Origin: Deltaproteobacteria bacterium
GTDB lineage: Bacteria > Bdellovibrionota_B > Oligoflexia > Oligoflexales > CAIYRB01
Length of the DNA: 64,000 nt
Assembly: GCA_016874735.1 (NCBI GenBank)
Contig: VGTI01000003.1
Location: 62,001-126,000 of the forward strand
Direction of reading: 5' to 3'
Shown here: positions 1 through 64,000 of the stretch, one piece after another
Layout: the number at the start of each line of letters is the position of its first letter
How positions within the stretch are numbered: position 1 is the stretch's first letter
Translations under genes and position numbers: made by a program
Notes under the pieces: model-generated
Told to the model about the DNA's origin: nothing
The model's database searches: none
The model's input: only the letters and a program-made list of their open reading frames with translations

Positions 1-2
1 CT

Positions 3-284
3 TCTCCTCCCAGTAATTCAAATCAGTTACCGTCAGCGGCAACTTCAACCTCTGGCCTAACTCCGCGACCAGACGGACGAGTCCGCTATGTCAAACAAGG
101 GGGCATCCAGATTATGAATGCTCCAAACGGAGAACCGGTCTCTAGCTTGGAGCAGGGTGATCACCCCGTGACCTGGGAGGAAAACGGTTGGTTGAAGATG
201 GCCGATGGAATGTATCTCCCGGTAGACGGGGTATCCCAAAAAGGTATTGGCAGACCAAAGGTTCAGCGTGGTTGGGCGCATTAA
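3..284 (+). CDS. C-terminal end of a protein with SH3-like tail (5' truncated)
   Basis: Reading frame 3 is open from the window edge to a TAA at 282-284 and gives about 93 residues; the start lies outside. The first 20 or so residues are Ser/Pro/Thr-rich (linker-like). The rest has the look of a bacterial SH3-like beta barrel: RYVKQGGIQIM, a stretch GEPVSSLEQGDHPV, then a WLKM strand and MYLPVDGV. Such domains often sit at the end of envelope proteins and bind ligands or peptidoglycan. The competing minus-strand frame here looks like a shadow. The function of the full protein cannot be told. Confidence 0.6.
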   Translation, partial: SPPSNSNQLPSAATSTSGLTPRPDGRVRYVKQGGIQIMNAPNGEPVSSLEQGDHPVTWEENGWLKMADGMYLPVDGVSQKGIGRPKVQRGWAH

Positions 285-305
285 CGCAAAGCTATCACAA
301 CAGAT

Positions 306-983
306 TTAAAACATGACGCGGAAGCCGATATTCGTGTACCAGGTCGACCTCGCTTCATCGCGTTGGCGATCTGTGAAGCTAACCGGAATTGATCCAAGAT
401 AATTGGTATTCTTGCGGATGATTTGAATACCAAAATGACGACTCAAGGCAATATCCACTCCGAAAAGCACGTTAGCTGTTAGGCTACCTCCCTCCGAGAA
501 GCGCTCCCCTAGATAACGACGATGCCATCTTGTGAATCCTACTCCCAGACCAGCAAGAGGCGTAACCATAGTGGAGTTATATAAGCGCACCATAAGGTCG
601 GTTTCTGGTCCCACCTGAGCAGCAAAATACTGCTCGGAATTAAGTTGATAATAATAATATGTAGCCTCAACACCAACGAATCGCACCCAGTAGTATCCCA
701 GTGTCGCCTGGCCAGAAACATATTCTGCCGAAGCCCCAAATCCACCGTTGAACATCCACCTACCATTATCGTTCGTTGAACGATCGACAGGAAGCGGCTG
801 GTCTTCGACAGATTCTTGCTCTAGCCCAATGCCCGCCTCTGATGGACTTACAACTATCTGGTCCGCCTCAGCTGGCAACTGCGGAACTTCACCATCCAGA
901 ACTGACTCTTCAGCCACCGCGATCTCATTAGTGAAAAGAGCAACTCCCAAAAATAGCGACAGTGGTAAACAGACTTTTTTCAT
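306..983 (-). CDS. Outer-membrane beta-barrel protein, exported
   Basis: 225 residues. A Sec signal peptide (MKKVCLPLSLFLGVALF, cleavage near residue 24) is followed by an acidic, Pro-containing linker to about residue 70. After that come alternating aromatic strands such as YYWVRFVGVEATYYYYQL. The last residues, GFRVMF, end in Phe as expected for the BAM recognition signal of outer-membrane barrels. The start ATG has an AGGG motif 6 nt upstream. Small barrels of this OmpA-N/opacity type have structural or adhesive roles; the exact one is unknown. It is a single gene facing the truncated plus-strand gene, with 21 bp between the two stop codons. Confidence 0.7.
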   Translation of the reverse strand: MKKVCLPLSLFLGVALFTNEIAVAEESVLDGEVPQLPAEADQIVVSPSEAGIGLEQESVEDQPLPVDRSTNDNGRWMFNGGFGASAEYVSGQATLGYYWVRFVGVEATYYYYQLNSEQYFAAQVGPETDLMVRLYNSTMVTPLAGLGVGFTRWHRRYLGERFSEGGSLTANVLFGVDIALSRHFGIQIIRKNTNYLGSIPVSFTDRQRDEARSTWYTNIGFRVMF

Positions 984-997
984 TTTGGGCCCTAGAG

Positions 998-1981
998 CTA
1001 TTTACTAAATGGCACAACTTTTTGGGCAATCCGACCAAAAATGCTTTGGCCGTGTCGATCGAACATCTCTATACCAACAGTATCGCCATATTTCATGAAT
1101 GGCGTGCTCATCGCACCTGTATCAATCTTCTCGATCATGCGTTTTTCTGCCAAACACGACGATCCCCGCGCACGATCTTCATTGGATACGGTTCCACTGC
1201 CCAAGATTGTACCAGCGGTAAATGACCGCGTTTTGCAAATGTGTTCGATCAGGTCAAAGAAGGAAAAATGCATTTCAGGTCCAGCATTGGGATCGCCAAA
1301 CTGAGTACCATTGTACTCGGTAATCAAGGGTAGATGTACACGCCCACCTTCCCAAGCACTTCCGAGTTCGTCAGGTGTCACTGCAACTGGTGAAAATGCT
1401 GTCGCAGGTTTCGACCCGAAGAATCCGAATCCCTTCTCAAGTTCAGCGGGAATAAGATTACGCAAAGAAACATCATTGGCGAGCATGATGAGTTTCACAT
1501 GTTTAGACGCTTCGCCCTTTTTGGTACCTTGTGGGGTATCGCCCAAGACTACACAAACTTCTGACTCAAAATCTAACCCCCAATTGGGATCGGCAAGTTT
1601 GATGTCATCCGTAGCACTTAGGAGCACGCCCGAGCCACCTTGGTAGATTAAAGGATCAGTACGTAACGTCTCTGGTGGCGTCGCATGGCGAGCCTTGCGC
1701 ACAAGCACCACGTGGTTGACGTATGCAGAGCCATCGATCCATTCGTAAGCCCTTGGCAACGGGGCCATGAATCTAACTGCGTCACAACGACCGGAAACTC
1801 CCTCGCCTCGCTGCAAGCTTTCGAATCGATGATGCAATTTCGGCTGAATTAACTCCCAGCGATCCAGAGCGGCCTGTAATGTGGGTGCGATATCGCCGGC
1901 ATCGCCATAAACAGACAAGTCGCGGCTGACAACCACAAGCCGTCCATCGCGGCTGCCATCGTGTAAAGTTGCTAGTTTCAT
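998..1981 (-). CDS. Fumarylacetoacetate hydrolase (FAH) family protein
   Basis: 327 residues, cytoplasmic. It has an N-terminal small domain (about 1-75) and then the FAH catalytic fold. The metal-binding signature is visible as DFESEVCVVLG with acidic ligands. A later GSGTVSNE segment and MKYGDTVGIEMF near the C-terminus are typical of the family. FAH enzymes cleave C-C bonds in 2,4-diketo acids, as in tyrosine/homogentisate breakdown. The length and N-terminal domain suit bacterial fumarylacetoacetases, but no other homogentisate gene is near, so the substrate is open. It is the last gene of the scpA-scpB-rluB run, 20 bp after rluB. A GGAG lies 6 nt before its ATG. Confidence 0.82.
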   Translation of the reverse strand: MKLATLHDGSRDGRLVVVSRDLSVYGDAGDIAPTLQAALDRWELIQPKLHHRFESLQRGEGVSGRCDAVRFMAPLPRAYEWIDGSAYVNHVVLVRKARHATPPETLRTDPLIYQGGSGVLLSATDDIKLADPNWGLDFESEVCVVLGDTPQGTKKGEASKHVKLIMLANDVSLRNLIPAELEKGFGFFGSKPATAFSPVAVTPDELGSAWEGGRVHLPLITEYNGTQFGDPNAGPEMHFSFFDLIEHICKTRSFTAGTILGSGTVSNEDRARGSSCLAEKRMIEKIDTGAMSTPFMKYGDTVGIEMFDRHGQSIFGRIAQKVVPFSK

Positions 1982-2001
1982 TTTGACTCCAGGGCTAAAA
2001 A

Positions 2002-2751
2002 TTACAGCCCGGTGAGCCTCTTTAACGCTCGGATTTCATCCGAACTTAGTTGCCTATATTCACCGGGGCTTAGGTCTTCGGGCAGTCTCACATCACCATA
2101 GGAAACGCGAATGAGCCTAACCACTTTATGATTAAAATGCTCAAAAAGTCGCCGTACAAGCCTATTGCGTCCCTCAAACACGGTGACTGCGTACCAACTG
2201 CCGCGCGATCCACCCAGGTTTTTGCCATGTGCATACCTGAGCTCCGTCTTGCCAGTCGGGCCGTCATCGAGTTCAATCCCCCGGACTATAGCTTGTTCTT
2301 CATCAGGAGTCAGCTTGCCGGTGATCAGAACATGGTACTGACGTGGCACCTTAAATTTAGGGTGGGTCAGTTTGTTTGCCAACTCGCCATCGTTGGTGAG
2401 CAAAAGCAGGCCCTCGGTTCGGTAATCCAATCGTCCAACTGGCGCCACCAGGAAAGGTAGTTTTTTTAGACGCGGCAAATCGTAAATTGTAGTGCGTTGG
2501 AAACCGTCGTGACGGGCCGTTAGAACTTCGTCCGGTTTATTCAGCATCCAATAAACCCGAGGTGGCATTGCCGCTTCAACCAGCTTGCCATCGATTGTCA
2601 GCTGATCATTGTCCGGGTCAATCTTACGCCCAAGCTCAGTTACCAGATCGCCATTAATTGCGACGCGGCCTTCACGTATCCAGGTCTCCGCCTCCCGGCG
2701 AGAGGCTATCCCCATCTGGGACAACCACTTCTGAATTCTCATTGGCTCCAT
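2002..2751 (-). CDS. rluB: Ribosomal large-subunit pseudouridine synthase, RluB/RsuA family
   Basis: About 249 residues. An S4 RNA-binding domain (RIQKWLSQMGIASRREAE, VAINGDLV) is followed by the catalytic domain. The active-site motif GRLDYRTEGLLLLTND contains the catalytic Asp. The family makes pseudouridine in 23S rRNA (RluB, U2605 in E. coli) or related sites. Possible starts are TTG 2757, ATG 2751 and ATG 2742; 2751 is chosen because a GGGG motif lies 6 nt upstream. Every option leaves at least 71 nt of overlap with the end of scpB in another frame. The order scpA-scpB-rluB is common in bacteria and supports the assignment. Confidence 0.88.
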   Translation of the reverse strand: MEPMRIQKWLSQMGIASRREAETWIREGRVAINGDLVTELGRKIDPDNDQLTIDGKLVEAAMPPRVYWMLNKPDEVLTARHDGFQRTTIYDLPRLKKLPFLVAPVGRLDYRTEGLLLLTNDGELANKLTHPKFKVPRQYHVLITGKLTPDEEQAIVRGIELDDGPTGKTELRYAHGKNLGGSRGSWYAVTVFEGRNRLVRRLFEHFNHKVVRLIRVSYGDVRLPEDLSPGEYRQLSSDEIRALKRLTGL

Positions 2752-3577
2752 CGGCAACCCCGGCTACTGATTCATCTAGGTCAAGCTGGTCGTGACTTCC
2801 CGTAAGGGTAGCCGCCAGATCGTCCCCGTCATACTCGCCGCGCGTGTTGTCTGCAATATATTCTTCGACATCGACTAAATCGTCAGCGCTACCGCCTTCA
2901 ATCCGCGCCATGGCGCCTTGGACCATCTCCCTCGATGGTTGGAACGACTCAAGTGGTGGCAAGTCTTTAATACTACTTAAATTAAAAACGGTGAGAAATT
3001 GATCCGTTGTGCCAAAAAGCATTGGGCGGCCAACAATCTCCTTGCGGCCTACACATTTGATGAGATCTCGCTCAAGCAGCGTCTTAAATATGCTACCGGC
3101 ATCGACACCTCTAATAAATTCAACCTCGGCACGGGTGACAGGCTGCCGGTACGCAATAATTGCCAAAGTCTCGAGAGCAGCCCGGCTAATCGGTCGAGGG
3201 CGAGACGCGAACATGCGCTCCATGATTGCACCAGCAGACTCGGAGGTCTGAAATTGATATCCGAGCCTCTTCAAATAATGGAGACGGAAACCACCACTCC
3301 GATCCTCGTACTGGGTCACTAACTGATCCAGCGTGAGCTGAATATCCCCCTCGCCTACCGTAGGATCACCAAGAATGTCAAGTATATCTGATGCCTTAAG
3401 GGGCCTTTGCGAGGCAAATATAATAGCCTCAACCTTAGCCTCGAGGCGCATTGAGGCTAACTGTCGCTCCTTGGGTGGACTAGGCACCTGATGATCACCA
3501 GCTAGCTCATCGTCCAATGAGTCATAATGGTCGAATTCAGTTACTTCTATATTTTCAACGTCTTCCATGTGACTCAT
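2672..3577 (-). CDS. scpB: Segregation and condensation protein ScpB
   Basis: 301 residues. ScpB is the winged-helix kleisin partner that works with SMC and ScpA in chromosome condensation and segregation. The conserved core is about residues 45-205: LEAKVEAIIFAS, ETLAIIAYRQPVTRAEVEFIRGV and a GRPMLFGTTDQFL wing. The usual length is about 180-200 residues. Here there is an acidic N-terminal extension (about 40 residues) and a long Asp/Glu/Gly-rich tail of about 90 residues. Part of that tail is encoded by DNA that also encodes the start of rluB. The ATG overlaps the scpA stop as ATGA, which implies translational coupling. Confidence 0.9.
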   Translation of the reverse strand: MSHMEDVENIEVTEFDHYDSLDDELAGDHQVPSPPKERQLASMRLEAKVEAIIFASQRPLKASDILDILGDPTVGEGDIQLTLDQLVTQYEDRSGGFRLHYLKRLGYQFQTSESAGAIMERMFASRPRPISRAALETLAIIAYRQPVTRAEVEFIRGVDAGSIFKTLLERDLIKCVGRKEIVGRPMLFGTTDQFLTVFNLSSIKDLPPLESFQPSREMVQGAMARIEGGSADDLVDVEEYIADNTRGEYDGDDLAATLTGSHDQLDLDESVAGVADGANENSEVVVPDGDSLSPGGGDLDT

Positions 3578-4383
3578 AAGTTACCACCAAGGTCTGGAGT
3601 TTGTTCCACAGAACCTACAGATGGGGGCAAGGGCAAGACCGACTCATCGCAGTCCATGCGGTACATCCACACTGGTCCCATCAGTTCGGTTTGGTATACC
3701 TGAATACGTTTCATCTTCGAAAGCTCAAGCATGGCCATCACATGGACAACGAGTTCGTCCCGAGATTGGAGCCGGTTATATATACCCTGGAATAAGGCAA
3801 ACCGTGCCTGTTCGATTTCTCGCGCCAATTTTTCAATGGTGTCTTCCACCGTTATTCTGTGCAACTTTGCAGTATGCTTGGATTTTCTTCGCTCTGAGAG
3901 CCCTCTGAGCATCTGCTCGTAAAGTACGACCAACGTTGGCGCGTCACCCTGAAGTGGTGACTCTATGTGCTCGTAAAGCGGCGCTAAACGTTGCCACTCA
4001 TTGTTGGGTTGGATCTCCACCCCCATCTGAGGCATCTGACTAAAGTGATCCGCTGCATTACGAAACATTTCGTACTGCAGCAGCCGCTCCTGCAGGGACT
4101 TCACAGGATCGTCTTGCTCGCCATCTGTGTCATCAGTGGCCTTTTCATCTCCCGGCAGCAACATGCGCGTCTTGATCTCAATCAAGGTCGCTGCCATCTC
4201 AATAAATTCACCCGCCTGCTGCAAATCAGCAAACTGCATGAGTCGCAGGTAGCTTAAGTACTCCTGGGTCAGCAGCAAAACATCGATAGCGAATATGTCA
4301 ATTTCATGCACCCGGATCAGGTGCAACAGAAGGTCAAGCGGCCCTTCGAACTGATTGGTTTTGACGAAATACTCTGAGCTCAT
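3574..4383 (-). CDS. scpA: Segregation and condensation protein ScpA
   Basis: 269 residues. ScpA is the kleisin that bridges SMC heads and binds ScpB. The N-terminal signature is clear: FEGPLDLLLHLIRVHEIDI, then YLSYLRLMQ and EFIEMAATLIEIKTRMLLP. The C-terminal winged helix includes VVHVMAMLELSKMKRIQVYQ. The length matches the family. It is the first gene of a minus-strand operon with scpB and rluB. Its 5' end faces the LuxE-LuxC gene; the promoter is probably in the divergent interval 4384-4525. Confidence 0.92.
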   Translation of the reverse strand: MSSEYFVKTNQFEGPLDLLLHLIRVHEIDIFAIDVLLLTQEYLSYLRLMQFADLQQAGEFIEMAATLIEIKTRMLLPGDEKATDDTDGEQDDPVKSLQERLLQYEMFRNAADHFSQMPQMGVEIQPNNEWQRLAPLYEHIESPLQGDAPTLVVLYEQMLRGLSERRKSKHTAKLHRITVEDTIEKLAREIEQARFALFQGIYNRLQSRDELVVHVMAMLELSKMKRIQVYQTELMGPVWMYRMDCDESVLPLPPSVGSVEQTPDLGGNL

Positions 4384-4525
4384 CGATCGCCTACAAGTCG
4401 GCTACCCAGTGGCTGCAAATGTTGGACTTTCTTCTAAACTTTACGTTATACCGTGGAGCTTACCACCGGCCAAGGAATTTCGCCGGGAAAATCCCCATAA
4501 AGATTATTGTTACAAGCACAAATCC
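4384..4525. promoter_or_regulatory. Divergent intergenic interval between scpA and the LuxE-LuxC gene
   Basis: If the plus-strand gene starts at ATG 4526, this 142-bp interval separates two divergent starts and must hold at least the scpA promoter. The plus-strand frame stays open upstream to a TTG at 4355 inside scpA. The residues encoded there are not obviously conserved, so the interval may instead be partly coding. No clear -35/-10 pair was recognised. Confidence 0.3.
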
Positions 4526-6682
4526 ATGGCCAATAACCCAAGTTGCACACTACTAGACGGACTGATTGACGGCACTGAGTTCGTTAAGTACCTGCCCATT
4601 GAGGCACTAAGGGGCGACGGAGCGAAGGCTTGTTTTCGTCAGGGTGTAATCGAAAAGACCTTTAGATCTAGCGGCACTACCACTCAAGATAGGTCTCTAT
4701 CCCACTTCTCTGCCGTGGGATTGGCGCAGTATCAGCAACAAAGTATAAAAAGGTTTGCATTCATACTGGATCAAGTGCAGCCGTTGGATAAAAGTGAAAG
4801 CCGCCTCGGACTAAGCCTGGTACCTGATCAGGATGCGTGGCCTGAAAGTAGTCTGGCGCAGATGCTTTCGTGGATTGCTTCGATTTACGAGGTAAGGTTC
4901 GTATCCGAAGGCGAACTCACTGATGTTATTGCAGCAAATATTGGGCGGCCTTTGTGGTTGTTTGGTACGGCTTTTCACTGGGTTAACGTATTGGATAGTG
5001 GATCTCACTGCACCCTGGCCCCGGGTTCTGTAATTTTTGAGACCGGTGGCACAAAAGGGCGAACGCGAGAAGTGTCGAGAAGCCACCTCTATCAGGAGCT
5101 TTCTCACGCTTTTCGAATCAACACAGAGGCCATCGTAAGCGAGTACGGCATGAGTGAGCTCTCCTGCCAGGCATATGATTACGTGCCACATGGTCGGATC
5201 TTAGAATTAGACAATCGCAGATTCCGGTTTGCCCCAGATGTGGACGTGGCTGTGCTAGGGCGGCCTGGTGCGGCATATCGCAAGGGTCGCGGCGCCTTGA
5301 TGGTTCGCGACCCAGCTCGGACTGATTACCCCTGGTACTTCCGCACCGAGGACCTAGTGGAGCTCGAAAACGGTGCCTTTCGGTTACTTGGGCGGGCACC
5401 CAAAGCCGCCCTAAAGGGATGCTCCCTTGGAGCTGAAAGGGCGCTGGTACCGGTTACCAGGGACAGCAATTCACATGACTTTCCCCTCGTCAGCAACGAT
5501 CACAAGGCGCCACTGGCCGCCGGGCATCTCTCGGCAGGTCGGATCGCCGCATTGAGCGGCCATTTAAGAGACTTCTGCAGTGACAGGGAAGTCATCGCGG
5601 CACTTTCTGAGGAGCTAGGCTCTTCCCAAGCAGCGACGATTGCCCTTCAAGATCTTACGGATGGCATGCCTGGGGATTTTGATGGATGGGTCAAGGCCGT
5701 GACGGTGGCTTTAGGAAACTTAGCTGGCACATTGCAAAAATGGCTCGTGATCCTTCCGGAAAATCACTCTTTGGTTGGTCTATACCCTCTCAGCATAGGT
5801 TACTTAGCGGGACTCAATTTGACGGTCAGACAGCCGTCGATGTTTCAAAAAGGTCGGAGCCCGCTCTCGTTATTTCTAACCGGATTAGCCAGCCTTCCCG
5901 AAGCCCGCTTGAGTATACTGCCCCCACAATGGCGCATCATGGGTGTCGGAGAAACGCTACCATTTGATGCCATCTTGAGTTACGGCACATCCGAAACAGT
6001 TGATAAAATTCAGAGCCTTACCAACCTTCCAGTCCGCGGTTTTGGGCATCGCATAGCGGTATCAATCATTCCGATCACGGCCACGCTGGATCAAGTTGAC
6101 CGGGTTACCAAGGACTGCCTCGGATTGGGGCAATTGGGCTGTATGTCGTCACGCCTAATCTGTGTCGCTGGAAAAGAGGGGGGAAAAGGTTCACTGAAAA
6201 GCCTGATCCAAAGTTTGCAATCATCGGGGCAGAAATTCTGGTCGAAGGATTTCCCCTGGCGTCAAATGGTGAGTTTGGACTTCGAGCATTTTCGTCAAGC
6301 AAATTTAGGGGCAGAGGTCTTTGTGCCACCGAGTACTGCCCACCCACTAGTCTGCTTAACGAAGTTGCCTAACCTTGGTGAGCTAGAGGGACTCGAGAAC
6401 GCATTGGCGCAAAATCAGTTTTGTCTTTCCGTTGCTGCAATTGACACCCAAGATATACCAGAAATATCTGTTAATATTGCAAAATATCTGTCCGACAGGA
6501 GAAACCTCGGCACTTTGACTGTACCCTTTTCCGTGCTGAACCAGACCCAAGAGCTGCTCCTTCGCAGTGGTTTAAGCTGTCACTCAGTAAGGCCACTAGG
6601 CGAGGCAAACGCACCAAAATGGGACGGTCTGCACGAGGGCATCCCGTTATTCGACCCATCACTGCGGGAGCCGATTCTTTAG
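4526..6682 (+). CDS. LuxE-LuxC fusion: acyl-protein synthetase joined to acyl-CoA/acyl-protein reductase
   Basis: 718 residues from ATG 4526 (the frame is open to TTG 4355, which would add 57). Residues 1 to about 310 resemble LuxE, an ATP-dependent acyl-protein synthetase: FRSSGTT at 46-52, ETGGTKGR near 173-179, EYGMSEL near 206-212, then RTEDLVEL and LLGRAPKAALKGCSL. Residues about 385-700 resemble LuxC, the NADPH acyl reductase: LPEN near 410, SIGYLAGLNL, YGTSETVDKI, and GQLGCMSSR with the candidate nucleophile Cys539. C-terminal WDGLHEGIPLF is also LuxC-like. In luminous bacteria these are separate subunits making fatty aldehyde; a fusion would channel acyl groups. No luciferase or luxD is nearby, so a role in aldehyde, alcohol or lipid synthesis is inferred. 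No strong ribosome site was seen at either start. Confidence 0.78.
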   Translation: MANNPSCTLLDGLIDGTEFVKYLPIEALRGDGAKACFRQGVIEKTFRSSGTTTQDRSLSHFSAVGLAQYQQQSIKRFAFILDQVQPLDKSESRLGLSLVPDQDAWPESSLAQMLSWIASIYEVRFVSEGELTDVIAANIGRPLWLFGTAFHWVNVLDSGSHCTLAPGSVIFETGGTKGRTREVSRSHLYQELSHAFRINTEAIVSEYGMSELSCQAYDYVPHGRILELDNRRFRFAPDVDVAVLGRPGAAYRKGRGALMVRDPARTDYPWYFRTEDLVELENGAFRLLGRAPKAALKGCSLGAERALVPVTRDSNSHDFPLVSNDHKAPLAAGHLSAGRIAALSGHLRDFCSDREVIAALSEELGSSQAATIALQDLTDGMPGDFDGWVKAVTVALGNLAGTLQKWLVILPENHSLVGLYPLSIGYLAGLNLTVRQPSMFQKGRSPLSLFLTGLASLPEARLSILPPQWRIMGVGETLPFDAILSYGTSETVDKIQSLTNLPVRGFGHRIAVSIIPITATLDQVDRVTKDCLGLGQLGCMSSRLICVAGKEGGKGSLKSLIQSLQSSGQKFWSKDFPWRQMVSLDFEHFRQANLGAEVFVPPSTAHPLVCLTKLPNLGELEGLENALAQNQFCLSVAAIDTQDIPEISVNIAKYLSDRRNLGTLTVPFSVLNQTQELLLRSGLSCHSVRPLGEANAPKWDGLHEGIPLFDPSLREPIL

Positions 6683-6822
6683 TCTCTGCCTTCATGCTAT
6701 CTTATAAGAAAGCCCCTAAATTACCGCTTCTCGCACGGCTCTAGAACAGACGTCGTGCGGCCGTATTCTTGAAAAACTCGGTGGCCCAACGGTTGTCGTC
6801 ACATAATATAAGGTTTGTCTGC

Positions 6823-7398
6823 ATGACTGAATGGGTTAGGCACATGCACACATACGATGCGGAACAACTGCGTATGCTAGCTTACACTTACTACGAAAAT
6901 TTCCTGCCACATTTCCGTCAACAGCCGGAAGGATCTTTGATTGAGCCGGTGACCATCGAATTCTCCAGCAGGATGAAACAAAAACTGGGGCTTGCATTTC
7001 TTTTTGAGCATAAGATACGGTTAAATTTACCATATTTCCGTTCAGACCCCAGCCTACTACCTTACACACTATTCCATGAACTGACACATTTGTGGCTTTA
7101 CGACTGCATGCTGGACCCAGGGCATACCCGCCGCTTTTACAAGAAAATGAGGGACTTTGAGGCAACCGGTTTAGCTATTGATCCCGACGTCCACATACAT
7201 ACTCGCGTGGCCGCGGAGGGTAAGTTCGTGTATAGTTGCCCTAACTGTAAGAACCGCTGGTACTTGCGTGACCAGCTAAAGTATTCAATTTATTGTGGTC
7301 ACTGCTTTGACAGAGAGGGAATTGAGTATTTCGCTGAGGGCCTTAGCATCTCAGGCCGCCACGAAAACATATGTAAGGATACTGATTCCGCAGCCTGA
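6823..7398 (+). CDS. SprT-like zinc metallopeptidase-fold protein
   Basis: 191 residues from ATG 6823, preceded by AAGG about 9 nt upstream; the frame extends to TTG 6769. The active-site helix is HELTHLWLY (HExxH), with a third His in PGHTRRF. A C-terminal zinc ribbon has CPNC and CGHC pairs. SprT-like domains are related to the DNA-protein crosslink protease Spartan, but the role of bacterial SprT is not established. Spacing of 10 bp to the M14 peptidase gene suggests co-transcription. Confidence 0.8.
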   Translation: MTEWVRHMHTYDAEQLRMLAYTYYENFLPHFRQQPEGSLIEPVTIEFSSRMKQKLGLAFLFEHKIRLNLPYFRSDPSLLPYTLFHELTHLWLYDCMLDPGHTRRFYKKMRDFEATGLAIDPDVHIHTRVAAEGKFVYSCPNCKNRWYLRDQLKYSIYCGHCFDREGIEYFAEGLSISGRHENICKDTDSAA

Positions 7399-7408
7399 GC
7401 TGGGTTTT

Positions 7409-8527
7409 ATGAAAAGTGCCAATGAGAGGACCAAACTGTTGTCATCGCTAAGTCGACTCATGAAATCGTTTTTACTGTTAGGTACCGTTTTACTTCCGGC
7501 AAGTACGGTTGTCGCACAGGTAAGTTTTGTAGACCAATCTCAGATGTTTACAAAGTTGCCATTTGTTTCGCCGGCAAATTTCGCCGATTCGGTCTTGCAG
7601 GAGCAACGTAAGGCTGTGGCAATCAGAACTTTCTGCACCGAGGTGCGCAAATATTACCGAAAATATAAATGGAACGACGATCCCTGTGGTAATTTGCGTT
7701 GGCAGGCCGAGCTCCACACGCGATCAGGACATCCTCTCATTTACGCAGAATTTGGCAGTGGGCAAGAGACGACGCTTCTCCTTGGTGGAGTGCATGCAGA
7801 CGAGCTAACACCGATCCATTTAGCCTTCCGATTTGCCAGATATTTGAATGATAACAGCAATCTACTCGGCACTAACGCGCATGTTATCCTAGCTCCGCTG
7901 GTAAATCCCGACGGGTTTTTACGGACACGCCCAACACGCACCAACTTTAACGGCATCGATCTCAATCGCAATTTTTTTACTGCGGATTGGTACGACAAAG
8001 CTCGCCGCGTTTGGCAAATCGACCGCAAGAAGGTGCTGGCACACTTTCCTGGCTACTTCCCAAATTCTGAAGTCGAAACAATCTTCCAGATTCAACTAAT
8101 CGACCGATTCAAACCCGATAAAATACTTTCCGTTCACGCGCCCCTTGGCTTTTTAGATTACGATGGTCCAGGGTCAGGAATACTGCGCCCGCTCACGACT
8201 ACTGAAAGAAAAGCTAAGAGATTGGTTAAAGCGATCTCAGAAAGCTCACAAAATTATAAAGTGGTGGACTACACCTTCTACCCTGGCTCACTCGGCAACT
8301 ATGCTGGTAACGAACGTCAAATTCCAACCGTCACACTCGAGCTCCAAACGACGCAACCGCAAATGGTAGAGGCTTATTGGCGGCAGTTCCAACCGGGTAT
8401 TACTCAAGCAGTGCGATACCCGTTTGCCAGGTTACCGCAAATTGACGGACAGGATGAGGCCGGCAATGCAACTCCATTCTCGGACCATTACACTTATGTT
8501 GCGAAGAACCCCGGCGGAACGGACTAA
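7409..8527 (+). CDS. Exported M14-family zinc carboxypeptidase / murein amidase-like
   Basis: 372 residues from ATG 7409; an alternative ATG at 7460 gives a shorter signal peptide. The hydrophobic segment SFLLLGTVLLPASTVVAQ ends at about residue 37 and predicts export. M14 zinc ligands and catalytic residues are visible: H129-E132 in GGVHADE, NR at 186-187 in IDLNRNF, H243 in SVHAP and catalytic Glu311 in TVTLEL. The short architecture and motifs recall MpaA/D-glutamyl-(L)-meso-diaminopimelate peptidases, which trim murein peptides, so action on peptidoglycan in the periplasm is a reasonable guess. ldcA and mpl lie about 11 kb away. A general carboxypeptidase is the alternative. Confidence 0.78.
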   Translation: MKSANERTKLLSSLSRLMKSFLLLGTVLLPASTVVAQVSFVDQSQMFTKLPFVSPANFADSVLQEQRKAVAIRTFCTEVRKYYRKYKWNDDPCGNLRWQAELHTRSGHPLIYAEFGSGQETTLLLGGVHADELTPIHLAFRFARYLNDNSNLLGTNAHVILAPLVNPDGFLRTRPTRTNFNGIDLNRNFFTADWYDKARRVWQIDRKKVLAHFPGYFPNSEVETIFQIQLIDRFKPDKILSVHAPLGFLDYDGPGSGILRPLTTTERKAKRLVKAISESSQNYKVVDYTFYPGSLGNYAGNERQIPTVTLELQTTQPQMVEAYWRQFQPGITQAVRYPFARLPQIDGQDEAGNATPFSDHYTYVAKNPGGTD

Positions 8528-8556
8528 TCAAGGCGCCTATATTTAGAGGGATGATA

Positions 8557-9882
8557 CTACAAACCTTGAACTGTGATTGCCTCTGGACACGTCTCGCCTT
8601 GATTGACCGGGGCTCCGAGTCTAAGCCAAAAGTCCCAAGGATGTTCGCCCTTTGATAAGCCGGAGACCTCAAAGTACATTCCGGATCGTCCAGGGGTATC
8701 AGCGCCCTCTCCGTCCCAATTCATGCTGTCGCGAGCGGCATGAACATCGTCCACATAAAATGGGAAAAAACCTTTTTCCACAAGTCTACGTTCGATGCCA
8801 ATGTCCATCGCAAGTAACTGCCCCATAAGGTTCACGTTATAGCGATATAAACACGAGCTACCCCGACAGAACTTAAGTCCAACCTCACTTAAGTTTTTTT
8901 TGCCTCTCTTAATTAACTCACTATCAAGCCTGGGCATCCGAATGTCTTTATGACTTCGTTGAACGGCGGGCGCCAACATCCAACTGTAGAGAATACCGCT
9001 GCCTTGATTCAAGTAGGTACCCGCGTCTACTGGCAAATTTAGCAGCATGGGGATGTGACCCGAGTCGGCAAAAAATCCGACATCGGTGGCTAAACTCATT
9101 TTTATCTTCAGGAACAATACTTTTAAAAAAAATGATAACCTGGCTAAGCTCGATACAGGTCCAATTCGTTTTTCCTCAAGCTTAGACTTTATATGGCGGG
9201 AGTCAAAATGCAGAGTAAAAAAATTTTTTGTATCTGCAGTAATCAACATCCGTGAGTCTGTAGCGATATCTTCCCAAATTCCGTCCTCTCGCCTGAACTT
9301 GATACTGTCAAAAAGCATGTGATTGGAGGAGTTGAACTTATAAATGTAACGCTTACTTTGAAGTTGATGCTGGCTATCATCAAAGACGACCATGCCCGTA
9401 TCGCGTAGATCAGCTTTTGATTCACCCTCACAAATGGCGAGGTACGCGAATGACTCCTGACGCACATGACGTAACTCAAAAAACTGACGGGACTTACAAG
9501 GCCTAGCTTTCGAGCCCCTAGTGAGTTTAGTTCCGAAGTCTTCTGCCCTAAAAGTCAGCAGGTCTTGGTCGCTCACGTCGTCCGTTAACGATATGTTTTC
9601 ATTGGTAAAAACAACCCTTCCGTGATCATCGACTGGATCTAGTTGCAAAGGTATGGAACGCCATACCAAGCGGCCAGTGTGGGTATCTACAGCAAATAGT
9701 CTTAATCCCGAGCGTTTACCGTCAACTTTAACCGGTAGTTGGCCCACGAACATCGCTCCCGGACATGCCGTTACCCTTGTGGTACTCACCACCCAGAGTA
9801 TCAGCCACAAGACCCTCGACAAGCCCACCGTCGCGAGGCTATAGGTGCGCCGGGAGTCTTGACAATGGTTGGCAATGAACAT
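8557..9882 (-). CDS. Exported protein of unknown function
   Basis: 441 residues, family not recognised. A hydrophobic stretch VLWLILWVVSTTRVTACPG at about residues 24-42 looks like a signal peptide. The annotated ATG leaves a long N-region, so the true start may be an internal TTG/GTG a few codons later. Further along there is a DTHTGRLVWRSIPLQLDP segment, a Leu/Phe/Lys-rich stretch (SFFLKVLFLKIKMSL, near 250) and several Cys residues that could form disulfides. The C-terminal part includes a FYVDDVHAARDSMNWDG region. It starts 15 bp from queA on the opposite strand, so the two share a very compact divergent region. The function is unknown. Confidence 0.6.
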   Translation of the reverse strand: MFIANHCQDSRRTYSLATVGLSRVLWLILWVVSTTRVTACPGAMFVGQLPVKVDGKRSGLRLFAVDTHTGRLVWRSIPLQLDPVDDHGRVVFTNENISLTDDVSDQDLLTFRAEDFGTKLTRGSKARPCKSRQFFELRHVRQESFAYLAICEGESKADLRDTGMVVFDDSQHQLQSKRYIYKFNSSNHMLFDSIKFRREDGIWEDIATDSRMLITADTKNFFTLHFDSRHIKSKLEEKRIGPVSSLARLSFFLKVLFLKIKMSLATDVGFFADSGHIPMLLNLPVDAGTYLNQGSGILYSWMLAPAVQRSHKDIRMPRLDSELIKRGKKNLSEVGLKFCRGSSCLYRYNVNLMGQLLAMDIGIERRLVEKGFFPFYVDDVHAARDSMNWDGEGADTPGRSGMYFEVSGLSKGEHPWDFWLRLGAPVNQGETCPEAITVQGL

Positions 9883-9897
9883 CCGAGGTCCTCTGCT

Positions 9898-11037
9898 ATG
9901 GAGAAAAGCAAGCTACACGAGCAATTGTTGCAACTGAGCGATTTCGATTACCCTTGCCCTCAACACTTGATCGCTCAAGAACCCATACCTGGTCGTAGCA
10001 ACTCCAAACTGCTAGTCAGAAGGCAAAACAGCACCACCGAAGATTTGCATGTATCTGATCTTACAACAGAAGTCCCTGGTGGCTCGCTATTAATTTTTAA
10101 CGAATCCAGGGTGTTTCCGAGCCGCATGTTAGGGCTTTTGCCGACTGGAGGCAGCATCGAAGTGTTTCTCCTCAGTGAGATCGGAACCACTGAGTCGCCA
10201 TCAAGATCTATTTGGCAGGCCCTGGGTAGACCAATGAAGAAGCTTAAACCTGGGGTCACGGTCCATTTTGAGCCACAATTAAGTGCCACAGTACTTGAAC
10301 GTTACGATGACAATGCTGGAAATAGTCTCATTAATCTTGAGTTTGATATGTCCCCCTCTGCATTCACGACATGGCTCGAACGCCATGGATTTATCCCGCT
10401 GCCTCCCTATATTAAACGCAAAAAACCGCTCAAAGCTGAGGCATCAGCAGATCGCGATAGATATCAAACTGTTTATGCACGACAGACTGGCTCGGTTGCC
10501 GCACCGACGGCGGGATTACATTTTACAGAAGAGCTTTTTGAATGCCTAAGATCACGAGAGATCGGGCTGCACTTCGTCTCGCTGCACGTGGGTGCTGGAA
10601 CATTTCTTCCCATTAAGACTCAAAATATTGCAGACCATCATATGCACTCCGAGCGTTATCGGGTCGGAAAAGAGACGGCGAAGGCCATCTACCAAGCCAG
10701 AATAAGCGGCCGAAAAGTAATAGCTGTCGGCACCACTACATTCAGAAGCCTAGAATCGCTTTACCGTAAAGCATCTGAGGATCCTGATAAATTTATCGAA
10801 CTAGCAGATTCTTGGCATAGTACTAATTTATTTCTAAGACCAACGAAAGATGGCGAAATTTACCGACCTTGGGTGATAGACGGCCTCTTTACCAATTTCC
10901 ATCAACCCTGCTCGACCCTCTTTATGCTCATTGCTACGATAGTTGGGTTAGAAGCAGCAAAGGACATGTACGCCGAAGCAGTGTCTAAAGGGTACCGTTT
11001 ATTCAGCTACGGTGATGCCAATCTCATTTGGCTTTAA
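9898..11037 (+). CDS. queA: S-adenosylmethionine:tRNA ribosyltransferase-isomerase QueA
   Basis: 379 residues from ATG 9898, which has GAGG about 10 nt upstream; the open frame to 9739 lies antisense to the neighbour and lacks QueA similarity. QueA transfers and isomerises the ribosyl moiety of SAM onto 7-aminomethyl-deazaguanine in tRNA, forming epoxyqueuosine. Family motifs: LSDFDYPCPQHLIAQEP, ESRVFPSRM, PLPPYIKR, YQTVYARQTGSVAAPTAGLHF, HVGAGTFLPIK and the terminal TNFHQPCSTLFMLI. The length is slightly above E. coli QueA (356). queE, another queuosine gene, is at 50.4 kb. Confidence 0.94.
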   Translation: MEKSKLHEQLLQLSDFDYPCPQHLIAQEPIPGRSNSKLLVRRQNSTTEDLHVSDLTTEVPGGSLLIFNESRVFPSRMLGLLPTGGSIEVFLLSEIGTTESPSRSIWQALGRPMKKLKPGVTVHFEPQLSATVLERYDDNAGNSLINLEFDMSPSAFTTWLERHGFIPLPPYIKRKKPLKAEASADRDRYQTVYARQTGSVAAPTAGLHFTEELFECLRSREIGLHFVSLHVGAGTFLPIKTQNIADHHMHSERYRVGKETAKAIYQARISGRKVIAVGTTTFRSLESLYRKASEDPDKFIELADSWHSTNLFLRPTKDGEIYRPWVIDGLFTNFHQPCSTLFMLIATIVGLEAAKDMYAEAVSKGYRLFSYGDANLIWL

Positions 11038-11660
11038 GCCTGCTTGCGTCGCTCTAAAATCTTTACCAAAAGCTGAAGGTCTTCGAGCTGTTGCCGAAGA
11101 GCTTTAATCTCCAAATCTCGACTGGCAAGGACAGCCTCTAGTGTCTCAAGCTTACTCTTAAACTTTTCGACCGTACGTCGCTCGTTGTCTGAAATTTTGC
11201 GCAACGAAGCCTCGCAGTAGGCTAACAAAGCCCTGGTATCAACAAGAGAAGACTCTTGGGAGAGTAACGGCCGGGTAAGCGACCCTGGCACTATCATCTC
11301 ACCTTGACGTTGATGGGATTCAAACTCAGAGCTGATCTGCTGTGTTGCTTGCTTTATGCCAATCTGATTGGACTTTATAACCACAGGTTCGCTCATCGAG
11401 ACGCTGCCGACTCTGTTAAATGGCAGCTTCTGGTCCGACAAAGCGTCGCGGCCAGACTCACTAACGACTACCCTGTCTTGCGGATGTCTCGGAGGCAGAT
11501 TTGGTCTCTGATTTACTGCATTGCCGGATACTGGAATAAAGTATTTGCCATCCTGTAGAATGGCATGCAGTTTACCGGTTTTGATACGACGCCTAATGGT
11601 CATATCAGACACCTTGAAAGTGCGTGCATACTCGACGATCGATAGCCATTGTTCCGTCAT
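11034..11660 (-). CDS. HTH DNA-binding protein with C-terminal coiled coil
   Basis: 208 residues from ATG 11660 (GGGGA just upstream; the frame extends to 11738). The N-terminal 45 residues form an excisionase/MerR-type helix-turn-helix: SIVEYARTFKVSDMTIRRRI followed by GKLHAILQDGKYFIP, the usual wing. A long polar, low-order middle (50-130) follows. The last 70 residues are a heptad-rich coiled coil: FKSKLETLEAVLASRDLEIKAL. No ligand-binding domain is present, so this is more like RacA/KfrA-type DNA-binding coiled-coil proteins than a metal-sensing MerR. It could organise DNA or regulate transcription. It overlaps the queA stop by 4 bp, tail to tail. Confidence 0.65.
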   Translation of the reverse strand: MTEQWLSIVEYARTFKVSDMTIRRRIKTGKLHAILQDGKYFIPVSGNAVNQRPNLPPRHPQDRVVVSESGRDALSDQKLPFNRVGSVSMSEPVVIKSNQIGIKQATQQISSEFESHQRQGEMIVPGSLTRPLLSQESSLVDTRALLAYCEASLRKISDNERRTVEKFKSKLETLEAVLASRDLEIKALRQQLEDLQLLVKILERRKQA

Positions 11661-11799
11661 CGAACATCCCCATCTGCTGGCGACATGGAATTCACGAGCA
11701 TCATTTGATGCAGTGATCCATATGGTTAAGTTTAGCAATCACCATCACCCCCAAAAACCCCGTCAAATCATTGACCTATAGGCACTTAATGCCTACTGA

Positions 11800-14130
11800 T
11801 CAAAATAGATCCTCATTCTCCTTCAATTGACTCGGTGTTTCCGGAAGCGCGGTCATAGCCGGTCGCTGCTGGTACAATCGAGAGTAAACGTCAAAACTTC
11901 GAATCACCTCTCTGACATATCGTCGCGTCTCAAAATATGGAATCGAGTCGACAAACTCGTCGGCGGAGCAATCGCCACATGTCGCCAGCCACTGATTAAC
12001 TGCTAACGGTCCGGCGTTGTAGGCTGCCGCCGCCAAAAATGGGTTGTCTCCGTAGTAACTTAGTAATCGGTCCAGATAGTAAAGTCCGTAACCGATATTG
12101 ATCTCTGGCTCTGTCACCTCTCGGATATCAAAATCCTCATCGTGCAAAAGCGTCGCGATCTTTAGGGCAGTATAGGGCATTAGCTGCATTAAACCAGTGG
12201 CGCCTACAGGTGAGCGTGCCTCCTTGTTGTACAAACTCTCGGACCTCATGATACTCAGCACCAAGTAGGGACTTAGCTGCATGTGATTGGCCATAGGCAT
12301 GACGATTCTCTCGTAGGCTATTGGATAATAAACTTTCCATTCATCATCGTGTTGTATTTGGCTTTGAATCAAACCATCCCAATTTGATGGCAGATTTCTG
12401 AGACTTGTAAATGTAGTGTAACGGATATTTCGGGATGGCCTATAGTCATCCAGATCACCAGATAATTTGGTAATCGCAGCAAAGGCGCCGAGCTTGTCGA
12501 AACCTGACCAGCGCAACTTACTCAGTTGAGCGGCTGCGGCATCACGAAGTCCCACATTCCGTAAATCTGCAATCAACTGCAAATCAGGCCGGGTGTCTAG
12601 TCCAGTGGCGTCTCCAGCGCGAGCGGCCATTGACTTTGCTGCTAGCGATATCGAGGTAGTAATCTGACCAATTTCATTGGCTACCGAACCAATAGTCGCT
12701 TCTGGATTCTGATTGGGTGTAGTTAACTCAGGGTGACGCGTGGCAGTCATCAATCCGTAAAACGAGCTGCCGTGGCTGTGCAGAATTTCCAAAAACAAAG
12801 TCTTTGCTTCATCTAGTCGGCCTAAGTTTTCCAAAATACGCGCATGCCAATATTTTATTATGTGAATTTGATCACCCTCTCGTGGCGTCACATATCCAGG
12901 TTGATCCAACATTGCCAATGCAGCGGCGTATTGTTTACTGCGGTACAAATTCCAAAACCGCATCCACCTCAGCGTCGCCGTGTCACGTCGACCTAACGCT
13001 AGTCCGTAGTTATCAGCTGCAGCCCGAATTTGGCCACTATATCGCAAAGAATCGCCTAATAACTCCTGAGCCCTACCACTGAACATATGTCGCGGATGCT
13101 CGTACATGAAGTCCGTCAGTACTCGAACAGCTCTTTGTGGCTCGAAGACCCTGAGGCTAACCTTCGCCAGATCGATTACAATATTCGGATATGTCCCAGA
13201 ATCTCGTGTAGATTTTTCTTTACTGAGTAAGTCCTCAAGCTCCCGTCGAGCGAGGCCAAATAACCGCGACTCGCTATAGAACTTTGCTCTTTCTTCACTT
13301 GTTTTGACGCGGACAGAACCCGCGGAATCGACCGTCGGTCGCAACAATGAAGCCGCCAAGAAGTCGCCCAAACCGTTTCCGAGTACTACATTTTTACTTA
13401 GGCGCTTAAGCAGCCTGTCAGAAAACGCATAACCACCGTCCGAGAGGGGCCGGCAAGTAGCCTCTTCAAGTTTACGAAAGGCCCATCGTGATTCAGGAGT
13501 AGCTGGGTAATTTGCCGCAAGGCCCTCGAGAATTTCAAAATTAACTCGGTTTTCACCGTTTTTTTCAAGCGCTTCAAATGCCATCTTTGCGAGAACTTCT
13601 TGCCGCTTACTGAACGTGTAACGCTTACTGAATTCCGTAAAAGCCGTTGTTAATTGAGTGTAGTCAGCCTCTGCATTGTAACTCTCAATGAGCAGACTCT
13701 GGACTCTCTTGTTCCAAGCGTCGCCAAATTCATGGATTGATAAGTTTCTCAGAATCTCGATGGTTTCCTTGTAAGATCCACCGCGAAACTTTGCTTCCGC
13801 CAAATAATAACGGACGATTGGCTGTAACGGATCTTTGGACGCGAGTCCTAGCTCTGCAGAAGTAAGAAATTGCAGAGCAAGCCGTGGATTTTTGTCCATG
13901 TACTGAACACCAAGTGCGAGCGCCAACAGCAACTTCTCCCTTTCATTTTTGACTTGTGCATAAGTGGCATGTAAATCCACAGTAAAGGATAGTTGTCTCG
14001 CTCGCTCCTGTGACCTCATTTTATTGATGAATTCAAGCATCGCCACTTCCCGAAAGCCTGCCAAAGCTGGTTGCGCAGCAATTGCGACTAACCCGGCCAG
14101 AATTAATAGGAAGTGACTAATCTTTACCAA
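11800..14130 (-). CDS. Soluble lytic murein transglycosylase (Slt70-like), exported
   Basis: 776 residues. It has a signal peptide (FLLILAGLVAIAAQPALAG, about 7-25), then a long alpha-helical superhelical region with TPR-like repeats (about 60-560). The GH23 catalytic domain follows: IMRSESLYNKEA with catalytic Glu631, GATGLMQLMPYTA, NIGYGLYYLDRLL and AAYNAGP. The enzyme cleaves the MurNAc-GlcNAc bond and leaves 1,6-anhydroMurNAc ends for recycling. The start is TTG (14128-14130) with GGAGG close upstream. The neighbourhood (lspA, ddl, ldcA, mpl) is envelope-related. lspA lies upstream on the same strand across a 305-bp gap. Confidence 0.88.
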   Translation of the reverse strand: MVKISHFLLILAGLVAIAAQPALAGFREVAMLEFINKMRSQERARQLSFTVDLHATYAQVKNEREKLLLALALGVQYMDKNPRLALQFLTSAELGLASKDPLQPIVRYYLAEAKFRGGSYKETIEILRNLSIHEFGDAWNKRVQSLLIESYNAEADYTQLTTAFTEFSKRYTFSKRQEVLAKMAFEALEKNGENRVNFEILEGLAANYPATPESRWAFRKLEEATCRPLSDGGYAFSDRLLKRLSKNVVLGNGLGDFLAASLLRPTVDSAGSVRVKTSEERAKFYSESRLFGLARRELEDLLSKEKSTRDSGTYPNIVIDLAKVSLRVFEPQRAVRVLTDFMYEHPRHMFSGRAQELLGDSLRYSGQIRAAADNYGLALGRRDTATLRWMRFWNLYRSKQYAAALAMLDQPGYVTPREGDQIHIIKYWHARILENLGRLDEAKTLFLEILHSHGSSFYGLMTATRHPELTTPNQNPEATIGSVANEIGQITTSISLAAKSMAARAGDATGLDTRPDLQLIADLRNVGLRDAAAAQLSKLRWSGFDKLGAFAAITKLSGDLDDYRPSRNIRYTTFTSLRNLPSNWDGLIQSQIQHDDEWKVYYPIAYERIVMPMANHMQLSPYLVLSIMRSESLYNKEARSPVGATGLMQLMPYTALKIATLLHDEDFDIREVTEPEINIGYGLYYLDRLLSYYGDNPFLAAAAYNAGPLAVNQWLATCGDCSADEFVDSIPYFETRRYVREVIRSFDVYSRLYQQRPAMTALPETPSQLKENEDLF

Positions 14131-14435
14131 AATACCTCCGTGAGGCGGGGGACAAGGCCCAGCTCTCCGAAGAGTATTTCGTCACAAATGCAGGGAATCT
14201 TTAGCGGATTAGTTGTCGCTGAGGGCGAAGAGGCCGAGAACCAAATCGTTAACTATCAACATCGTTCATTATGAAAGCGGCGACCTCTTGAGTGAACTCG
14301 AATTTTTTCGATCGGCGCCATTAATACACACTCGGCCGTCAGCAACCCTTTTTTCAGGTTTGCCAATTCGACCAGAGCTGCCTGAACAGCTCCCCCCTTT
14401 TATTGGGGAGTTTCTGATATACCACCGCGGCATAA
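14131..14435. other. 305-bp intergenic region between lspA and slt
   Basis: No convincing gene was found. A plus-strand TTG frame crosses it but runs antisense into lspA and has no recognisable motifs. A 6-bp inverted repeat CTCCCC/GGGGAG lies at about 14390-14409 with a 9-nt loop and a short TTT after it. It could be a weak terminator on either strand. The slt promoter is probably within the region but was not identified. Confidence 0.35.
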
Positions 14436-15071
14436 TTATGGCGTCGCAACCGCTGTCTGTTCTCTCTTGCGTTCCAAAAACAGCATATCAACCAGTAACA
14501 GGGAGACACCCACTGTGATGCAACTGTCGGCGAAATTAAAATTAGGAAAGTCGTAACGCCATCCTGCTAGATTCCAACGAACATCGATCCAGTCTATGAC
14601 ATAACCGAATCTGATTCGGTCGAGAAAATTTCCGATGGCACCTGACAAAATCAAACTGAGAGAAAAAATGGCTAAACGGTGATGTACAGGAGTTGATCGC
14701 AGATAGAGCAAGATGATGAACACAGCTAGGCATGTCACCAAATAAAAAAATGGTACTCGAATGACATCCGGTAGATTAGACAATGCACCCCATGCAGCAC
14801 CAAGGTTTCGGACATAATTCGTACTCAGAGATATGAATGCGTGACTTCCATCCGGCGCACCGTCGCTGCCATCACTGGACCAAAGTGGATAACGCTGACC
14901 ACGATAAGACGATAAATTTTCGGCATCGGACCAAACCATTAACGTGGACTGGGCATGGTACTTAGTGACCTGATCGAGGCCTATACTGCCAAGTACCATC
15001 AGTAGCAAAAATAACAATGAAAGCTTGTGTGCTCGTGCTGCAAGCGGGGTAAGTTTGGGATTCGCTGTCAC
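14436..15071 (-). CDS. lspA: Lipoprotein signal peptidase (signal peptidase II)
   Basis: 211 residues, inner-membrane aspartyl protease that removes signal peptides from prolipoproteins. Four membrane segments are visible, beginning at about 17-35. Conserved motifs: GLDQVTK (31-37), NYVRNLGAAWG (85-95), GNFLDRIRFGYVIDWI with catalytic D151 and FPNFNFADS with catalytic D182. Compared with E. coli LspA (164 residues) the first periplasmic loop is long (about residues 42-80, with SSDGSDGAPDGSH). The start is GTG with AAAGAGG about 7 nt upstream. Its substrates here include Pal, the FKBP, the zincin and the COG4324 lipoproteins. Confidence 0.93.
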   Translation of the reverse strand: MTANPKLTPLAARAHKLSLLFLLLMVLGSIGLDQVTKYHAQSTLMVWSDAENLSSYRGQRYPLWSSDGSDGAPDGSHAFISLSTNYVRNLGAAWGALSNLPDVIRVPFFYLVTCLAVFIILLYLRSTPVHHRLAIFSLSLILSGAIGNFLDRIRFGYVIDWIDVRWNLAGWRYDFPNFNFADSCITVGVSLLLVDMLFLERKREQTAVATP

Positions 15072-15179
15072 GAAAGAACCTCTTTCAATGTGGGATAAAT
15101 GCCCTGTAAACTTGAGGCTTTATTGTATCAAAATGGCAGCCCCCCCGCCATCTGAAGGTGTATTACTAATGGTGAACTC

Positions 15180-15845
15180 ATGATACCAGTTGCAGTAATT
15201 TTCGATTTTGACGGTGTATTGGCGGATACACTGGAGACTCATTTAAAAGCGTGGGTTTTGGCTACTAAAGAAGTGTTTCAACAAGATATCGCGCCACCGA
15301 CCGAGCTTAGTGGACACAGCACGAAAACTATTGCCCATTTGATCAGCAAAAGTCTGGGCCAACCCAGCATGGCTACCGCTCTTGCTAGCACAAAAGAGCG
15401 GCTAGTCACCAAGGTAGCGGGTCCTGTCTCGCTTTACCCTGGAGTCAAGGTCGCTATAAACCAACTCCGTGCACGCTCGATACCGTTTGCCATAGGTAGT
15501 AATGCCAGCCGCGCTTTTGTCACGGCAGCATTAGCCGATCATCAAATCGAGGTCGCCACCATAGTAACCGCCAGCGATGTGAGCCGGCATAAACCCGCGC
15601 CTGATATATTTTGGGCCTGTGGTAATCAAATGAATATTTCTCCAGCCAATCGGGAGCGGATCCTCGTATTTGAAGATAGTCCCCACGGCATTGAGGCAGC
15701 GGTAGCGGCCAAGATGTTCCCGATCGGGGTGACAACGGCACTTGATACAACCCAACTGCGACGAGCCGGAGCAAAACTCACGGTGAGCTCGGTTGCAGCT
15801 GCAAGTGAAGCGGGCTGGTTCTCAAGCATCAATGAATCCCATTAG
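15180..15845 (+). CDS. HAD-superfamily phosphatase / phosphoglucomutase-like
   Basis: 221 residues. All four HAD motifs are present: FDFDGVLAD (nucleophile Asp), GSNASRAF, KPAPDIF (Lys), and FEDSPHGIEAA. The helical cap between motifs I and II is of the C1 type found in beta-phosphoglucomutase and phosphoglycolate phosphatase. The substrate is probably a small phosphosugar or phosphoglycolate; the sequence does not decide between these. It stands alone on the plus strand and ends 7 bp from the ddl stop (convergent). Confidence 0.8.
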   Translation: MIPVAVIFDFDGVLADTLETHLKAWVLATKEVFQQDIAPPTELSGHSTKTIAHLISKSLGQPSMATALASTKERLVTKVAGPVSLYPGVKVAINQLRARSIPFAIGSNASRAFVTAALADHQIEVATIVTASDVSRHKPAPDIFWACGNQMNISPANRERILVFEDSPHGIEAAVAAKMFPIGVTTALDTTQLRRAGAKLTVSSVAAASEAGWFSSINESH

Positions 15846-15852
15846 GCTTCCG

Positions 15853-16923
15853 TCACTTTGCACGCATTAATCGCTGCTTTTCATGCTTGCGTCTGATGGC
15901 GCTTTCTATCAATTGATCGAGTAAATCGCTTGCATTGATACCTGACTCTCGCCACAGCATGGGATATTGGGAGATTTCCGTAAATCCTGGAATGGTATTG
16001 ACCTCATTAAAATAGAATCTTCCGGTTGATTTTTCGAGAAAAAGATCGATCCGTGACATCCCGTATAATTCAAGTGATGCGTAAATCTGACCAGCTAATG
16101 CTCTAGCTTCATTCATCTGCTCTGTCGTGAGATTGGCAGGAACAACGACACTTGCCCCGTCCGTCTTAGTGTATTTGGCATCATATGAATAGAAATCGGC
16201 ATGTGGCACGACTTCGCCAGCGATGGATAGTTTTGGCTCGTAGCCACCCAGAGCAGCCACCTCAATTTCTCGTACTTCTAGCCCTTTCTCGATCAAAACT
16301 TTATCGTCAAACTTCAATGCATGTTCGCATGCCAACATAAGCTCTTGCGGACTTGTTACCTTACTAACGCCGACCGAACTACCTAGCTTAGCCGGCTTAA
16401 CAAAGAGAGGTAAACCCAGTTTTTCTAGAGCGTTAGAGCACATTCCGGACTTATCGACTGCCCACGTGTGGGCCCGAAAATCTACCCAAGGGACAACCGG
16501 TATCCCAGCTGAGGCGGCAAGCTTTTTAGCGACTACTTTATCGATGCCTATGGCTGAACCCAAAGTATCTGGGCCGACAAACGCTACCTCTTTTAGCTCT
16601 AGCCACCCCTGTAGAGTGCCATCCTCGCCAAAAGTCCCGTGAAGAATCGGAAAGACAACTAGGTTTTCAGTCGTTCTTCCAAAGGACCCAATGTCAAGTT
16701 GCATACCGCTTTTTGAGACCGGGAGCGGTCCAGATTTTGTGGCCAGAGTGCTCTCTAAATTTTGCTGCCACCATGTTCCGTCGGCAGCAATCCCTATGGC
16801 ATGAACCACATACTTCTTGCGATCAAGATGGCCCAAAATGAAACGGGCGCTACGGCAAGAAATCTCATGCTCAGTAGACCTGCCACCATACAGAACAACT
16901 ACTTCAATTGGTTTTGCCTGCAC
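15853..16923 (-). CDS. ddl: D-alanine--D-alanine ligase
   Basis: 356 residues. An ATP-grasp enzyme that makes the D-Ala-D-Ala end of the peptidoglycan stem. Motifs: VLYGGRSTEHEISCRSA at the N-terminus, HGTFGEDGTLQGWLEL, FVKPAKLGSSVGVSKV, KGLEVREIEVAALG, and FYFNEVNTIPGFTEISQYP at the C-terminus with metal-binding Glu/Asn. The length is typical of DdlA/VanA-like forms with an extended insert. It lies among other murein genes but is separated by 48 bp from the upstream sensor-like gene on the same strand, so the two may be co-transcribed. Confidence 0.94.
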   Translation of the reverse strand: MQAKPIEVVVLYGGRSTEHEISCRSARFILGHLDRKKYVVHAIGIAADGTWWQQNLESTLATKSGPLPVSKSGMQLDIGSFGRTTENLVVFPILHGTFGEDGTLQGWLELKEVAFVGPDTLGSAIGIDKVVAKKLAASAGIPVVPWVDFRAHTWAVDKSGMCSNALEKLGLPLFVKPAKLGSSVGVSKVTSPQELMLACEHALKFDDKVLIEKGLEVREIEVAALGGYEPKLSIAGEVVPHADFYSYDAKYTKTDGASVVVPANLTTEQMNEARALAGQIYASLELYGMSRIDLFLEKSTGRFYFNEVNTIPGFTEISQYPMLWRESGINASDLLDQLIESAIRRKHEKQRLMRAK

Positions 16924-16971
16924 TTTGCCCCCTAAGAATTTCAGATTCTTAGGTTAGTATATATCAGCAAA

Positions 16972-19206
16972 CTATGCCGCGGAACCAGCACCTGGTGCCT
17001 CATAATATGACTCTAGACTCTGAGCGCTGAGGCATAGAATGTGGACACGCTCGTTGCCACTCGATTGCTGGACATAATAGTTCCAGAGAGCTGCTATTTC
17101 GTCTCTGAGCTGAGGTGCGCGTCCCGCTGGCACGGTGGTCTGCTCAAGCCCTCTACGCAGTAATCGTTGAAAAATGCCTGCTCGTAAGTTCTGAGCACCA
17201 TTAATGCTGTCAGAGTAGAATATGACCGAACTATTCTGTGGTAAGTTTAGACCAATTGCCTTTAGCCCACACTCAAGAACAGCCACCGAGTTACCTTCAT
17301 GCGACTGAGAAACTATTAATGGACTCGGGAACTCGTGACTTACAACTTCCAGCCGACTCGACTTCCGATCCAGAGTTGCGATGATAAATTCGCATCGATC
17401 CTTAGGGATCTTGAACTGATCATAAAGTAGTGTTTCTAGCAACGCTTCGATCTTAGAAATTTGGCAAAAAAGCTCGCTATCGGTCCCGTCTACGAGTCGA
17501 CTTAAGGAACGAATCGAGCTTCGTACGGTCATCGCAATGAGACGGGCTAGGACAGTTTCAGTTCTTAGGTTACCTAAGGTCACGATGACTCGTCGGTCAT
17601 CGAATTCTAACCACTCGATCCACCCACTTGGGAGCTCGTCTACAGAACGCGCGTAAGTGGCAACTGCCCCTGAGGATGTCTGAGTCGTCAACTGGTAGCT
17701 CTCGACTTCGTTTAAATGAGCTAGCAGGTTGGACTTCGACTTCTCGTCACTAGTTCGCTCAAGTGCCGATAGCCTATTTAAGGCGTTATCAATTTGTCCG
17801 AACACCAAATGGGTCAACGACTCAATAATTTCGCTCATAGGCTCTGCAAATATCGCGGTTACAAAACCAAGCGAGGACGGCCCTGGTCGTATCTGGAATG
17901 TAAGCCGTTGATTGTTTGGCTTAGTGTTAATTAAATTGGTTAATTCACCTAGGTCTATCTCGAATAATTTATGATTTTGCCAAATGATTCCGGAGCTCCC
18001 AACAACCGGAACGAACACGGTGATCTCCGCTCTACATTGTGTACCAATGAGTTCAACGGCACGCGTTATGATTGTTCTCTGGTCTGAGCATTCGGCTAAT
18101 TCTGAGATGACGCGATTCATAGTTCTTGCCCGTAACTGTTGCTCTGACAATGCCCTGGACATTCCTCTAAACTCATCGGCGATGGCGGCTAAATAGGGTC
18201 CTTCGTTGGCAAGCAGCGATCTGTCCGCTTGGACTTTTCCTAATCCGCGCAACTCGTCGATCGTTTGCTGCAACCCCAAAAATTGCCTCCGCAGACTGCC
18301 AAGCACCAAAACCGGCCCTACCAGAGTCACAATTGCTAGAGCCACTATCACCAGCCAAAAGCTACTCCACCATTGCCGGTAGATATAAGCGTGCGGCACC
18401 AAAACAATCAATTTCGACCAGTAATCAGATTCCTTTTTCGGGTTCAGTATGCCGATTCGAGGAATCTTGTGTTCCCGCATAACGTAATTGGCTCCTCCGA
18501 GTGAGAGACCATCAGAAACGCTCCCGGTCCTTGATGATTCTTGTATGAGTTTCTGAAGTTCGATGCGGTTTACTTCAGGGCGGATGTGGTCAAATAAAAC
18601 CACTGGCGCTTCGTATTGGTTCAATGGGACGAGGGCAATAAAGATTGGCGTCCCCGGTCGAAGTGCGACACTGAGTTTTTTTACCCAGTTGGCAAGGGAA
18701 ATCTCAACAATCCAATCGATCCCGCGCTGCCTTTGAGACTGAAAAAAGAATCCGGGCGATCCATCTCGAAGCTCACGAAAGGAATCACTCTCTCGCGTAC
18801 CATCTGAGTTTTGCGGTAAAAAGCTAACCGTAGGACCTGAATCTTTATGCAGGTCTTCCGGCGCGTAAAACCTGAGACCTGGCAGCTCTACTTTGGATTT
18901 CAATCCAGAGAGCCTTGAACGACTTCCAGTTATGGCTTGGCCACTAAGTGAACGTACCTCAGCCTCTAAATCTTGACCGACCGAGTCTACCAAATGCTGG
19001 CTGGCTAATTCGGCCTCGGCAAGCTCATGATTGCGTAGAAGGAAGAGACCAACGGTGCAGATGAGAAGGCAAGGGCATACAACACCCCAGGCATACCGGC
19101 GAAGTAAGGGAGAGCCTACGGGTGAAAATTTGACTGGGGTCCGTTCCAATTTAGTCTGCTCAAAGCCATTTGACCGATTGAGGTCCACGAGCTCATATCG
19201 GCGCAA
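16972..19206 (-). CDS. Two-TM membrane protein with GAF-like and degenerate SpoIIE/PP2C domain
   Basis: 744 residues. TM1 is about 38-57 and TM2 about 281-303; they flank a periplasmic sensor-like domain of some 220 residues. After TM2 come a helical linker and a GAF-like region (about 375-490). The C-terminal 220 residues line up with SpoIIE/RsbU-type PP2C phosphatases, for example CEFIIATLDRKSSRLEVVSHEFPSP and VIFYSDSINGAQN. The metal-binding Asp positions are not kept: the GDVTGHG-type motif reads LGNLRTET and YTDG reads YSDS. It is probably inactive as a phosphatase and may bind a partner, such as an anti-sigma-factor antagonist, in signalling. No kinase or anti-sigma gene is adjacent. 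Confidence 0.6.
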   Translation of the reverse strand: MRRYELVDLNRSNGFEQTKLERTPVKFSPVGSPLLRRYAWGVVCPCLLICTVGLFLLRNHELAEAELASQHLVDSVGQDLEAEVRSLSGQAITGSRSRLSGLKSKVELPGLRFYAPEDLHKDSGPTVSFLPQNSDGTRESDSFRELRDGSPGFFFQSQRQRGIDWIVEISLANWVKKLSVALRPGTPIFIALVPLNQYEAPVVLFDHIRPEVNRIELQKLIQESSRTGSVSDGLSLGGANYVMREHKIPRIGILNPKKESDYWSKLIVLVPHAYIYRQWWSSFWLVIVALAIVTLVGPVLVLGSLRRQFLGLQQTIDELRGLGKVQADRSLLANEGPYLAAIADEFRGMSRALSEQQLRARTMNRVISELAECSDQRTIITRAVELIGTQCRAEITVFVPVVGSSGIIWQNHKLFEIDLGELTNLINTKPNNQRLTFQIRPGPSSLGFVTAIFAEPMSEIIESLTHLVFGQIDNALNRLSALERTSDEKSKSNLLAHLNEVESYQLTTQTSSGAVATYARSVDELPSGWIEWLEFDDRRVIVTLGNLRTETVLARLIAMTVRSSIRSLSRLVDGTDSELFCQISKIEALLETLLYDQFKIPKDRCEFIIATLDRKSSRLEVVSHEFPSPLIVSQSHEGNSVAVLECGLKAIGLNLPQNSSVIFYSDSINGAQNLRAGIFQRLLRRGLEQTTVPAGRAPQLRDEIAALWNYYVQQSSGNERVHILCLSAQSLESYYEAPGAGSAA

Positions 19207-19275
19207 ATTAGATCAGACATTAGTTATTGGACTTCCCCCCCAAGGCATATCACGTCGCCAAGGACCGCCCATCAA

Positions 19276-19662
19276 CTACCTGTAATCACTGTAGCTTTTT
19301 TCTTCTCGAAGTATCGATCCGCTGGCTTTGTTGATCTGCGACTTGATCGCAGCCCGCTGGTCGTTTGTCTGGTAGACCGATCGCGCCAGCTCAATAAACT
19401 CTGAGTCAAATATTTTACTCGCTTCCTTCTCGCGGATTGCATCCTCAATATCCCAGAGCTGCCGATTGACTTGTTCAAGTTCCGCAACACCTCTTTGATT
19501 CAGAGAAATGCCATGACTCTCACAAACATCTAGCAAAGCCTTGAGTTCGGTTCTGATATTGACCAACTTGGATGTATCGACAATTTTTCGCTCTTTTATA
19601 CGAAGAATCGTGATTTTGTCGATGAGCTCCCCCACCGATACTGGTACTACCAACTCGCTCAT
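19276..19662 (-). CDS. DUF6165-like small cytoplasmic protein
   Basis: 128 residues with no signal peptide or membrane segment. The pattern VPVSVGELIDKITILRIK, a mid-region LEQVNRQLWDIEDAIREKE, then FIELARSVYQTNDQRAAIK and the ending EEKSYSDYR matches what I recall of the DUF6165 family. These proteins are largely alpha-helical and are often found near glycosyltransferase or polysaccharide genes; no biochemical role is known to me. The ATG has GGAG about 9 nt upstream. It precedes the sensor-like gene by 69 bp on the same strand. Confidence 0.65.
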   Translation of the reverse strand: MSELVVPVSVGELIDKITILRIKERKIVDTSKLVNIRTELKALLDVCESHGISLNQRGVAELEQVNRQLWDIEDAIREKEASKIFDSEFIELARSVYQTNDQRAAIKSQINKASGSILREEKSYSDYR

Positions 19663-19760
19663 CCCAGTTACTCCGACAAGCTACAAAAATTAAAGTCTAA
19701 ATCTTAGTGTTCTTGATATACTTAGAAAAATATCGATGCCAGTAAAAAAGGCGAGTAAAC

Positions 19761-20702
19761 GTGAAACCCATACTCCGGATTATCAGGCCGTCTAGCCGCG
19801 AGATTAAGGACCTACTTGCGAGCCGTATACCTGGATTAGAAAGCAGAGGTTTCGGTGTTTTATATGATGAATTACTTTCTGACGCAGACTGGACATACAG
19901 CGCTGGCACTGCTGAACTAAGGGCGCAAGCTCTGGTGGAAGCCTTACGGGAGCCCGGGTCCGATTTTGTCCTGTGTGCTCGCGGAGGCTACGGGGCCAGT
20001 GACCTTTTACCCTTGCTCCCCTGGTCGGAGTTGGCACAGCTGCAACCTAAGTTGCTAATCGGTTTCTCAGACGTGTCGGCTATTCACGCAGCCTTTTATA
20101 GTCAGCTCGGGTGGCGTGGGCTCCACGGGCCGATGCCTGCTACCACACTCTGGAACGATGTTGACGGTACGAACACAGATGATATCGATGCTCTCATCAA
20201 TAATCTCCAGCACTGGCTTACTGGTAGCTGTAGCGGCTCGATCCCAATCTCCACGATTACAGGTGTCCTTCCAGGACACCTGAGGGGAAGACTATTTGGA
20301 GGCTGTTTTACCGTTCTTACCAATTTGATTGGAACACCATACTTTCCAAGATCTCTAGCCGACCATATCGTCTTTATCGAGGATACGGATGAACATCCCG
20401 CGCGTCTCATGCGCGCGCTTAACCAATGGATTCAAAGTGGCGCGCTCAACGGCGTGAAAGCCGTGGTAGTTGGCCATCTCCGTAATCTTGGAACCCAAAT
20501 TCCGGACTGTGCGCCATTCGTTATGCAGCAATTTGCTAAACGTCTAGATGTCCCAGTGTTTCACAGCCCTTTATTTGGTCACACCCAACCCAATTACCCA
20601 ATGATGATCGGAGCCGAGGCCGCGATAGAAGGCGATCGATTGACATGGGAGACCGTAATTCATACCCAAAAATCATCAGGTAAGAGGAGTGCTCCTTCAT
20701 GA
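19761..20702 (+). CDS. ldcA: LD-carboxypeptidase (peptidase S66 family)
   Basis: 313 residues, cytoplasmic. LdcA removes the terminal D-Ala from murein tetrapeptides during recycling. Catalytic features: RGGYGASDLLP, nucleophile Ser in GFSDVSAIH, the glycine turn RLFGGCFTVLTNL, Glu in IVFIEDTDE and His in LFGHTQPN. The start is GTG, preceded by a GGCGAG. The stop overlaps the mpl start by 4 bp (ATGA), so both recycling enzymes should be made together. It is a strong functional pair with mpl. Confidence 0.9.
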   Translation: MKPILRIIRPSSREIKDLLASRIPGLESRGFGVLYDELLSDADWTYSAGTAELRAQALVEALREPGSDFVLCARGGYGASDLLPLLPWSELAQLQPKLLIGFSDVSAIHAAFYSQLGWRGLHGPMPATTLWNDVDGTNTDDIDALINNLQHWLTGSCSGSIPISTITGVLPGHLRGRLFGGCFTVLTNLIGTPYFPRSLADHIVFIEDTDEHPARLMRALNQWIQSGALNGVKAVVVGHLRNLGTQIPDCAPFVMQQFAKRLDVPVFHSPLFGHTQPNYPMMIGAEAAIEGDRLTWETVIHTQKSSGKRSAPS

Positions 20703-22183
20703 GCATACGCAATGGCGCTAGCATCTATTTTCTTGGCATTGGCGGTACCGGAATGGCGACGGTCGCTGGTCTCTGTGCCGAAGCCGGTTACAAAGTATTC
20801 GGAAGTGATGCTGGTGTTTATCCGCCGATGTCGACCATGCTTGCGGAGCTGAATATTCCGGTTAAGACCCCTCTGGGCCCGGACAACGTCAGGGACCTGG
20901 ATGCAGATTTGGTGGTTATTGCGAATGTGATGTCTCGCGGCAATCCCGAACTCGAAGCTGTCCTTGCTATGGGTGTGGCTACAACCAGTTTCCCACAGTT
21001 ACTGGGCGACCTGTTTTTACGACACAGAACCACCTGTGTCGTAGCTGGTACGCACGGAAAAACGACCACAAGTTCACTATTGAGCCATGTGCTCCATGAG
21101 CTGGGTGAAGACCCAAGCTTTGTCATAGGTGGCATTCCGAGAAACTTCCCCCGCAGTTTCAGACTGGGGACAAGTCCGTTGTTTGTTATTGAGGGTGATG
21201 AATACGATACAGCGTACTTCGACAAGGGACCGAAGTTTCTTCACTACCACCCTACCCACTTAATCCTAAATAATCTCGAGTACGATCATGCAGATATCTA
21301 TCCGAATCTAGAGGCGATTACGTCGCAATTCGTTAAATTATCCAAATTAGTTAAGGATCCGAAATGCATCATTGCAAATGTCGATGACACGGGAGTCTCT
21401 CAAGTCATTTCGCAAGCTGCTCTGACAGACAAAGTCACTAAAGTCTCAACACTTGGTTTAGATCGCACTGCCGATGTCAGAGTCGCTAGCCATCACGCAG
21501 TTCCAGATGGCGTCGGCGGACAGCTATGGACAGCTACGATTGAAACTTCCGCCCTCGGCAACTTCCAGATCCAAACTCAACTCTCTGGTAAACACAACCT
21601 AGCCAACATCGCGCAAGTTATCGGTTGCCTTGTGAGCCTACAGCGGCGCGGAGATTTGAAAACACCGGTAAATGGTTCTCGCATTGCAGCGGCCATTAGG
21701 TCCTTTCTCAATGTCCAAAGACGACTGGATCTTTTGGCAAGCGCGGCCGGTATTGATGTTTACGAGGACTTCGCCCATCACCCAACCGCCGTGCGGCTTG
21801 TCATTGAGGGTTTCAAGGCGGTCTATCCACAAAAGCGATTAATGATTGCGTTTGAGCCCCGCAGTGCTAGCCAGAGACGCAATGTGTTTCAAAAAGCGTT
21901 TGCAGAGGCCCTCAGTCTTGCCGATCGCGTATACATCGGAGAATGTATACAGGACCAGCGTATACCGCCTGAGCAGCGCATGAACACATCCCAGCTCCAA
22001 CAGTCGATCGGAACTAAGGCGGTATGCTTCCCAACTAATCTCGAATTGGAGAAGTCCTTACTGGCCGACCTAACACCCGGCGATGCCGTTATTTTCATGT
22101 CGAGTGGTAGTTTTTCCGGTGTGCAGCACCGCTTAGCAGCCCACTTGCACCAAAATCAGAAAAATGGGAGCTTGCATTTCTAA
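20699..22183 (+). CDS. mpl: UDP-N-acetylmuramate:L-Ala-gamma-D-Glu-meso-DAP ligase
   Basis: 494 residues. A Mur-ligase family member that attaches recycled tripeptide directly to UDP-MurNAc. The N-terminal Rossmann motif is FLGIGGTGMATVAGLC, the ATP loop is AGTHGKTTTSS, and the central domain has EGDEYDTAYFDKGPKF. LSGKHNLANIAQ and DFAHHPTAVR are in the C-terminal region. GGIPRNF and the DEYDTAYFDK signature separate Mpl from MurC. It follows ldcA in an ATGA overlap. No strong terminator follows; a 7-bp hairpin TAAGTTA/TAACTTA at 22184-22209 has no T run. Confidence 0.93.
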   Translation: MSIRNGASIYFLGIGGTGMATVAGLCAEAGYKVFGSDAGVYPPMSTMLAELNIPVKTPLGPDNVRDLDADLVVIANVMSRGNPELEAVLAMGVATTSFPQLLGDLFLRHRTTCVVAGTHGKTTTSSLLSHVLHELGEDPSFVIGGIPRNFPRSFRLGTSPLFVIEGDEYDTAYFDKGPKFLHYHPTHLILNNLEYDHADIYPNLEAITSQFVKLSKLVKDPKCIIANVDDTGVSQVISQAALTDKVTKVSTLGLDRTADVRVASHHAVPDGVGGQLWTATIETSALGNFQIQTQLSGKHNLANIAQVIGCLVSLQRRGDLKTPVNGSRIAAAIRSFLNVQRRLDLLASAAGIDVYEDFAHHPTAVRLVIEGFKAVYPQKRLMIAFEPRSASQRRNVFQKAFAEALSLADRVYIGECIQDQRIPPEQRMNTSQLQQSIGTKAVCFPTNLELEKSLLADLTPGDAVIFMSSGSFSGVQHRLAAHLHQNQKNGSLHF

Positions 22184-22304
22184 TAAGTTAAGAGCACAGT
22201 TCTAACTTAGTCGAGTACGCTGACTTTCCGAAGTTTTTCCAAACGACGGAAGCCCGCAGTAACCACTTAAAATCCATAAGGAATCGGTTTTAGGAGAGGA
22301 CCAA

Positions 22305-22802
22305 ATGCTGTTGAAGAAAACGAAACATGCTCTTGCTGTCGCCACGCTGGTGCTCGGGTTTGGCTCATTCGGCTGTACCGACGACGAGGCTAAGCCTGAG
22401 GAACCTGTCCAGCCCGCCGCCCAAGCGGAAGTGGCGAAACCGGAACCAACCGCCCCTGTAGAGTCGTTTGCACCGAAGACCATCTACTTTGCATTTGACG
22501 ATTACAGCCTAAATGGTGACGCTCAAAGCAACCTACAAGGGCTAGCTGAACACTTGAAAAAAGCTCAAACGGCTGTGGTTCAAATTGAGGGGCACTGCGA
22601 CGAGCGTGGCTCGGTTGAGTACAACCTTGCACTCGGCGAACGCCGCGCGCAATCTGTAAAGAACTACCTGGTGCAATTGGGCGTCGAAGGTGGCCGCCTG
22701 TCTACGATCAGCTACGGCGAGGAGAAGCCCGCCTCTGACGGACATGACGAGGCTGCTTGGGCGAAAAATCGTCGCGCTGAGTTCACGCTAACTAATCAGT
22801 AA
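22305..22802 (+). CDS. pal: Peptidoglycan-associated lipoprotein Pal
   Basis: 165 residues. Lipoprotein signal peptide with the lipidated Cys at position 24 (FGSFGC), then an acidic/Pro-rich tether (about 25-60). The OmpA-like peptidoglycan-binding domain follows: IYFAFDDYSLN, IEGHCDERGSVEYNLALGERRA and the final NRRAEFTL. Pal ties the outer membrane to murein by binding meso-DAP and works with Tol proteins. No tolA/tolB lies in this window, so this is an isolated pal or a paralogue. A strong ribosome site (AGGAGAGGA) precedes the ATG. An intrinsic terminator follows at 22844. Confidence 0.88.
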   Translation: MLLKKTKHALAVATLVLGFGSFGCTDDEAKPEEPVQPAAQAEVAKPEPTAPVESFAPKTIYFAFDDYSLNGDAQSNLQGLAEHLKKAQTAVVQIEGHCDERGSVEYNLALGERRAQSVKNYLVQLGVEGGRLSTISYGEEKPASDGHDEAAWAKNRRAEFTLTNQ

Positions 22803-22843
22803 GCGTATTGACGATCACATTTGTCAAAATGCGATCCTGAAAG

Positions 22844-22882
22844 AACCGGCTCAGCCCGATCATGTGGCTAGCCGGTTTTTTT
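22844..22882 (+). terminator. Intrinsic terminator after pal
   Basis: AACCGGCT at 22844-22851 pairs perfectly with AGCCGGTT at 22870-22877, and the T run extends to 22882. The loop is 18 nt, longer than usual but able to fold further. It sits 42 bp after the pal stop and ends that transcript before the rny operon. Confidence 0.8.
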
Positions 22883-22912
22883 AATGCGCACCAATATTGA
22901 GCTGACATCGTC

Positions 22913-22941
22913 TTGCAATTTGTCCATTATAAGACTATTCT
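22913..22941 (+). promoter_or_regulatory. Candidate sigma70-type promoter for the rny operon
   Basis: TTGCAA at 22913-22918 (4/6 to TTGACA) and TATTCT at 22936-22941 (4/6 to TATAAT) are 17 nt apart. The pair sits just downstream of the pal terminator and about 93 nt upstream of the rny start, the expected place. The match is by eye only. Confidence 0.35.
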
Positions 22942-23033
22942 TGTTGTTTTATCGCCAAGTTGTCGACCCCCATTGGGTCGCATTGATATGAAAGTCTAGG
23001 CTCGCCTATAGGGCCTGCGAAAGGAGAGTTTCC

Positions 23034-24602
23034 GTGGACGTTGCCATCGGGATTTTGGTGGCTGTCGTCGGCGTCGTATTTGGTCTGCTTGGAGTTGGGG
23101 TGTTCCTCAACAAAAAGCAACTAGCTGTGGTCTTCAAAAAGGCCGAGGACGAAGCCAAACAGCTACGGGAAGAGGCCCGCAAAGAAGCCGATCAAATTGT
23201 AAAGCAAGCTCTGAGGGAAGCCAAAGATGAGGCGCGCAGTCGACGTCATCAATTTGAGGAAGAGCACAAGAATCGCCGTAGCGAAATCAGCAAGCTAGAG
23301 AACAAAATCAAGCAACGAGAGCAGCAACTAGAGAAAAAGCTCCAGCTTGTTGAAAAGCGAGAAACCGACCTTTCAACTGCAGAACAGGAGCTGTCAAAAG
23401 AAGAGCAGAAATTTCATAGAATGAACGCTGAATGCTCGACCACTCTGGAGCACGCTCGCAAGACCCTGCAAAATATTGCTAAGATGTCAGCGGAGGAGGC
23501 AAAGCGCGAGCTCATTCGTACTCTTGAGGACGACGCCCGTCGTGAGGCTAAAGATCGTCTGCGCGCCATTGAGGAACAGACACGCAAAGAAGCCGAGGAA
23601 CGGGCTCGTGCCGTTGTAAGCTTAGCCGTACAGCGGGTGGCAGGCGAATTTGTCAGTGACTCAACTATTTCTGTTGTCGCCTTGCCGAGTGACGATATGA
23701 AGGGTCGGATTATCGGACGCGAGGGTCGTAACATTCGGGCTCTCGAACAAGCGACAGGTGTAGATCTCATCATCGACGATACACCAGAGGCCGTGATCCT
23801 CTCTTGCTTCAATCCAATTCGCAGAGAAATCGCCAAGATTTCCTTAGAACGTTTGGTTGCAGACGGCAGAATTCACCCCGCCAGGATTGAAGAGACTGCA
23901 AAGAGGGTCACCAATGAATTCGAGCAGATCATACGTGAAGCGGGTGAGCAGGCTGCATTTGATGTTGGCATCACTGACTTGCACCCTGAGCTCATACGTC
24001 ATTTGGGCCGCCTGAAGTTTCGCGCTGTCGGCGTGCAAACTGTGCTTCAGCATGCCGTCGAAACCGCACAGCTTTGCGGCATTATGGCCTCTGAGATGGG
24101 CCTCAATGTAAAGCGAGCCAAACGCTGTGGATTGCTCCATGACATAGGAAAGGCGGTCGATCAGGATACGGAAGGTCACCACTCTCAAATCGGCGCCGAG
24201 ATCTGTGCCAAATTCGACGAGTCAGAAGTCGTTGTTAATGCCATACGTCTGCATCACGAAGACGACATCAACCAAGCTAGCCCTTATGCTGTCGTACTTC
24301 ACACTGCCAATGTTCTATCATCAAAACGCCCAGGCGCGAGACGTGAGGTAATGGAAACCTATCTGACACGCCTCACGGACATGGAGAAACTGGTCAAAGA
24401 CTTCGCAGGCATCGAGGATGCCTACGTGATGCAGGCTGGTAATGAGGTGCGGGCGATGGTCACACCTACTGGTGTTTCAGATCATGATTGTGTTGATTTA
24501 GCCAACGAGATAGCCTCTAAATTACGTCAAGAGATCACCTTCCCTGGCCAGGTGAGAGTTACAGTTGTTAGAGAGAGTCGAGTCGCGGATTTTGCAAAGT
24601 GA
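23034..24602 (+). CDS. rny: Ribonuclease Y (membrane-anchored endoribonuclease)
   Basis: 522 residues. The order is the standard one: N-terminal membrane anchor (about 4-25), long charged coiled coil (about 30-200), KH RNA-binding domain with GRIIGREGRNIRALEQATG, then the HD domain with HDIGKAVDQDTEGHHSQIG and AIRLHHED. RNase Y starts mRNA decay in many bacteria that lack RNase E. The start is GTG with AAGGAG 7 nt upstream. It overlaps the next gene (GTGA), and rny-ymdB is a widely kept pair. It leads a plus-strand run to dapB. Confidence 0.96.
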   Translation: MDVAIGILVAVVGVVFGLLGVGVFLNKKQLAVVFKKAEDEAKQLREEARKEADQIVKQALREAKDEARSRRHQFEEEHKNRRSEISKLENKIKQREQQLEKKLQLVEKRETDLSTAEQELSKEEQKFHRMNAECSTTLEHARKTLQNIAKMSAEEAKRELIRTLEDDARREAKDRLRAIEEQTRKEAEERARAVVSLAVQRVAGEFVSDSTISVVALPSDDMKGRIIGREGRNIRALEQATGVDLIIDDTPEAVILSCFNPIRREIAKISLERLVADGRIHPARIEETAKRVTNEFEQIIREAGEQAAFDVGITDLHPELIRHLGRLKFRAVGVQTVLQHAVETAQLCGIMASEMGLNVKRAKRCGLLHDIGKAVDQDTEGHHSQIGAEICAKFDESEVVVNAIRLHHEDDINQASPYAVVLHTANVLSSKRPGARREVMETYLTRLTDMEKLVKDFAGIEDAYVMQAGNEVRAMVTPTGVSDHDCVDLANEIASKLRQEITFPGQVRVTVVRESRVADFAK

Positions 24603-25399
24603 CGAAGATTCTCGCCATTGGTGATGTGATGGGCAAGGTCGGACGGCGTTGCCTAGAATCGCTACTACCTGTGATACGTGAGCAGCACCAGCCCGACTTC
24701 GTTGTAGTTAACGGCGAGAATGCTGCCGGTGGCTTTGGTTTGACAGAAAAGATATACCGAAACTTTACCGAGCAGCTCGCTATTGACGCCGTAACCATGG
24801 GCAATCACTGGCACGACAAGCGCGAGATCTACTCTTTCCTACCTGGAGCAGACCGCTTAATTCTGCCTTGCAACATGGGCAATGTCGATAACGACCGACT
24901 AGGACTTAAAATTATCACCGCAAAAAATGGCCAGCGTCTTGCCGTCATAAACTGTATCGGTCGTGCTTTCATGAAAGACGGTAATCGCGACATATTCAGG
25001 ACTGTTGATAAACTCCTAGAAGAGATACCTAGCAGTGTGCGGATTAGAATAGTCGATATTCATGCTGAGGCGACCAGTGAGAAACAGGCACTCGGCTGGT
25101 ACCTTACTGGCCGCGTCTCGCTAGTTTATGGAACCCATTCTCATGTTCCAACCGCCGACCACCGGCTTTTAGATGATAAAACGGGTTTCGTAACAGATGT
25201 TGGCATGACTGGGCCTTACCGATCGGTCATTGGAATCGATGTGGGCGCTGCAATCCACCGGTTACTCACAGGCGAAAAAAAGAAGTTCGAACCCGCTACC
25301 GCTGACCCCCACCTCTATGCGATCATGGCGGACATTGATGATGAGACCGGTTATTGCCGGCAAGTACAGAGGTTGCACTTACAACCAACTGATTTGTGA
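24599..25399 (+). CDS. ymdB: YmdB-family calcineurin-like phosphodiesterase
   Basis: 266 residues. Dinuclear metal site: IGDVMGKVGR, NGENAAGGFG, MGNHWHDKREI, DIHAEATSEKQALGW and YGTHSHVPTAD. The family (TIGR00282-type) includes B. subtilis YmdB, a cAMP phosphodiesterase that affects biofilm and motility decisions, and DR1281. The length is normal. The GTG start overlaps the rny stop, so expression is coupled. The link of RNA decay and cyclic nucleotide hydrolysis is known; the cellular role here is inferred. Confidence 0.92.
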   Translation: MTKILAIGDVMGKVGRRCLESLLPVIREQHQPDFVVVNGENAAGGFGLTEKIYRNFTEQLAIDAVTMGNHWHDKREIYSFLPGADRLILPCNMGNVDNDRLGLKIITAKNGQRLAVINCIGRAFMKDGNRDIFRTVDKLLEEIPSSVRIRIVDIHAEATSEKQALGWYLTGRVSLVYGTHSHVPTADHRLLDDKTGFVTDVGMTGPYRSVIGIDVGAAIHRLLTGEKKKFEPATADPHLYAIMADIDDETGYCRQVQRLHLQPTDL

Positions 25400-25420
25400 T
25401 TAATCTTGAGGATACTGCTC

Positions 25421-27157
25421 ATGAAGCTGCTGCGACTATCTGCTCTGTTTTTGCTGCTCACGTTGTTGCCAACACCGTCAGCCAAGGCCTTCTGGTCCAG
25501 TGGGTCAGGTCATTATGGCCTCAGAGGCTCCACGGAGACCGCTCCAGCATTCCAAAAAAACACGGGCACTTTCCAGGCCATAGAGCAAAGCTTCCTGTTG
25601 ACAGGAGAGGCTCGCGTTAATGATCAGCTTAGTACATTTCTTGAACTCAGACTCTTTGAAGACCTGCGCCGCGCCTACCTGGGGAATGTCGGTCAACCTG
25701 CCGACTGTGCGGGCAGACCGGGCGCAACCGTCAGCGAGCAGTGCGCTAATCAGCATCAAAGCACCGGTGAGCCCGGTTATAGGCCTTACTCACCAAACAT
25801 CACCAAAGCGTATGTTCGCTATGCCTTCGACTATTGCATTCTGGAGGCGGGTCGCCGGGGACGACAATGGGGTCTGGGTATGCTTCTTGACGATGGCACA
25901 CGTCCCTTTGCCCAGCAGATCTCAGCGTTCGATGGCGTCACTTGCAATGTGAATATCCAGAAGAGCCAGACCCTAGGTTTTAGCCTCGGTTACGACAAGC
26001 TTGCTGAGACAGGATCACCTGTAGACCCTAATTGGAATAATTACCCGGGTCAGGCAGCTGGTACTGGTAATGCTCCCGCTACGGCAGGGCGTACATTCGG
26101 TGCCTACGACCCGTATGACGATCTGGACCAATATTTCTTCACCATTGAATACGACGACCGCAAGGCCAATGCGGGCGCCACCTTTACCAAGCAGGTAGGC
26201 GTTTATTTTGCCCAGATCCTGGGCAAGCCCTATAAAACACAATATGTGATGACGGATCCGAACAACCCTACCACAGGGTCTCAGCTTAAGGAAATCGGTG
26301 GGGACGCAACTGACCTAAAATTCCTCGATCTTTACACCGGCTTTTATCTCGGCGATTTGGCTCTGAGAAACGAAGTACTGTTTCGTATGGGTAAGTCGAT
26401 GGATCCCAATTGGCTTTACTTAGGGGGTAGTTACGGCGTGGCTCAACCAGTTACCAACAACCTTGACTCGGTTGCTGTAGCTGGTGACTTTGAGTGGACC
26501 ATTGCCCACTCCGGGGCGCCAGTTGGACCAATCGAGTTTAATAAGGGCGATATGACACGCCATCTGGTTTTCTTCAATTATGCCTATGCACCAGGAAATG
26601 AAGAGGGCTATCGAACATTTGACACCGCCCCTACGGTGGCGGGACTTGACCCATCTGTAGCAAGTAAACTCACGAAGTCGTCTCGTTCGAACAATGTTAA
26701 GGCCATTCAATTTCACCGAAACTTCAAGCCCGCGCTGCTTCTCTTCAACGCTCAACCTAACTCCGATACTCTTATTGTCGATGGGGCGTTCAATCCTTCT
26801 CGCTTTGTGAACGCCACTCTTTTCGCTACAGGTTACCGCTACGAGAGCATGGAAAATGGCAATTTCGAGGTTAAATTACTGACGGCTAACCTCAATGAAG
26901 GGGTGCCCACAGAAATCCAGCAATACTATACCGCAATAAAGGATTCCGCAGTTGATACCGGTAGTAGACCGGCAGGATTCTACGGCCGAAGCTTAGGGTG
27001 GGAGCTCGATTTATCATATACATTCAAGTTTGGACGCGATGCTGAAATCGGTGCGTCACTTGCGACAGCTTTGCCCGGAAAGGCCTGGCAGACCCGCACA
27101 GACACAAAACCCACTACGGATTTCTTGCTGCAATCGATGGCTGTGTTCCACTTCTAG
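25421..27157 (+). CDS. Outer-membrane beta-barrel (porin-like) protein
   Basis: 578 residues from ATG 25421, with GAGG about 9 nt upstream; an earlier in-frame TTG is less likely. Signal peptide LSALFLLLTLLPTPSAKA ends at about residue 23. The body is rich in aromatic/Gly strands (FSLGYDKL, YFFTIEYDD, ALRNEVLFRM), and the C-terminus MAVFHF ends in Phe, as for outer-membrane barrels. Cys pairs occur in a loop (PADCAGR, SEQCANQ). It could be a porin or alginate-export-type barrel; no specific substrate can be read. It sits 21 bp after ymdB, and the next gene starts 25 bp later. Confidence 0.72.
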   Translation: MKLLRLSALFLLLTLLPTPSAKAFWSSGSGHYGLRGSTETAPAFQKNTGTFQAIEQSFLLTGEARVNDQLSTFLELRLFEDLRRAYLGNVGQPADCAGRPGATVSEQCANQHQSTGEPGYRPYSPNITKAYVRYAFDYCILEAGRRGRQWGLGMLLDDGTRPFAQQISAFDGVTCNVNIQKSQTLGFSLGYDKLAETGSPVDPNWNNYPGQAAGTGNAPATAGRTFGAYDPYDDLDQYFFTIEYDDRKANAGATFTKQVGVYFAQILGKPYKTQYVMTDPNNPTTGSQLKEIGGDATDLKFLDLYTGFYLGDLALRNEVLFRMGKSMDPNWLYLGGSYGVAQPVTNNLDSVAVAGDFEWTIAHSGAPVGPIEFNKGDMTRHLVFFNYAYAPGNEEGYRTFDTAPTVAGLDPSVASKLTKSSRSNNVKAIQFHRNFKPALLLFNAQPNSDTLIVDGAFNPSRFVNATLFATGYRYESMENGNFEVKLLTANLNEGVPTEIQQYYTAIKDSAVDTGSRPAGFYGRSLGWELDLSYTFKFGRDAEIGASLATALPGKAWQTRTDTKPTTDFLLQSMAVFHF

Positions 27158-27182
27158 GAAACCAGAATCAAGGAGTCGAGAG

Positions 27183-28625
27183 ATGAGCGACGAGGTTATC
27201 GATCGAAGGACTGATCAACGCCTAGATGACGCGATCATTATCGACTTCCTAACTTCCACAGCGTCTGTCTTTTCAAAGTTCGGGATCATATCAAGCAAGG
27301 ACACGGACAACCTCAGACTCGCCCTAAGTGGGATAGCGTCAGACTCCACAGGACGGACTTTACTTCTGGCCCTCGAACGTGAAAGAGCAGAATATCTAGA
27401 CTTGTTGAAAGCTAGGTTCGGTACCGCAAGCCTCAGTCTGAATATACTCCGTTTTTCCATGCGCGCACCTTTACTTAGCCTAGTGAAAACACTTAGTGAC
27501 GTTGGTCAGAGCCTACTGAAAAAGGCGGAACTTTTGTTCAATCGTCCGTTTCTATTACAGGTCGATGGACATCCCGCGCGTCAGGTCCTGTTCTCGACAG
27601 TCATCGTTGATCTTGCTGCCGCAGTTGCGGATGCCTGCCAGGTCGTCAACGGCCATTTATCTCAATTAAATTTGATGGTTCCATGTGGATTGCCGCTTAA
27701 ATGTGAGCTCGACAGGAATCTTGACCTTGAACTAGCTCAGGCTCTTGGGTTCCATGGATTAGATCCACATAGCTCGCCAGATTTTGTGACATCAGCAGTA
27801 AAGAAGCGCGTTGCAGAGGCAGGTCAGTCCTTGGCCGAAAATTTCATTCTACTTGCTGAGCAGCTTCTGTGGAATACCAGTGAGGAGGCAGCCCACGACC
27901 TCTTGTCGGCAATCGAATTGTTTAAATTAGATGCTCAGCGTCTAGGCTCTATGGACCTGCCGCGAAACGATAGTCTCGTTCTTTGGGAGGTCCGACGTAA
28001 ATATGTCTTGGAGTGCTTGCACTCTATCGACAAGAACTTGAGCCATGTGAAATCGGCTCTAACCGACGCCTTAAGTATAGAAATTGTCAGACAGCCAAAC
28101 TTAATTACTGATGCTGGTCGCCGACGACTGAAATTTGATTTGGTTTCTAACGGCCTTCTACCATCCAGGGCAGATGAAGCGGTTAATGCACTGTTGAATT
28201 ATCTTTCAGCCCAAAACATCACACCGTCCCAGCTGCTAGTCGGAGAGCTTGGCCGCATACATGCAGACTTGACCCCGGCTGCCCTAGAAACATTAGTAGC
28301 GCTGGTAAATGACAGCTCCCTGATGACGGGAGCTCCACACGATAAAAGTTCCACCTTAAAAAGATCCTCCGGTCTGTCTAAGTTTCTAAAAAGTCTAGGC
28401 GCAGCAACTCCAGCGGTATTTGCGATTATTCTCTTTCTCTCAGGTTGTGGGCTAAAGACCAATCCACAAAGCACTGTGAGTGAGCTTCGACCAGATATAA
28501 CCTTCCGCTCGCTACGGGCTACCAAATCTGTTGACGATCAGCGGATAGGCGGGGAAACTCAGTTGGCACCAAGAGTTCATGCAGGAGACGGCGGTCATGG
28601 CGGGCTTGCAAAACAACCTTTATGA
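27183..28625 (+). CDS. ArgH/fumarase-superfamily-like protein with C-terminal lipobox-like segment
   Basis: 480 residues from ATG 27183 (AAGGAG 7 nt upstream). The fold resembles argininosuccinate lyase: FLTSTASVFSKFGIIS near the N-terminus, LAQALGFHGLDPHSS, and GSMDLPRNDSLVLWEVRRK where ArgH has its GSSxMPQKxNP loop. The Lys/Asn of that loop and other catalytic residues are missing, so lyase activity is doubtful. The last 100 residues contain a hydrophobic stretch and SGCGLK with Cys422, like the small LptM/YifL lipoprotein that often lies beside argH and dap genes. Either this is one fused protein, or the lipoprotein starts at an internal ATG (28323). It overlaps dapA by 29 nt. Confidence 0.5.
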   Translation: MSDEVIDRRTDQRLDDAIIIDFLTSTASVFSKFGIISSKDTDNLRLALSGIASDSTGRTLLLALERERAEYLDLLKARFGTASLSLNILRFSMRAPLLSLVKTLSDVGQSLLKKAELLFNRPFLLQVDGHPARQVLFSTVIVDLAAAVADACQVVNGHLSQLNLMVPCGLPLKCELDRNLDLELAQALGFHGLDPHSSPDFVTSAVKKRVAEAGQSLAENFILLAEQLLWNTSEEAAHDLLSAIELFKLDAQRLGSMDLPRNDSLVLWEVRRKYVLECLHSIDKNLSHVKSALTDALSIEIVRQPNLITDAGRRRLKFDLVSNGLLPSRADEAVNALLNYLSAQNITPSQLLVGELGRIHADLTPAALETLVALVNDSSLMTGAPHDKSSTLKRSSGLSKFLKSLGAATPAVFAIILFLSGCGLKTNPQSTVSELRPDITFRSLRATKSVDDQRIGGETQLAPRVHAGDGGHGGLAKQPL

Positions 28626-29508
28626 GTTTAAGGGCGTTTGGACTGCGATTGCTACGCCCTTTCGCGAAGATCGTCAAATCGACTGGGCAGCCTTCGAAAA
28701 GCTACTTGAGCTTCAAGAGCAAGCACAAGTAAGCGGCATTGTTATCTCTGGGACTACGGGTGAATCGCCTACTCTGACGCCAACTGAAAAATTGTCCCTA
28801 GTACGTAAGGCTAGAGCCATTCTAAGCGGCAAAGTCAGGATCATGGCCGGTACAGGCGATAACAATACTCAGCAAAGCGTTGAGCTATCAAAGCTTGCTC
28901 AGGATGCTGGTGCCGACAGCCTACTCGTTGTGACCCCACCTTACAATAAGCCTACGACTGCTGGTCTAATCAGACACTACAGCTCCATTTCTGATGCAGT
29001 CAAGATACCAGTATGTCTTTACCATGTGCCCGGGCGCACAGCACACATGCTCACCGTCGAGCAAATTACAGCCGTTTGTAAGGATGGGAAAGTTAAGTCT
29101 GTAAAAGAGGCTAGTGCCGACCTCGGCTTTTTCTCCCGCAGCCTAAAAGCCACAGGCCTGCCTTTTCTGTCCGGCGATGACACCACGTACCTTGCCTGTT
29201 TATCCGTGGGCGGTACAGGCGTCATCAGCGTGGTAGCAAATATTTTTCCGAAAGCTTTTGTTGCACTTACAGAGGCGTTCCAATCCGGTAATTTAACTAG
29301 AGCCCAAGCCATACACCATACGCTCATGCCAGCTATCGATGTTCTCTTTTGCGAAACTAACCCAGGCCCCTTAAAGGCGACTCTCGAGGTCATCGGAATA
29401 GGAAAAAATGTGGTTCGCCCACCCTTGGCTGAGGTGTCCGAGAGCAACAGGCGCCGTATCGCAGAGGTAATTACCTCTACGCAAGAACAATTGAAAGGTT
29501 TGGTTTAA
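28597..29508 (+). CDS. dapA: 4-Hydroxy-tetrahydrodipicolinate synthase
   Basis: 303 residues from ATG 28597, with GGAG 9 nt upstream; ATG 28579 is a second choice. A TIM-barrel aldolase that condenses pyruvate with aspartate semialdehyde, the first step to lysine and meso-DAP. Motifs: WTAIATPF, SGTTGES, GTGDNNTQQSVE, TPPYNKPT with catalytic Tyr, and Schiff-base Lys in KSVKEASAD. The length is standard. It overlaps the preceding gene and is followed after 1 nt by dapB, so dapA-dapB form a unit supplying DAP for the cell wall. Confidence 0.95.
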   Translation: MAGLQNNLYEFKGVWTAIATPFREDRQIDWAAFEKLLELQEQAQVSGIVISGTTGESPTLTPTEKLSLVRKARAILSGKVRIMAGTGDNNTQQSVELSKLAQDAGADSLLVVTPPYNKPTTAGLIRHYSSISDAVKIPVCLYHVPGRTAHMLTVEQITAVCKDGKVKSVKEASADLGFFSRSLKATGLPFLSGDDTTYLACLSVGGTGVISVVANIFPKAFVALTEAFQSGNLTRAQAIHHTLMPAIDVLFCETNPGPLKATLEVIGIGKNVVRPPLAEVSESNRRRIAEVITSTQEQLKGLV

Positions 29509-29509
29509 C

Positions 29510-30328
29510 GTGTCAGTAGCCCCAGGTTGCGCCAACGTATGGATTCATGGCATCTCTGGCCGCATGGGTCGGGAGATTCGAGAGGTCTGCCTCCATTCGC
29601 GAGCCGATCAATTTAAACTAATTGGGGGAAGCGCGCGATCTGCTGAGGATGATACCCAGCAGATCGTGAGCTCGCCAGCTGCTATTGCTGCCCAATTACT
29701 GCGCACTAAGACGCAAATCGTCCTGGATTTTTCCAGTGCCAGTGGAAATCAACTATTACTTACCGCTCTTGAGTCCTCAGAGAGTATCAGAGACCTTTCC
29801 GTACTTATTGGCTCAACAGGAATGAACCAAGAGGACTATCAGAATTGGTGCAATCTAGCCAAAAAGCGGCTATTCAGATTGCTCTTTGCTCCTAACACCA
29901 GTATCGGCATTCTGATGGCGGTAAAAGCTGCAAGTCTCATTGCACCGTCTCTAAAACAACTCGGTTTTGATATCGAAATCACCGAAACTCACCACCGTCG
30001 AAAGCTGGATGCTCCCAGCGGAACAGCCAGATTTCTAGCGGAATCTGTCGCTGGCAGTGTCGGTGATTTGAAAATCGTGACTGCGCGTCATGGTGGACGT
30101 CAGGAGAACGAACTTGGCGTCCATGCAGTGCGCGGTGGGGGTGTATTTGGCGAGCACGAAATACGCTTGATAGGTGACTCTGAAGAGGTCTGTGTTTCCC
30201 ACAGAGCCTTCAGTCGTACCCTCTTTGCCGACGGGGCTCTGGTTCTTGCATCCTGGCTCTTCAGTCAAAAAGCCGGTGTCTACAGCCTACTTGATATCGA
30301 TCCCAGCGACCTATTGAGCCGTCGTTAG
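29510..30328 (+). CDS. dapB: 4-Hydroxy-tetrahydrodipicolinate reductase
   Basis: 272 residues. It reduces the DapA product with NAD(P)H. N-terminal Rossmann motif IHGISGRMGREI; STGM and FAPNTSIGI; catalytic ETHHRRKLDAPSGTA; and GGGVFGEHEI. The start is GTG one nt after the dapA stop. The stop is 6 bp from the stop of the convergent gene 30335-32389, so the two transcripts must end in or across each other. Confidence 0.95.
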   Translation: MSVAPGCANVWIHGISGRMGREIREVCLHSRADQFKLIGGSARSAEDDTQQIVSSPAAIAAQLLRTKTQIVLDFSSASGNQLLLTALESSESIRDLSVLIGSTGMNQEDYQNWCNLAKKRLFRLLFAPNTSIGILMAVKAASLIAPSLKQLGFDIEITETHHRRKLDAPSGTARFLAESVAGSVGDLKIVTARHGGRQENELGVHAVRGGGVFGEHEIRLIGDSEEVCVSHRAFSRTLFADGALVLASWLFSQKAGVYSLLDIDPSDLLSRR

Positions 30329-30334
30329 CTACGG

Positions 30335-32389
30335 TTAGCGCGCCTTCAGGGCTCCACCGAGCTGTACGAAAGATGTGGTCTCATTGTACACCACCACGGT
30401 ATCGGAACTTAGCCAGTAACCGTCACGAGTTTGAACCTGAAGGTTATATGTCCCTGCTGGGACATTGAAGAATACAGCCTTTGTAAGCGGCGCATCGCTG
30501 AAGTACCAGCCATCACCTACATCACGTCCGTTTTGGTCGATGAGACGCATGGACACCGTGTCTCTAGCAACAGCAGCTGGTGCGCTGTAATGCACCAAAA
30601 CTGCGCCCTGAGTCGGATCGTGCGCGACTTGGGCATAGAGCGACATGTCCTCTATGAATCCCCGGGGTATCAACGGCAGAATTTTCGGGCTCTCATCTGT
30701 TGGGTAGGTATATACAACTGGTTCAAACTCGGCAGCCCGGGCGTAAAAATGAAATCTGCCGTGACTGTGGGTCACAGGGTCTTGAGACGCTAGTCGTCCT
30801 GCCTCTACCTGCATCATTGGCATGTCGTCGCCGAATGGGATTATATCGACCGCATCGACCTGCTTAAATGAGTTAGCAGCCTGTGCGTCGTTGCCTAACT
30901 GTTCTTGTGCCGTTGCCATGCTAGCTAATTGCACAGCTATTTTCTTTTGATCGCTGATACTTACGCCGTCTTCCGTATGGTTACCTACAAAGACTGCAAC
31001 TGGTTGGGTCATCAGCACCTCGTTACCACGAGATAGCGAAATTGCCGCGGGGCCAGGTGTCACATTGAAAAAACATACCCTTCCATCCTCGCCAGTTTGA
31101 CTTAGACCTCTATCCAAGTAACCGAAACGATTGAAATAATACGGCCCCTCTGCTGGTGTATCGAATTTGATAGATAGCCCACCTTGAGGCTTGTCAGCCC
31201 CAGCCTCGGTGCGCTCAGCTATAGTGGCACAGTAAGACCCCAACCCCGATTTCTGCACTGTACTAGCTATAGCGGAAAGACCGTCAAATATTAAACTGCG
31301 GAGCATCTTCAAGCGTCTGACACCCTTACCATCACTCATTATCTCAGCTATCGACGACCGGACTTGCGAACTAGGATCGTCGATCTGAACCAGAAATCTC
31401 GAATTTTTAGGCATATCTTTGATAGTCAGATGTCCTGTAGCGTCTGTTTGGCCTACAAAATCCGTGCCCACTACACGCACAGTCGCACCAATTACGGGAT
31501 ATATCTTCCCGGCAGCTACATCGGACCTATCATCAACAATTTGGATCGTTACGGTTTGGTAGGCGACTTCGCTCCTGCCGTAGTAGTAGCGGATACGCTC
31601 ACGATCATGCTCAGCCATAGATGCTTTGGTCGCGGCAACGCTCGCGGACAAAGACGGTGTTTTTAACACATCGGATTGATCGTTTTTAACTTGCTCTCGA
31701 TCATCCGGAGCTTCGGTCTCGGGAAGCTGGCGGCCAGACTGACTCTGGGGTTCCTGTTCCTCAGAGCTGGAAACATCGCTCGTTTTGGGGTCAAACTTAG
31801 CACTCGAAGCCAGAGCAGGAAGGACGCCGGTTAGGTTAAAAAGCCCATCCGGAACGCGCATTTCGAAATGCTTCGCCCCGGCTCCACCTCGGATCCACAC
31901 AGGGACAATGTACATCCGACCCTTGCTAAAGGCGTACAGCTCGGTCGCTCCAGGTTTCAAGGCGGCTAGCTGTCCGAGTTCGCGGCGGAGCTCCAGGATT
32001 TTCTCGTCGCGCACGAACAGAGCGAGGTCACCCAATCCTGGTGCCACGTTTAATCTCAACTTATCTCCGGGACCAGAAAACTCAATTTGTGCAGGGTTGA
32101 ACTTGAGACCGTCAGCTGCTGCCACTACAGCAACCTCTGTGATTCCGCCATTAGCCACCGTCGGTGTATTGGAGACTTTGGGTTCGATGACTTCGTGGTT
32201 AATCTTGCCCGATCGCTTTAAACCGACGCGATCCAGGAAATCTCGCACAGACATTTCGGGCCATGCGGTCAGGTCTTTGAGACCAACTTTGGGAGCCGCA
32301 TTACTCTGAGGTGCAACCACTGTTGACACGAGCACAGAGGCAAGCGTGGAAGTGGCCAACTGTCCGCGGCGTTTTCTACGTACGGTCAT
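30335..32389 (-). CDS. Large secreted protein with carboxypeptidase-regulatory-like domains
   Basis: 684 residues. An Arg-rich N-region and hydrophobic stretch (to about residue 32, PQSNAA) predict Sec export. Residues about 95-170 (LRLNVAPGLGDLALFVRDEKI, KPGATELYAF) resemble the N-terminal domain of secretin-type pilus proteins, at low certainty. A Ser/Glu/Gln-rich linker (about 198-240) follows. Two or more beta-sandwich units come after it, with YPVIGATVRVVGTDFVGQTDATGHLTI and GQTG-type turns like CarboxypepD_reg repeats. No catalytic motif was seen. The function is unknown; a surface or matrix role is possible. It is monocistronic. Confidence 0.55.
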   Translation of the reverse strand: MTVRRKRRGQLATSTLASVLVSTVVAPQSNAAPKVGLKDLTAWPEMSVRDFLDRVGLKRSGKINHEVIEPKVSNTPTVANGGITEVAVVAAADGLKFNPAQIEFSGPGDKLRLNVAPGLGDLALFVRDEKILELRRELGQLAALKPGATELYAFSKGRMYIVPVWIRGGAGAKHFEMRVPDGLFNLTGVLPALASSAKFDPKTSDVSSSEEQEPQSQSGRQLPETEAPDDREQVKNDQSDVLKTPSLSASVAATKASMAEHDRERIRYYYGRSEVAYQTVTIQIVDDRSDVAAGKIYPVIGATVRVVGTDFVGQTDATGHLTIKDMPKNSRFLVQIDDPSSQVRSSIAEIMSDGKGVRRLKMLRSLIFDGLSAIASTVQKSGLGSYCATIAERTEAGADKPQGGLSIKFDTPAEGPYYFNRFGYLDRGLSQTGEDGRVCFFNVTPGPAAISLSRGNEVLMTQPVAVFVGNHTEDGVSISDQKKIAVQLASMATAQEQLGNDAQAANSFKQVDAVDIIPFGDDMPMMQVEAGRLASQDPVTHSHGRFHFYARAAEFEPVVYTYPTDESPKILPLIPRGFIEDMSLYAQVAHDPTQGAVLVHYSAPAAVARDTVSMRLIDQNGRDVGDGWYFSDAPLTKAVFFNVPAGTYNLQVQTRDGYWLSSDTVVVYNETTSFVQLGGALKAR

Positions 32390-32575
32390 AGTTCACATCC
32401 TAGTGAATCGAGCTCATCCAGATGTCCTAGTCTATCTATCGGCGTGACAATAAAAAGATTTAATCTGTGGTTGCCGATGGCAAAGTGAATTTAGAAGGGG
32501 TAATGAGGCAGTGAGGGCAATATCCCTCAGCTACCATTTTAGCTGGCAGATACCACCCTCATCAACTGCGGTCTC

Positions 32576-32600
32576 ACTCAAGAACGTAACCTTCTTGAGT
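32576..32600. repeat. Perfect 9-bp inverted repeat in the yqeY / secreted-gene gap
   Basis: ACTCAAGAA (32576-32584) and TTCTTGAGT (32592-32600) pair perfectly around a 7-nt loop. It lies 21 bp after the yqeY stop in transcript order and about 190 bp before the start of the gene at 32389. No T run follows on either strand, so it may be an operator or a Rho-assisted or weak terminator. The rest of the 232-bp gap shows nothing recognised. Confidence 0.45.
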
Positions 32601-32621
32601 AACCGAAAATTGTTGCGTTCG

Positions 32622-33059
32622 TTATATGGTTGCCAATTTTTCCTTCAACAGCTGACTCACAATCTTTCCGTCACCGCCCTCGCCAAGCCTAGCGAGCACT
32701 TCTTTCATCAGAGGGCCAAAATTACGATCAGCTGTGTCTTTTAATACTTCTTCGATAGCTTTCTTTACTTCGTCGATTCCAGCTTTTTTAGGTAGATATT
32801 GCTCGACGATGGCTATTTCACTTTTGATCTGAGTCCGCTGCTCACCCTCTGGGTAGTCGTCGAGTGACTTGACAAGTCTCTTTTGATAGGTTCCAACAAC
32901 CTTTTGGACCTCTGATTCTGGCAAGTCCTGATGCGCGTTGACTGCAGCTTGTGCATATTTTATTTCACTCAAAATCATCCTCAAAACGCTAAGTTTTACC
33001 TTGTCTTTCGACTTCATGGCGTTCTTTAGATCATCATTAATTTTTTCTTTTAGTCCCAT
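32622..33059 (-). CDS. yqeY: YqeY / GatB-tail domain protein
   Basis: 145 residues from ATG 33059, with GAGGAAA just upstream; an earlier in-frame start adds six residues. It matches the YqeY family related to the tail domain of aspartyl/glutamyl amidotransferase subunit B: LKEKINDDLKNAMKSKDK, LSVLRMILSEIKYAQ, YPEGEQRTQIKSEIAIVEQYLP and MKEVLARLGEGGDGKIVS. It is often considered to act on tRNA, but the function is unproven. It is the third gene after psd and the pyruvate kinase-like gene, 39 bp downstream. Confidence 0.88.
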   Translation of the reverse strand: MGLKEKINDDLKNAMKSKDKVKLSVLRMILSEIKYAQAAVNAHQDLPESEVQKVVGTYQKRLVKSLDDYPEGEQRTQIKSEIAIVEQYLPKKAGIDEVKKAIEEVLKDTADRNFGPLMKEVLARLGEGGDGKIVSQLLKEKLATI

Positions 33060-33098
33060 GATTTCCTCGCTTTCCACGCCTAACTGAATTCAACTTGG

Positions 33099-34523
33099 TT
33101 AGGACAGTGTTTGAACCGTAAATAGATTGCTCGATTCTCGACCTACGGGCGACAGGCTAATGGCCACGAAAATAACCTGATCGCCAGCCTTCAACCAGCT
33201 TTCACGCACAAGTTTGTCGTTAACCACTGGCAGAACTTCATCCAAGTTGGGTGCTACGTCTAGCAGCATACAATCAACACCACGCACTAAAGATAGACGC
33301 TGCATGACTGCCGGAGAAAAAGTCACGGCAATGATTGGTACAGGGGCGCGAAAACTCGCTAATTTACGGGCAGTATTCCCGGCCTTAGTAATAGTGACTA
33401 TAGCCTTAGCCTTGATCCGCTCCGCCGTCCTTAACGCATGATAGGCAATCGCATCCATCTCATTTGCTACCTTAGGAGCCCGCTTCACCCAATTTAACTT
33501 CACATTAGTGGCTCTTGCTTCGATGTCCGTGATGATGCGAGACATCACTTCTACCGCTTTTGCACCGTACTTGCCGTTTGCAACCTCTTCCGACAGCATG
33601 ACTGCATCGGTGCCATCAATCACTGCGTTGGCGACATCGGAGACCTCTGCCCTGGTCGGAGTTACGTTGCGCCGCATAGATGCAAGCATCTCACTGGCAG
33701 TTAGCACAATCTTGGCTTGTTCATTACAGAGCTGGATGATTTCTTTTGTGATCATCGGTACGTTAACGGGACTTAAGGCAAGTGCCAGCTCACGCCTAGA
33801 AATTAGTACCCCATCAACATGCTGCAGAACCGACGACAGGCGCTCGTAAACGTCACCTGAGTCCACTTTCAAGATGATCCAGGGAGCATGGTCCCCGTGA
33901 TCTTTATGCAATTTGGTCGCAAATTCTTTGAGAGTCTCTGAGTTCCAGTGCCCAGGAACAATCAAATAGTCCACACCGTCTTCGATGAGCGGTCTTAGTT
34001 CTTCAGGCGTTACTTGCTGACGTTCCTGAAACCGATACGTCTCCGGGACTATAATGTCCATCTCAGGGTAAATCGTGCCCCCCTGGGTGACCTCGAGTTC
34101 GGCTTTTTCTAGCCCGACGCTGATAGTGCGTAGCGCCACATTTCCGGCACCAATGAAGACCTTGGACTCAGCTTTAAACAGACGGTCCCAATTAGCCGCT
34201 TTGATGGTAATTGCACCTGAAAGATTGGAAGGAGCAAGTGTTAGACGCTCTCCAAAGCTGACTTCCCGAGGTTGCGCGAGGCCGACAACAACCCCCTGCG
34301 TCCAACTTGCTACATCGAGCATAATTGGTCGGCGGTTTGTTGACCCTCGCGTTGACTCCATGGTCTTAATGAATTCACGAATCTCACGAACGGCTTTGGC
34401 CTCGTAAACCAGGCGAATGACATCCACATCCTGCCGACTGACTTGTCCAGCATCAACCGCGGTGAGGGCTTTACCCTCGAAGGATTTCACAACTTTAGTG
34501 CGACGACTGTCTTGCTTGATCAT
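33099..34523 (-). CDS. pyk: Pyruvate kinase homologue with altered active site
   Basis: 474 residues, the normal length for pyruvate kinase. The best-kept block is TPTRAEVSDVANAVIDGTDAVML, which is diagnostic. Active-site residues differ from the canonical enzyme: RxNxSHG reads RLVYEAK (Arg37 kept, Asn and Ser lost). LDT reads LDV (Asp70 kept, Thr lost). The K-I-E-N loop reads KVDS (Lys219 kept, Glu to Asp221). ARGDLG reads SRRELA (Asp to Glu245). The Thr of ATQML is Ser277. The MLASM motif is kept. It may be inactive, have altered cation needs, or serve another role. Whether the cell has a canonical pyruvate kinase elsewhere is unknown. It lies between psd and yqeY. Confidence 0.75.
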   Translation of the reverse strand: MIKQDSRRTKVVKSFEGKALTAVDAGQVSRQDVDVIRLVYEAKAVREIREFIKTMESTRGSTNRRPIMLDVASWTQGVVVGLAQPREVSFGERLTLAPSNLSGAITIKAANWDRLFKAESKVFIGAGNVALRTISVGLEKAELEVTQGGTIYPEMDIIVPETYRFQERQQVTPEELRPLIEDGVDYLIVPGHWNSETLKEFATKLHKDHGDHAPWIILKVDSGDVYERLSSVLQHVDGVLISRRELALALSPVNVPMITKEIIQLCNEQAKIVLTASEMLASMRRNVTPTRAEVSDVANAVIDGTDAVMLSEEVANGKYGAKAVEVMSRIITDIEARATNVKLNWVKRAPKVANEMDAIAYHALRTAERIKAKAIVTITKAGNTARKLASFRAPVPIIAVTFSPAVMQRLSLVRGVDCMLLDVAPNLDEVLPVVNDKLVRESWLKAGDQVIFVAISLSPVGRESSNLFTVQTLS

Positions 34524-34532
34524 CGAATTGCC

Positions 34533-35366
34533 TCACTCACACAAGGATTGTCCAACTAGCACAGGGCGGTTGTCCTGTGCCTCAATGAGATTAAAACCAG
34601 TAAGCGCATCACGATCGAAGACCACCACTACCGTCGATCCGAGCATGAATGTGCCAATTTCATCACCAATCGCCACTGGTCGGCCCGTGTCAAACCGACA
34701 GTCTGCCACCTTAGGTCGCAGCTGTCTTGCCCTGCTGTTGGTGATCAAATCGGGTGCCAATGGCGTCACCATTCGACCCACGTTGAAGGCGCCCACCATC
34801 ACTACAAAGGCTCGGCCGCCATTTTTCATTGTGAAATCAAAAACTAAGCGTTCGTTCCGGGCGAAAAGTCGTGGTACGCGTCGCACGAAAGTTGTATTCA
34901 CTGGCCATAATTCGCCGGGTCGATGAGTAATCCTAGTGACCGAACCTGAAAAGGGCGCATGCACCCTGTGGTAGTTATGAGGCGCAAGATATATGGTCTG
35001 ATACCAGGCCAAATTAAGCCCCTGATCGCCTTCACCGGTACCTAGCACGAGCTCGTTCAAGTCGTAGTCCATGCCCTTGACCTGGACAGCCCGTCCCGCC
35101 TTTGCAGGTGCCGACCATGCAAGGTAACCATCGGCAGGCGAACACACGGGCCCTTCAAAAGACCTTAACCCACTTTTTAGCTTGCGTGTGAATAGCTCCT
35201 CAACCGTCGCATAACTGCCAATGGGATCAGCTGCTTCGCTCATATTTAGACCAAAAGCCTTGGCAAACCCCTTATTGGCAAGCGTCGCCAAGGGGCGCGG
35301 TAGGCGCCATCGTGCTAGGCATCCAGTGGTGTAACTGAGTAGATTTTGTGGAATTGGGCTCATCAA
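34533..35366 (-). CDS. psd: Phosphatidylserine decarboxylase proenzyme
   Basis: 277 residues. It makes phosphatidylethanolamine at the inner membrane. Motifs: EELFTRKLKSGLR and CSPADGYL, IYLAPHNYHRVHAPFSG, and FMLGSTVVV with the LGST sequence where the chain self-cleaves to form a pyruvoyl group on the alpha subunit. The length suits the bacterial short form. A pssA partner is not in the window. It is the first gene of the psd-pyk-yqeY run; pyk starts 9 bp after its stop. Confidence 0.94.
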   Translation of the reverse strand: MMSPIPQNLLSYTTGCLARWRLPRPLATLANKGFAKAFGLNMSEAADPIGSYATVEELFTRKLKSGLRSFEGPVCSPADGYLAWSAPAKAGRAVQVKGMDYDLNELVLGTGEGDQGLNLAWYQTIYLAPHNYHRVHAPFSGSVTRITHRPGELWPVNTTFVRRVPRLFARNERLVFDFTMKNGGRAFVVMVGAFNVGRMVTPLAPDLITNSRARQLRPKVADCRFDTGRPVAIGDEIGTFMLGSTVVVVFDRDALTGFNLIEAQDNRPVLVGQSLCE

Positions 35367-35400
35367 GTTGAATCACCGTCATCGAAGGTAATGATTACAA

Positions 35401-35426
35401 AGTGGTAGTTGTACCACTAGGCTAGT
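35401..35426. repeat. Overlapping palindromes upstream of psd
   Basis: AGTGGTA (35401-35407) and TACCACT (35412-35418) form a 7-bp hairpin with a 4-nt loop. It overlaps ACTAG-G-CTAGT at about 35416-35426. The unit lies 35 bp upstream of the psd ATG. Position and symmetry suggest an operator or start-site element; the function is unproven. Confidence 0.4.
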
Positions 35427-35528
35427 CAAGTTGTCTCGTAATGAAAAATGTGGTGGCTTCTCAAGTCATTGCACTAACGGAGGACAATTGGGCGCAGCCG
35501 AAAGTTCTTCAACAACCTGTTTTAATTG

Positions 35529-35560
35529 ATCTTAACGGTAATTATCCGGAATCTTAACGG
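35529..35560. repeat. Direct repeats ATCTTAACGG spaced 22 bp
   Basis: ATCTTAACGG occurs at 35529-35538 and 35551-35560, exactly two helical turns apart. It lies in the 299-bp gap between psd and the small gene at 35666. Such phasing is typical of regulator binding. A TetR-family gene begins at 35914, but a link is only a guess. No gene was seen in the gap. Confidence 0.4.
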
Positions 35561-35665
35561 CAAACCATAGCACCGCGAGCGTTAATGTTGTAAATTCCTG
35601 ATTCTGATGGGTTGCGCAATCTGGCAGTTCCCGTTTGATGTTCCACCTTGTAGCGAGGTTTTAAC

Positions 35666-35863
35666 ATGGCAACAGGCACTTCCAATCAATTGACGACCAA
35701 TCTCAAGCATCGCGTCACTGACCAGGCCGTGAAGCTTCTTGCTAACTCAATATACCGCCAGCTACAAGACGAAGGCTGTGCGGCCAAGGATATCATCTCT
35801 GTTTCATCTCAGTTGATCGGGCTTGTTACCGATGAGCTGCAACGAGACGACCAGCCAAGTTAA
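35666..35863 (+). CDS. Small hypothetical protein (65 residues)
   Basis: Predicted soluble and mainly helical, with VTDQAVKLLANSIYRQLQDEG followed by a Cys and a second helix. The ATG has GAGG about 8 nt upstream. It ends 50 bp before the TetR gene. No family is recognised. Coding likelihood is supported by the ribosome site and by being the only open frame here. It may be a regulatory or structural small protein. Confidence 0.5.
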   Translation: MATGTSNQLTTNLKHRVTDQAVKLLANSIYRQLQDEGCAAKDIISVSSQLIGLVTDELQRDDQPS

Positions 35864-35913
35864 CGGGCCCGGCAAAATTTTCCTCCGTTGCGGATCTTTG
35901 CTATCATTAAAAC

Positions 35914-36564
35914 ATGAAAGCAAAATCATCACGCGGAGCCTCGACGCGGCAACGGATACTCGAAACTGCGGCGAAGCTCGTAAATATCAACGGCGTTAAC
36001 GGCACAAGTGTTGACGATGTACTCAACGCGTCCGGCACTGGAAAAAGCCAGTTCTATCACTATTTCGCCAACAAAGAGGCACTGGTAAAGGAACTAATTG
36101 ATTTCCAAGCTTCTGCCTTGCCTGCTGCTCAGGAATCGGTGCTTGCAGGCTTAAGCTCCTTAGCTGGAATCGATACTTGGCTCGATCAAATCATTGCCGA
36201 CTACCATGCTGGACTTTACGCAAATGGGTGTCCCCTCGGTAATTTAGCCAGTGAGCTCGCTACAACTAGCGAGCAACTACGTCTAAATCTCCAAGCCACG
36301 TTTGCAAATTGGGAAGGGAGCCTCAGTCGGGGCCTCAAGTCCCTGCAGTCCAGCGGCCAAATTCGCCGCGAGTTCGATTCCACGCAAATGGCAACCTTCT
36401 GCATAGCTGCAATCGAGGGCGCCCTCTTGTTAGCCAAGACCGAGAAGTCCGTCGCTCCTCTTAAGGCCACAATCGAGCAGATTAGGTCCATGCTCAAAGT
36501 TTCGAGTATCGGGGCCACTAAGCTCAAACCTCGGCCAAATGCAGGTTTTACCTTCTGCCCATGA
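35914..36564 (+). CDS. TetR/AcrR-family transcriptional regulator
   Basis: 216 residues. N-terminal TetR helix-turn-helix: TRQRILETAAKLVNINGVNGTSVDDVLNASGTGKSQFYHYFANKEAL. The C-terminal ligand domain contains YANGCPLGNLASELA, a pattern seen in regulators of the TetR_C_6/YcdC-like type. The likely role is a repressor that responds to a small molecule. The target could be its own region or neighbours. It is on the plus strand, 63 bp before trmFO. Confidence 0.88.
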   Translation: MKAKSSRGASTRQRILETAAKLVNINGVNGTSVDDVLNASGTGKSQFYHYFANKEALVKELIDFQASALPAAQESVLAGLSSLAGIDTWLDQIIADYHAGLYANGCPLGNLASELATTSEQLRLNLQATFANWEGSLSRGLKSLQSSGQIRREFDSTQMATFCIAAIEGALLLAKTEKSVAPLKATIEQIRSMLKVSSIGATKLKPRPNAGFTFCP

Positions 36565-36627
36565 AACAGTCGTGCTAGGTTGCGCCGGCATCGGTGTTTG
36601 ATGCGTGTAGCAGCAGGACTAGAAACG

Positions 36628-37968
36628 ATGAAAATTCACATTGTGGGCGGTGGGTTAGCCGGCACCGAAGCCGCTTGGCAGATACTCAAAGCTGGATATT
36701 CCGTCACTCTACATGAAATGCGCCCCACAGTTTCAACTGCGGCTCATAAGAGTGGAGACCTGGCCGAACTGGTTTGCTCTAATTCACTAAAATCTCTAGC
36801 TCCTGATTCTGCCCCTGGACGACTCAAAGCTGAAATGATCGCTTTAGACTCGCTGATCATTAAGGCTGCCAAGTATGCGCAAGTGCCCGCTGGTCAAGCT
36901 CTCGCGGTGGATCGCGTGCGCTTTTCCCATTATATTGAGGAGCAGCTTCATACCCATTCTGGCTTTAATCGCAAATCTCAGGAGGTCACAGAGCTTCCAT
37001 CCCCCGACGTCATGGCAGCCCGGGACGAGTGGTGGATAGTCGCCTCTGGACCGTTAACGAGCTCCCCATTAGCGAGTCAGCTGGAGGGTCTTTGCCCCGG
37101 ACAGCGGCGGCTCTATTTCTACGACGCTATCGCTCCGGTTATCGCTGCCGATTCCATTGACATGGATCACGCGTTCAGAGCCAGTAGATACGACCGTGAC
37201 AGCGAGGGTAGCGAGGGTGATTATCTCAACCTACCACTCAATAAAGAACAGTACGAAACCTTCATCAACGCTATTAGCAGCGCCGAGTACATGCCTTTGC
37301 ATGAGTTTGAGGAGACCCGGTATTTCGAGTCATGTTTACCCATCGAAGTCATGGTCGAACGAGGTCCTCAAACGCTGAGATTTGGGCCCATGAAGCCAAT
37401 GGGTCTGGTCGATCCAAAGACTGGTCATCGCCCTTGGGCCAATGTGCAGCTACGCCTTGAAAATGTAGAAGGCACCATGTACAGCATGGTGGGCTTCCAA
37501 ACCAAAATGAAATGGCCCGAGCAAAAACGAGTCTTTTCGATGATTCCTGCTCTGAAAGAAGCCGAGTTTCTGCGTTTCGGTTCAGTACACCGCAATACTT
37601 ATCTGAAGAGTCCCGAAGTACTTTTGCCAGACTTATCCTGCAGAACTTCTCCCAGGATATTCATTGCAGGCCAGATTACGGGTGTCGAGGGATACACCGA
37701 ATCTGCCGCCATAGGCCTACTCGCCGGAAGGGCGTTGGTAGCAAAAATGACTGGAACTCAATTTACAATGCCCCCCAAGGACACCATCATTGGTGCCCTA
37801 GTACACTATGTAACGCACGGGGGGTTGGGCGAATTTCAGCCGATGAATGCAAACCTAGGTCTACTACCGCACCTAGACCGCCAGCGAGGGGAGAGCAAGG
37901 CCGCCAAAAAAGCACGGCAATGCCAAGCCGCAACCCATCGTTTTGAAAGCTATTTGAGTGGCCTTTAA
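36628..37968 (+). CDS. trmFO: Folate-dependent tRNA (uracil-54-C5) methyltransferase TrmFO
   Basis: 446 residues from ATG 36628 (AGGA about 9 nt upstream); the frame extends upstream to TTG/ATG codons lacking similarity. A FAD and methylene-THF enzyme that forms T54 in tRNA. Motifs: VGGGLAGTEAAW, EMRPTVSTAAH, ELVCSNSLKS with the conserved Cys, YYDAIAPVI-like (FYDAIAPVI) and EFQPMNANLGLLP. It matches a group including Gram-positives and many Deltaproteobacteria that use TrmFO in place of TrmA. The stop overlaps the tpiA stop by 4 bp, tail to tail. Confidence 0.94.
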   Translation: MKIHIVGGGLAGTEAAWQILKAGYSVTLHEMRPTVSTAAHKSGDLAELVCSNSLKSLAPDSAPGRLKAEMIALDSLIIKAAKYAQVPAGQALAVDRVRFSHYIEEQLHTHSGFNRKSQEVTELPSPDVMAARDEWWIVASGPLTSSPLASQLEGLCPGQRRLYFYDAIAPVIAADSIDMDHAFRASRYDRDSEGSEGDYLNLPLNKEQYETFINAISSAEYMPLHEFEETRYFESCLPIEVMVERGPQTLRFGPMKPMGLVDPKTGHRPWANVQLRLENVEGTMYSMVGFQTKMKWPEQKRVFSMIPALKEAEFLRFGSVHRNTYLKSPEVLLPDLSCRTSPRIFIAGQITGVEGYTESAAIGLLAGRALVAKMTGTQFTMPPKDTIIGALVHYVTHGGLGEFQPMNANLGLLPHLDRQRGESKAAKKARQCQAATHRFESYLSGL

Positions 37969-38735
37969 AGACCCGCTCGCACCATTTTGGCGAAATCTTC
38001 TGGCTTTAACGAGGCTCCACCGACTAAGGCCCCGTCGATATCTTTTTGCGCCAACAGATCTTCGACATTTTGAGGGGTAGCACTACCGCCATAAAGTACG
38101 CGGACGTTACTACCAATACTTTGCCCGTAAATTGCTCGAAGTAGATGGCGAATTTCAGCATGCACCTCTTGAGCTTGCGCTGCAGTTGCTGATCGTCCAG
38201 TGCCAATCGCCCAGACCGGCTCATATGCCAAAACCAAGTCCTTTGGATCCTCGATACCATTCAGAGCAGCTTTTACTTGCCGACTGACGACCTCTTGAGT
38301 CAGCCCTGCTTCCCTCTGCTCTAAGGTCTCGCCAATGCATACGACAGGCATCACATCAGCTAAAAGTGCCGCCCGTGTTTTGCGTGCCACTGATTCATCG
38401 GTCTCAGCAAAATATTGACGTCTCTCGCTGTGCCCGATCAAAGTGGCCGTTACTCCAGCTTCCGTGATCATCGGCAGTGAAATCTCACCCGTGAAGGCTC
38501 CCGATGGCTCCCAATGAATATTTTGTGCGGCTATGCGCACACCACTGGGCTCCGCTAGTGGCACTGCCTGCGCCATTAAGGTAGGGGGAACGGCAAAAAG
38601 CACGTCAATACGATCGCTGATGCTATCGTCCCGGTGCCAACCCACAGACTCAAAAAACGTCGCGAAGAACCCAGCTAGCTCGCGGTTCAGCTTGTTCATC
38701 TTCCAATTGCCCGCGAGCATCTTGACGCGCTTCAA
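37965..38735 (-). CDS. tpiA: Triosephosphate isomerase
   Basis: 256 residues. Glycolytic/gluconeogenic interconversion of DHAP and GAP. AGNWKMN carries the catalytic Lys, GHSERR the His, and [11 protein letters not shown] the Glu. [10 protein letters not shown] is the phosphate loop. The start is TTG at 38735: GAGG lies 9 nt before it, and [12 protein letters not shown] matches family N-termini; ATG 38720 is the alternative. It follows pgk by 11 bp, so the two form an operon. Confidence 0.95.
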
Positions 38736-38746
38736 AGCGGTTTACC

Positions 38747-39934
38747 TCACTTGAGAAGGACCTTGATACCGGGCAATGTGCGTCCCTCGAGAAACTCAAG
38801 GGCAGCCCCACCACCGGTCGAAACATGTGAAATTTTACTGGCGACACCAGCTTGATTGACCGCAGATACACTGTCACCACCGCCAACGACGGTACGCCCT
38901 GGGCATGCTGCCACAGCACGAGCTACTTCCATGGTGCCCTGTGCAAAGGCCGTCCACTCAAAGACACCCATCGGGCCGTTCCAAAATACCGTCCGCGATT
39001 TACCAATCACTTTGCTGTAAGCATTAACGGTCTTTGGACCAATGTCTAACCCCATAAGGCCCTCTGGGATCGCCTGCTCCGCGACATCTTCGCGTGCAAC
39101 ATCCTCTTTGAACGAAGGCGCGCATCCGTGGTCCAGGGGTAAATGAATCTGTACGCGACGCGCTTCAGCATTGCGGAAAATGGTCTCGACCAGGTCCATG
39201 CGATCCGACTCAACGCGCGAGGCACCGACGTTGATGCCCTTGTACTTCAGGAACGTGTAGGCCATCGCCCCCCCAATGATCAAATGGTTACACCGATTGA
39301 GGAGGCTTAAAATGACGGCAATTTTGTCGGACACTTTCGCCCCCCCCATCACCACGGTGAAGGGAGTCTCGGGGTGGTTGAGAATTGAGTTTAACGCCTC
39401 AATCTCTTTTTCCATCAAAAAACCCGCGGCCCTGCGCTCGGGATCGAGCAGAGCAGCGACACCGACAGTCGAGGCATGGGCGCGATGCGCGGTACCAAAG
39501 GCGTCATTCACGTAAAGATCGACACCTTTGGCCAATAATCTGGAAAACTCAAGATCGTTTTTAGTTTCGCCTGCATTGAAACGCAAATTTTCAAGCAATA
39601 CGAACTGCTGCGGATCGATTTGTCCAAGTACCTGGTCGTAAGGCTCTTTAGTATAGTCATTGACAAAAACAACTTCGCGCTGGAGCAGCTCAGCTAATCG
39701 AAGACCTACAGGCTCTAGTGAGTAGTTTAAATCGACCTCGCCATCAGGCCGGCCAAGGTGACTGGCAATTGCGACCTTGTGGGTGTGATCAAGGATATAT
39801 TTGATAGTGGGTAGTGCTTCACGAATACGAGTATCATCTTTGATTACACCGTTCTTAACCGGTACATTAAGGTCAAGGCGAAGGAATACCTTCTTCCCTC
39901 TGAGATCTAGATCCTTAAGCGTCCGCAGGTGCAT
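38747..39934 (-). CDS. pgk: Phosphoglycerate kinase
   Basis: 395 residues from ATG 39934 (AGGA upstream; the GTG four codons earlier overlaps the ribosome site). RLDLNVP is the phosphoglycerate site, [11 protein letters not shown] a substrate loop, [11 protein letters not shown] the P-loop-like region and [10 protein letters not shown] the nucleotide site. It transfers phosphate between 1,3-BPG and ADP. It is the first gene of the pgk-tpiA operon. No gapdh is adjacent, unlike many genomes. Confidence 0.95.
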
Positions 39935-40033
39935 ATGATTCCTCACGATATAAGTCGTAACAAAGCCGATAACGTTTGCAGCAATCGGTTCATAACATTA
40001 GACATTCAGTATCGCAATAGGAGGGGCTGAACG

Positions 40034-40993
40034 ATGAGTATCTCACATCTCTTTATCATCGACCCGCTAGAGTCTCTCAATGTGGCGTTAGATTCCTCGC
40101 TCCGCATGATGCATGAACTAGCCAAGTTAGGACATCAGGTCTTCTGCTGCACGGTGAACCAGCTAAGCTGGTCCTCGACCCAGGCAAGTGGAGATGCTCA
40201 TTGTGGCCAGATTAAATTCAAAAATGGCCCCACCAATTATAGTCTCCAACACCAGGTTTTACGCAGTTTGAAGAGTTTCTCCGGTATTCACATGCGCAAG
40301 GACCCTCCCTTCGACATGGACTACGTGACTGCCACCTGGCTCTTGGACTCGGCCACTGGAACTGCCAGAATCTACAATGCCCCACACGCATTGCGTCAAT
40401 TTAACGAAAAGCTCACGATTCTTAAGTTTCCTCGAGACTGCCATCAATCTCTTGTAAGTAGCGATCCGGAGGCCCTTTATCGCTTTGCCCACGACCAAGC
40501 TAGTGGTGATGCAGTTTTAAAGCCGCTCACACTTTTTGGGGGTAGAGGGGTGGAACGAATACAGTTTAACGACGGGGATGAGCCCGTCCGCAGGTTACTT
40601 AAAGAAGCAACTGCCGATGGCACCACCCCTAGACTTATACAGCCGTTTGACCCAGCGGTGTTCATCGGTGAAGTGCGTGCGTTTTCGGCATTCGGTGAGC
40701 CCATTGCCTGGTGCCTAAAACGTCCCGCACCTGGGAATTTCTTAGCCAATACTCGGGCTGGAGCCACGCTTGAACACTACAAGCCGAGTCACGTTGAAGT
40801 TGAGCGTGTCACGCGTATTGCTAGGACCCTCCTGAAGGATGGCGTGGCGTTCATTGGTTTCGATTTGATCGGTGGCCACGTCTCCGAAATTAACCTGACA
40901 AGTCCACGTCTCTTGCAGTCGCCGGATGACCACGCTAACCATTACGAGCAGATCGCAGCCCTGATATCCACCGACCTCTCCAGGCGTCACTGA
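40034..40993 (+). CDS. gshB: Glutathione synthetase
   Basis: 319 residues, ATP-grasp. RKDPPFDMDYVTATWLLD matches the family substrate region; VLKPLTLFGGRGVERI is the ATP-binding part; VAFIGFDLIGG then SEINLTSPRLL carries the metal/glutathione ligands. It joins glycine to gamma-glutamylcysteine. No gshA lies in the window. A strong AGGAGG precedes the ATG. It faces away from pgk, with about 100 bp between starts. Confidence 0.9.
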   Translation: MSISHLFIIDPLESLNVALDSSLRMMHELAKLGHQVFCCTVNQLSWSSTQASGDAHCGQIKFKNGPTNYSLQHQVLRSLKSFSGIHMRKDPPFDMDYVTATWLLDSATGTARIYNAPHALRQFNEKLTILKFPRDCHQSLVSSDPEALYRFAHDQASGDAVLKPLTLFGGRGVERIQFNDGDEPVRRLLKEATADGTTPRLIQPFDPAVFIGEVRAFSAFGEPIAWCLKRPAPGNFLANTRAGATLEHYKPSHVEVERVTRIARTLLKDGVAFIGFDLIGGHVSEINLTSPRLLQSPDDHANHYEQIAALISTDLSRRH

Positions 40994-41054
40994 TTATCTG
41001 AATCCAAGCAGTTGACCGTAAGCCGGGATCATATTAAGCTTTTTTAGAAGTATC

Positions 41055-41708
41055 ATGAAAGCCGTTAACCCTAAGCTATACGAGATGTCAATGAAGAGAA
41101 CATCGTTTCCATTAACCTTGGTGGCGGCAACTTGTGTGGTTCTAGCAGGTTGCGAACAGTGCTCAAAAAAGGACGATTCTAAGCCCGCTGAAGTTGCAGC
41201 TACGGCAGCCGATCCGAACGCTGCTGCTGGTCTGACTGCTCCGGCACCAACTGACCCAAATGCTCAGGCCGCGGCCCCAGCGGATGCTGCCGCAGCGGCA
41301 CCTACCGATGCAACTGCTGCGGCACCTGCCGAAGCGGCGGCTCCTGCAGCTGAGCCAGCCAAAGCTGCGGAAGATCCAACAGGTGGCAACCTGAAGATCA
41401 CCGACATCAAATCAGGTAACGGCGCTGTTGCTGCTGAAGGCAAGAAGGTTTCGGTTAATTACACCGGCACCCTCCTGAACGGCACCAAATTCGATAGCAA
41501 CAAGGATCGCGGGACCCCGTTTAGCTTCGTACTCGGTTCCGGTATGGTGATTGCTGGATGGGACCAAGGTCTTAAGGGCATGAAAGAAGGCGGCGTCCGC
41601 AAGCTTGTCATTCCGCCGAACCTAGCCTACGGTAACCGTTCAGTCGGTGGAGTTATCCCACCCAACTCAACGCTTGTGTTCGAAATCGAACTGTTGAAAG
41701 TTGAGTGA
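41055..41708 (+). CDS. Lipoprotein FKBP-type peptidyl-prolyl isomerase
   Basis: 217 residues from ATG 41055; ATG 41091 would give a standard 21-residue lipoprotein signal. The lipobox is VVLAGC, with Cys33 in this numbering. A low-complexity Ala/Pro linker with TDPNA-like units spans about 45-110. The FKBP domain follows: KVSVNYTGTLLNGTKFDSN, FSFVLGSGMVIAGWDQGLKGMKEGG and ANRSVGGVIPPN-like (YGNRSVGGVIPPN). FKBPs catalyse proline isomerisation. With the linker, this one should reach from the membrane into the periplasm to help fold exported proteins. A strong terminator follows. Confidence 0.9.
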   Translation: MKAVNPKLYEMSMKRTSFPLTLVAATCVVLAGCEQCSKKDDSKPAEVAATAADPNAAAGLTAPAPTDPNAQAAAPADAAAAAPTDATAAAPAEAAAPAAEPAKAAEDPTGGNLKITDIKSGNGAVAAEGKKVSVNYTGTLLNGTKFDSNKDRGTPFSFVLGSGMVIAGWDQGLKGMKEGGVRKLVIPPNLAYGNRSVGGVIPPNSTLVFEIELLKVE

Positions 41709-41733
41709 TCGAAGACGTTCTAACCAACACCAC

Positions 41734-41767
41734 GTTTGGCCCGGTTCGTCCGGGCCAAACTTTTTTT
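41734..41767 (+). terminator. Strong intrinsic terminator after the FKBP gene
   Basis: An 11-bp perfect stem (GTTTGGCCCGG at 41734-41744, CCGGGCCAAAC at 41750-41760) with a 5-nt TTCGT loop, followed by seven T (41761-41767). It is a textbook terminator 25 bp after the FKBP stop and 17 bp before alaS. alaS therefore probably has its own promoter or read-through. Confidence 0.95.
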
Positions 41768-41784
41768 AGGGATCTGCGTGAGTC

Positions 41785-44454
41785 ATGAGTAAAACGGTCA
41801 ATAAATGGGGTATCCCAAATCTATCTGGCAAAGAAGTTCGCCAATCGTTCATCGACTTCTTTCGCGAGCGGGGCCACACCTTTGTAGCATCGTCACCTGT
41901 GGTACCTCACGACGACCCGACTCTACTATTCATCAACTCTGGGATGAACCAGTTTAAATCGATATTTCTCGGCGATAACCGGCTCGGGTTAAAGCGGGCC
42001 GTAAATTCGCAAAAATGCCTACGGGTTTCTGGCAAGCACAATGACCTTGATGAGGTGGGGCGCGACACCTACCACCACACTTTTTTTGAAATGCTAGGCA
42101 ATTGGTCGTTTGGAGACTATTACAAAAAAGAAGCTATTCGTTGGTCCTGGGAGCTCCTTACCCAAGTATGGGGTTTACCCAAAGACCGACTTTTTGCCAC
42201 GATTTACAAAGACGACGACGAGGCGGAAGCAATTTGGAAGAGCGAAACTGATATCGACCATACGCGCATTCTGAGGTTCGGGGAGAAATCCAATTTCTGG
42301 GAGATGGGTGATGTGGGCCCATGTGGACCATGCACCGAGATCCATTTTGATATGGGTGATTTGGAGACCCAGGCTGCCACGTTTGCCGATCCCGTAAATG
42401 GAGTAAACGGAGCAAACGCTCGCTATATCGAAATCTGGAACAATGTTTTCATGCAATACGAGCGTCTTCAGAATGGTGATCTCAAACCGCTAGTAGCTAA
42501 GCACGTAGACACCGGAATGGGATTTGAGCGTGTGCTTTCGATCATTCAAGGCACGGGATCAAACTACGAAACTGACGTCTTCCGTCCACTTATTGACCGC
42601 ATTGCAGAGACCACGGGCATACCATATGACCAAGGTCCTCAGGGCACGCCTCACCGGGTGATTGCCGATCATTTGCGTGCTCTGGCATTTGCTATTGCCG
42701 ATGGTGCCACCCCCGGCAATGAGGGACGCGGCTATGTGCTGCGACGTATTCTGCGTCGCGCAAGCCGTTTCAGTCAGGAACTAAATCAAAAGGATCCCTT
42801 TATCTACAGAATGCTGCCAACGCTCGTAAACATTATGGGTGACGCGTTCCCTGAGTTAAAACAGAGACAAGACTACATCGCACAGGTCATTCACGCTGAG
42901 GAAGAGCGCTTTATGCGCACTCTACGTGACGGTCTTGCTCGGTTCTCGAAAATCGCGATTGATACCAAACAAAACAATAAAACGGTTATCAGCGGCTATG
43001 ATGCCTTTGTGCTGTATGACACCTATGGATTTCCCGTCGATCTAACCGGTGTTCTTGCCGAGGAGCAGGGCCTTACTATCGACCATCGAGGGTTTGCCTC
43101 CGCTATGGAAGAACAGAGAGAAAGAGCGCGCAGCGCAGCGAAGTTTGATGCCAGCCTCGCTTCAGATGAGGGTTGGACTATCATTTCACCTCAAAAAGAG
43201 ACTCGATTCGTCGGCTATCACGAGCTGACTTGTGAGTCTCGAGTTACAAGATTTTGCGAAGTCGGAGACGAGGTATTGATTTGTCTAGACCGGTCTCCAT
43301 TCTATGCGGAATCTGGGGGACAGGTTGGTGACACTGGTTGGCTGCGCACGGATGAGGTTGAGCTTAAGGTTGTAAATACCTTCAAAGTGCTCGAGATGCA
43401 TGTCCACAAGTGTGTACTCATTCATGGGCTACTCGGCCCGGAAAAGTTGCGGCATTTACGTGCCCAGGTCGATGTGGAAGCACGCGCAGCAACGGTGCGC
43501 AATCACTCGGCGACACATCTTTTGCATGCAGCCTTACACCAGGTTCTCGGAGAGCATGTTCAACAACAGGGGTCGCGTGTGGCGCCAGAGTCACTTCGCT
43601 TCGACTTTACGCAACCCAGAGGGCTCACTGACGCAGAGCTAGCCAAGGTTGAGTTCTTGGTAAATCGCGAAATTATGGCGAATCGCTCCGTGCTTGTAGC
43701 TGAAAAATCACTCGAAGAGGCTAAGCGAGAGGGAGCTGTAGCGCTGTTCGGTGAAAAATACGGCGATCGCGTGCGGACCATCAAGATGGGGGAATTTAGT
43801 CACGAACTCTGCGGTGGTACCCACGCGGAAGCCACTGGCCAGATCGGCTCATTCCGGATCACAGCGGAAAGTTCGATAGCCGCTGGGATCAGGCGCATTG
43901 AGGCTATCACAGGGTTTACTGTCGTCGAGCAAGCTCGCAAGGAGAGCTATACTCTACTCCATCTTGCTCAGACACTTAAAACTAAGCCAGAAGATCTTGA
44001 GCTAAAAATCCAGGAGATGAACGAAAAACTTCGCTCCTACGATAAGGAATTGAAATCAATCCGCCTTGAACAGGTAAACCAGCGGGTTGATCAAATGCTC
44101 CGCGATGACCTAACCACAATAGGTAAAGGTCAAATGGTTCTTAAAAAACTTGATGCTTCGACCTTCATAAAGGAAACCCATCAAGCCGTATTAGACAGCC
44201 TGGCAGCAAAGTTAGGCAATGGGGTTGCCGTCCTCACTCATGTCGAGGATGGGACATTGTCTATTCTTGTTGCGGTTGGCACAGAGGCTCGCAACAAAAT
44301 AAAGGCTGGGGATTTAATCAAAGACCTCTGCAAAGTCGCTGACGGCCGTGGTGGTGGCAGACCGGACAAAGCACAGGCGGGATCGAAATCCCTGGAGAAA
44401 GAGCCCACGGTCCTGAACACTGCGCGAGAGTTACTGGCAAAATCATTCGTCTGA
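41785..44454 (+). CDS. alaS: Alanyl-tRNA synthetase
   Basis: 889 residues, full length. Class II catalytic core: GLKRAVNSQKCLRVSGKHNDLD, HHTFFEMLGNWSFG and DVGPCGPCTEIHFD. The editing domain has the NHSATHLLHAAL and CGGTHAEATGQIG zinc/catalytic motifs. The C-terminal part has RGGGRPDKAQAG. It charges tRNA-Ala and edits Ser/Gly errors. It begins 17 bp after the preceding terminator's T run and ends overlapping the stop of the convergent zincin gene by 12 bp. Confidence 0.97.
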   Translation: MSKTVNKWGIPNLSGKEVRQSFIDFFRERGHTFVASSPVVPHDDPTLLFINSGMNQFKSIFLGDNRLGLKRAVNSQKCLRVSGKHNDLDEVGRDTYHHTFFEMLGNWSFGDYYKKEAIRWSWELLTQVWGLPKDRLFATIYKDDDEAEAIWKSETDIDHTRILRFGEKSNFWEMGDVGPCGPCTEIHFDMGDLETQAATFADPVNGVNGANARYIEIWNNVFMQYERLQNGDLKPLVAKHVDTGMGFERVLSIIQGTGSNYETDVFRPLIDRIAETTGIPYDQGPQGTPHRVIADHLRALAFAIADGATPGNEGRGYVLRRILRRASRFSQELNQKDPFIYRMLPTLVNIMGDAFPELKQRQDYIAQVIHAEEERFMRTLRDGLARFSKIAIDTKQNNKTVISGYDAFVLYDTYGFPVDLTGVLAEEQGLTIDHRGFASAMEEQRERARSAAKFDASLASDEGWTIISPQKETRFVGYHELTCESRVTRFCEVGDEVLICLDRSPFYAESGGQVGDTGWLRTDEVELKVVNTFKVLEMHVHKCVLIHGLLGPEKLRHLRAQVDVEARAATVRNHSATHLLHAALHQVLGEHVQQQGSRVAPESLRFDFTQPRGLTDAELAKVEFLVNREIMANRSVLVAEKSLEEAKREGAVALFGEKYGDRVRTIKMGEFSHELCGGTHAEATGQIGSFRITAESSIAAGIRRIEAITGFTVVEQARKESYTLLHLAQTLKTKPEDLELKIQEMNEKLRSYDKELKSIRLEQVNQRVDQMLRDDLTTIGKGQMVLKKLDASTFIKETHQAVLDSLAAKLGNGVAVLTHVEDGTLSILVAVGTEARNKIKAGDLIKDLCKVADGRGGGRPDKAQAGSKSLEKEPTVLNTARELLAKSFV

Positions 44455-45294
44455 AATTTTGACGAATGCTTCGATTTTTGAATAGGTTGCATCGACATCA
44501 CAAGCTGATCCGGAGCAACCGTAAATCTTGTGCATGCGTCGGATGTCATCATGAGAGATCATGCGCTGTGTAATGCCTTGGCCAATATACAAGGATGCAA
44601 CCATGATGGATTCGGGGTCTACCTTACTATCCACATGATTGAGACCGAGAAAATGGCCAAGTTCATGTGTGGTGACCGTCTGCAGGTCAACTACTTCCCG
44701 GCCATCTTCAGGCCATAGCACCATGCTATCTCCGAACAAATAATCGTTGTTGTTGTAGCGCATGTCAGCAGTCATTATCTTGTCGAGATCGTTCGGATCG
44801 TTGTCCCAAATGGTCGTTGCCAGGACTATCGGGTCCTTGCCAGTCTTCGTCCAATCGTTATCCAGGTACAGCCCGTTCACGTGATCGTCTAAGGAGCTAT
44901 ATAGATCTTTAAAGTAATCGCCTGTGACACTGGCCTGGACGCCATCAAAGGAAAATATTTTTTTACCTACAGTCATCTCCCAGGTCTGCATGGCCTTCTG
45001 AATCATCTCCACTTGAGACTTTGCCATGCGCGGATCGAGTCGGTAATGTACCGGCTTCTCCACCCACCCACCCGGTGCGTGTATCGCGTACCACTTTGCA
45101 TTCGGGTCCTTATCAACCCGACCGTCGGCACCCAGCTGTTCCGTATTTTGCACAGTCGAGCGTGATGTTGGACGAGGCCCACTGTCACCATCCAGCCTGA
45201 CTTTATAAAACTGAGAGCCGCACGCCACAAACGTAAGAAATATTCCCGTCGTTACGGCAATTAACGCTGTGTAATGGGCTGTATCCTTAGCCAT
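44443..45294 (-). CDS. Secreted zincin metalloprotease (matrixin-like lipoprotein)
   Basis: 283 residues from ATG 45294 (GGGAGG about 13 nt upstream, a little far). The lipobox-like FVAC puts the lipidated Cys at 25. The zinc site is HELGHFLGLNH, followed by a Met-turn in ESIM: the metzincin pattern of matrixins. A pro-segment-like region, WYAIHAPGGWVEKPVHYRLDP, precedes the catalytic core. It may process proteins outside the membrane. Its 3' end overlaps alaS by 12 bp. Confidence 0.8.
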   Translation of the reverse strand: MAKDTAHYTALIAVTTGIFLTFVACGSQFYKVRLDGDSGPRPTSRSTVQNTEQLGADGRVDKDPNAKWYAIHAPGGWVEKPVHYRLDPRMAKSQVEMIQKAMQTWEMTVGKKIFSFDGVQASVTGDYFKDLYSSLDDHVNGLYLDNDWTKTGKDPIVLATTIWDNDPNDLDKIMTADMRYNNNDYLFGDSMVLWPEDGREVVDLQTVTTHELGHFLGLNHVDSKVDPESIMVASLYIGQGITQRMISHDDIRRMHKIYGCSGSACDVDATYSKIEAFVKISDE

Positions 45295-45454
45295 TGATGG
45301 TTGCGGACCTCCCTCATTTATCCAAGTCGATATCGTCAAAGCCGTTGCCGATCTTGAGAGATTTCGCCAAAGATAAATATAACCTATTGTTTTTATATGG
45401 TTACGACTGAATTCTGTGGGGCAATAACCAACCAACGCGCAGACATAAGATTCG

Positions 45455-45531
45455 GGTCCTCATGATTGCTCGCCGTCGTGGCCTTGGGCTATAAGGCTAA
45501 GGTCGATAAACTTTTCCGAATTCTGAGGACC
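45455..45531 (+). promoter_or_regulatory. Possible anti-Shine-Dalgarno pairing in valS leader
   Basis: GGTCCTCA at 45455-45462 is an exact reverse complement of TGAGGACC at 45524-45531, which contains the GAGG ribosome site of valS (start 45537). Pairing would close a 61-nt loop and could hide the site. A competing partner, AGATTCGG (45448-45455) with CCGAATTCT (45517-45525), shares bases at both ends of that pairing. A control role is inference. The only leader-type peptide frame here, 10 codons from 45462, has no valine codons. Confidence 0.35.
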
Positions 45532-45536
45532 TCACG

Positions 45537-48191
45537 ATGACCGAGACCCTTGCCGCAGCCTATGATCCAAATCAGTACGAGGAGAAGCTTTACGACTTCT
45601 GGATGCAGCATAAACTATTTCGGGCCGTCAGAGACCCTTCGCGCAAGCCATATACCATCCTGATGCCGCCGCCTAATGTCACCAGCCAACTCCACATGGG
45701 CCATGGCACGGGCTACTCGATGCAGGACATTTTAGTCCGTTGGAAACGGATGTCCGGCTACAATGCGCTTTGGCTGCCTGGCACTGATCACGCTGGTATT
45801 GCAACTCAGATGATGGTTGAGAAGTCCCTCGAAGCGGAGGGTAAAACACGCCAAGAGCTTGGCCGTGAAGCCTTTACTGAACGCCTTCAAGAGTGGAAAG
45901 ATAAATATGGTGGGCTGATCCTCAAACAGTTTCGCAGCATGGGATTCTCCTGTGATTGGGATCGACTTGCCTACACCATGGATCCCCAGCTTTCATCGGC
46001 TGTCAGACGCATTTTCGTGGATCTCTATAACGATGGTTTGATCTACCGCGGTGAACGACTAGTGAATTGGGATCCGGTACTGAAAACAGCCGTATCTGAT
46101 GACGAGCTAGATAATCAGGAGATTCAGGGACATCTGTGGCATCTCGTTTATCCGATAGACGGTTCAGATGAGTCCATCACTGTAGCAACGACACGGCCAG
46201 AGACCATGTTTGGTGACACCGCCGTAGCAGTAAATCCCACGGATGAACGGTACACGCATCTGATAGGCAAAATTGTGCGGCTACCACTTGTGGACCGACT
46301 TATTCCCGTGGTTGCCGACTCCTATGTTAAAAGTGAATTCGGTACCGGTGCCGTTAAGATCACGCCGGCTCATGACCCCAATGACTTCGAGCTTGGGAAA
46401 AGGCACGACTTGCCTCGCATCAATGTCATGACCGATGCAGCGACTATGAACGATCAGGTGCCAGAGCGCTTTCGAGGCCTTGCGCGGTTTGCTGCGAGAA
46501 AAGAGGTTGTTCGTGCCTTCAAGGAACTTGGCCTTCTCGCAAAAGAGGAGCCCTACAAGACTACTGTCCCAATTTCCGAACGCAGCAAGGAAATCATCGA
46601 ACCAAGGCTATCCAAGCAATGGTACGTCGCAATGCGCAAGTTGGCGGAGCCAGCAATCGCTGCTGCCAAAGATGGTAAACTTCGCTTCCATCCTGATTTG
46701 TGGAAAAAAACCTATCTTCACTGGCTTGAGAATATCCAGGATTGGTGTATTTCAAGGCAGCTCTGGTGGGGGCACAGGATCCCAATTTGGTACTGTCGCG
46801 CCTGCCAAGGCACAAGCACCGGCATGACCGACCCTACTGCATGTAGCCACTGTGGTAGCAAGGATCTGCGTCAGGACGAGGATGTCCTCGATACGTGGTT
46901 CTCGAGTTGGCTATGGCCAATTTCACCGTTTGGCTGGCCGGATAAAAGTGAAGACCTAGATTACTTCTATCCCACCGATGTACTCGTGACTGCTCCGGAG
47001 ATCATTTTCCTCTGGGTTGCGAGGATGGTCATGGTTGGGCTCAAAACGCGGGGCGAAGTCCCATTTCGCGACGTATTCTTGACGCCCACAGTCTGCGACA
47101 AGCAAGGGCGTAAATTTTCCAAAACACTCGGCAACGGTATCGATCCGCTGCAGGTAATCGCTAAATACGGCACCGATGCAGTTCGTTTCACTGCAGTGCA
47201 GCTGGCACCTATCGGTGGGCGTACCCGAATGTCCCCCGAGGATTTTGAGGCTGGCGGCCGTTTCATCAACAAGCTGTGGAATGCCTCACGATTCTTGCTA
47301 GGCTACATCAAGCCTGGAGAAAAAATCGCTCCGCTTGACCCGAAGTCCGTAGGCCTCTCGGGCCAATGGCTGCTAAATGAATTGGCCGAAGCGGCTGATC
47401 GTATTGACAAGGCTCTAAACTCTTACCGCATAAACGACGCCGCAGATCACGTGTACCATCTCATTTGGGGTAGCTTCTGCGATTGGGGTCTAGAGACTGC
47501 CAAGAGTGCTCTTGCCGGTGCAGACGAAAAAACTAAATCATCGACCATTTCGCTGTTGGTTTACGTACTTGACGGTATTTTGAGGCTAGCAAGCCCGATC
47601 ATGCCTTTCGTTACCGAAGAAATTTGGCAAAAGCTGCCTAACCATCCGGATTGGGATCGTCCGGTTAGTCTGACAGTTGCCCAATTTCCTCATCCATCTA
47701 AGCTGAGGCATTTTTCAGAGGCTGCAGGACAATGGGCTCTAGTCCAATCGCTCGTTAGCGAAATACGTTCGGTCCGTTCACAATCTGGCATCGCTCCCAA
47801 ACTTCCACTGAAAGCGTTCGTCAGGACGTCAAGCGACCTTGCTGGACTTTTTGAGGGTGCTTCTACCGATATCTGCCGCTTAGCAAGTTTAGGCGAATTA
47901 AGTTCCGGGCCCGAGGTTACACGGCCTGGAAAAAGTTTGGCTGCCGTGGGGCGCGGGTTCGAAGCGTTTATACCGGCTGACGGCATCATCGATATTGCGA
48001 AGGAGCAGGCTCGCCTTAAAACCGAGGTTACTCGTATTAGTAAAATTTTGGCAGGGATCGAAGCCAAACTCGCAAATCCCAACTTTACTGATCGAGCGCC
48101 GACAGAGGTACTGGAGCAGACCAAAGCTCAGCGCGACAATATGCGCTTCCAATTAGAAAGCTTGCAAAAAAATCTGGAAACCCTCGCATGA
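45537..48191 (+). CDS. valS: Valyl-tRNA synthetase
   Basis: 884 residues. Class I: the HIGH motif reads HMGHG, and KMSKS reads KFSKT within GRKFSKTLGNG. The CP1 editing domain includes TTRPETMFGDTAV and TPAHDPNDFELGKRH. A four-Cys zinc element (YCRAC, CSHCG) is inserted in the catalytic domain. The C-terminal arm is coiled-coil. It charges tRNA-Val and edits threonine. A hairpin without a T tract at 48209-48241 may mark its end. Confidence 0.96.
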   Translation: MTETLAAAYDPNQYEEKLYDFWMQHKLFRAVRDPSRKPYTILMPPPNVTSQLHMGHGTGYSMQDILVRWKRMSGYNALWLPGTDHAGIATQMMVEKSLEAEGKTRQELGREAFTERLQEWKDKYGGLILKQFRSMGFSCDWDRLAYTMDPQLSSAVRRIFVDLYNDGLIYRGERLVNWDPVLKTAVSDDELDNQEIQGHLWHLVYPIDGSDESITVATTRPETMFGDTAVAVNPTDERYTHLIGKIVRLPLVDRLIPVVADSYVKSEFGTGAVKITPAHDPNDFELGKRHDLPRINVMTDAATMNDQVPERFRGLARFAARKEVVRAFKELGLLAKEEPYKTTVPISERSKEIIEPRLSKQWYVAMRKLAEPAIAAAKDGKLRFHPDLWKKTYLHWLENIQDWCISRQLWWGHRIPIWYCRACQGTSTGMTDPTACSHCGSKDLRQDEDVLDTWFSSWLWPISPFGWPDKSEDLDYFYPTDVLVTAPEIIFLWVARMVMVGLKTRGEVPFRDVFLTPTVCDKQGRKFSKTLGNGIDPLQVIAKYGTDAVRFTAVQLAPIGGRTRMSPEDFEAGGRFINKLWNASRFLLGYIKPGEKIAPLDPKSVGLSGQWLLNELAEAADRIDKALNSYRINDAADHVYHLIWGSFCDWGLETAKSALAGADEKTKSSTISLLVYVLDGILRLASPIMPFVTEEIWQKLPNHPDWDRPVSLTVAQFPHPSKLRHFSEAAGQWALVQSLVSEIRSVRSQSGIAPKLPLKAFVRTSSDLAGLFEGASTDICRLASLGELSSGPEVTRPGKSLAAVGRGFEAFIPADGIIDIAKEQARLKTEVTRISKILAGIEAKLANPNFTDRAPTEVLEQTKAQRDNMRFQLESLQKNLETLA

Positions 48192-48208
48192 CCACTGAGG
48201 GCATTCAG

Positions 48209-48241
48209 AGCAGACGCTCCATCTTCAAGGGGGCGTCTGCT
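48209..48241. terminator. Hairpin at convergent ends of valS and the S1 protease gene
   Basis: AGCAGACGC (48209-48217) and GCGTCTGCT (48233-48241) are perfectly complementary, with a further GG-CC pair possible inside. No T run follows on either strand, so as a terminator it is uncertain. It overlaps the last codons of the protease gene. Confidence 0.4.
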
Positions 48242-49091
48242 GGTTCGCTGATGCGACTTTTAACTGGGAAAAAACTTCTGGAGGCAGTGACTTCTTGAGA
48301 TCAGCGATGATTTCCCACATGGGAATCGCCATATTGAAGTCGTCTTTCCCCCCCCAGTGCAAGGCCACGACAAAACCTGAGTCTGTATCCATCATAGGAG
48401 ATCCGCTCGACCCCCCTTCCGTGTCACAGGTGTGGGTGATAGTTTGACGCTCCTCAATCAACTCTGGAACTAAAGTACGCAGAGCACACTGGGTGCCGCG
48501 ATCGACCTCTTTAAATCTAGCTCCTGGATGTCCAGCCATAAACATGGGTTTACTAGTCTCTAATGCTCCACTCCAAAGTGTCGCCACTGGAAAACTGTTA
48601 AGTGGAGGTGCTTTAACCGCACCCTCATCGCTACTGGTGCTAGCAACCGTACCGTTGCTTGACGCATCGTCAGCGGACCTTGGAGAAAAACCGGCAGATC
48701 TTACGCGAAATAGGGCATAGTCATAAGCCACATTCTTGGCAACTAGCTCTTTGCAGCGAACAATCAGCTGCTGACGCGGAGCAACAGACTTCTCAAAAGC
48801 CAAATGAAACTGAATCCCCTCGCAAGTCTTGTAGTCTGAGCAGTGATAATTTGTGAGGAAAAGATCAGGCCCTACACGCACGCTCGTACAGTAGCCTATA
48901 CCATCCAAGGTCTCGAGCCGCGCCACTACCCTAGCATCGTCGTACATGCGGCTACCTAATGTATTCTCTATAGGCTCGAGCTCACTTGGGCCTATGACTC
49001 GTCGCTCGTGTTGCCACGGTAAATCATCAGCCACAGCCCCGTTTGGGGCATAGCCGATTGTGGCAATCAGTACAACGAATCTCAGAAACAT
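48225..49091 (-). CDS. Exported trypsin-like serine protease
   Basis: 288 residues from ATG 49091 (AAGGA about 6 nt upstream). Signal peptide FLRFVVLIATIGYAPNGAVA to about residue 21. The chymotrypsin-fold triad is His in LTNYHC, Asp in AYDYALFRV and Ser in EGGSSGSPMM. Cys residues near the active site suggest disulfides. An Ala/Ser-rich loop (about 140-165) lies between Asp and Ser. It could act as a periplasmic or secreted protease. It stands 63 bp after the aminotransferase gene on the same strand. Confidence 0.85.
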   Translation of the reverse strand: MFLRFVVLIATIGYAPNGAVADDLPWQHERRVIGPSELEPIENTLGSRMYDDARVVARLETLDGIGYCTSVRVGPDLFLTNYHCSDYKTCEGIQFHLAFEKSVAPRQQLIVRCKELVAKNVAYDYALFRVRSAGFSPRSADDASSNGTVASTSSDEGAVKAPPLNSFPVATLWSGALETSKPMFMAGHPGARFKEVDRGTQCALRTLVPELIEERQTITHTCDTEGGSSGSPMMDTDSGFVVALHWGGKDDFNMAIPMWEIIADLKKSLPPEVFSQLKVASANQQTPP

Positions 49092-49154
49092 CAAGATTCC
49101 TTTAGCATCGTGAGCCAGCTTAGTGTCTCTAAGGTTCCCTGAACACGGCAAAAC

Positions 49155-50414
49155 TCAGGTACCCTTAAGCTCCTGCAGACCGACTTTAATAGTTGCTAAC
49201 GCCTGCATCAATAGCGCTCTTGGAATATTTAAAGAAGGGGTGACACTCAGACTCTCGCCCCTTGGCCCGCTGGCTAGTGCAATGATACCTTTGGATCGCA
49301 GCAGGTCCATAAATTTTGCGCCTAACCCTGCGTCTACAAGTTCGATTACAATCATTAGCCCGATGCCGCGTATTTCTCGCACTAACCCATGATCCTTGAG
49401 TTCAGTTCTAAGCCACCTTAGTGCTTCCTGCCCGAGATTACTGGCCCGTTCAACCCATCCTCCTGCGTGAATCTCCCGTAAAGTAGCCAGGGCTATGTCA
49501 CATGACAGCGGGTGTCCAAAAAATGTTCCGGTATGGATTGCTTCGCCGGTACTGCTTGGCCAAGCCGCCATGACGGCATCGGTACCGACGCAAGCGGAAA
49601 TGGGAAAGCCCCCGCCAAATGCTTTACCTAAGCACAGTAAATCACAGGGCACGGTTTCCCCGAAGGTATACTGTCCAGTCCGACCTAATCCTGTGAAGAC
49701 CTCATCGTAAATTAGCAGGGTCCCAAATCTATCACATTCACGCCGTAGTATTTGGAGCCACTCAACCCCAGCTTCACGACATCCCGTGCGACCCTGTACC
49801 GGCTCGACCAAAACTGCCGCGATATCACCAGATGATAAAACTTTTGCCAACTCTTCGCTGTCACAGCGAAAGGGCAAAGAGACAACCCTATCTTCGCGAA
49901 GGAACCCCCTGAAAGGCGCACGAAAATCGGCTCTCTCGGTCAGCGGAAGGATCCCAATATCCAGACCGTGGTAACTACCCCCAAACACAACAAATCGACT
50001 ACGACCAGTCGCCAACATTGCCGACTTAACCGCTAACTCAACGGCTTGCGAACCCGTTAGAGCTAAAGCTGCAACTTGAAGCGTTGGAGGCATCAACGAA
50101 GGAAGGTATTTTAAGAGTTCGACCTTGGCCGCCGAACTGTAAACGTCACCCATACCGTGGGTGATCAAAGGGGCTTTTGTTCCAGGAGCCACATGGAGAC
50201 GCTCGGTCAGTACATGAATGTGGGCGTCAGGATTGTGGCCCAAGGCTAATGCGCCAAAACCCGCGCAGAGATCGATGTATTCCTGCCCTTCGACGTCATA
50301 AACAAGTGACCCCTTCGCCCTGTGCATCACCAACGCTGGATCTCGCGCCGGATAGGTTGCATCTGGACATTCAACCGCCTTTAATTGGGATAACATTTCA
50401 TCGTTGCGCATCAT
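49155..50414 (-). CDS. Class III PLP-dependent aminotransferase
   Basis: 419 residues. Family features: YIDLCAGFGALALGHN, ALTGSQAVELAVKSAMLATGR, an IYDEVFTGLGRTG segment and CLGKAFGGGFPISA with the PLP-binding Lys. HTGTFFGHPLSC is a substrate/PLP loop. Ornithine, acetylornithine, 4-aminobutyrate and glutamate-1-semialdehyde enzymes belong here, and the sequence does not decide between them. It directly abuts queE (the queE stop is one nt before its start on the same strand). Confidence 0.85.
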   Translation of the reverse strand: MMRNDEMLSQLKAVECPDATYPARDPALVMHRAKGSLVYDVEGQEYIDLCAGFGALALGHNPDAHIHVLTERLHVAPGTKAPLITHGMGDVYSSAAKVELLKYLPSLMPPTLQVAALALTGSQAVELAVKSAMLATGRSRFVVFGGSYHGLDIGILPLTERADFRAPFRGFLREDRVVSLPFRCDSEELAKVLSSGDIAAVLVEPVQGRTGCREAGVEWLQILRRECDRFGTLLIYDEVFTGLGRTGQYTFGETVPCDLLCLGKAFGGGFPISACVGTDAVMAAWPSSTGEAIHTGTFFGHPLSCDIALATLREIHAGGWVERASNLGQEALRWLRTELKDHGLVREIRGIGLMIVIELVDAGLGAKFMDLLRSKGIIALASGPRGESLSVTPSLNIPRALLMQALATIKVGLQELKGT

Positions 50415-51068
50415 TCAAACACCCTTGGCTCTGGGCCCCCAGATGTACTTATGCTGCTGCAGCTGCATGCGACAACGCATTGGCCGCTCAAGTATCCAGG
50501 CAGCTAAATCCTTCGGTGCAACGTGCCCCCAGGCACAGGAGAATAAAATCTGAAAACGGTCGTCCAAATGATGTTTTTGAACTTCCTCAAGCGCCCAATC
50601 AAAATCTGAGCGGCTTGCTACGACAAATTTAATCTCGTCGCTGGACTTTAGTCGCCCAAAATTTGCGACTAAGTTCCGAGAGGTCATTCCACTGTCTGGA
50701 CACTTCCAGTCCATGATGATGTGGGTCTCTTGAGGTAAGACTCCTACGTCCTCCGATCCACTTGTCTCACAGAGTAACTTGAAACCCTCAGCTACGAGTC
50801 GCGTGGCCAAAAGGGCGGCTCCTGGCTGAGCCAATGGCTCCCCTCCAGTCAACTCTACTAAAGGAACTCCAAGCCGTTTGACCTCATCAATAATCGCTTG
50901 AATCGACCAAGCCGTCCCACCTTTAAAAGCGTAGGCTGTGTCACACCACCGGCATCTTAGCGGACAACCCGTCAGCCTAACAAATGTACATGGAATGCCC
51001 GCAAACGCGGACTCTCCTTGAATGCTCGCGTAGATCTCGGTAATGGTTAGCTGGTCTAATTCATGCAC
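50415..51068 (-). CDS. queE: 7-Carboxy-7-deazaguanine synthase
   Basis: 217 residues. Radical SAM enzyme of the queuosine/7-deazaguanine pathway; it contracts the ring of 6-carboxytetrahydropterin. The Fe4S4 motif is CPLRCRWC (CxxxCxxC), followed by DTAYAF. SIQGES at the N-terminus binds substrate; ELTGGEPL and CETSG are also family motifs. queA lies 40 kb away and queC/queD/queF are not in the window. Its 5' end overlaps that of the divergent membrane protein gene by a few bases. Confidence 0.93.
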   Translation of the reverse strand: MHELDQLTITEIYASIQGESAFAGIPCTFVRLTGCPLRCRWCDTAYAFKGGTAWSIQAIIDEVKRLGVPLVELTGGEPLAQPGAALLATRLVAEGFKLLCETSGSEDVGVLPQETHIIMDWKCPDSGMTSRNLVANFGRLKSSDEIKFVVASRSDFDWALEEVQKHHLDDRFQILFSCAWGHVAPKDLAAWILERPMRCRMQLQQHKYIWGPRAKGV

Positions 51069-51995
51069 GGTGACACCTTGGACTCACGAATTTCAATCTC
51101 AGACAGTCGGACAGATCGTCGCATTTTGCTTTCGGGCGATGTTTGGCGGCTGGCTATCACTAGTATCAAAGGCACTTGGCGACAATCTAATCTGCTACTG
51201 TGGATCGGCTTGATCGTCCCTCAATTGTCTCTCAACCTTTGGCTTGACCTCACCAGTCTTCCTGTTGTGGACGAGCTCCGCGCGTTGTTTACCTCGAAAT
51301 GGGGGGCTTCGGGAAGTCCACTTATACTCGGTGAACTTCTTGGTCCTGCTGCCCACTATTTTTGGCGGCTTGGGCTACTTGCATTGAGTACAAGTTTAAT
51401 TGGTCTTTCCAGTTACTTAGGGATAATTCAAACCCAAGTGGACTACCTCCGCAACCAACCACCTCGCGGCGCATTTGCGGCATGGTTGAAAGGGTTGCGG
51501 CGCTCCATACAAACCTCTATCATTTTGTTTTTGCTGTGCTTTTTTGTTTTGTTGGCCGGACAAGTGATGATTGTACCTGCTTTGCTCATTGGCGTGTTGG
51601 GGCTGATGATCCCGACCATCTTGATGTGTGAAGAAAAAGGCATTGGTCATGCACTTAGGTCGGCCTTGTTGATTCGTTACATCCGCGGTACCCGCCTGTC
51701 GGGTTGGTCAGTGATCTTCAACATAATGAGTATCGGGGCGTTCCTTTACGGCACCATGGCTGCAACGGGACTCTTGGCAGAGCTCATTCTCGGACTTGAC
51801 GAGGTCGTTGGATTATCACGCGGCCTCTGGGATCTAAGAGTAGGTGGCTCCGGGTTATCCGTCATATACCTAGTTGTCTCATTCTTTGAGCCAATCCTTA
51901 GTATGACCTGGCTTAGCTTGATTCCAGCATTAACAACTTCACTGTACTTTATAGTCCGGCGCGACGATGAAGGCCGGACCATTGCTCAGGTATAG
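51063..51995 (+). CDS. Integral membrane protein of unknown function
   Basis: 310 residues with about six predicted membrane segments: near 45-62, 95-125, 150-185, 215-240 and 260-300, with few charged residues. No Met follows the first until about residue 169, so ATG 51063 is the natural start, although a TTG five codons on is possible. The N-terminus overlaps the queE start in antisense. No family is recognised; it may be a transporter accessory or an unknown permease-like protein. The 3' end overlaps the lplA-family gene by 47 bp tail to tail. Confidence 0.6.
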   Translation: MHGDTLDSRISISDSRTDRRILLSGDVWRLAITSIKGTWRQSNLLLWIGLIVPQLSLNLWLDLTSLPVVDELRALFTSKWGASGSPLILGELLGPAAHYFWRLGLLALSTSLIGLSSYLGIIQTQVDYLRNQPPRGAFAAWLKGLRRSIQTSIILFLLCFFVLLAGQVMIVPALLIGVLGLMIPTILMCEEKGIGHALRSALLIRYIRGTRLSGWSVIFNIMSIGAFLYGTMAATGLLAELILGLDEVVGLSRGLWDLRVGGSGLSVIYLVVSFFEPILSMTWLSLIPALTTSLYFIVRRDDEGRTIAQV

Positions 51996-52632
51996 TACTG
52001 ACCAACTCCGCGTCTAGCAGTTGCTTTAGTTGTTGGGGCAAGGTTTGGGAAAGGTGCTCTGCGCACAAAGGACCAGATATGATGCCTCCAACAATTTCAT
52101 TGAGTCCCGTCAAAAAGCTGCTGTGGCTTCGACCTCGGCGGTATTCAGGCTCTCTGCTTGGATGCTTCAAATACTTGTCGATGACGTCAACCTGACAATC
52201 AACAAGGATAGATGCCTGATAAAGCAAATAGTTACGACTCCGAAACAGCGATGTACCGGCAACCTTAAGATCCCCGTGCACAATGTCACTGAGGCCACTC
52301 TGCCCCAAAGCGTTAAGCTCCGGCCAACCTGAGCCCAGTGCCGCAATGAGAGCCCTATTAACGAGCTCAAAATAAAACTTATTTTGGAAGGGCTGCTTTA
52401 CCCAACATCCAAGGCTCACGACCGCACATCCTGGATGCAAAACTACAGTGCCACCACCGCCATATCGCTTCAGAACGGGAACTCCGTCCAAAGCGCAATT
52501 CGGGGTGTCTACCTCTACCTCAGCAGCATTACTTGCCCCCAACACCACCATAGAGTCGGTAGGCACCCAACAGTGAAGCGCTAGATCTTCGTCGCAGCGA
52601 CGCAAAATTTCATCGTCAATCCACAATTGCAC
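51949..52632 (-). CDS. Lipoate-protein ligase A family protein
   Basis: 227 residues. The LplA/BirA fold is visible as VLKRYGGGGTVVLHPG (substrate-binding glycine motif), then LSDIVHGDLKVAGTSLFRSRNYLLYQASIL with the conserved Lys. Members attach lipoate or octanoate to E2 and GcvH proteins, or act as octanoyl transferases. Substrate specificity cannot be read. It is the last gene of ileS-COG4324-lplA on the minus strand, with a 17-bp overlap with the preceding gene. Confidence 0.83.
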   Translation of the reverse strand: MQLWIDDEILRRCDEDLALHCWVPTDSMVVLGASNAAEVEVDTPNCALDGVPVLKRYGGGGTVVLHPGCAVVSLGCWVKQPFQNKFYFELVNRALIAALGSGWPELNALGQSGLSDIVHGDLKVAGTSLFRSRNYLLYQASILVDCQVDVIDKYLKHPSREPEYRRGRSHSSFLTGLNEIVGGIISGPLCAEHLSQTLPQQLKQLLDAELVSTIPEQWSGLHRRAGL

Positions 52633-53701
52633 GCTCCTTGATCGACTGATTGGTACAAAGAGTCAGCGCCCCTGACATGGGGTCACCCTCGAAGTCCTTG
52701 AGCTGCTTACCGATCATGTCTAGGAAATCACGCATTGACGGACCCCCCATGCATTTGCGCAAACGATCGAACGACTGAAAGTCGGGATTGTAGAGCGATG
52801 CACTCATGATAGAGGCATTGTTCCAAATCTCCGAGCCAACCAAATCCACCTGTTTGAAGTTTGGCTTCAAGGGTGTTTTTTGGAAGTCACTCAGAATTTC
52901 AGCTTTCCGCCTCAAAATCTGCTCCACGGGCATCGATGCGTTATCGTAAAGAGTTTGGAGTTCACGCCTAAGCGCCTCCAACCAGGCTGAAAACAGCTCT
53001 TTGTCCTGCCGTCTGAGGTCATATGCAATTAATGCAGACTGATCGCCTTGATCTTGAAGATATTGACGTGTCAAAACCACTGCTACATATTCCGCAAGGT
53101 TCTCATTAAAGGCGGCCGCATGCGGCACCCAGAGTGTTCTATGAGTTAGCTCATGGAAAAATAAATGCGCCAATTCAGCGTCCCGACGCTGCAGCATGCT
53201 GCTGAAGATCGGGTCATCGAACCAACCCAAACTAGAAAAAGCTCCCGCGCCGCCAAGTGCAACATCAAGACCTCGGGAGGCCAAACGCTCCGCCTCGGCA
53301 TCCCGCTCACCTTTGTCATAGTAGCCGAGATATGGGACTCGACCCACGATGGGAAACCACCACGTAACGAGCTCAAGTTTGGTGGGTTCCGCCGCCTGTA
53401 CCAAATAGGACACGACTGGCTGCTGAGTCTGTATGTAGTGATCGTAGGCACCATCTACATGCAGACGCTCACGCCCGGCGTATGCCAAAATACTCTTAAC
53501 CTTTTGCAACTTATTGCGGGTCTCGACCGGAGTTGCTTGGTCCCTCAACACTTCCTCAATCGGTCTACTGGAACTCAGCAATCGGCCTTGGTGCCAAGCT
53601 TGCCGGGAAACATAGCACCCCGAGCAGAGTACGATCGCCAATGAGATGGCTATTACCCTACTCCCGAGATTAATGCCGAGATACTGAACCGATGGATTCA
53701 A
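52616..53701 (-). CDS. Putative aminopeptidase lipoprotein (COG4324)
   Basis: 361 residues. Lipoprotein signal with SGC and lipidated Cys29. The family pattern is well kept: WWFPIVGRVPYLGYYDKG, ALGGAGAFSSLGWFDDP and the zinc site FFHELTHRTLW with Glu in FNENLAEYVA. COG4324 proteins are annotated as predicted aminopeptidases, but activity is unproven to my knowledge. It is translated right after ileS (ATGA overlap) and before the LplA-type gene. Confidence 0.82.
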   Translation of the reverse strand: MNPSVQYLGINLGSRVIAISLAIVLCSGCYVSRQAWHQGRLLSSSRPIEEVLRDQATPVETRNKLQKVKSILAYAGRERLHVDGAYDHYIQTQQPVVSYLVQAAEPTKLELVTWWFPIVGRVPYLGYYDKGERDAEAERLASRGLDVALGGAGAFSSLGWFDDPIFSSMLQRRDAELAHLFFHELTHRTLWVPHAAAFNENLAEYVAVVLTRQYLQDQGDQSALIAYDLRRQDKELFSAWLEALRRELQTLYDNASMPVEQILRRKAEILSDFQKTPLKPNFKQVDLVGSEIWNNASIMSASLYNPDFQSFDRLRKCMGGPSMRDFLDMIGKQLKDFEGDPMSGALTLCTNQSIKERAIVD

Positions 53702-56700
53702 CTTCTGGCCACCGCCAAAACCAGCGAGCAGCTACTACCATCGATCTCGACTACCGCAGTCTCAGTCGACTCCCTTTTTTCACAGGTTGAAACCTCGAGC
53801 TCAGTGGCGAGAGTTTCCCGCTTAATATACTCCGCAAAGGCCCTCGCGGCGGCGGCCAACGTCAACTCTGCTGCAATTCTTAGAACAATTCTATCTGAGA
53901 CCTGCAGCCCAGAGTCTTTCCTAAGTCTCTGAATGCGATTGATAAGCTCACGCGCCAATCCCTCCTGCACAAGCTCGGGGGTTAGCTTAGTATCAAGCAA
54001 AACCGTCACGCCATGTTCGGTTGCAATCAATCGCCCGTCTTTGGGCCCACGATCGATCAGGAAATCTGCCTCGGTCAAGTCGTGGCCGAGGACCTTGACG
54101 CTCCCTTGTTCTTCAAGGTGAGTAAGCAACTCTACTACCCGCTGGGGCTCTTTATTGAGCTGCTCAAGATGCTGTCGCATGGCGTTTAACTCTTTGCCAA
54201 TCCTCGGACCCAGAGTTTTTAGATTGGGCTTCAGTGATAGAAGAACAAAATTAGCTTCATCCGTGGAGAACAGCACCTCCTTGATATTCAACTCGCCGCG
54301 CAAAAGCTCCGCTCCCCGCTCAATCGCGTCACGGTCAGCAGATTTGCGGGTGATCACTAACATCGAGGGAAGCACCTGACGGGTCTTGATCTGGTGTTTA
54401 GCCCGCAGGCTACGCCCTAAATTGCTGGCGCGACGCAGAAGGTCCATGCGCCCCTCGAGTTCACGATCAATGAGCTCTTTATCACCAAGTGGGATGTCAC
54501 ACAGGTGAACGGATTCTGGTAAGGCTTCGAATCCGGCAGTCAAGTTCTTATAGATGCGATCCGCGATGAAGGGCGCGAATGGTGCAAATACCTTGGAGAA
54601 ACCAAGTAGTACATAATAGAGGGTTTGATACGCCTGCTCAGTATCAGCTGCCGATACATTGGTAGCCGTGGTCGACTCGTCGTCGGTGCCCCAAAACCTT
54701 TTGCGACTGAGTCGAATATACCAGTTGGTCAAGTCCTCAATAAAATCAAGTACTTGTGGCACAACATTGTACAATCGATAATGATGCATTTGTTCGTGAA
54801 CGCGCTGACACAAAGTATGGAAGCGCGAGATGATCCATCGGTCGATCTCACTGTCTACGGCTGGCACCACACCCGATGCCAGTTCTTTGGAAGGCTGCCA
54901 ATGATCTGCTACTGCGTAAGTCGTTAGGAAGCTGTGAGCGTTCCATAATGGCAGCAGTACAGCTCTTGTCGTGTCACGCACGCCCTGATCGGAAAAGCAG
55001 AGGTCCCCCGCTTTTAGGACCGCAGAGTTGAGCATGAACAAGCGGACACTATCAGCCCCAAACCTGCCGAGCAGAGTCTCTGGAGGGGTATAGTTCTTTA
55101 GACGCTTCGACATCTTTTTGCCGTCTTCGGCCAGTACCATGCCGTTTACGACAACATTCTTAAACGCGGGCTCATTGAACAAAGCGGTCGACAACACACT
55201 TAGGGTGTAAAACCAGCCTCGCGTCTGATCGAGACCCTCGGCAATGAAGTCAGCCGGGAATCGTTGGTGAAACCGATCTTTGTGTTCAAAAGGGTAATGA
55301 ATCTGAGCATAAGGCATTGATCCTGACTCAAACCAACAATCAAACACTTCGGGGATACGGCGCATTTGACCGGCGCACTTTTGACAGGCGAAAGTCAGCC
55401 GATCAATGTGGTGTATGTGCAGATCGTCAACTTTAGTCTTTGTTCGTGCCTCGAGATCCGCAACGCTACTCATGACTTCCATATGGTCTGAGTGCTCACT
55501 ACAAATCCAAATTGGTATAGGGGTACCCCAGAAACGATTCCGACTGATCGCCCAGTCACGCGCGTTCTCTAGCCATTTGCCCATACGCCCATCACGTAAG
55601 TGTTCGGGCACCCAGTTGATGCGCTGGTTGTTTGCAATCAGGCGATCTTTAATCTTTTCGACTGCCACATACCAAGTCTGAATTGCCTTGTAGATGAGCG
55701 GTGTATCAGTCCTCTCACAGAAGGGGTAGCTATGCAGCAGCTGCTCATTGCGTAATAGTTGCTTCGAGTCCCTTAACCGCCGGATGATTTCTTTGTCAGC
55801 ATCTTTGACGAAACTGCCCGCATAGTCTGCGATCTCGGACTTGAATCTACCTTCCTCGTCAACAGGGTCAACAAGGGTAATTCCATGGGCTCTACATACG
55901 CGGAAGTCGTCCTCACCATACGCCGGAGCCTGATGCACTACCCCCGTACCATCATCGGTTGTTACATAATCATCAACCAGGATCCGGAACGCCCCGGGAT
56001 GTTCTTTAAAGTACGGAAACAATGGCTCGTAGTGCTTGCCCGCCAACTGGCTGGCAGAGATGTGAGCAACAACGTCGAATGGTTGTGCTCCAGCGTCCTT
56101 GCCGCCTTTCTTATAGAGAGATGCAAGCCGGGCCTCGGCAAGGTAGTAGTGCTCCCCTGACTCATGGTCGCGAACCTTGACGTATTGGATCTTCGAACCA
56201 ACGCAAAGCGCTAAGTTTGAGATCAGCGTCCACGGTGTCGTCGTCCAGGCAAGAATAAAGGCATCCTCGTCCTTCAGCTTAAACTTGACCGTGATGGCTG
56301 GATCTTGCACATCCTTGTAGTTTTGGTTTGCTTCAAAATTCGAAAGTACTGCCGTGATTCTAGGTGAATAGGGCACTACTTTAAAATCTCGGTAAACGAG
56401 ACCTCGCTTGTATAGCTCAGAAAGAACCCACCAGACCGACTCCATGAAACTTTTATCCATGGTGCGGTATTGATTCTGCCAGTCTACCCAGCGACCTAGC
56501 CGCGTGATGGTCCTTTCCCACTCCACCGTGTAAGCCTGGACCGAGGCACGACAAGCTTCATTGAACTTGTCCACCCCCATCGCAAGTATGTCGGCACGAC
56601 CTTTGAGATTGTCTCGCTTCTCAATTTCGTACTCCACGGGTACCCCGTGACAATCCCAGCCAAAGCGGCGATCAACGTAGTACCCCCGCATCGTCCAGTA

Positions 56701-56907
56701 CCTTGGTACCGTGTCCTTGATCGTATTTGCCAACAGGTGTCCGTAATGAGGAAGTCCGTTGGCAAATGGGGGCCCGTCATAGAACGTAAATTCTTTAGAA
56801 CCACGTCTTTGACTCATGGACTCCGCAAATGTGTTGCGCTCTTGCCATTCCGCCAGCAACTCTGTTTCCATCTGCGGAAAGTTCACGTCGGACGTGACCG
56901 CTTTCAT
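53698..56907 (-). CDS. ileS: Isoleucyl-tRNA synthetase, type 2 (eukaryote-like)
   Basis: 1069 residues, longer than standard bacterial IleS1 (about 930). The HIGH motif reads HYGH (residues 54-57) in FANGLPHYGHLLANTIK. KMSKS reads KMSKR at 598-602 in GKKMSKRLKNYTPP. Both fit IleRS type 2, whose members in other bacteria resist mupirocin. The extended C-terminal part (about 880-1069) is also type-2 like. It charges tRNA-Ile and edits valine. Its stop overlaps the COG4324 start as ATGA. The lspA gene, often next to ileS1, is elsewhere. Confidence 0.95.
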   Translation of the reverse strand: MKAVTSDVNFPQMETELLAEWQERNTFAESMSQRRGSKEFTFYDGPPFANGLPHYGHLLANTIKDTVPRYWTMRGYYVDRRFGWDCHGVPVEYEIEKRDNLKGRADILAMGVDKFNEACRASVQAYTVEWERTITRLGRWVDWQNQYRTMDKSFMESVWWVLSELYKRGLVYRDFKVVPYSPRITAVLSNFEANQNYKDVQDPAITVKFKLKDEDAFILAWTTTPWTLISNLALCVGSKIQYVKVRDHESGEHYYLAEARLASLYKKGGKDAGAQPFDVVAHISASQLAGKHYEPLFPYFKEHPGAFRILVDDYVTTDDGTGVVHQAPAYGEDDFRVCRAHGITLVDPVDEEGRFKSEIADYAGSFVKDADKEIIRRLRDSKQLLRNEQLLHSYPFCERTDTPLIYKAIQTWYVAVEKIKDRLIANNQRINWVPEHLRDGRMGKWLENARDWAISRNRFWGTPIPIWICSEHSDHMEVMSSVADLEARTKTKVDDLHIHHIDRLTFACQKCAGQMRRIPEVFDCWFESGSMPYAQIHYPFEHKDRFHQRFPADFIAEGLDQTRGWFYTLSVLSTALFNEPAFKNVVVNGMVLAEDGKKMSKRLKNYTPPETLLGRFGADSVRLFMLNSAVLKAGDLCFSDQGVRDTTRAVLLPLWNAHSFLTTYAVADHWQPSKELASGVVPAVDSEIDRWIISRFHTLCQRVHEQMHHYRLYNVVPQVLDFIEDLTNWYIRLSRKRFWGTDDESTTATNVSAADTEQAYQTLYYVLLGFSKVFAPFAPFIADRIYKNLTAGFEALPESVHLCDIPLGDKELIDRELEGRMDLLRRASNLGRSLRAKHQIKTRQVLPSMLVITRKSADRDAIERGAELLRGELNIKEVLFSTDEANFVLLSLKPNLKTLGPRIGKELNAMRQHLEQLNKEPQRVVELLTHLEEQGSVKVLGHDLTEADFLIDRGPKDGRLIATEHGVTVLLDTKLTPELVQEGLARELINRIQRLRKDSGLQVSDRIVLRIAAELTLAAAARAFAEYIKRETLATELEVSTCEKRESTETAVVEIDGSSCSLVLAVARS

Positions 56908-57001
56908 CTCTTTAACCTCGACTAATGACTGTTAAGGTGGGAGTAACTCACCGTATAGAGGAACTGGAGACATACCCCATAACCGGCTAAATTGGCTACC
57001 A

Positions 57002-58954
57002 ATGCGCATTGATAATTTACAGAAATCTTTTGGCTCCAAGGTGTTATTTGCTGATGCAACCTTTCACTTCCCCGCCGGTGAGCGCATCGCTCTTGTCGGG
57101 GCGAATGGCGCCGGAAAGACCACTCTACTCAATATTATCTGCGGCTTAGAGTCCGCCGATGATGGGCGGATTGTGCTCGCATCCGGGACAACTTTAGGCT
57201 ACCTGCCTCAGGAGCCAAACGCCTCCCCGGCGACCTCTGTAAAAGAGGAATGCATGGCCGGGTCGACCAAACTGACCGCATTACGCGACACGATGGAACA
57301 GGCCCTTGCCACCATGAATGCCACAAATGACGCGTATGCTATCGGTGCCTACGAAAAAGCGGAGGCCGCTTTCCGCTTGGAGGGAGGCTACAGCCTTGAG
57401 TCCAGAGCCACAGGGATACTTGCTGGACTCGGGTTCCAACAATCGGAATTAGTCAAAGACCCTAGGTCTCTATCAGGGGGGTGGCGCATGCGGTTGGAGC
57501 TAGCTCGCCTATTCCTGCGCCAGCCAGACTTCTTGATCCTCGACGAACCTACAAACCACCTGGATCTCCCCAGCCTGGTCTGGGTTGAGAGCTATTTGCG
57601 TAGTTTCGCCGGTACGGTACTTTTCGTGTCCCATGATCGCTCGCTTTTAAATCGATTGGCAACGATGACATTACATCTGTCTGGTGGCCAGCTCACTCCG
57701 TACCGGGGCAACTTCGACGCTTTCCTAACCGCCAGAGAAGAACGCCTCATGCAGCAACAAGCCGAAAGGGATCAGCTACGACGCCGACGTGAGCAAATGG
57801 AGCACTTTGTTGAGCGTTTTGGAGCCAAAGCCACCAAAGCCGCCCAGGCCCAATCCCGCGTGAAAATGATCGCCAGAATACGCGAGCTCGAGGACACCCT
57901 CCCTACAGAGGGTGACGAAGCAAGTGTGCATTTTTCGATTCCTGCTCCGGGCAAAACTCCAAGAATAGTCTTCAAAATTACTCGTGGGGCTATCGGTTAC
58001 AATGCCCCCTTAGCGGTAGACATCGACCTTGAGGTGGAAAAAGGGTCCAAAATTGCCATTATTGGTGCAAACGGAATCGGCAAATCCACTTTGTTGCGTA
58101 CCATCGCAGGCCGCTTGCAGCCGCTTGATGGAGAGTTTGCACTAGGAGAAGGTGTTACACGCGGCTATTTTGCACAGGAACAAACGGAAACTTTGCGTGG
58201 CGATGCATCCGTACTAGAGAATCTCATCGCTTACGGTAATATTGGGGAAAAGGACGCCCGTAGCCTATTAGGTGCATTTCTCTTTACCGGCGATGCTGTG
58301 TTTAAAAAGGTCAAGGTGCTTTCCGGTGGCGAGAAGAGCCGCGTTGGTCTCGCTTGCGTCTTAGCCCAAAAGTCCGGCCTTCTGCTACTAGATGAGCCAA
58401 CCAACCACTTAGACATGGCCAGTGTCGAGACATTAGCCGCAGGCCTAGCCGATTACGAAGGCACTGTTATCTTTGTCAGCCACGACAGAGAATTTATCGA
58501 CAACGTATGCACACATGTGTTCGCTATGCTTCCGGACGGCCGTTCCATGCTTTTCCCGGGCAAGTTGGCTGACTACCAGCGCTTGGCGGAGATTGCTGGG
58601 TTTCCAAATGTACTAAAAGTTGACGAAGCCAAAAAAGGCGATGCTAGTACCTCCAACAAAGTTTCTGACAGCAGCAACCAATACGAGCAAATAAAAGAAC
58701 TAAAAAGAAACCGCCAAAAATTAGAAAGCCAACTAGCTAAATTGGACTCCCAAATCGTCGAATTGAGGACAAAGATCCAACAGCTGGAGAGTGCCATGAG
58801 TAGTGAGAGTTCTGATTTTGCAAAAGCGGCAGAACTACACAAAGAGCAGCAAGGCCTCCAAGAAAAGCTAGAGGGACTGGAACTCGACTGGCTCCAAACG
58901 GCCGAATCACTTGAGGACACCGTAACCAAATTAAGCGCTCAGGGCCGCACTTGA
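57002..58954 (+). CDS. ABC-F family ATPase (Uup/YheS-like)
   Basis: 650 residues. Two nucleotide-binding domains: Walker A GANGAGKT and GANGIGKS, signatures LSGGWRMR and LSGGEKSR, and Walker B LILDEPTNHLD and LLLDEPTNHLD. The linker between them is Arg/Gln-rich (REERLMQQQAERDQLRRRREQ). The C-terminal coiled coil (about 560-645) matches Uup-type proteins. No membrane domain. ABC-F proteins act on ribosomes or nucleic acids (translation factor or resistance); the exact role is unclear. It is divergent from ileS, with 94 bp between starts. Confidence 0.92.
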   Translation: MRIDNLQKSFGSKVLFADATFHFPAGERIALVGANGAGKTTLLNIICGLESADDGRIVLASGTTLGYLPQEPNASPATSVKEECMAGSTKLTALRDTMEQALATMNATNDAYAIGAYEKAEAAFRLEGGYSLESRATGILAGLGFQQSELVKDPRSLSGGWRMRLELARLFLRQPDFLILDEPTNHLDLPSLVWVESYLRSFAGTVLFVSHDRSLLNRLATMTLHLSGGQLTPYRGNFDAFLTAREERLMQQQAERDQLRRRREQMEHFVERFGAKATKAAQAQSRVKMIARIRELEDTLPTEGDEASVHFSIPAPGKTPRIVFKITRGAIGYNAPLAVDIDLEVEKGSKIAIIGANGIGKSTLLRTIAGRLQPLDGEFALGEGVTRGYFAQEQTETLRGDASVLENLIAYGNIGEKDARSLLGAFLFTGDAVFKKVKVLSGGEKSRVGLACVLAQKSGLLLLDEPTNHLDMASVETLAAGLADYEGTVIFVSHDREFIDNVCTHVFAMLPDGRSMLFPGKLADYQRLAEIAGFPNVLKVDEAKKGDASTSNKVSDSSNQYEQIKELKRNRQKLESQLAKLDSQIVELRTKIQQLESAMSSESSDFAKAAELHKEQQGLQEKLEGLELDWLQTAESLEDTVTKLSAQGRT

Positions 58955-58963
58955 GGTGTACTG

Positions 58964-59800
58964 TCAGCTACCAAGCACCTTCATTTCGGCGAGAATTGGA
59001 AAATGATCCGAATTGCGGAAACTGGTGTCGACCCTAATACTGCGTACCTCGAGGCCTCGGCAAAAGAGCTGATCAAGAGCTTGTGTGGTTGGTCTGGGGT
59101 CATTGGGTATTGGCACATAATTTAAACCAATCTGACTCAGGACATCTGCGACTGCTCGCAGATAACCCGGGGTGAAGGTATTAAAATCACCGGCAAGTAT
59201 CATGGGACCTCGATGAGTTGGCAGTCGCTCCAGAAGATGCTGCATTTCCTCGATGGCAGCTCGTTTGCGTCGCACCAGAGTTGCGTGAATGTTTATCACC
59301 AAAAGGCTCTCATCCATCCCCGCAATCGGATACTTTTTGATGAGCGCAGCCTTCGGTGTTTTAAAAATAGGCTCCGGGTATTTGCAAATGATCCTCTGAG
59401 GCTCATCGCAGGTAGGTACTCTTGCCACTGTCATGACACCGTCACGAAGTCCATCCCGTCGCCTATACGAGGCGGCATGCACGGATTCAAAACCTGTTGC
59501 GCAGAACATGCTCATGGCATGCCTCGATAGAAGTGCTTCCTGCGTCATCAATATGTCTGAACAGTAACACAGCAATCTGTAATCATGTTCAAACATCAAG
59601 CCCCCAGCCCCTTTGCAAAGATTCCAAATGGAGATTCTGAAGCGCTCTGGCGCCAATGCCGCAAGGGCAGGTTGCCCAAGTCTCCAAATTGCCTCATGAT
59701 CGGGGACGCGCTCGATAGTCCACACCTGTCTCAGACTATCTATGACGGCTCGAAAGGAGCGGCGTGGTTTCTGTTTTGAAACATTAGCTTTAGGCGTCAT
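58964..59800 (-). CDS. Endonuclease/exonuclease/phosphatase (EEP) family protein
   Basis: 278 residues. The EEP fold catalytic residues are visible: ISIWNLCKG (Asn), MTQEAL (Glu), INIHATL (His), LAGDFNTF (Asp-Asn) and SDHFPIL (Asp-His). Members cleave DNA, RNA, phospholipids or phosphoinositides; the substrate is unknown. The N-terminal 45 residues (SFRAVIDSLRQVWTIERVPDH) are not a clear signal peptide, so a cytoplasmic location is likely. It overlaps the upstream FAD oxidoreductase by 11 bp and is probably co-expressed. Confidence 0.83.
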   Translation of the reverse strand: MTPKANVSKQKPRRSFRAVIDSLRQVWTIERVPDHEAIWRLGQPALAALAPERFRISIWNLCKGAGGLMFEHDYRLLCYCSDILMTQEALLSRHAMSMFCATGFESVHAASYRRRDGLRDGVMTVARVPTCDEPQRIICKYPEPIFKTPKAALIKKYPIAGMDESLLVINIHATLVRRKRAAIEEMQHLLERLPTHRGPMILAGDFNTFTPGYLRAVADVLSQIGLNYVPIPNDPRPTTQALDQLFCRGLEVRSIRVDTSFRNSDHFPILAEMKVLGS

Positions 59801-60998
59801 TATGCGTCACCCAATGAGCCTTACTGTGAGTGCCCGACGGGCGAAACTCGCCAAAGTGGGTACATATGCGATCTGCAACCTCGCGGGCTAGAGCTCTAAA
59901 TGTCACGATCTGTCCATCATATACGGTAAGAAGAAGCCCACGTCCGCTGGCTCTTTCTCCGACCAAACTCGAGCTGCTCAAATCAGCCCCCCCATGTACC
60001 GTGGCCCAGTTGAGGCGAGTCCTTACACTCAAAATATCCTTACGCCTAACTTGCACCCTGAGGTATTGGTTTAGTTGGCTAATTAATTGATCGACCTCAA
60101 CTTCAGTTGGTCTTGCATACCCGGGGTCTCCGGCATAGAAGTCCACCGGTGAGAGTAAGGCCGTCTGCCCTTCCCATGGGAAAACAGATAATCCGCGGCG
60201 CTCCATTTTGGAAATCGGCAAATAAAGGCCAGAGTTAAGACCCAAATTCGGCAGTAATATTTGAGTCGTCTTCAGGTTCAGCCCCCGATGTGTCGGAGCT
60301 ATGCCGCTGGAATCAAGCAGCTGATTTGCTCGGGCGCCCAGACAATTGACCACATACAACGCGCTCAGTCGCTTTGCCGCCCCGTTTGGTGATCTGATCG
60401 TCGCGATCCACCCATCGGCAGACGCTTCAATGCGCTCTACCTCAGTCAAATCGGATACGGTAACACCTAAACTCATTGCCGATTGCAGCACGGCTTTGAC
60501 CAGAGACTCCTCATCTACAAGACAGCTCCACAACGAATGCGCGCCGAGCAATTGATCGCGCTTTAGATGAGGCACCTTGATAGCCAACTCCGACAATTTA
60601 ATGCACCTATGTTTAGCTAACCGGTGACGTCCGGCAGCTGCCTCGTATAGGAGCAAACTCAGTTTCGACCAGACTCTTTGCCGTATATCTTCGCTACCAA
60701 TCGGAATTAAAAACTCCATTGCTTGAATCAGACCCGACATTAGCCCCATCAACAATTGACATTCTTGTAGATCGTCTGAAATTCCGTCGAATTCGATGAT
60801 TTTTTGCAAAAATCTAAAACCGTCATGAATAAAAACGGGGCTACTGCTAGATGCTTTCTTGTGTATGTGATGTTGCTCTATGATGTGAACGTCACGCCAG
60901 CCACGAGTTGCTAGATCATGGGCAACAGCAGTGCCATGTATGCCAGCACCTAGAATCAGTGCGCGTACGCGCTGTGGTAGTTCAACGGCATCTGCCAT
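59790..60998 (-). CDS. FAD-dependent oxidoreductase (glycerol-3-phosphate dehydrogenase-like)
   Basis: 402 residues from ATG 60998 (GGAG about 8 nt upstream; an in-frame start at 61049 lacks support). N-terminal FAD motif LILGAGIHGTAVAHDLATRG, then SSSSPVFIHDGFRFLQ, which recalls the substrate loop of GlpD/DAO enzymes. Later VVNCLGARANQL is also DAO-like. GlpD's long C-terminal extension is absent. The substrate could be glycerol-3-phosphate, sarcosine or an amino acid. It starts 119 bp from pilZ on the other strand. Confidence 0.75.
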   Translation of the reverse strand: MADAVELPQRVRALILGAGIHGTAVAHDLATRGWRDVHIIEQHHIHKKASSSSPVFIHDGFRFLQKIIEFDGISDDLQECQLLMGLMSGLIQAMEFLIPIGSEDIRQRVWSKLSLLLYEAAAGRHRLAKHRCIKLSELAIKVPHLKRDQLLGAHSLWSCLVDEESLVKAVLQSAMSLGVTVSDLTEVERIEASADGWIATIRSPNGAAKRLSALYVVNCLGARANQLLDSSGIAPTHRGLNLKTTQILLPNLGLNSGLYLPISKMERRGLSVFPWEGQTALLSPVDFYAGDPGYARPTEVEVDQLISQLNQYLRVQVRRKDILSVRTRLNWATVHGGADLSSSSLVGERASGRGLLLTVYDGQIVTFRALAREVADRICTHFGEFRPSGTHSKAHWVTHNDA

Positions 60999-61117
60999 GT
61001 ATCGAGCTCCACTCAATTGAAGCTTAATTATGCGTGGACGCAACGACAAGGGACGTACTATAATTTATTGGTGAATCCACTCAAAGTCCACACTGAGAAC
61101 TTCTGTCGAGGCCCCCA

Positions 61118-61504
61118 TTGAGTAAACCGACGGATGCCAACGCAAAGATAGTCAGTCGCGAAAATCGCTACACATCACATGCCTTGGTCGAATTCCGAAA
61201 ATTCAAATTCTTACCGCTTGGTATTCATAGTGCCGTGCTTCTTGACATTAGCCTTGGCGGCTTCAAGATTGAACTAACAGGCGACAAAAAAGTCGGCGCA
61301 GGGGAGCTATTCTGGCTTCATATACCACTTGCTCCACTTGGCATATACGCTCCAGCTAGGCTCATGTGTCGCGGTGAGTGTCGCTGGTTTGATTCTGAGC
61401 GATTCCGCGTTGGTGGGGTTTTCACAGGGCTCAGCAAAACCGAGCGCCTGATCATTGATCAAGTGGTTGAGACATTAAGACAGCGTCGCAGTCCCACGGC
61501 ATAA
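61118..61504 (+). CDS. PilZ-domain protein (possible c-di-GMP effector)
   Basis: 128 residues from a TTG with GAGG 7 nt upstream. PilZ motifs: SRENRYTSHALVEF and the DxSxxG motif in VLLDISLGGFKIEL. The first motif has RENR (R14/R17), not a classical RxxxR, so c-di-GMP binding is plausible but uncertain. The mid-region has aromatic strands (LFWLHIPLAPLGIYAPARL). It probably regulates motility or a secreted polymer. Nothing else on c-di-GMP is near. Confidence 0.75.
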   Translation: MSKPTDANAKIVSRENRYTSHALVEFRKFKFLPLGIHSAVLLDISLGGFKIELTGDKKVGAGELFWLHIPLAPLGIYAPARLMCRGECRWFDSERFRVGGVFTGLSKTERLIIDQVVETLRQRRSPTA

Positions 61505-61585
61505 ACACATGCTTAAAATTTAATCAAACGCTGCCATTCACCCAGCGCCCAACTAAATTTTTGGCTTTTATATTAGCAAGAATGG

Positions 61586-61622
61586 CACCATTGATGGCAC
61601 AATATTGCTGCCATCAATGGTG
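61586..61622. repeat. Perfect 14-bp inverted repeat upstream of fadI
   Basis: CACCATTGATGGCA (61586-61599) and TGCCATCAATGGTG (61609-61622) are exact reverse complements around a 9-nt spacer. It lies 52 bp before the fadI ATG and 81 bp after pilZ. Size and place fit an operator for a fatty-acid regulator or, less likely, a terminator for pilZ (no T run). The wider 170-bp gap shows no gene. Confidence 0.7.
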
Positions 61623-61674
61623 AGCATTTATTTGCCAGCGCAGTCAACTTCGCGTCGAAGTGGGAGAAAGACTC

Positions 61675-62991
61675 ATGACCGTGACCAAATACCGCCGCAG
61701 CCTTCCCAAAGGTAACGGCAAGCCGGTAATCGTCGATGGTGTTCGTACAGCTTTTGTCAAGTCATTCGGAGTTTTTGAAGATTGTGATGCCTTAGAACTT
61801 TTCAGCCGCGTAGTGGATGGAGTCGTTCGTCGCCTTGAGTTAGACCCTGAGGAGCTTGATGAGGTCTCGTGTGGCGTGGTTGTCCCGCAAACTAAAAACG
61901 CTAATGTGGCACGAGACGCCATACTAAATCTCGGACTTCCAGCTCACATTCATGGCGTCACCCTAAATCGAGCCTGCACTAGTAGTCTTCAGACCATCGC
62001 TGATGCCGCCCGGAATATTGCATTTGGTAATCCAGGTCTAATCTTAGCGGGTGGAGTTGAATGTCTGAGCGATGTCCCAATTGTTTACTCACGCGAAGCT
62101 CGCAAGTTCTTGGTCGCACTCAACAAAGCGCGGACATCGGCATCCAAAATCAACCTTTTAAGAAACTTCAGCGCTAAAGCTTGGTTACCCAAGCCACCCA
62201 GTTTGTCTGAACCACTGACCGGGTTCACAATGGGTGAACATGCAGAAATGATGGCGAAAATAAATTTTATTAGCAAAGAAGACCAAGACGCCTTCGCCGT
62301 CGAGTCGCATAAAAAAGCCGCCTTGGCGCAAGAAATAGGTCACTTCACTAACGAAGTACTGCCCACATGGCCTGCCCCTAAGTACAGCGCCTGTATAGAT
62401 AAAGACAACATGGTGCGTGCCGACACCTCTGTTGAGGCCTTAAAGGGTCTGAAACCGGCCTTTGACAAACGCTATGGCACCATCACCGCTGGAAACGCCT
62501 CTCCACTCACCGATGGTGCGGCGGTTACCCTCGTTGCAGATGAAGGAAGGGCGAAAAGCCTTGGGCTCAAAGCAAAAGCTCGGATCAAAGACGTCGTATT
62601 TGTCGGTGTCGATCCCTACGAGCAGTTGCTCATCGGGCCCGCAATATCGATACCCTTGATACTAAAGAAGAACGGCCTCACTCTGAGTGACATAGATCGA
62701 TTTGAAATTCATGAGGCTTTTGCTGCTCAAGTTCTCAGTTGCACGAGATCGATAGAATCAGCGGCATTTATGGAGAAACACTTTGGCACGAAACCTCTTG
62801 GGCCGTTTCCCATGGATCGAGTCAATGTCAATGGGGGGGCCATCGCCATTGGTCATCCATTTGGCGCGACGGGATCGCGACTTGTCACCACACTCTCAAA
62901 TGAACTGATCCGCAGTGACAAGAATCTTGGTCTCATTGCCATTTGTGCCGCCGGCGGGATGTCTGGTGCCATGTTGATTGAGCGTATTTGA
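61675..62991 (+). CDS. fadI: Acetyl-CoA acyltransferase (FadI-like thiolase)
   Basis: 438 residues from ATG 61675 (GGGAGA about 8 nt upstream). Catalytic Cys101 in NRACTSSLQ, His in EIHEAFAAQ, the GHPFGATGSR motif and Cys in ICAAGGMSGAM. Length and motif order match FadI (anaerobic beta-oxidation complex). It removes two carbons as acetyl-CoA. It is followed 21 bp later by the fadJ-like gene, so both form a beta-oxidation operon. Confidence 0.93.
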   Translation: MTVTKYRRSLPKGNGKPVIVDGVRTAFVKSFGVFEDCDALELFSRVVDGVVRRLELDPEELDEVSCGVVVPQTKNANVARDAILNLGLPAHIHGVTLNRACTSSLQTIADAARNIAFGNPGLILAGGVECLSDVPIVYSREARKFLVALNKARTSASKINLLRNFSAKAWLPKPPSLSEPLTGFTMGEHAEMMAKINFISKEDQDAFAVESHKKAALAQEIGHFTNEVLPTWPAPKYSACIDKDNMVRADTSVEALKGLKPAFDKRYGTITAGNASPLTDGAAVTLVADEGRAKSLGLKAKARIKDVVFVGVDPYEQLLIGPAISIPLILKKNGLTLSDIDRFEIHEAFAAQVLSCTRSIESAAFMEKHFGTKPLGPFPMDRVNVNGGAIAIGHPFGATGSRLVTTLSNELIRSDKNLGLIAICAAGGMSGAMLIERI

Positions 62992-63012
62992 CTACTGAAG
63001 GAGACTTACATC

Positions 63013-64000
63013 ATGAGCGATTTTTGGCAAATTGAGCGAGAAGTCGGTAACGTCGCAGTAGTCGTACTCGACACCAAGGGTAAAGATGTAAACGTTCTTT
63101 CAGAGCAAGTCCTTCGAGATTTCAACGATGTCTTGGAGAAGCTTGAAAAAGACGCTTCCTTAGCCGGCGTGGTTATAACGAGTGGCAAAAAGGACTTCAT
63201 CGTTGGCGCCGATATAACTGAAATAAGCGGCTTGGAGTCATCTGAACTTGCGGCTGAGGCATCCCGGCAGATGCAGGCCATCCTCCAAAAAATGGCTGAT
63301 CTCAAGGTTCCAACGGTGGCAGCAATTCATGGTCAGGCGCTGGGTGGAGGATTAGAACTTGCACTTGCATGTGACTGGCGTATCGCTACTACTGACCCTC
63401 GGACTAAGTTGGCACTTCCAGAAATTCAGCTGGGTTTGATCCCTGGTGGGGGTGGTACGCAAAGATTGCCACGTTTGATTGGGATCCAGGCGGCACTGGA
63501 TATGATCCTGACAGGCAAAAGAGTTGCCGGAAAAAAGGCAGAAAAAATGGGTCTTGTCGATGCGGCAGTACCCAGCCAGATACTACGGGAAGTAGCTATA
63601 AAATATGCGGTAAAGCCGCGCGATACACAAAACAACCTGCCACAACTTAAACCAGGCTCTTTGGCGAGCGATCTACCTAAGTGGGCGACCGAAGGCAACT
63701 TACTAGGACGCAAGTTGATCTATAAAAAAGCCAAGGAAATGGTCCAAAGCAAAACGCATGGACACTACCCTGCTTCGTTCAAGGCACTCGAGGCTGTATT
63801 TGACGGATTTGAGCTTTCACTCGCCGAGGGCCTCGAACTCGAAGCAGACCTTTTTGGTCAGTTAGTTTTAACGCGAGAGAGTCAGAGTTTAGTGCATCTA
63901 TTTCATGCAACTACTTCGCTTAAAAAACATCGCTATAAGGACGCTGGTCGTGAGCGCTTTGGGGAAAGTCAGGTCCGAAGTTTAGGAGTGATGGGCGCAG
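63013..64000 (+). CDS. fadJ: FadJ-like multifunctional enoyl-CoA hydratase/3-hydroxyacyl-CoA dehydrogenase (3' truncated)
   Basis: The frame opens at ATG 63013 (AAGGAGA 9 nt upstream) and runs past the window end, giving about 329 residues. The N-terminal crotonase domain is clear: GADITEI, HGQALGGGLELALACDWRI and PEIQLGLIPGGGGTQRLPRL. About residue 325 (LGVMGA) starts the nucleotide-binding domain of the dehydrogenase part. It pairs with the upstream FadI. In FadB/FadJ fusions this pattern is standard; co-location with FadI suggests FadJ. Confidence 0.93.
   Translation, partial: MSDFWQIEREVGNVAVVVLDTKGKDVNVLSEQVLRDFNDVLEKLEKDASLAGVVITSGKKDFIVGADITEISGLESSELAAEASRQMQAILQKMADLKVPTVAAIHGQALGGGLELALACDWRIATTDPRTKLALPEIQLGLIPGGGGTQRLPRLIGIQAALDMILTGKRVAGKKAEKMGLVDAAVPSQILREVAIKYAVKPRDTQNNLPQLKPGSLASDLPKWATEGNLLGRKLIYKKAKEMVQSKTHGHYPASFKALEAVFDGFELSLAEGLELEADLFGQLVLTRESQSLVHLFHATTSLKKHRYKDAGRERFGESQVRSLGVMGA

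Follow-up and report, generated by a model that had tools for sequence, protein, structure and literature searches.

A fused LuxE-LuxC protein of Oligoflexales is a proposed 7-carboxy-7-deazaguanine reductase on a route to preQ1 without QueC and QueF

Introduction

The window analyzed here, a stretch of 64,000 nucleotides from a 4.65-Mb draft genome of the order Oligoflexales, encodes a protein in which a LuxE-like and a LuxC-like half are joined in one chain, and the question raised by this locus is what an acid reductase of the luminescence type does where no luminescence genes surround it. An earlier note, made from the sequence, had proposed a fatty aldehyde or alcohol pathway outside bioluminescence and had seen no clear pathway in the gene context. 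QueC (preQ0 synthase) and QueF (preQ0 nitrile reductase) have been described as required for preQ1, and genomes without them have been read as salvagers (PMC5372724, PMC11130926). From the comparison of genomes described below, we consider it very likely that the fusion is a reductase of 7-carboxy-7-deazaguanine (CDG) and that, together with a class III aminotransferase, it replaces QueC and QueF in the formation of preQ1, from which the tRNA base queuosine is made. In the open-access literature, neither a link between queuosine and LuxE nor such a route was found; prior publication elsewhere is possible.

A single chain with LuxE- and LuxC-like halves

The reading frame is open from a TTG at 4355 to 6682, and the ATG at 4526 is backed by homologues, for example by the same start residue at locus L002 (Table 1). 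In Pfam searches, the window protein alone scored 17.6 bits for LuxC (PF05893), below the cut-off of 21, and had no match to LuxE (PF04443), but its homologues match both families, with 12 of 23 matching LuxC at E<=1 (best 7.9e-8) and 7 of 23 matching LuxE (best 5e-7). A profile of the fusion family matches LuxE of Photobacterium phosphoreum (7xc6_E, 7e-6) and places C299, in the motif LKGCSL, on the cysteine of the C-terminal KGCSL, while a profile of the LuxC half matches LuxC of the same complex (7xc6_A, 1.3e-32) and places C539 on the cysteine of DQQACFS. Both cysteines are invariant in 23/23 sequences and again in 33/33. The AlphaFold model (pLDDT 87, pTM 0.86) is confident except for the linker of residues 299-326 that bears Cys299, and its first-ranked Foldseek match in the PDB is 7xc6_A, with an ALDH-like fold. 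These relatives were found with an alignment as the query; the single window protein gave no match when searched against genome contigs, and no match was found in phage records.

Homologues, profiles and fold thus bear out the fusion described in the earlier note, in which a single chain holds both an acyl-activating and an acyl-reducing domain: the family matches both domains rather than one, and Cys539, the residue put forward there as the LuxC nucleophile, shows no variation and falls on the cysteine of 7xc6_A in the alignment. The LuxE-type Cys299 had been missed, and the junction, which had been placed near residue 370, lies instead at about 299-336, at the disordered linker.

The LuxC-LuxE complex 7xc6 resembles the fusion in its two families, in the KGCSL carrier cysteine near the LuxE C-terminus, in the LuxC nucleophile and in the ALDH-like fold. 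The fusion differs from it in being one chain, in having no lux genes around it and in its link to que genes, and the substrate proposed for it is CDG rather than a fatty acid. The absence of luciferase genes nearby holds beyond the window, as luxABD are absent among the conserved neighbors at about 30 loci. That the closest solved structure is a fatty acid reductase complex of the same families and fold would favor a fatty acid reductase acting outside bioluminescence, whose aldehyde or alcohol products, made from fatty acids, would go into lipids or waxes, but the identity to the solved LuxC match is only 15%, and the gene associations described below weigh against this explanation.

By annotation, a fused LuxE-LuxC protein is not unprecedented, in that LuxE-type and LuxC-type activities are both annotated for a single protein, RfbN, of a non-luminescent pathway (PMC9201469, PMC4772473). 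RfbN lies in an O-antigen locus, and it is by annotation that it is set beside the fusion. A similar role here, in which a sugar acid or hydroxy acid would be reduced for an O-antigen or glycan, has a parallel in the luxE and luxC genes of Aeromonas flagellar glycosylation islands (PMC7874193). We give this explanation almost no weight, as no conserved glycan genes were found beside the fusion at about 30 Oligoflexales loci and the presence of the fusion tracks QueC and QueF.

Queuosine genes in the neighborhood of the fusion

In the usual Oligoflexales order, the fusion is divergent from scpA and is followed by genes for a SprT-like protein, an M14 peptidase and QueA. In the window, queA lies 3.2 kb downstream of the fusion in the same direction, an arrangement that is syntenic across the order, and queE and a class III aminotransferase gene lie 43-44 kb off, with the aminotransferase gene directly after queE at 0 intergenic bases. 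The context is therefore more telling than the earlier note had judged it. The proximity of queA to the fusion in Oligoflexales, taken with a queD gene right after luxC in Verrucomicrobiota (see below), suggests queuosine. The SprT and M14 neighbors were also considered as a clue to the pathway and gave none, and no preQ1 riboswitch was found.

Table 1. Features of the window and the tandem PTPS gene found elsewhere in the same genome.
Feature	Position	Strand	Evidence and remarks
scpA	3574..4383	-	PF02616; divergent conserved neighbor; synteny marker, outside the pathway
LuxE-LuxC fusion, 718 aa (proposed CDG reductase)	4526..6682	+	LuxE-like ~1-298; Cys299 in disordered linker 299-326; LuxC-like ~337-718 with Cys539
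SprT-like metallopeptidase	6769..7398	+	PF10263; conserved downstream neighbor; synteny marker
441-aa protein	8557-9882	-	No Pfam match; between M14 and queA; syntenic in 16 loci including the window
queA (tRNA preQ1(34) S-adenosylmethionine ribosyltransferase-isomerase)	9898..11037	+	NF001140, 365.7 bits, cut-off 324
Class III aminotransferase	49155..50414	-	PF00202, E=6.5e-70; PLP lysine K264
queE	50415..51068	-	TIGR04349, E=2.8e-76, 255.9 bits, below the cut-off of 300; Pfam Radical_SAM
310-aa ORF	51063-51995	+	No Pfam match; divergent from queE
Tandem PTPS, about 300-320 aa (probable two-domain QueD)	L127:2257-3216 (own genome); also L238, L239 (f12)		DH motif in N-half, C-x4-HGH in C-half

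Alternation of the fusion with QueC and QueF in Oligoflexales

If LuxE-LuxC acts on CDG, QueC and QueF are predicted to be missing where it is present. The fusion is carried by 34 of 38 sampled Oligoflexales genomes, split into two overlapping ORFs in G029 and with its halves on different contigs in G031. Genuine QueC (E<1e-57) and QueF (E<1e-15) were found only in G023, G025 and G034, all of which are without the fusion, and the fourth genome without it, G019, has no QueC, QueF or QueA. Of the 28 members of the order in which QueA was detected, 25 carry the fusion in whole or split form and three have QueC and QueF, with no genome having both or neither, as counted with queries of single concatenated proteins (used for QueA, Tgt and the fusion, and for Verrucomicrobiota) by which divergent members may be missed. 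The profile test for QueF covers Oligoflexales, and that for QueC also covers other lineages. As the three QueC/QueF genomes all belong to family f11, the exchange there may be a single event. Fusion genomes also gave weak hits in both tests, and these were rejected: the partial hits to QueF, with E values from about 1e-4 to 1e-7, were taken for other T-fold proteins, and the mostly partial hits to QueC, with E values from about 1e-4 to 1e-6, for other ATPases. A partial QueF hit of this type is seen also in genomes that have genuine QueF.

The remaining genes of the pathway accompany the fusion. Tgt and QueA are present throughout the fusion genomes, QueE was found in most of them (none detected in G012, G014, G017 and G030), and most also have a QueD-like protein, with a few lacking a detected QueD; these metagenome-assembled genomes (MAGs) are incomplete, yet QueD and QueE were detected in the majority of them. 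The tandem PTPS (Table 1) is probably a two-domain QueD, because it retains motifs of the QueD type and its gene overlaps queE in the Silvanigrella-like group f12. A short PTPS of the window's own genome was dropped as a QueD candidate, as it adjoins an aromatic amino acid hydroxylase gene of the biopterin type. The locus concerned (L126:7604-11176), in which a PTPS gene is grouped with genes for an SDR and the aromatic amino acid hydroxylase, is probably a biopterin-dependent hydroxylase cluster.

An orthologue of the class III aminotransferase (E<=1e-75) was detected in 33/36 fusion genomes and in 0/3 QueC/QueF genomes; the three fusion genomes in which it was undetected (G012, G017 and G074) are fragmented or incomplete. 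Its gene adjoins queE in most fusion genomes, and no such adjacency was found in G025 and G034. In a tree, the QueE-linked aminotransferases of Oligoflexales, Verrucomicrobiota and f12 group together, apart from BioA, ArgD, GabT and HemL of E. coli (support 96/76), and NCBIfam NF053554 is among the matches of the linked enzymes. An aldehyde route would need an amination step, and the enzyme whose gene follows queE, a class III aminotransferase, fits this need. Terminal aldehydes are substrates of such enzymes, as in GabT, putrescine aminotransferase and PigE.

Independent recurrence in Verrucomicrobiota and other lineages

Among 59 genomes of Verrucomicrobiota (the phylum of G053), 46 have QueC, five have LuxE and LuxC, none has both and eight have neither, an exclusion with a Fisher p of 2.6e-4 by a statistic that ignores relatedness. 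This pattern is an independent replicate of that in Oligoflexales. More than 20 Verrucomicrobiota loci show luxE-luxC-queD operons, some with an MFS gene between luxE and luxC, and at four loci of this phylum the order is queE-aminotransferase-luxE-luxC-queD. Some Verrucomicrobiota also have a fused LuxE-LuxC, and in f12 the fused form occurs at least in G076, G078 and G080. Outside the class of the window genome, QueC was found in 0/51 LuxE-bearing genomes from many phyla. One f12 MAG (G058, identical to G076) has a QueC-family gene (L243:686-1264, minus strand) on a 3.7-kb contig, which is probably a defense gene because a TIR (ThsB-like) gene adjoins it.

A fatty acid reductase would leave unexplained why two phyla show the QueC/QueF exclusion, why queD and queE occur in the operons and why an aminotransferase is linked, and we consider it very unlikely. 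Of the earlier proposal, the use outside luminescence stands; the fatty aldehyde pathway has been replaced, given that the presence pattern and the que gene neighborhoods point to 7-deazaguanine.

The main rival explanation accepts the same gene associations and holds that QueE, LuxE-LuxC and the aminotransferase make another 7-deazaguanine product, such as a cofactor, a metabolite or a DNA base, while preQ1 is imported for Tgt and QueA. Salvage of preQ1 is indeed known in bacteria without QueC and QueF (PMC5372724, PMC11130926), but salvagers are usually without QueD and QueE too (PMC5372724), and the order-wide conservation, the proximity of queA and the strict alternation with QueC and QueF argue for the same end product. 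We therefore regard this explanation as unlikely, though less so than a fatty acid reductase. It is likely, if marginally less so than the function proposed for the Oligoflexales fusion itself, that a preQ0-free route of LuxE/LuxC and an aminotransferase replaces QueC and QueF in several phyla, with the two proteins fused in Oligoflexales and the Silvanigrella-like group and separate in Verrucomicrobiota and others.

The MFS gene between luxE and luxC occurs at L087:8933-10189 and also at L061, L063, L071, L079, L081, L084, L089 and L099. By analogy with an MFS transporter of queuosine precursors known from Bartonella (PMC11130926), its product is a candidate 7-deazaguanine transporter. Related luxE-luxC pairs on plasmids of Pantoea, Azospirillum and Priestia (L111, L112 and L113) have SDR genes close by, and in two of the three the genes immediately downstream encode ABC transporters. 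These pairs probably serve a related but different acid-reducing pathway, and with such neighbors not every close relative need serve the queuosine route.

The proposed route from CDG to preQ1

In the following route, the substrate and product, the intermediates and the order in which the acyl group is passed on are those that we infer from the genomes. QueD and QueE would supply CDG, which the LuxE half would activate with ATP to CDG-AMP, the acyl group then being loaded on Cys299. By way of its flexible linker, this cysteine would pass the acyl group on to Cys539 in the LuxC half, and the thioester would there be reduced by NADPH to 7-formyl-7-deazaguanine. The aminotransferase would convert this aldehyde to preQ1 (7-aminomethyl-7-deazaguanine), on which Tgt and QueA would then act as usual, so that preQ0 would be bypassed.

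LuxE and QueC both activate a carboxylate with ATP, and from this family knowledge it might be supposed that the fusion instead feeds amide or nitrile formation, through a QueC-like adenylation that yields ADG or preQ0, LuxC then having some function other than CDG reduction. This is scarcely probable, as the LuxC nucleophile is invariant, QueF is also absent and the aminotransferase would have nothing to act on.

Like QueC and QueF, the proposed CDG reductase and its aminotransferase would take CDG to preQ1 at the expense of ATP and NADPH, but with unrelated proteins and through an aldehyde and transamination rather than through ADG and a nitrile, and the two sets are mutually exclusive. The same chemical logic is seen in PigE of prodigiosin synthesis, in which a thioester is reduced to an aldehyde and class III transamination then gives a primary amine, with a reductase of another family and another substrate. 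Non-orthologous replacement within queuosine synthesis is also seen at a different, later step, where QueH stands in for QueG (PMC5372724). If the proposed route is correct, many genomes without QueC and QueF would be makers of preQ1 and not salvagers, a tRNA-modification pathway would have a second chemical solution, by way of an aldehyde and transamination, and acid reductases of the luminescence type would act in nucleobase synthesis.

The QueC/QueF genomes have one Tgt. A second Tgt paralogue was observed in fusion genomes (L177:3597-4751, L179:2599-4638, L180:3803-5833 and L181:3205-4920), which in some is longer by about 200-300 residues and, by eye, is methyltransferase-like in L181.
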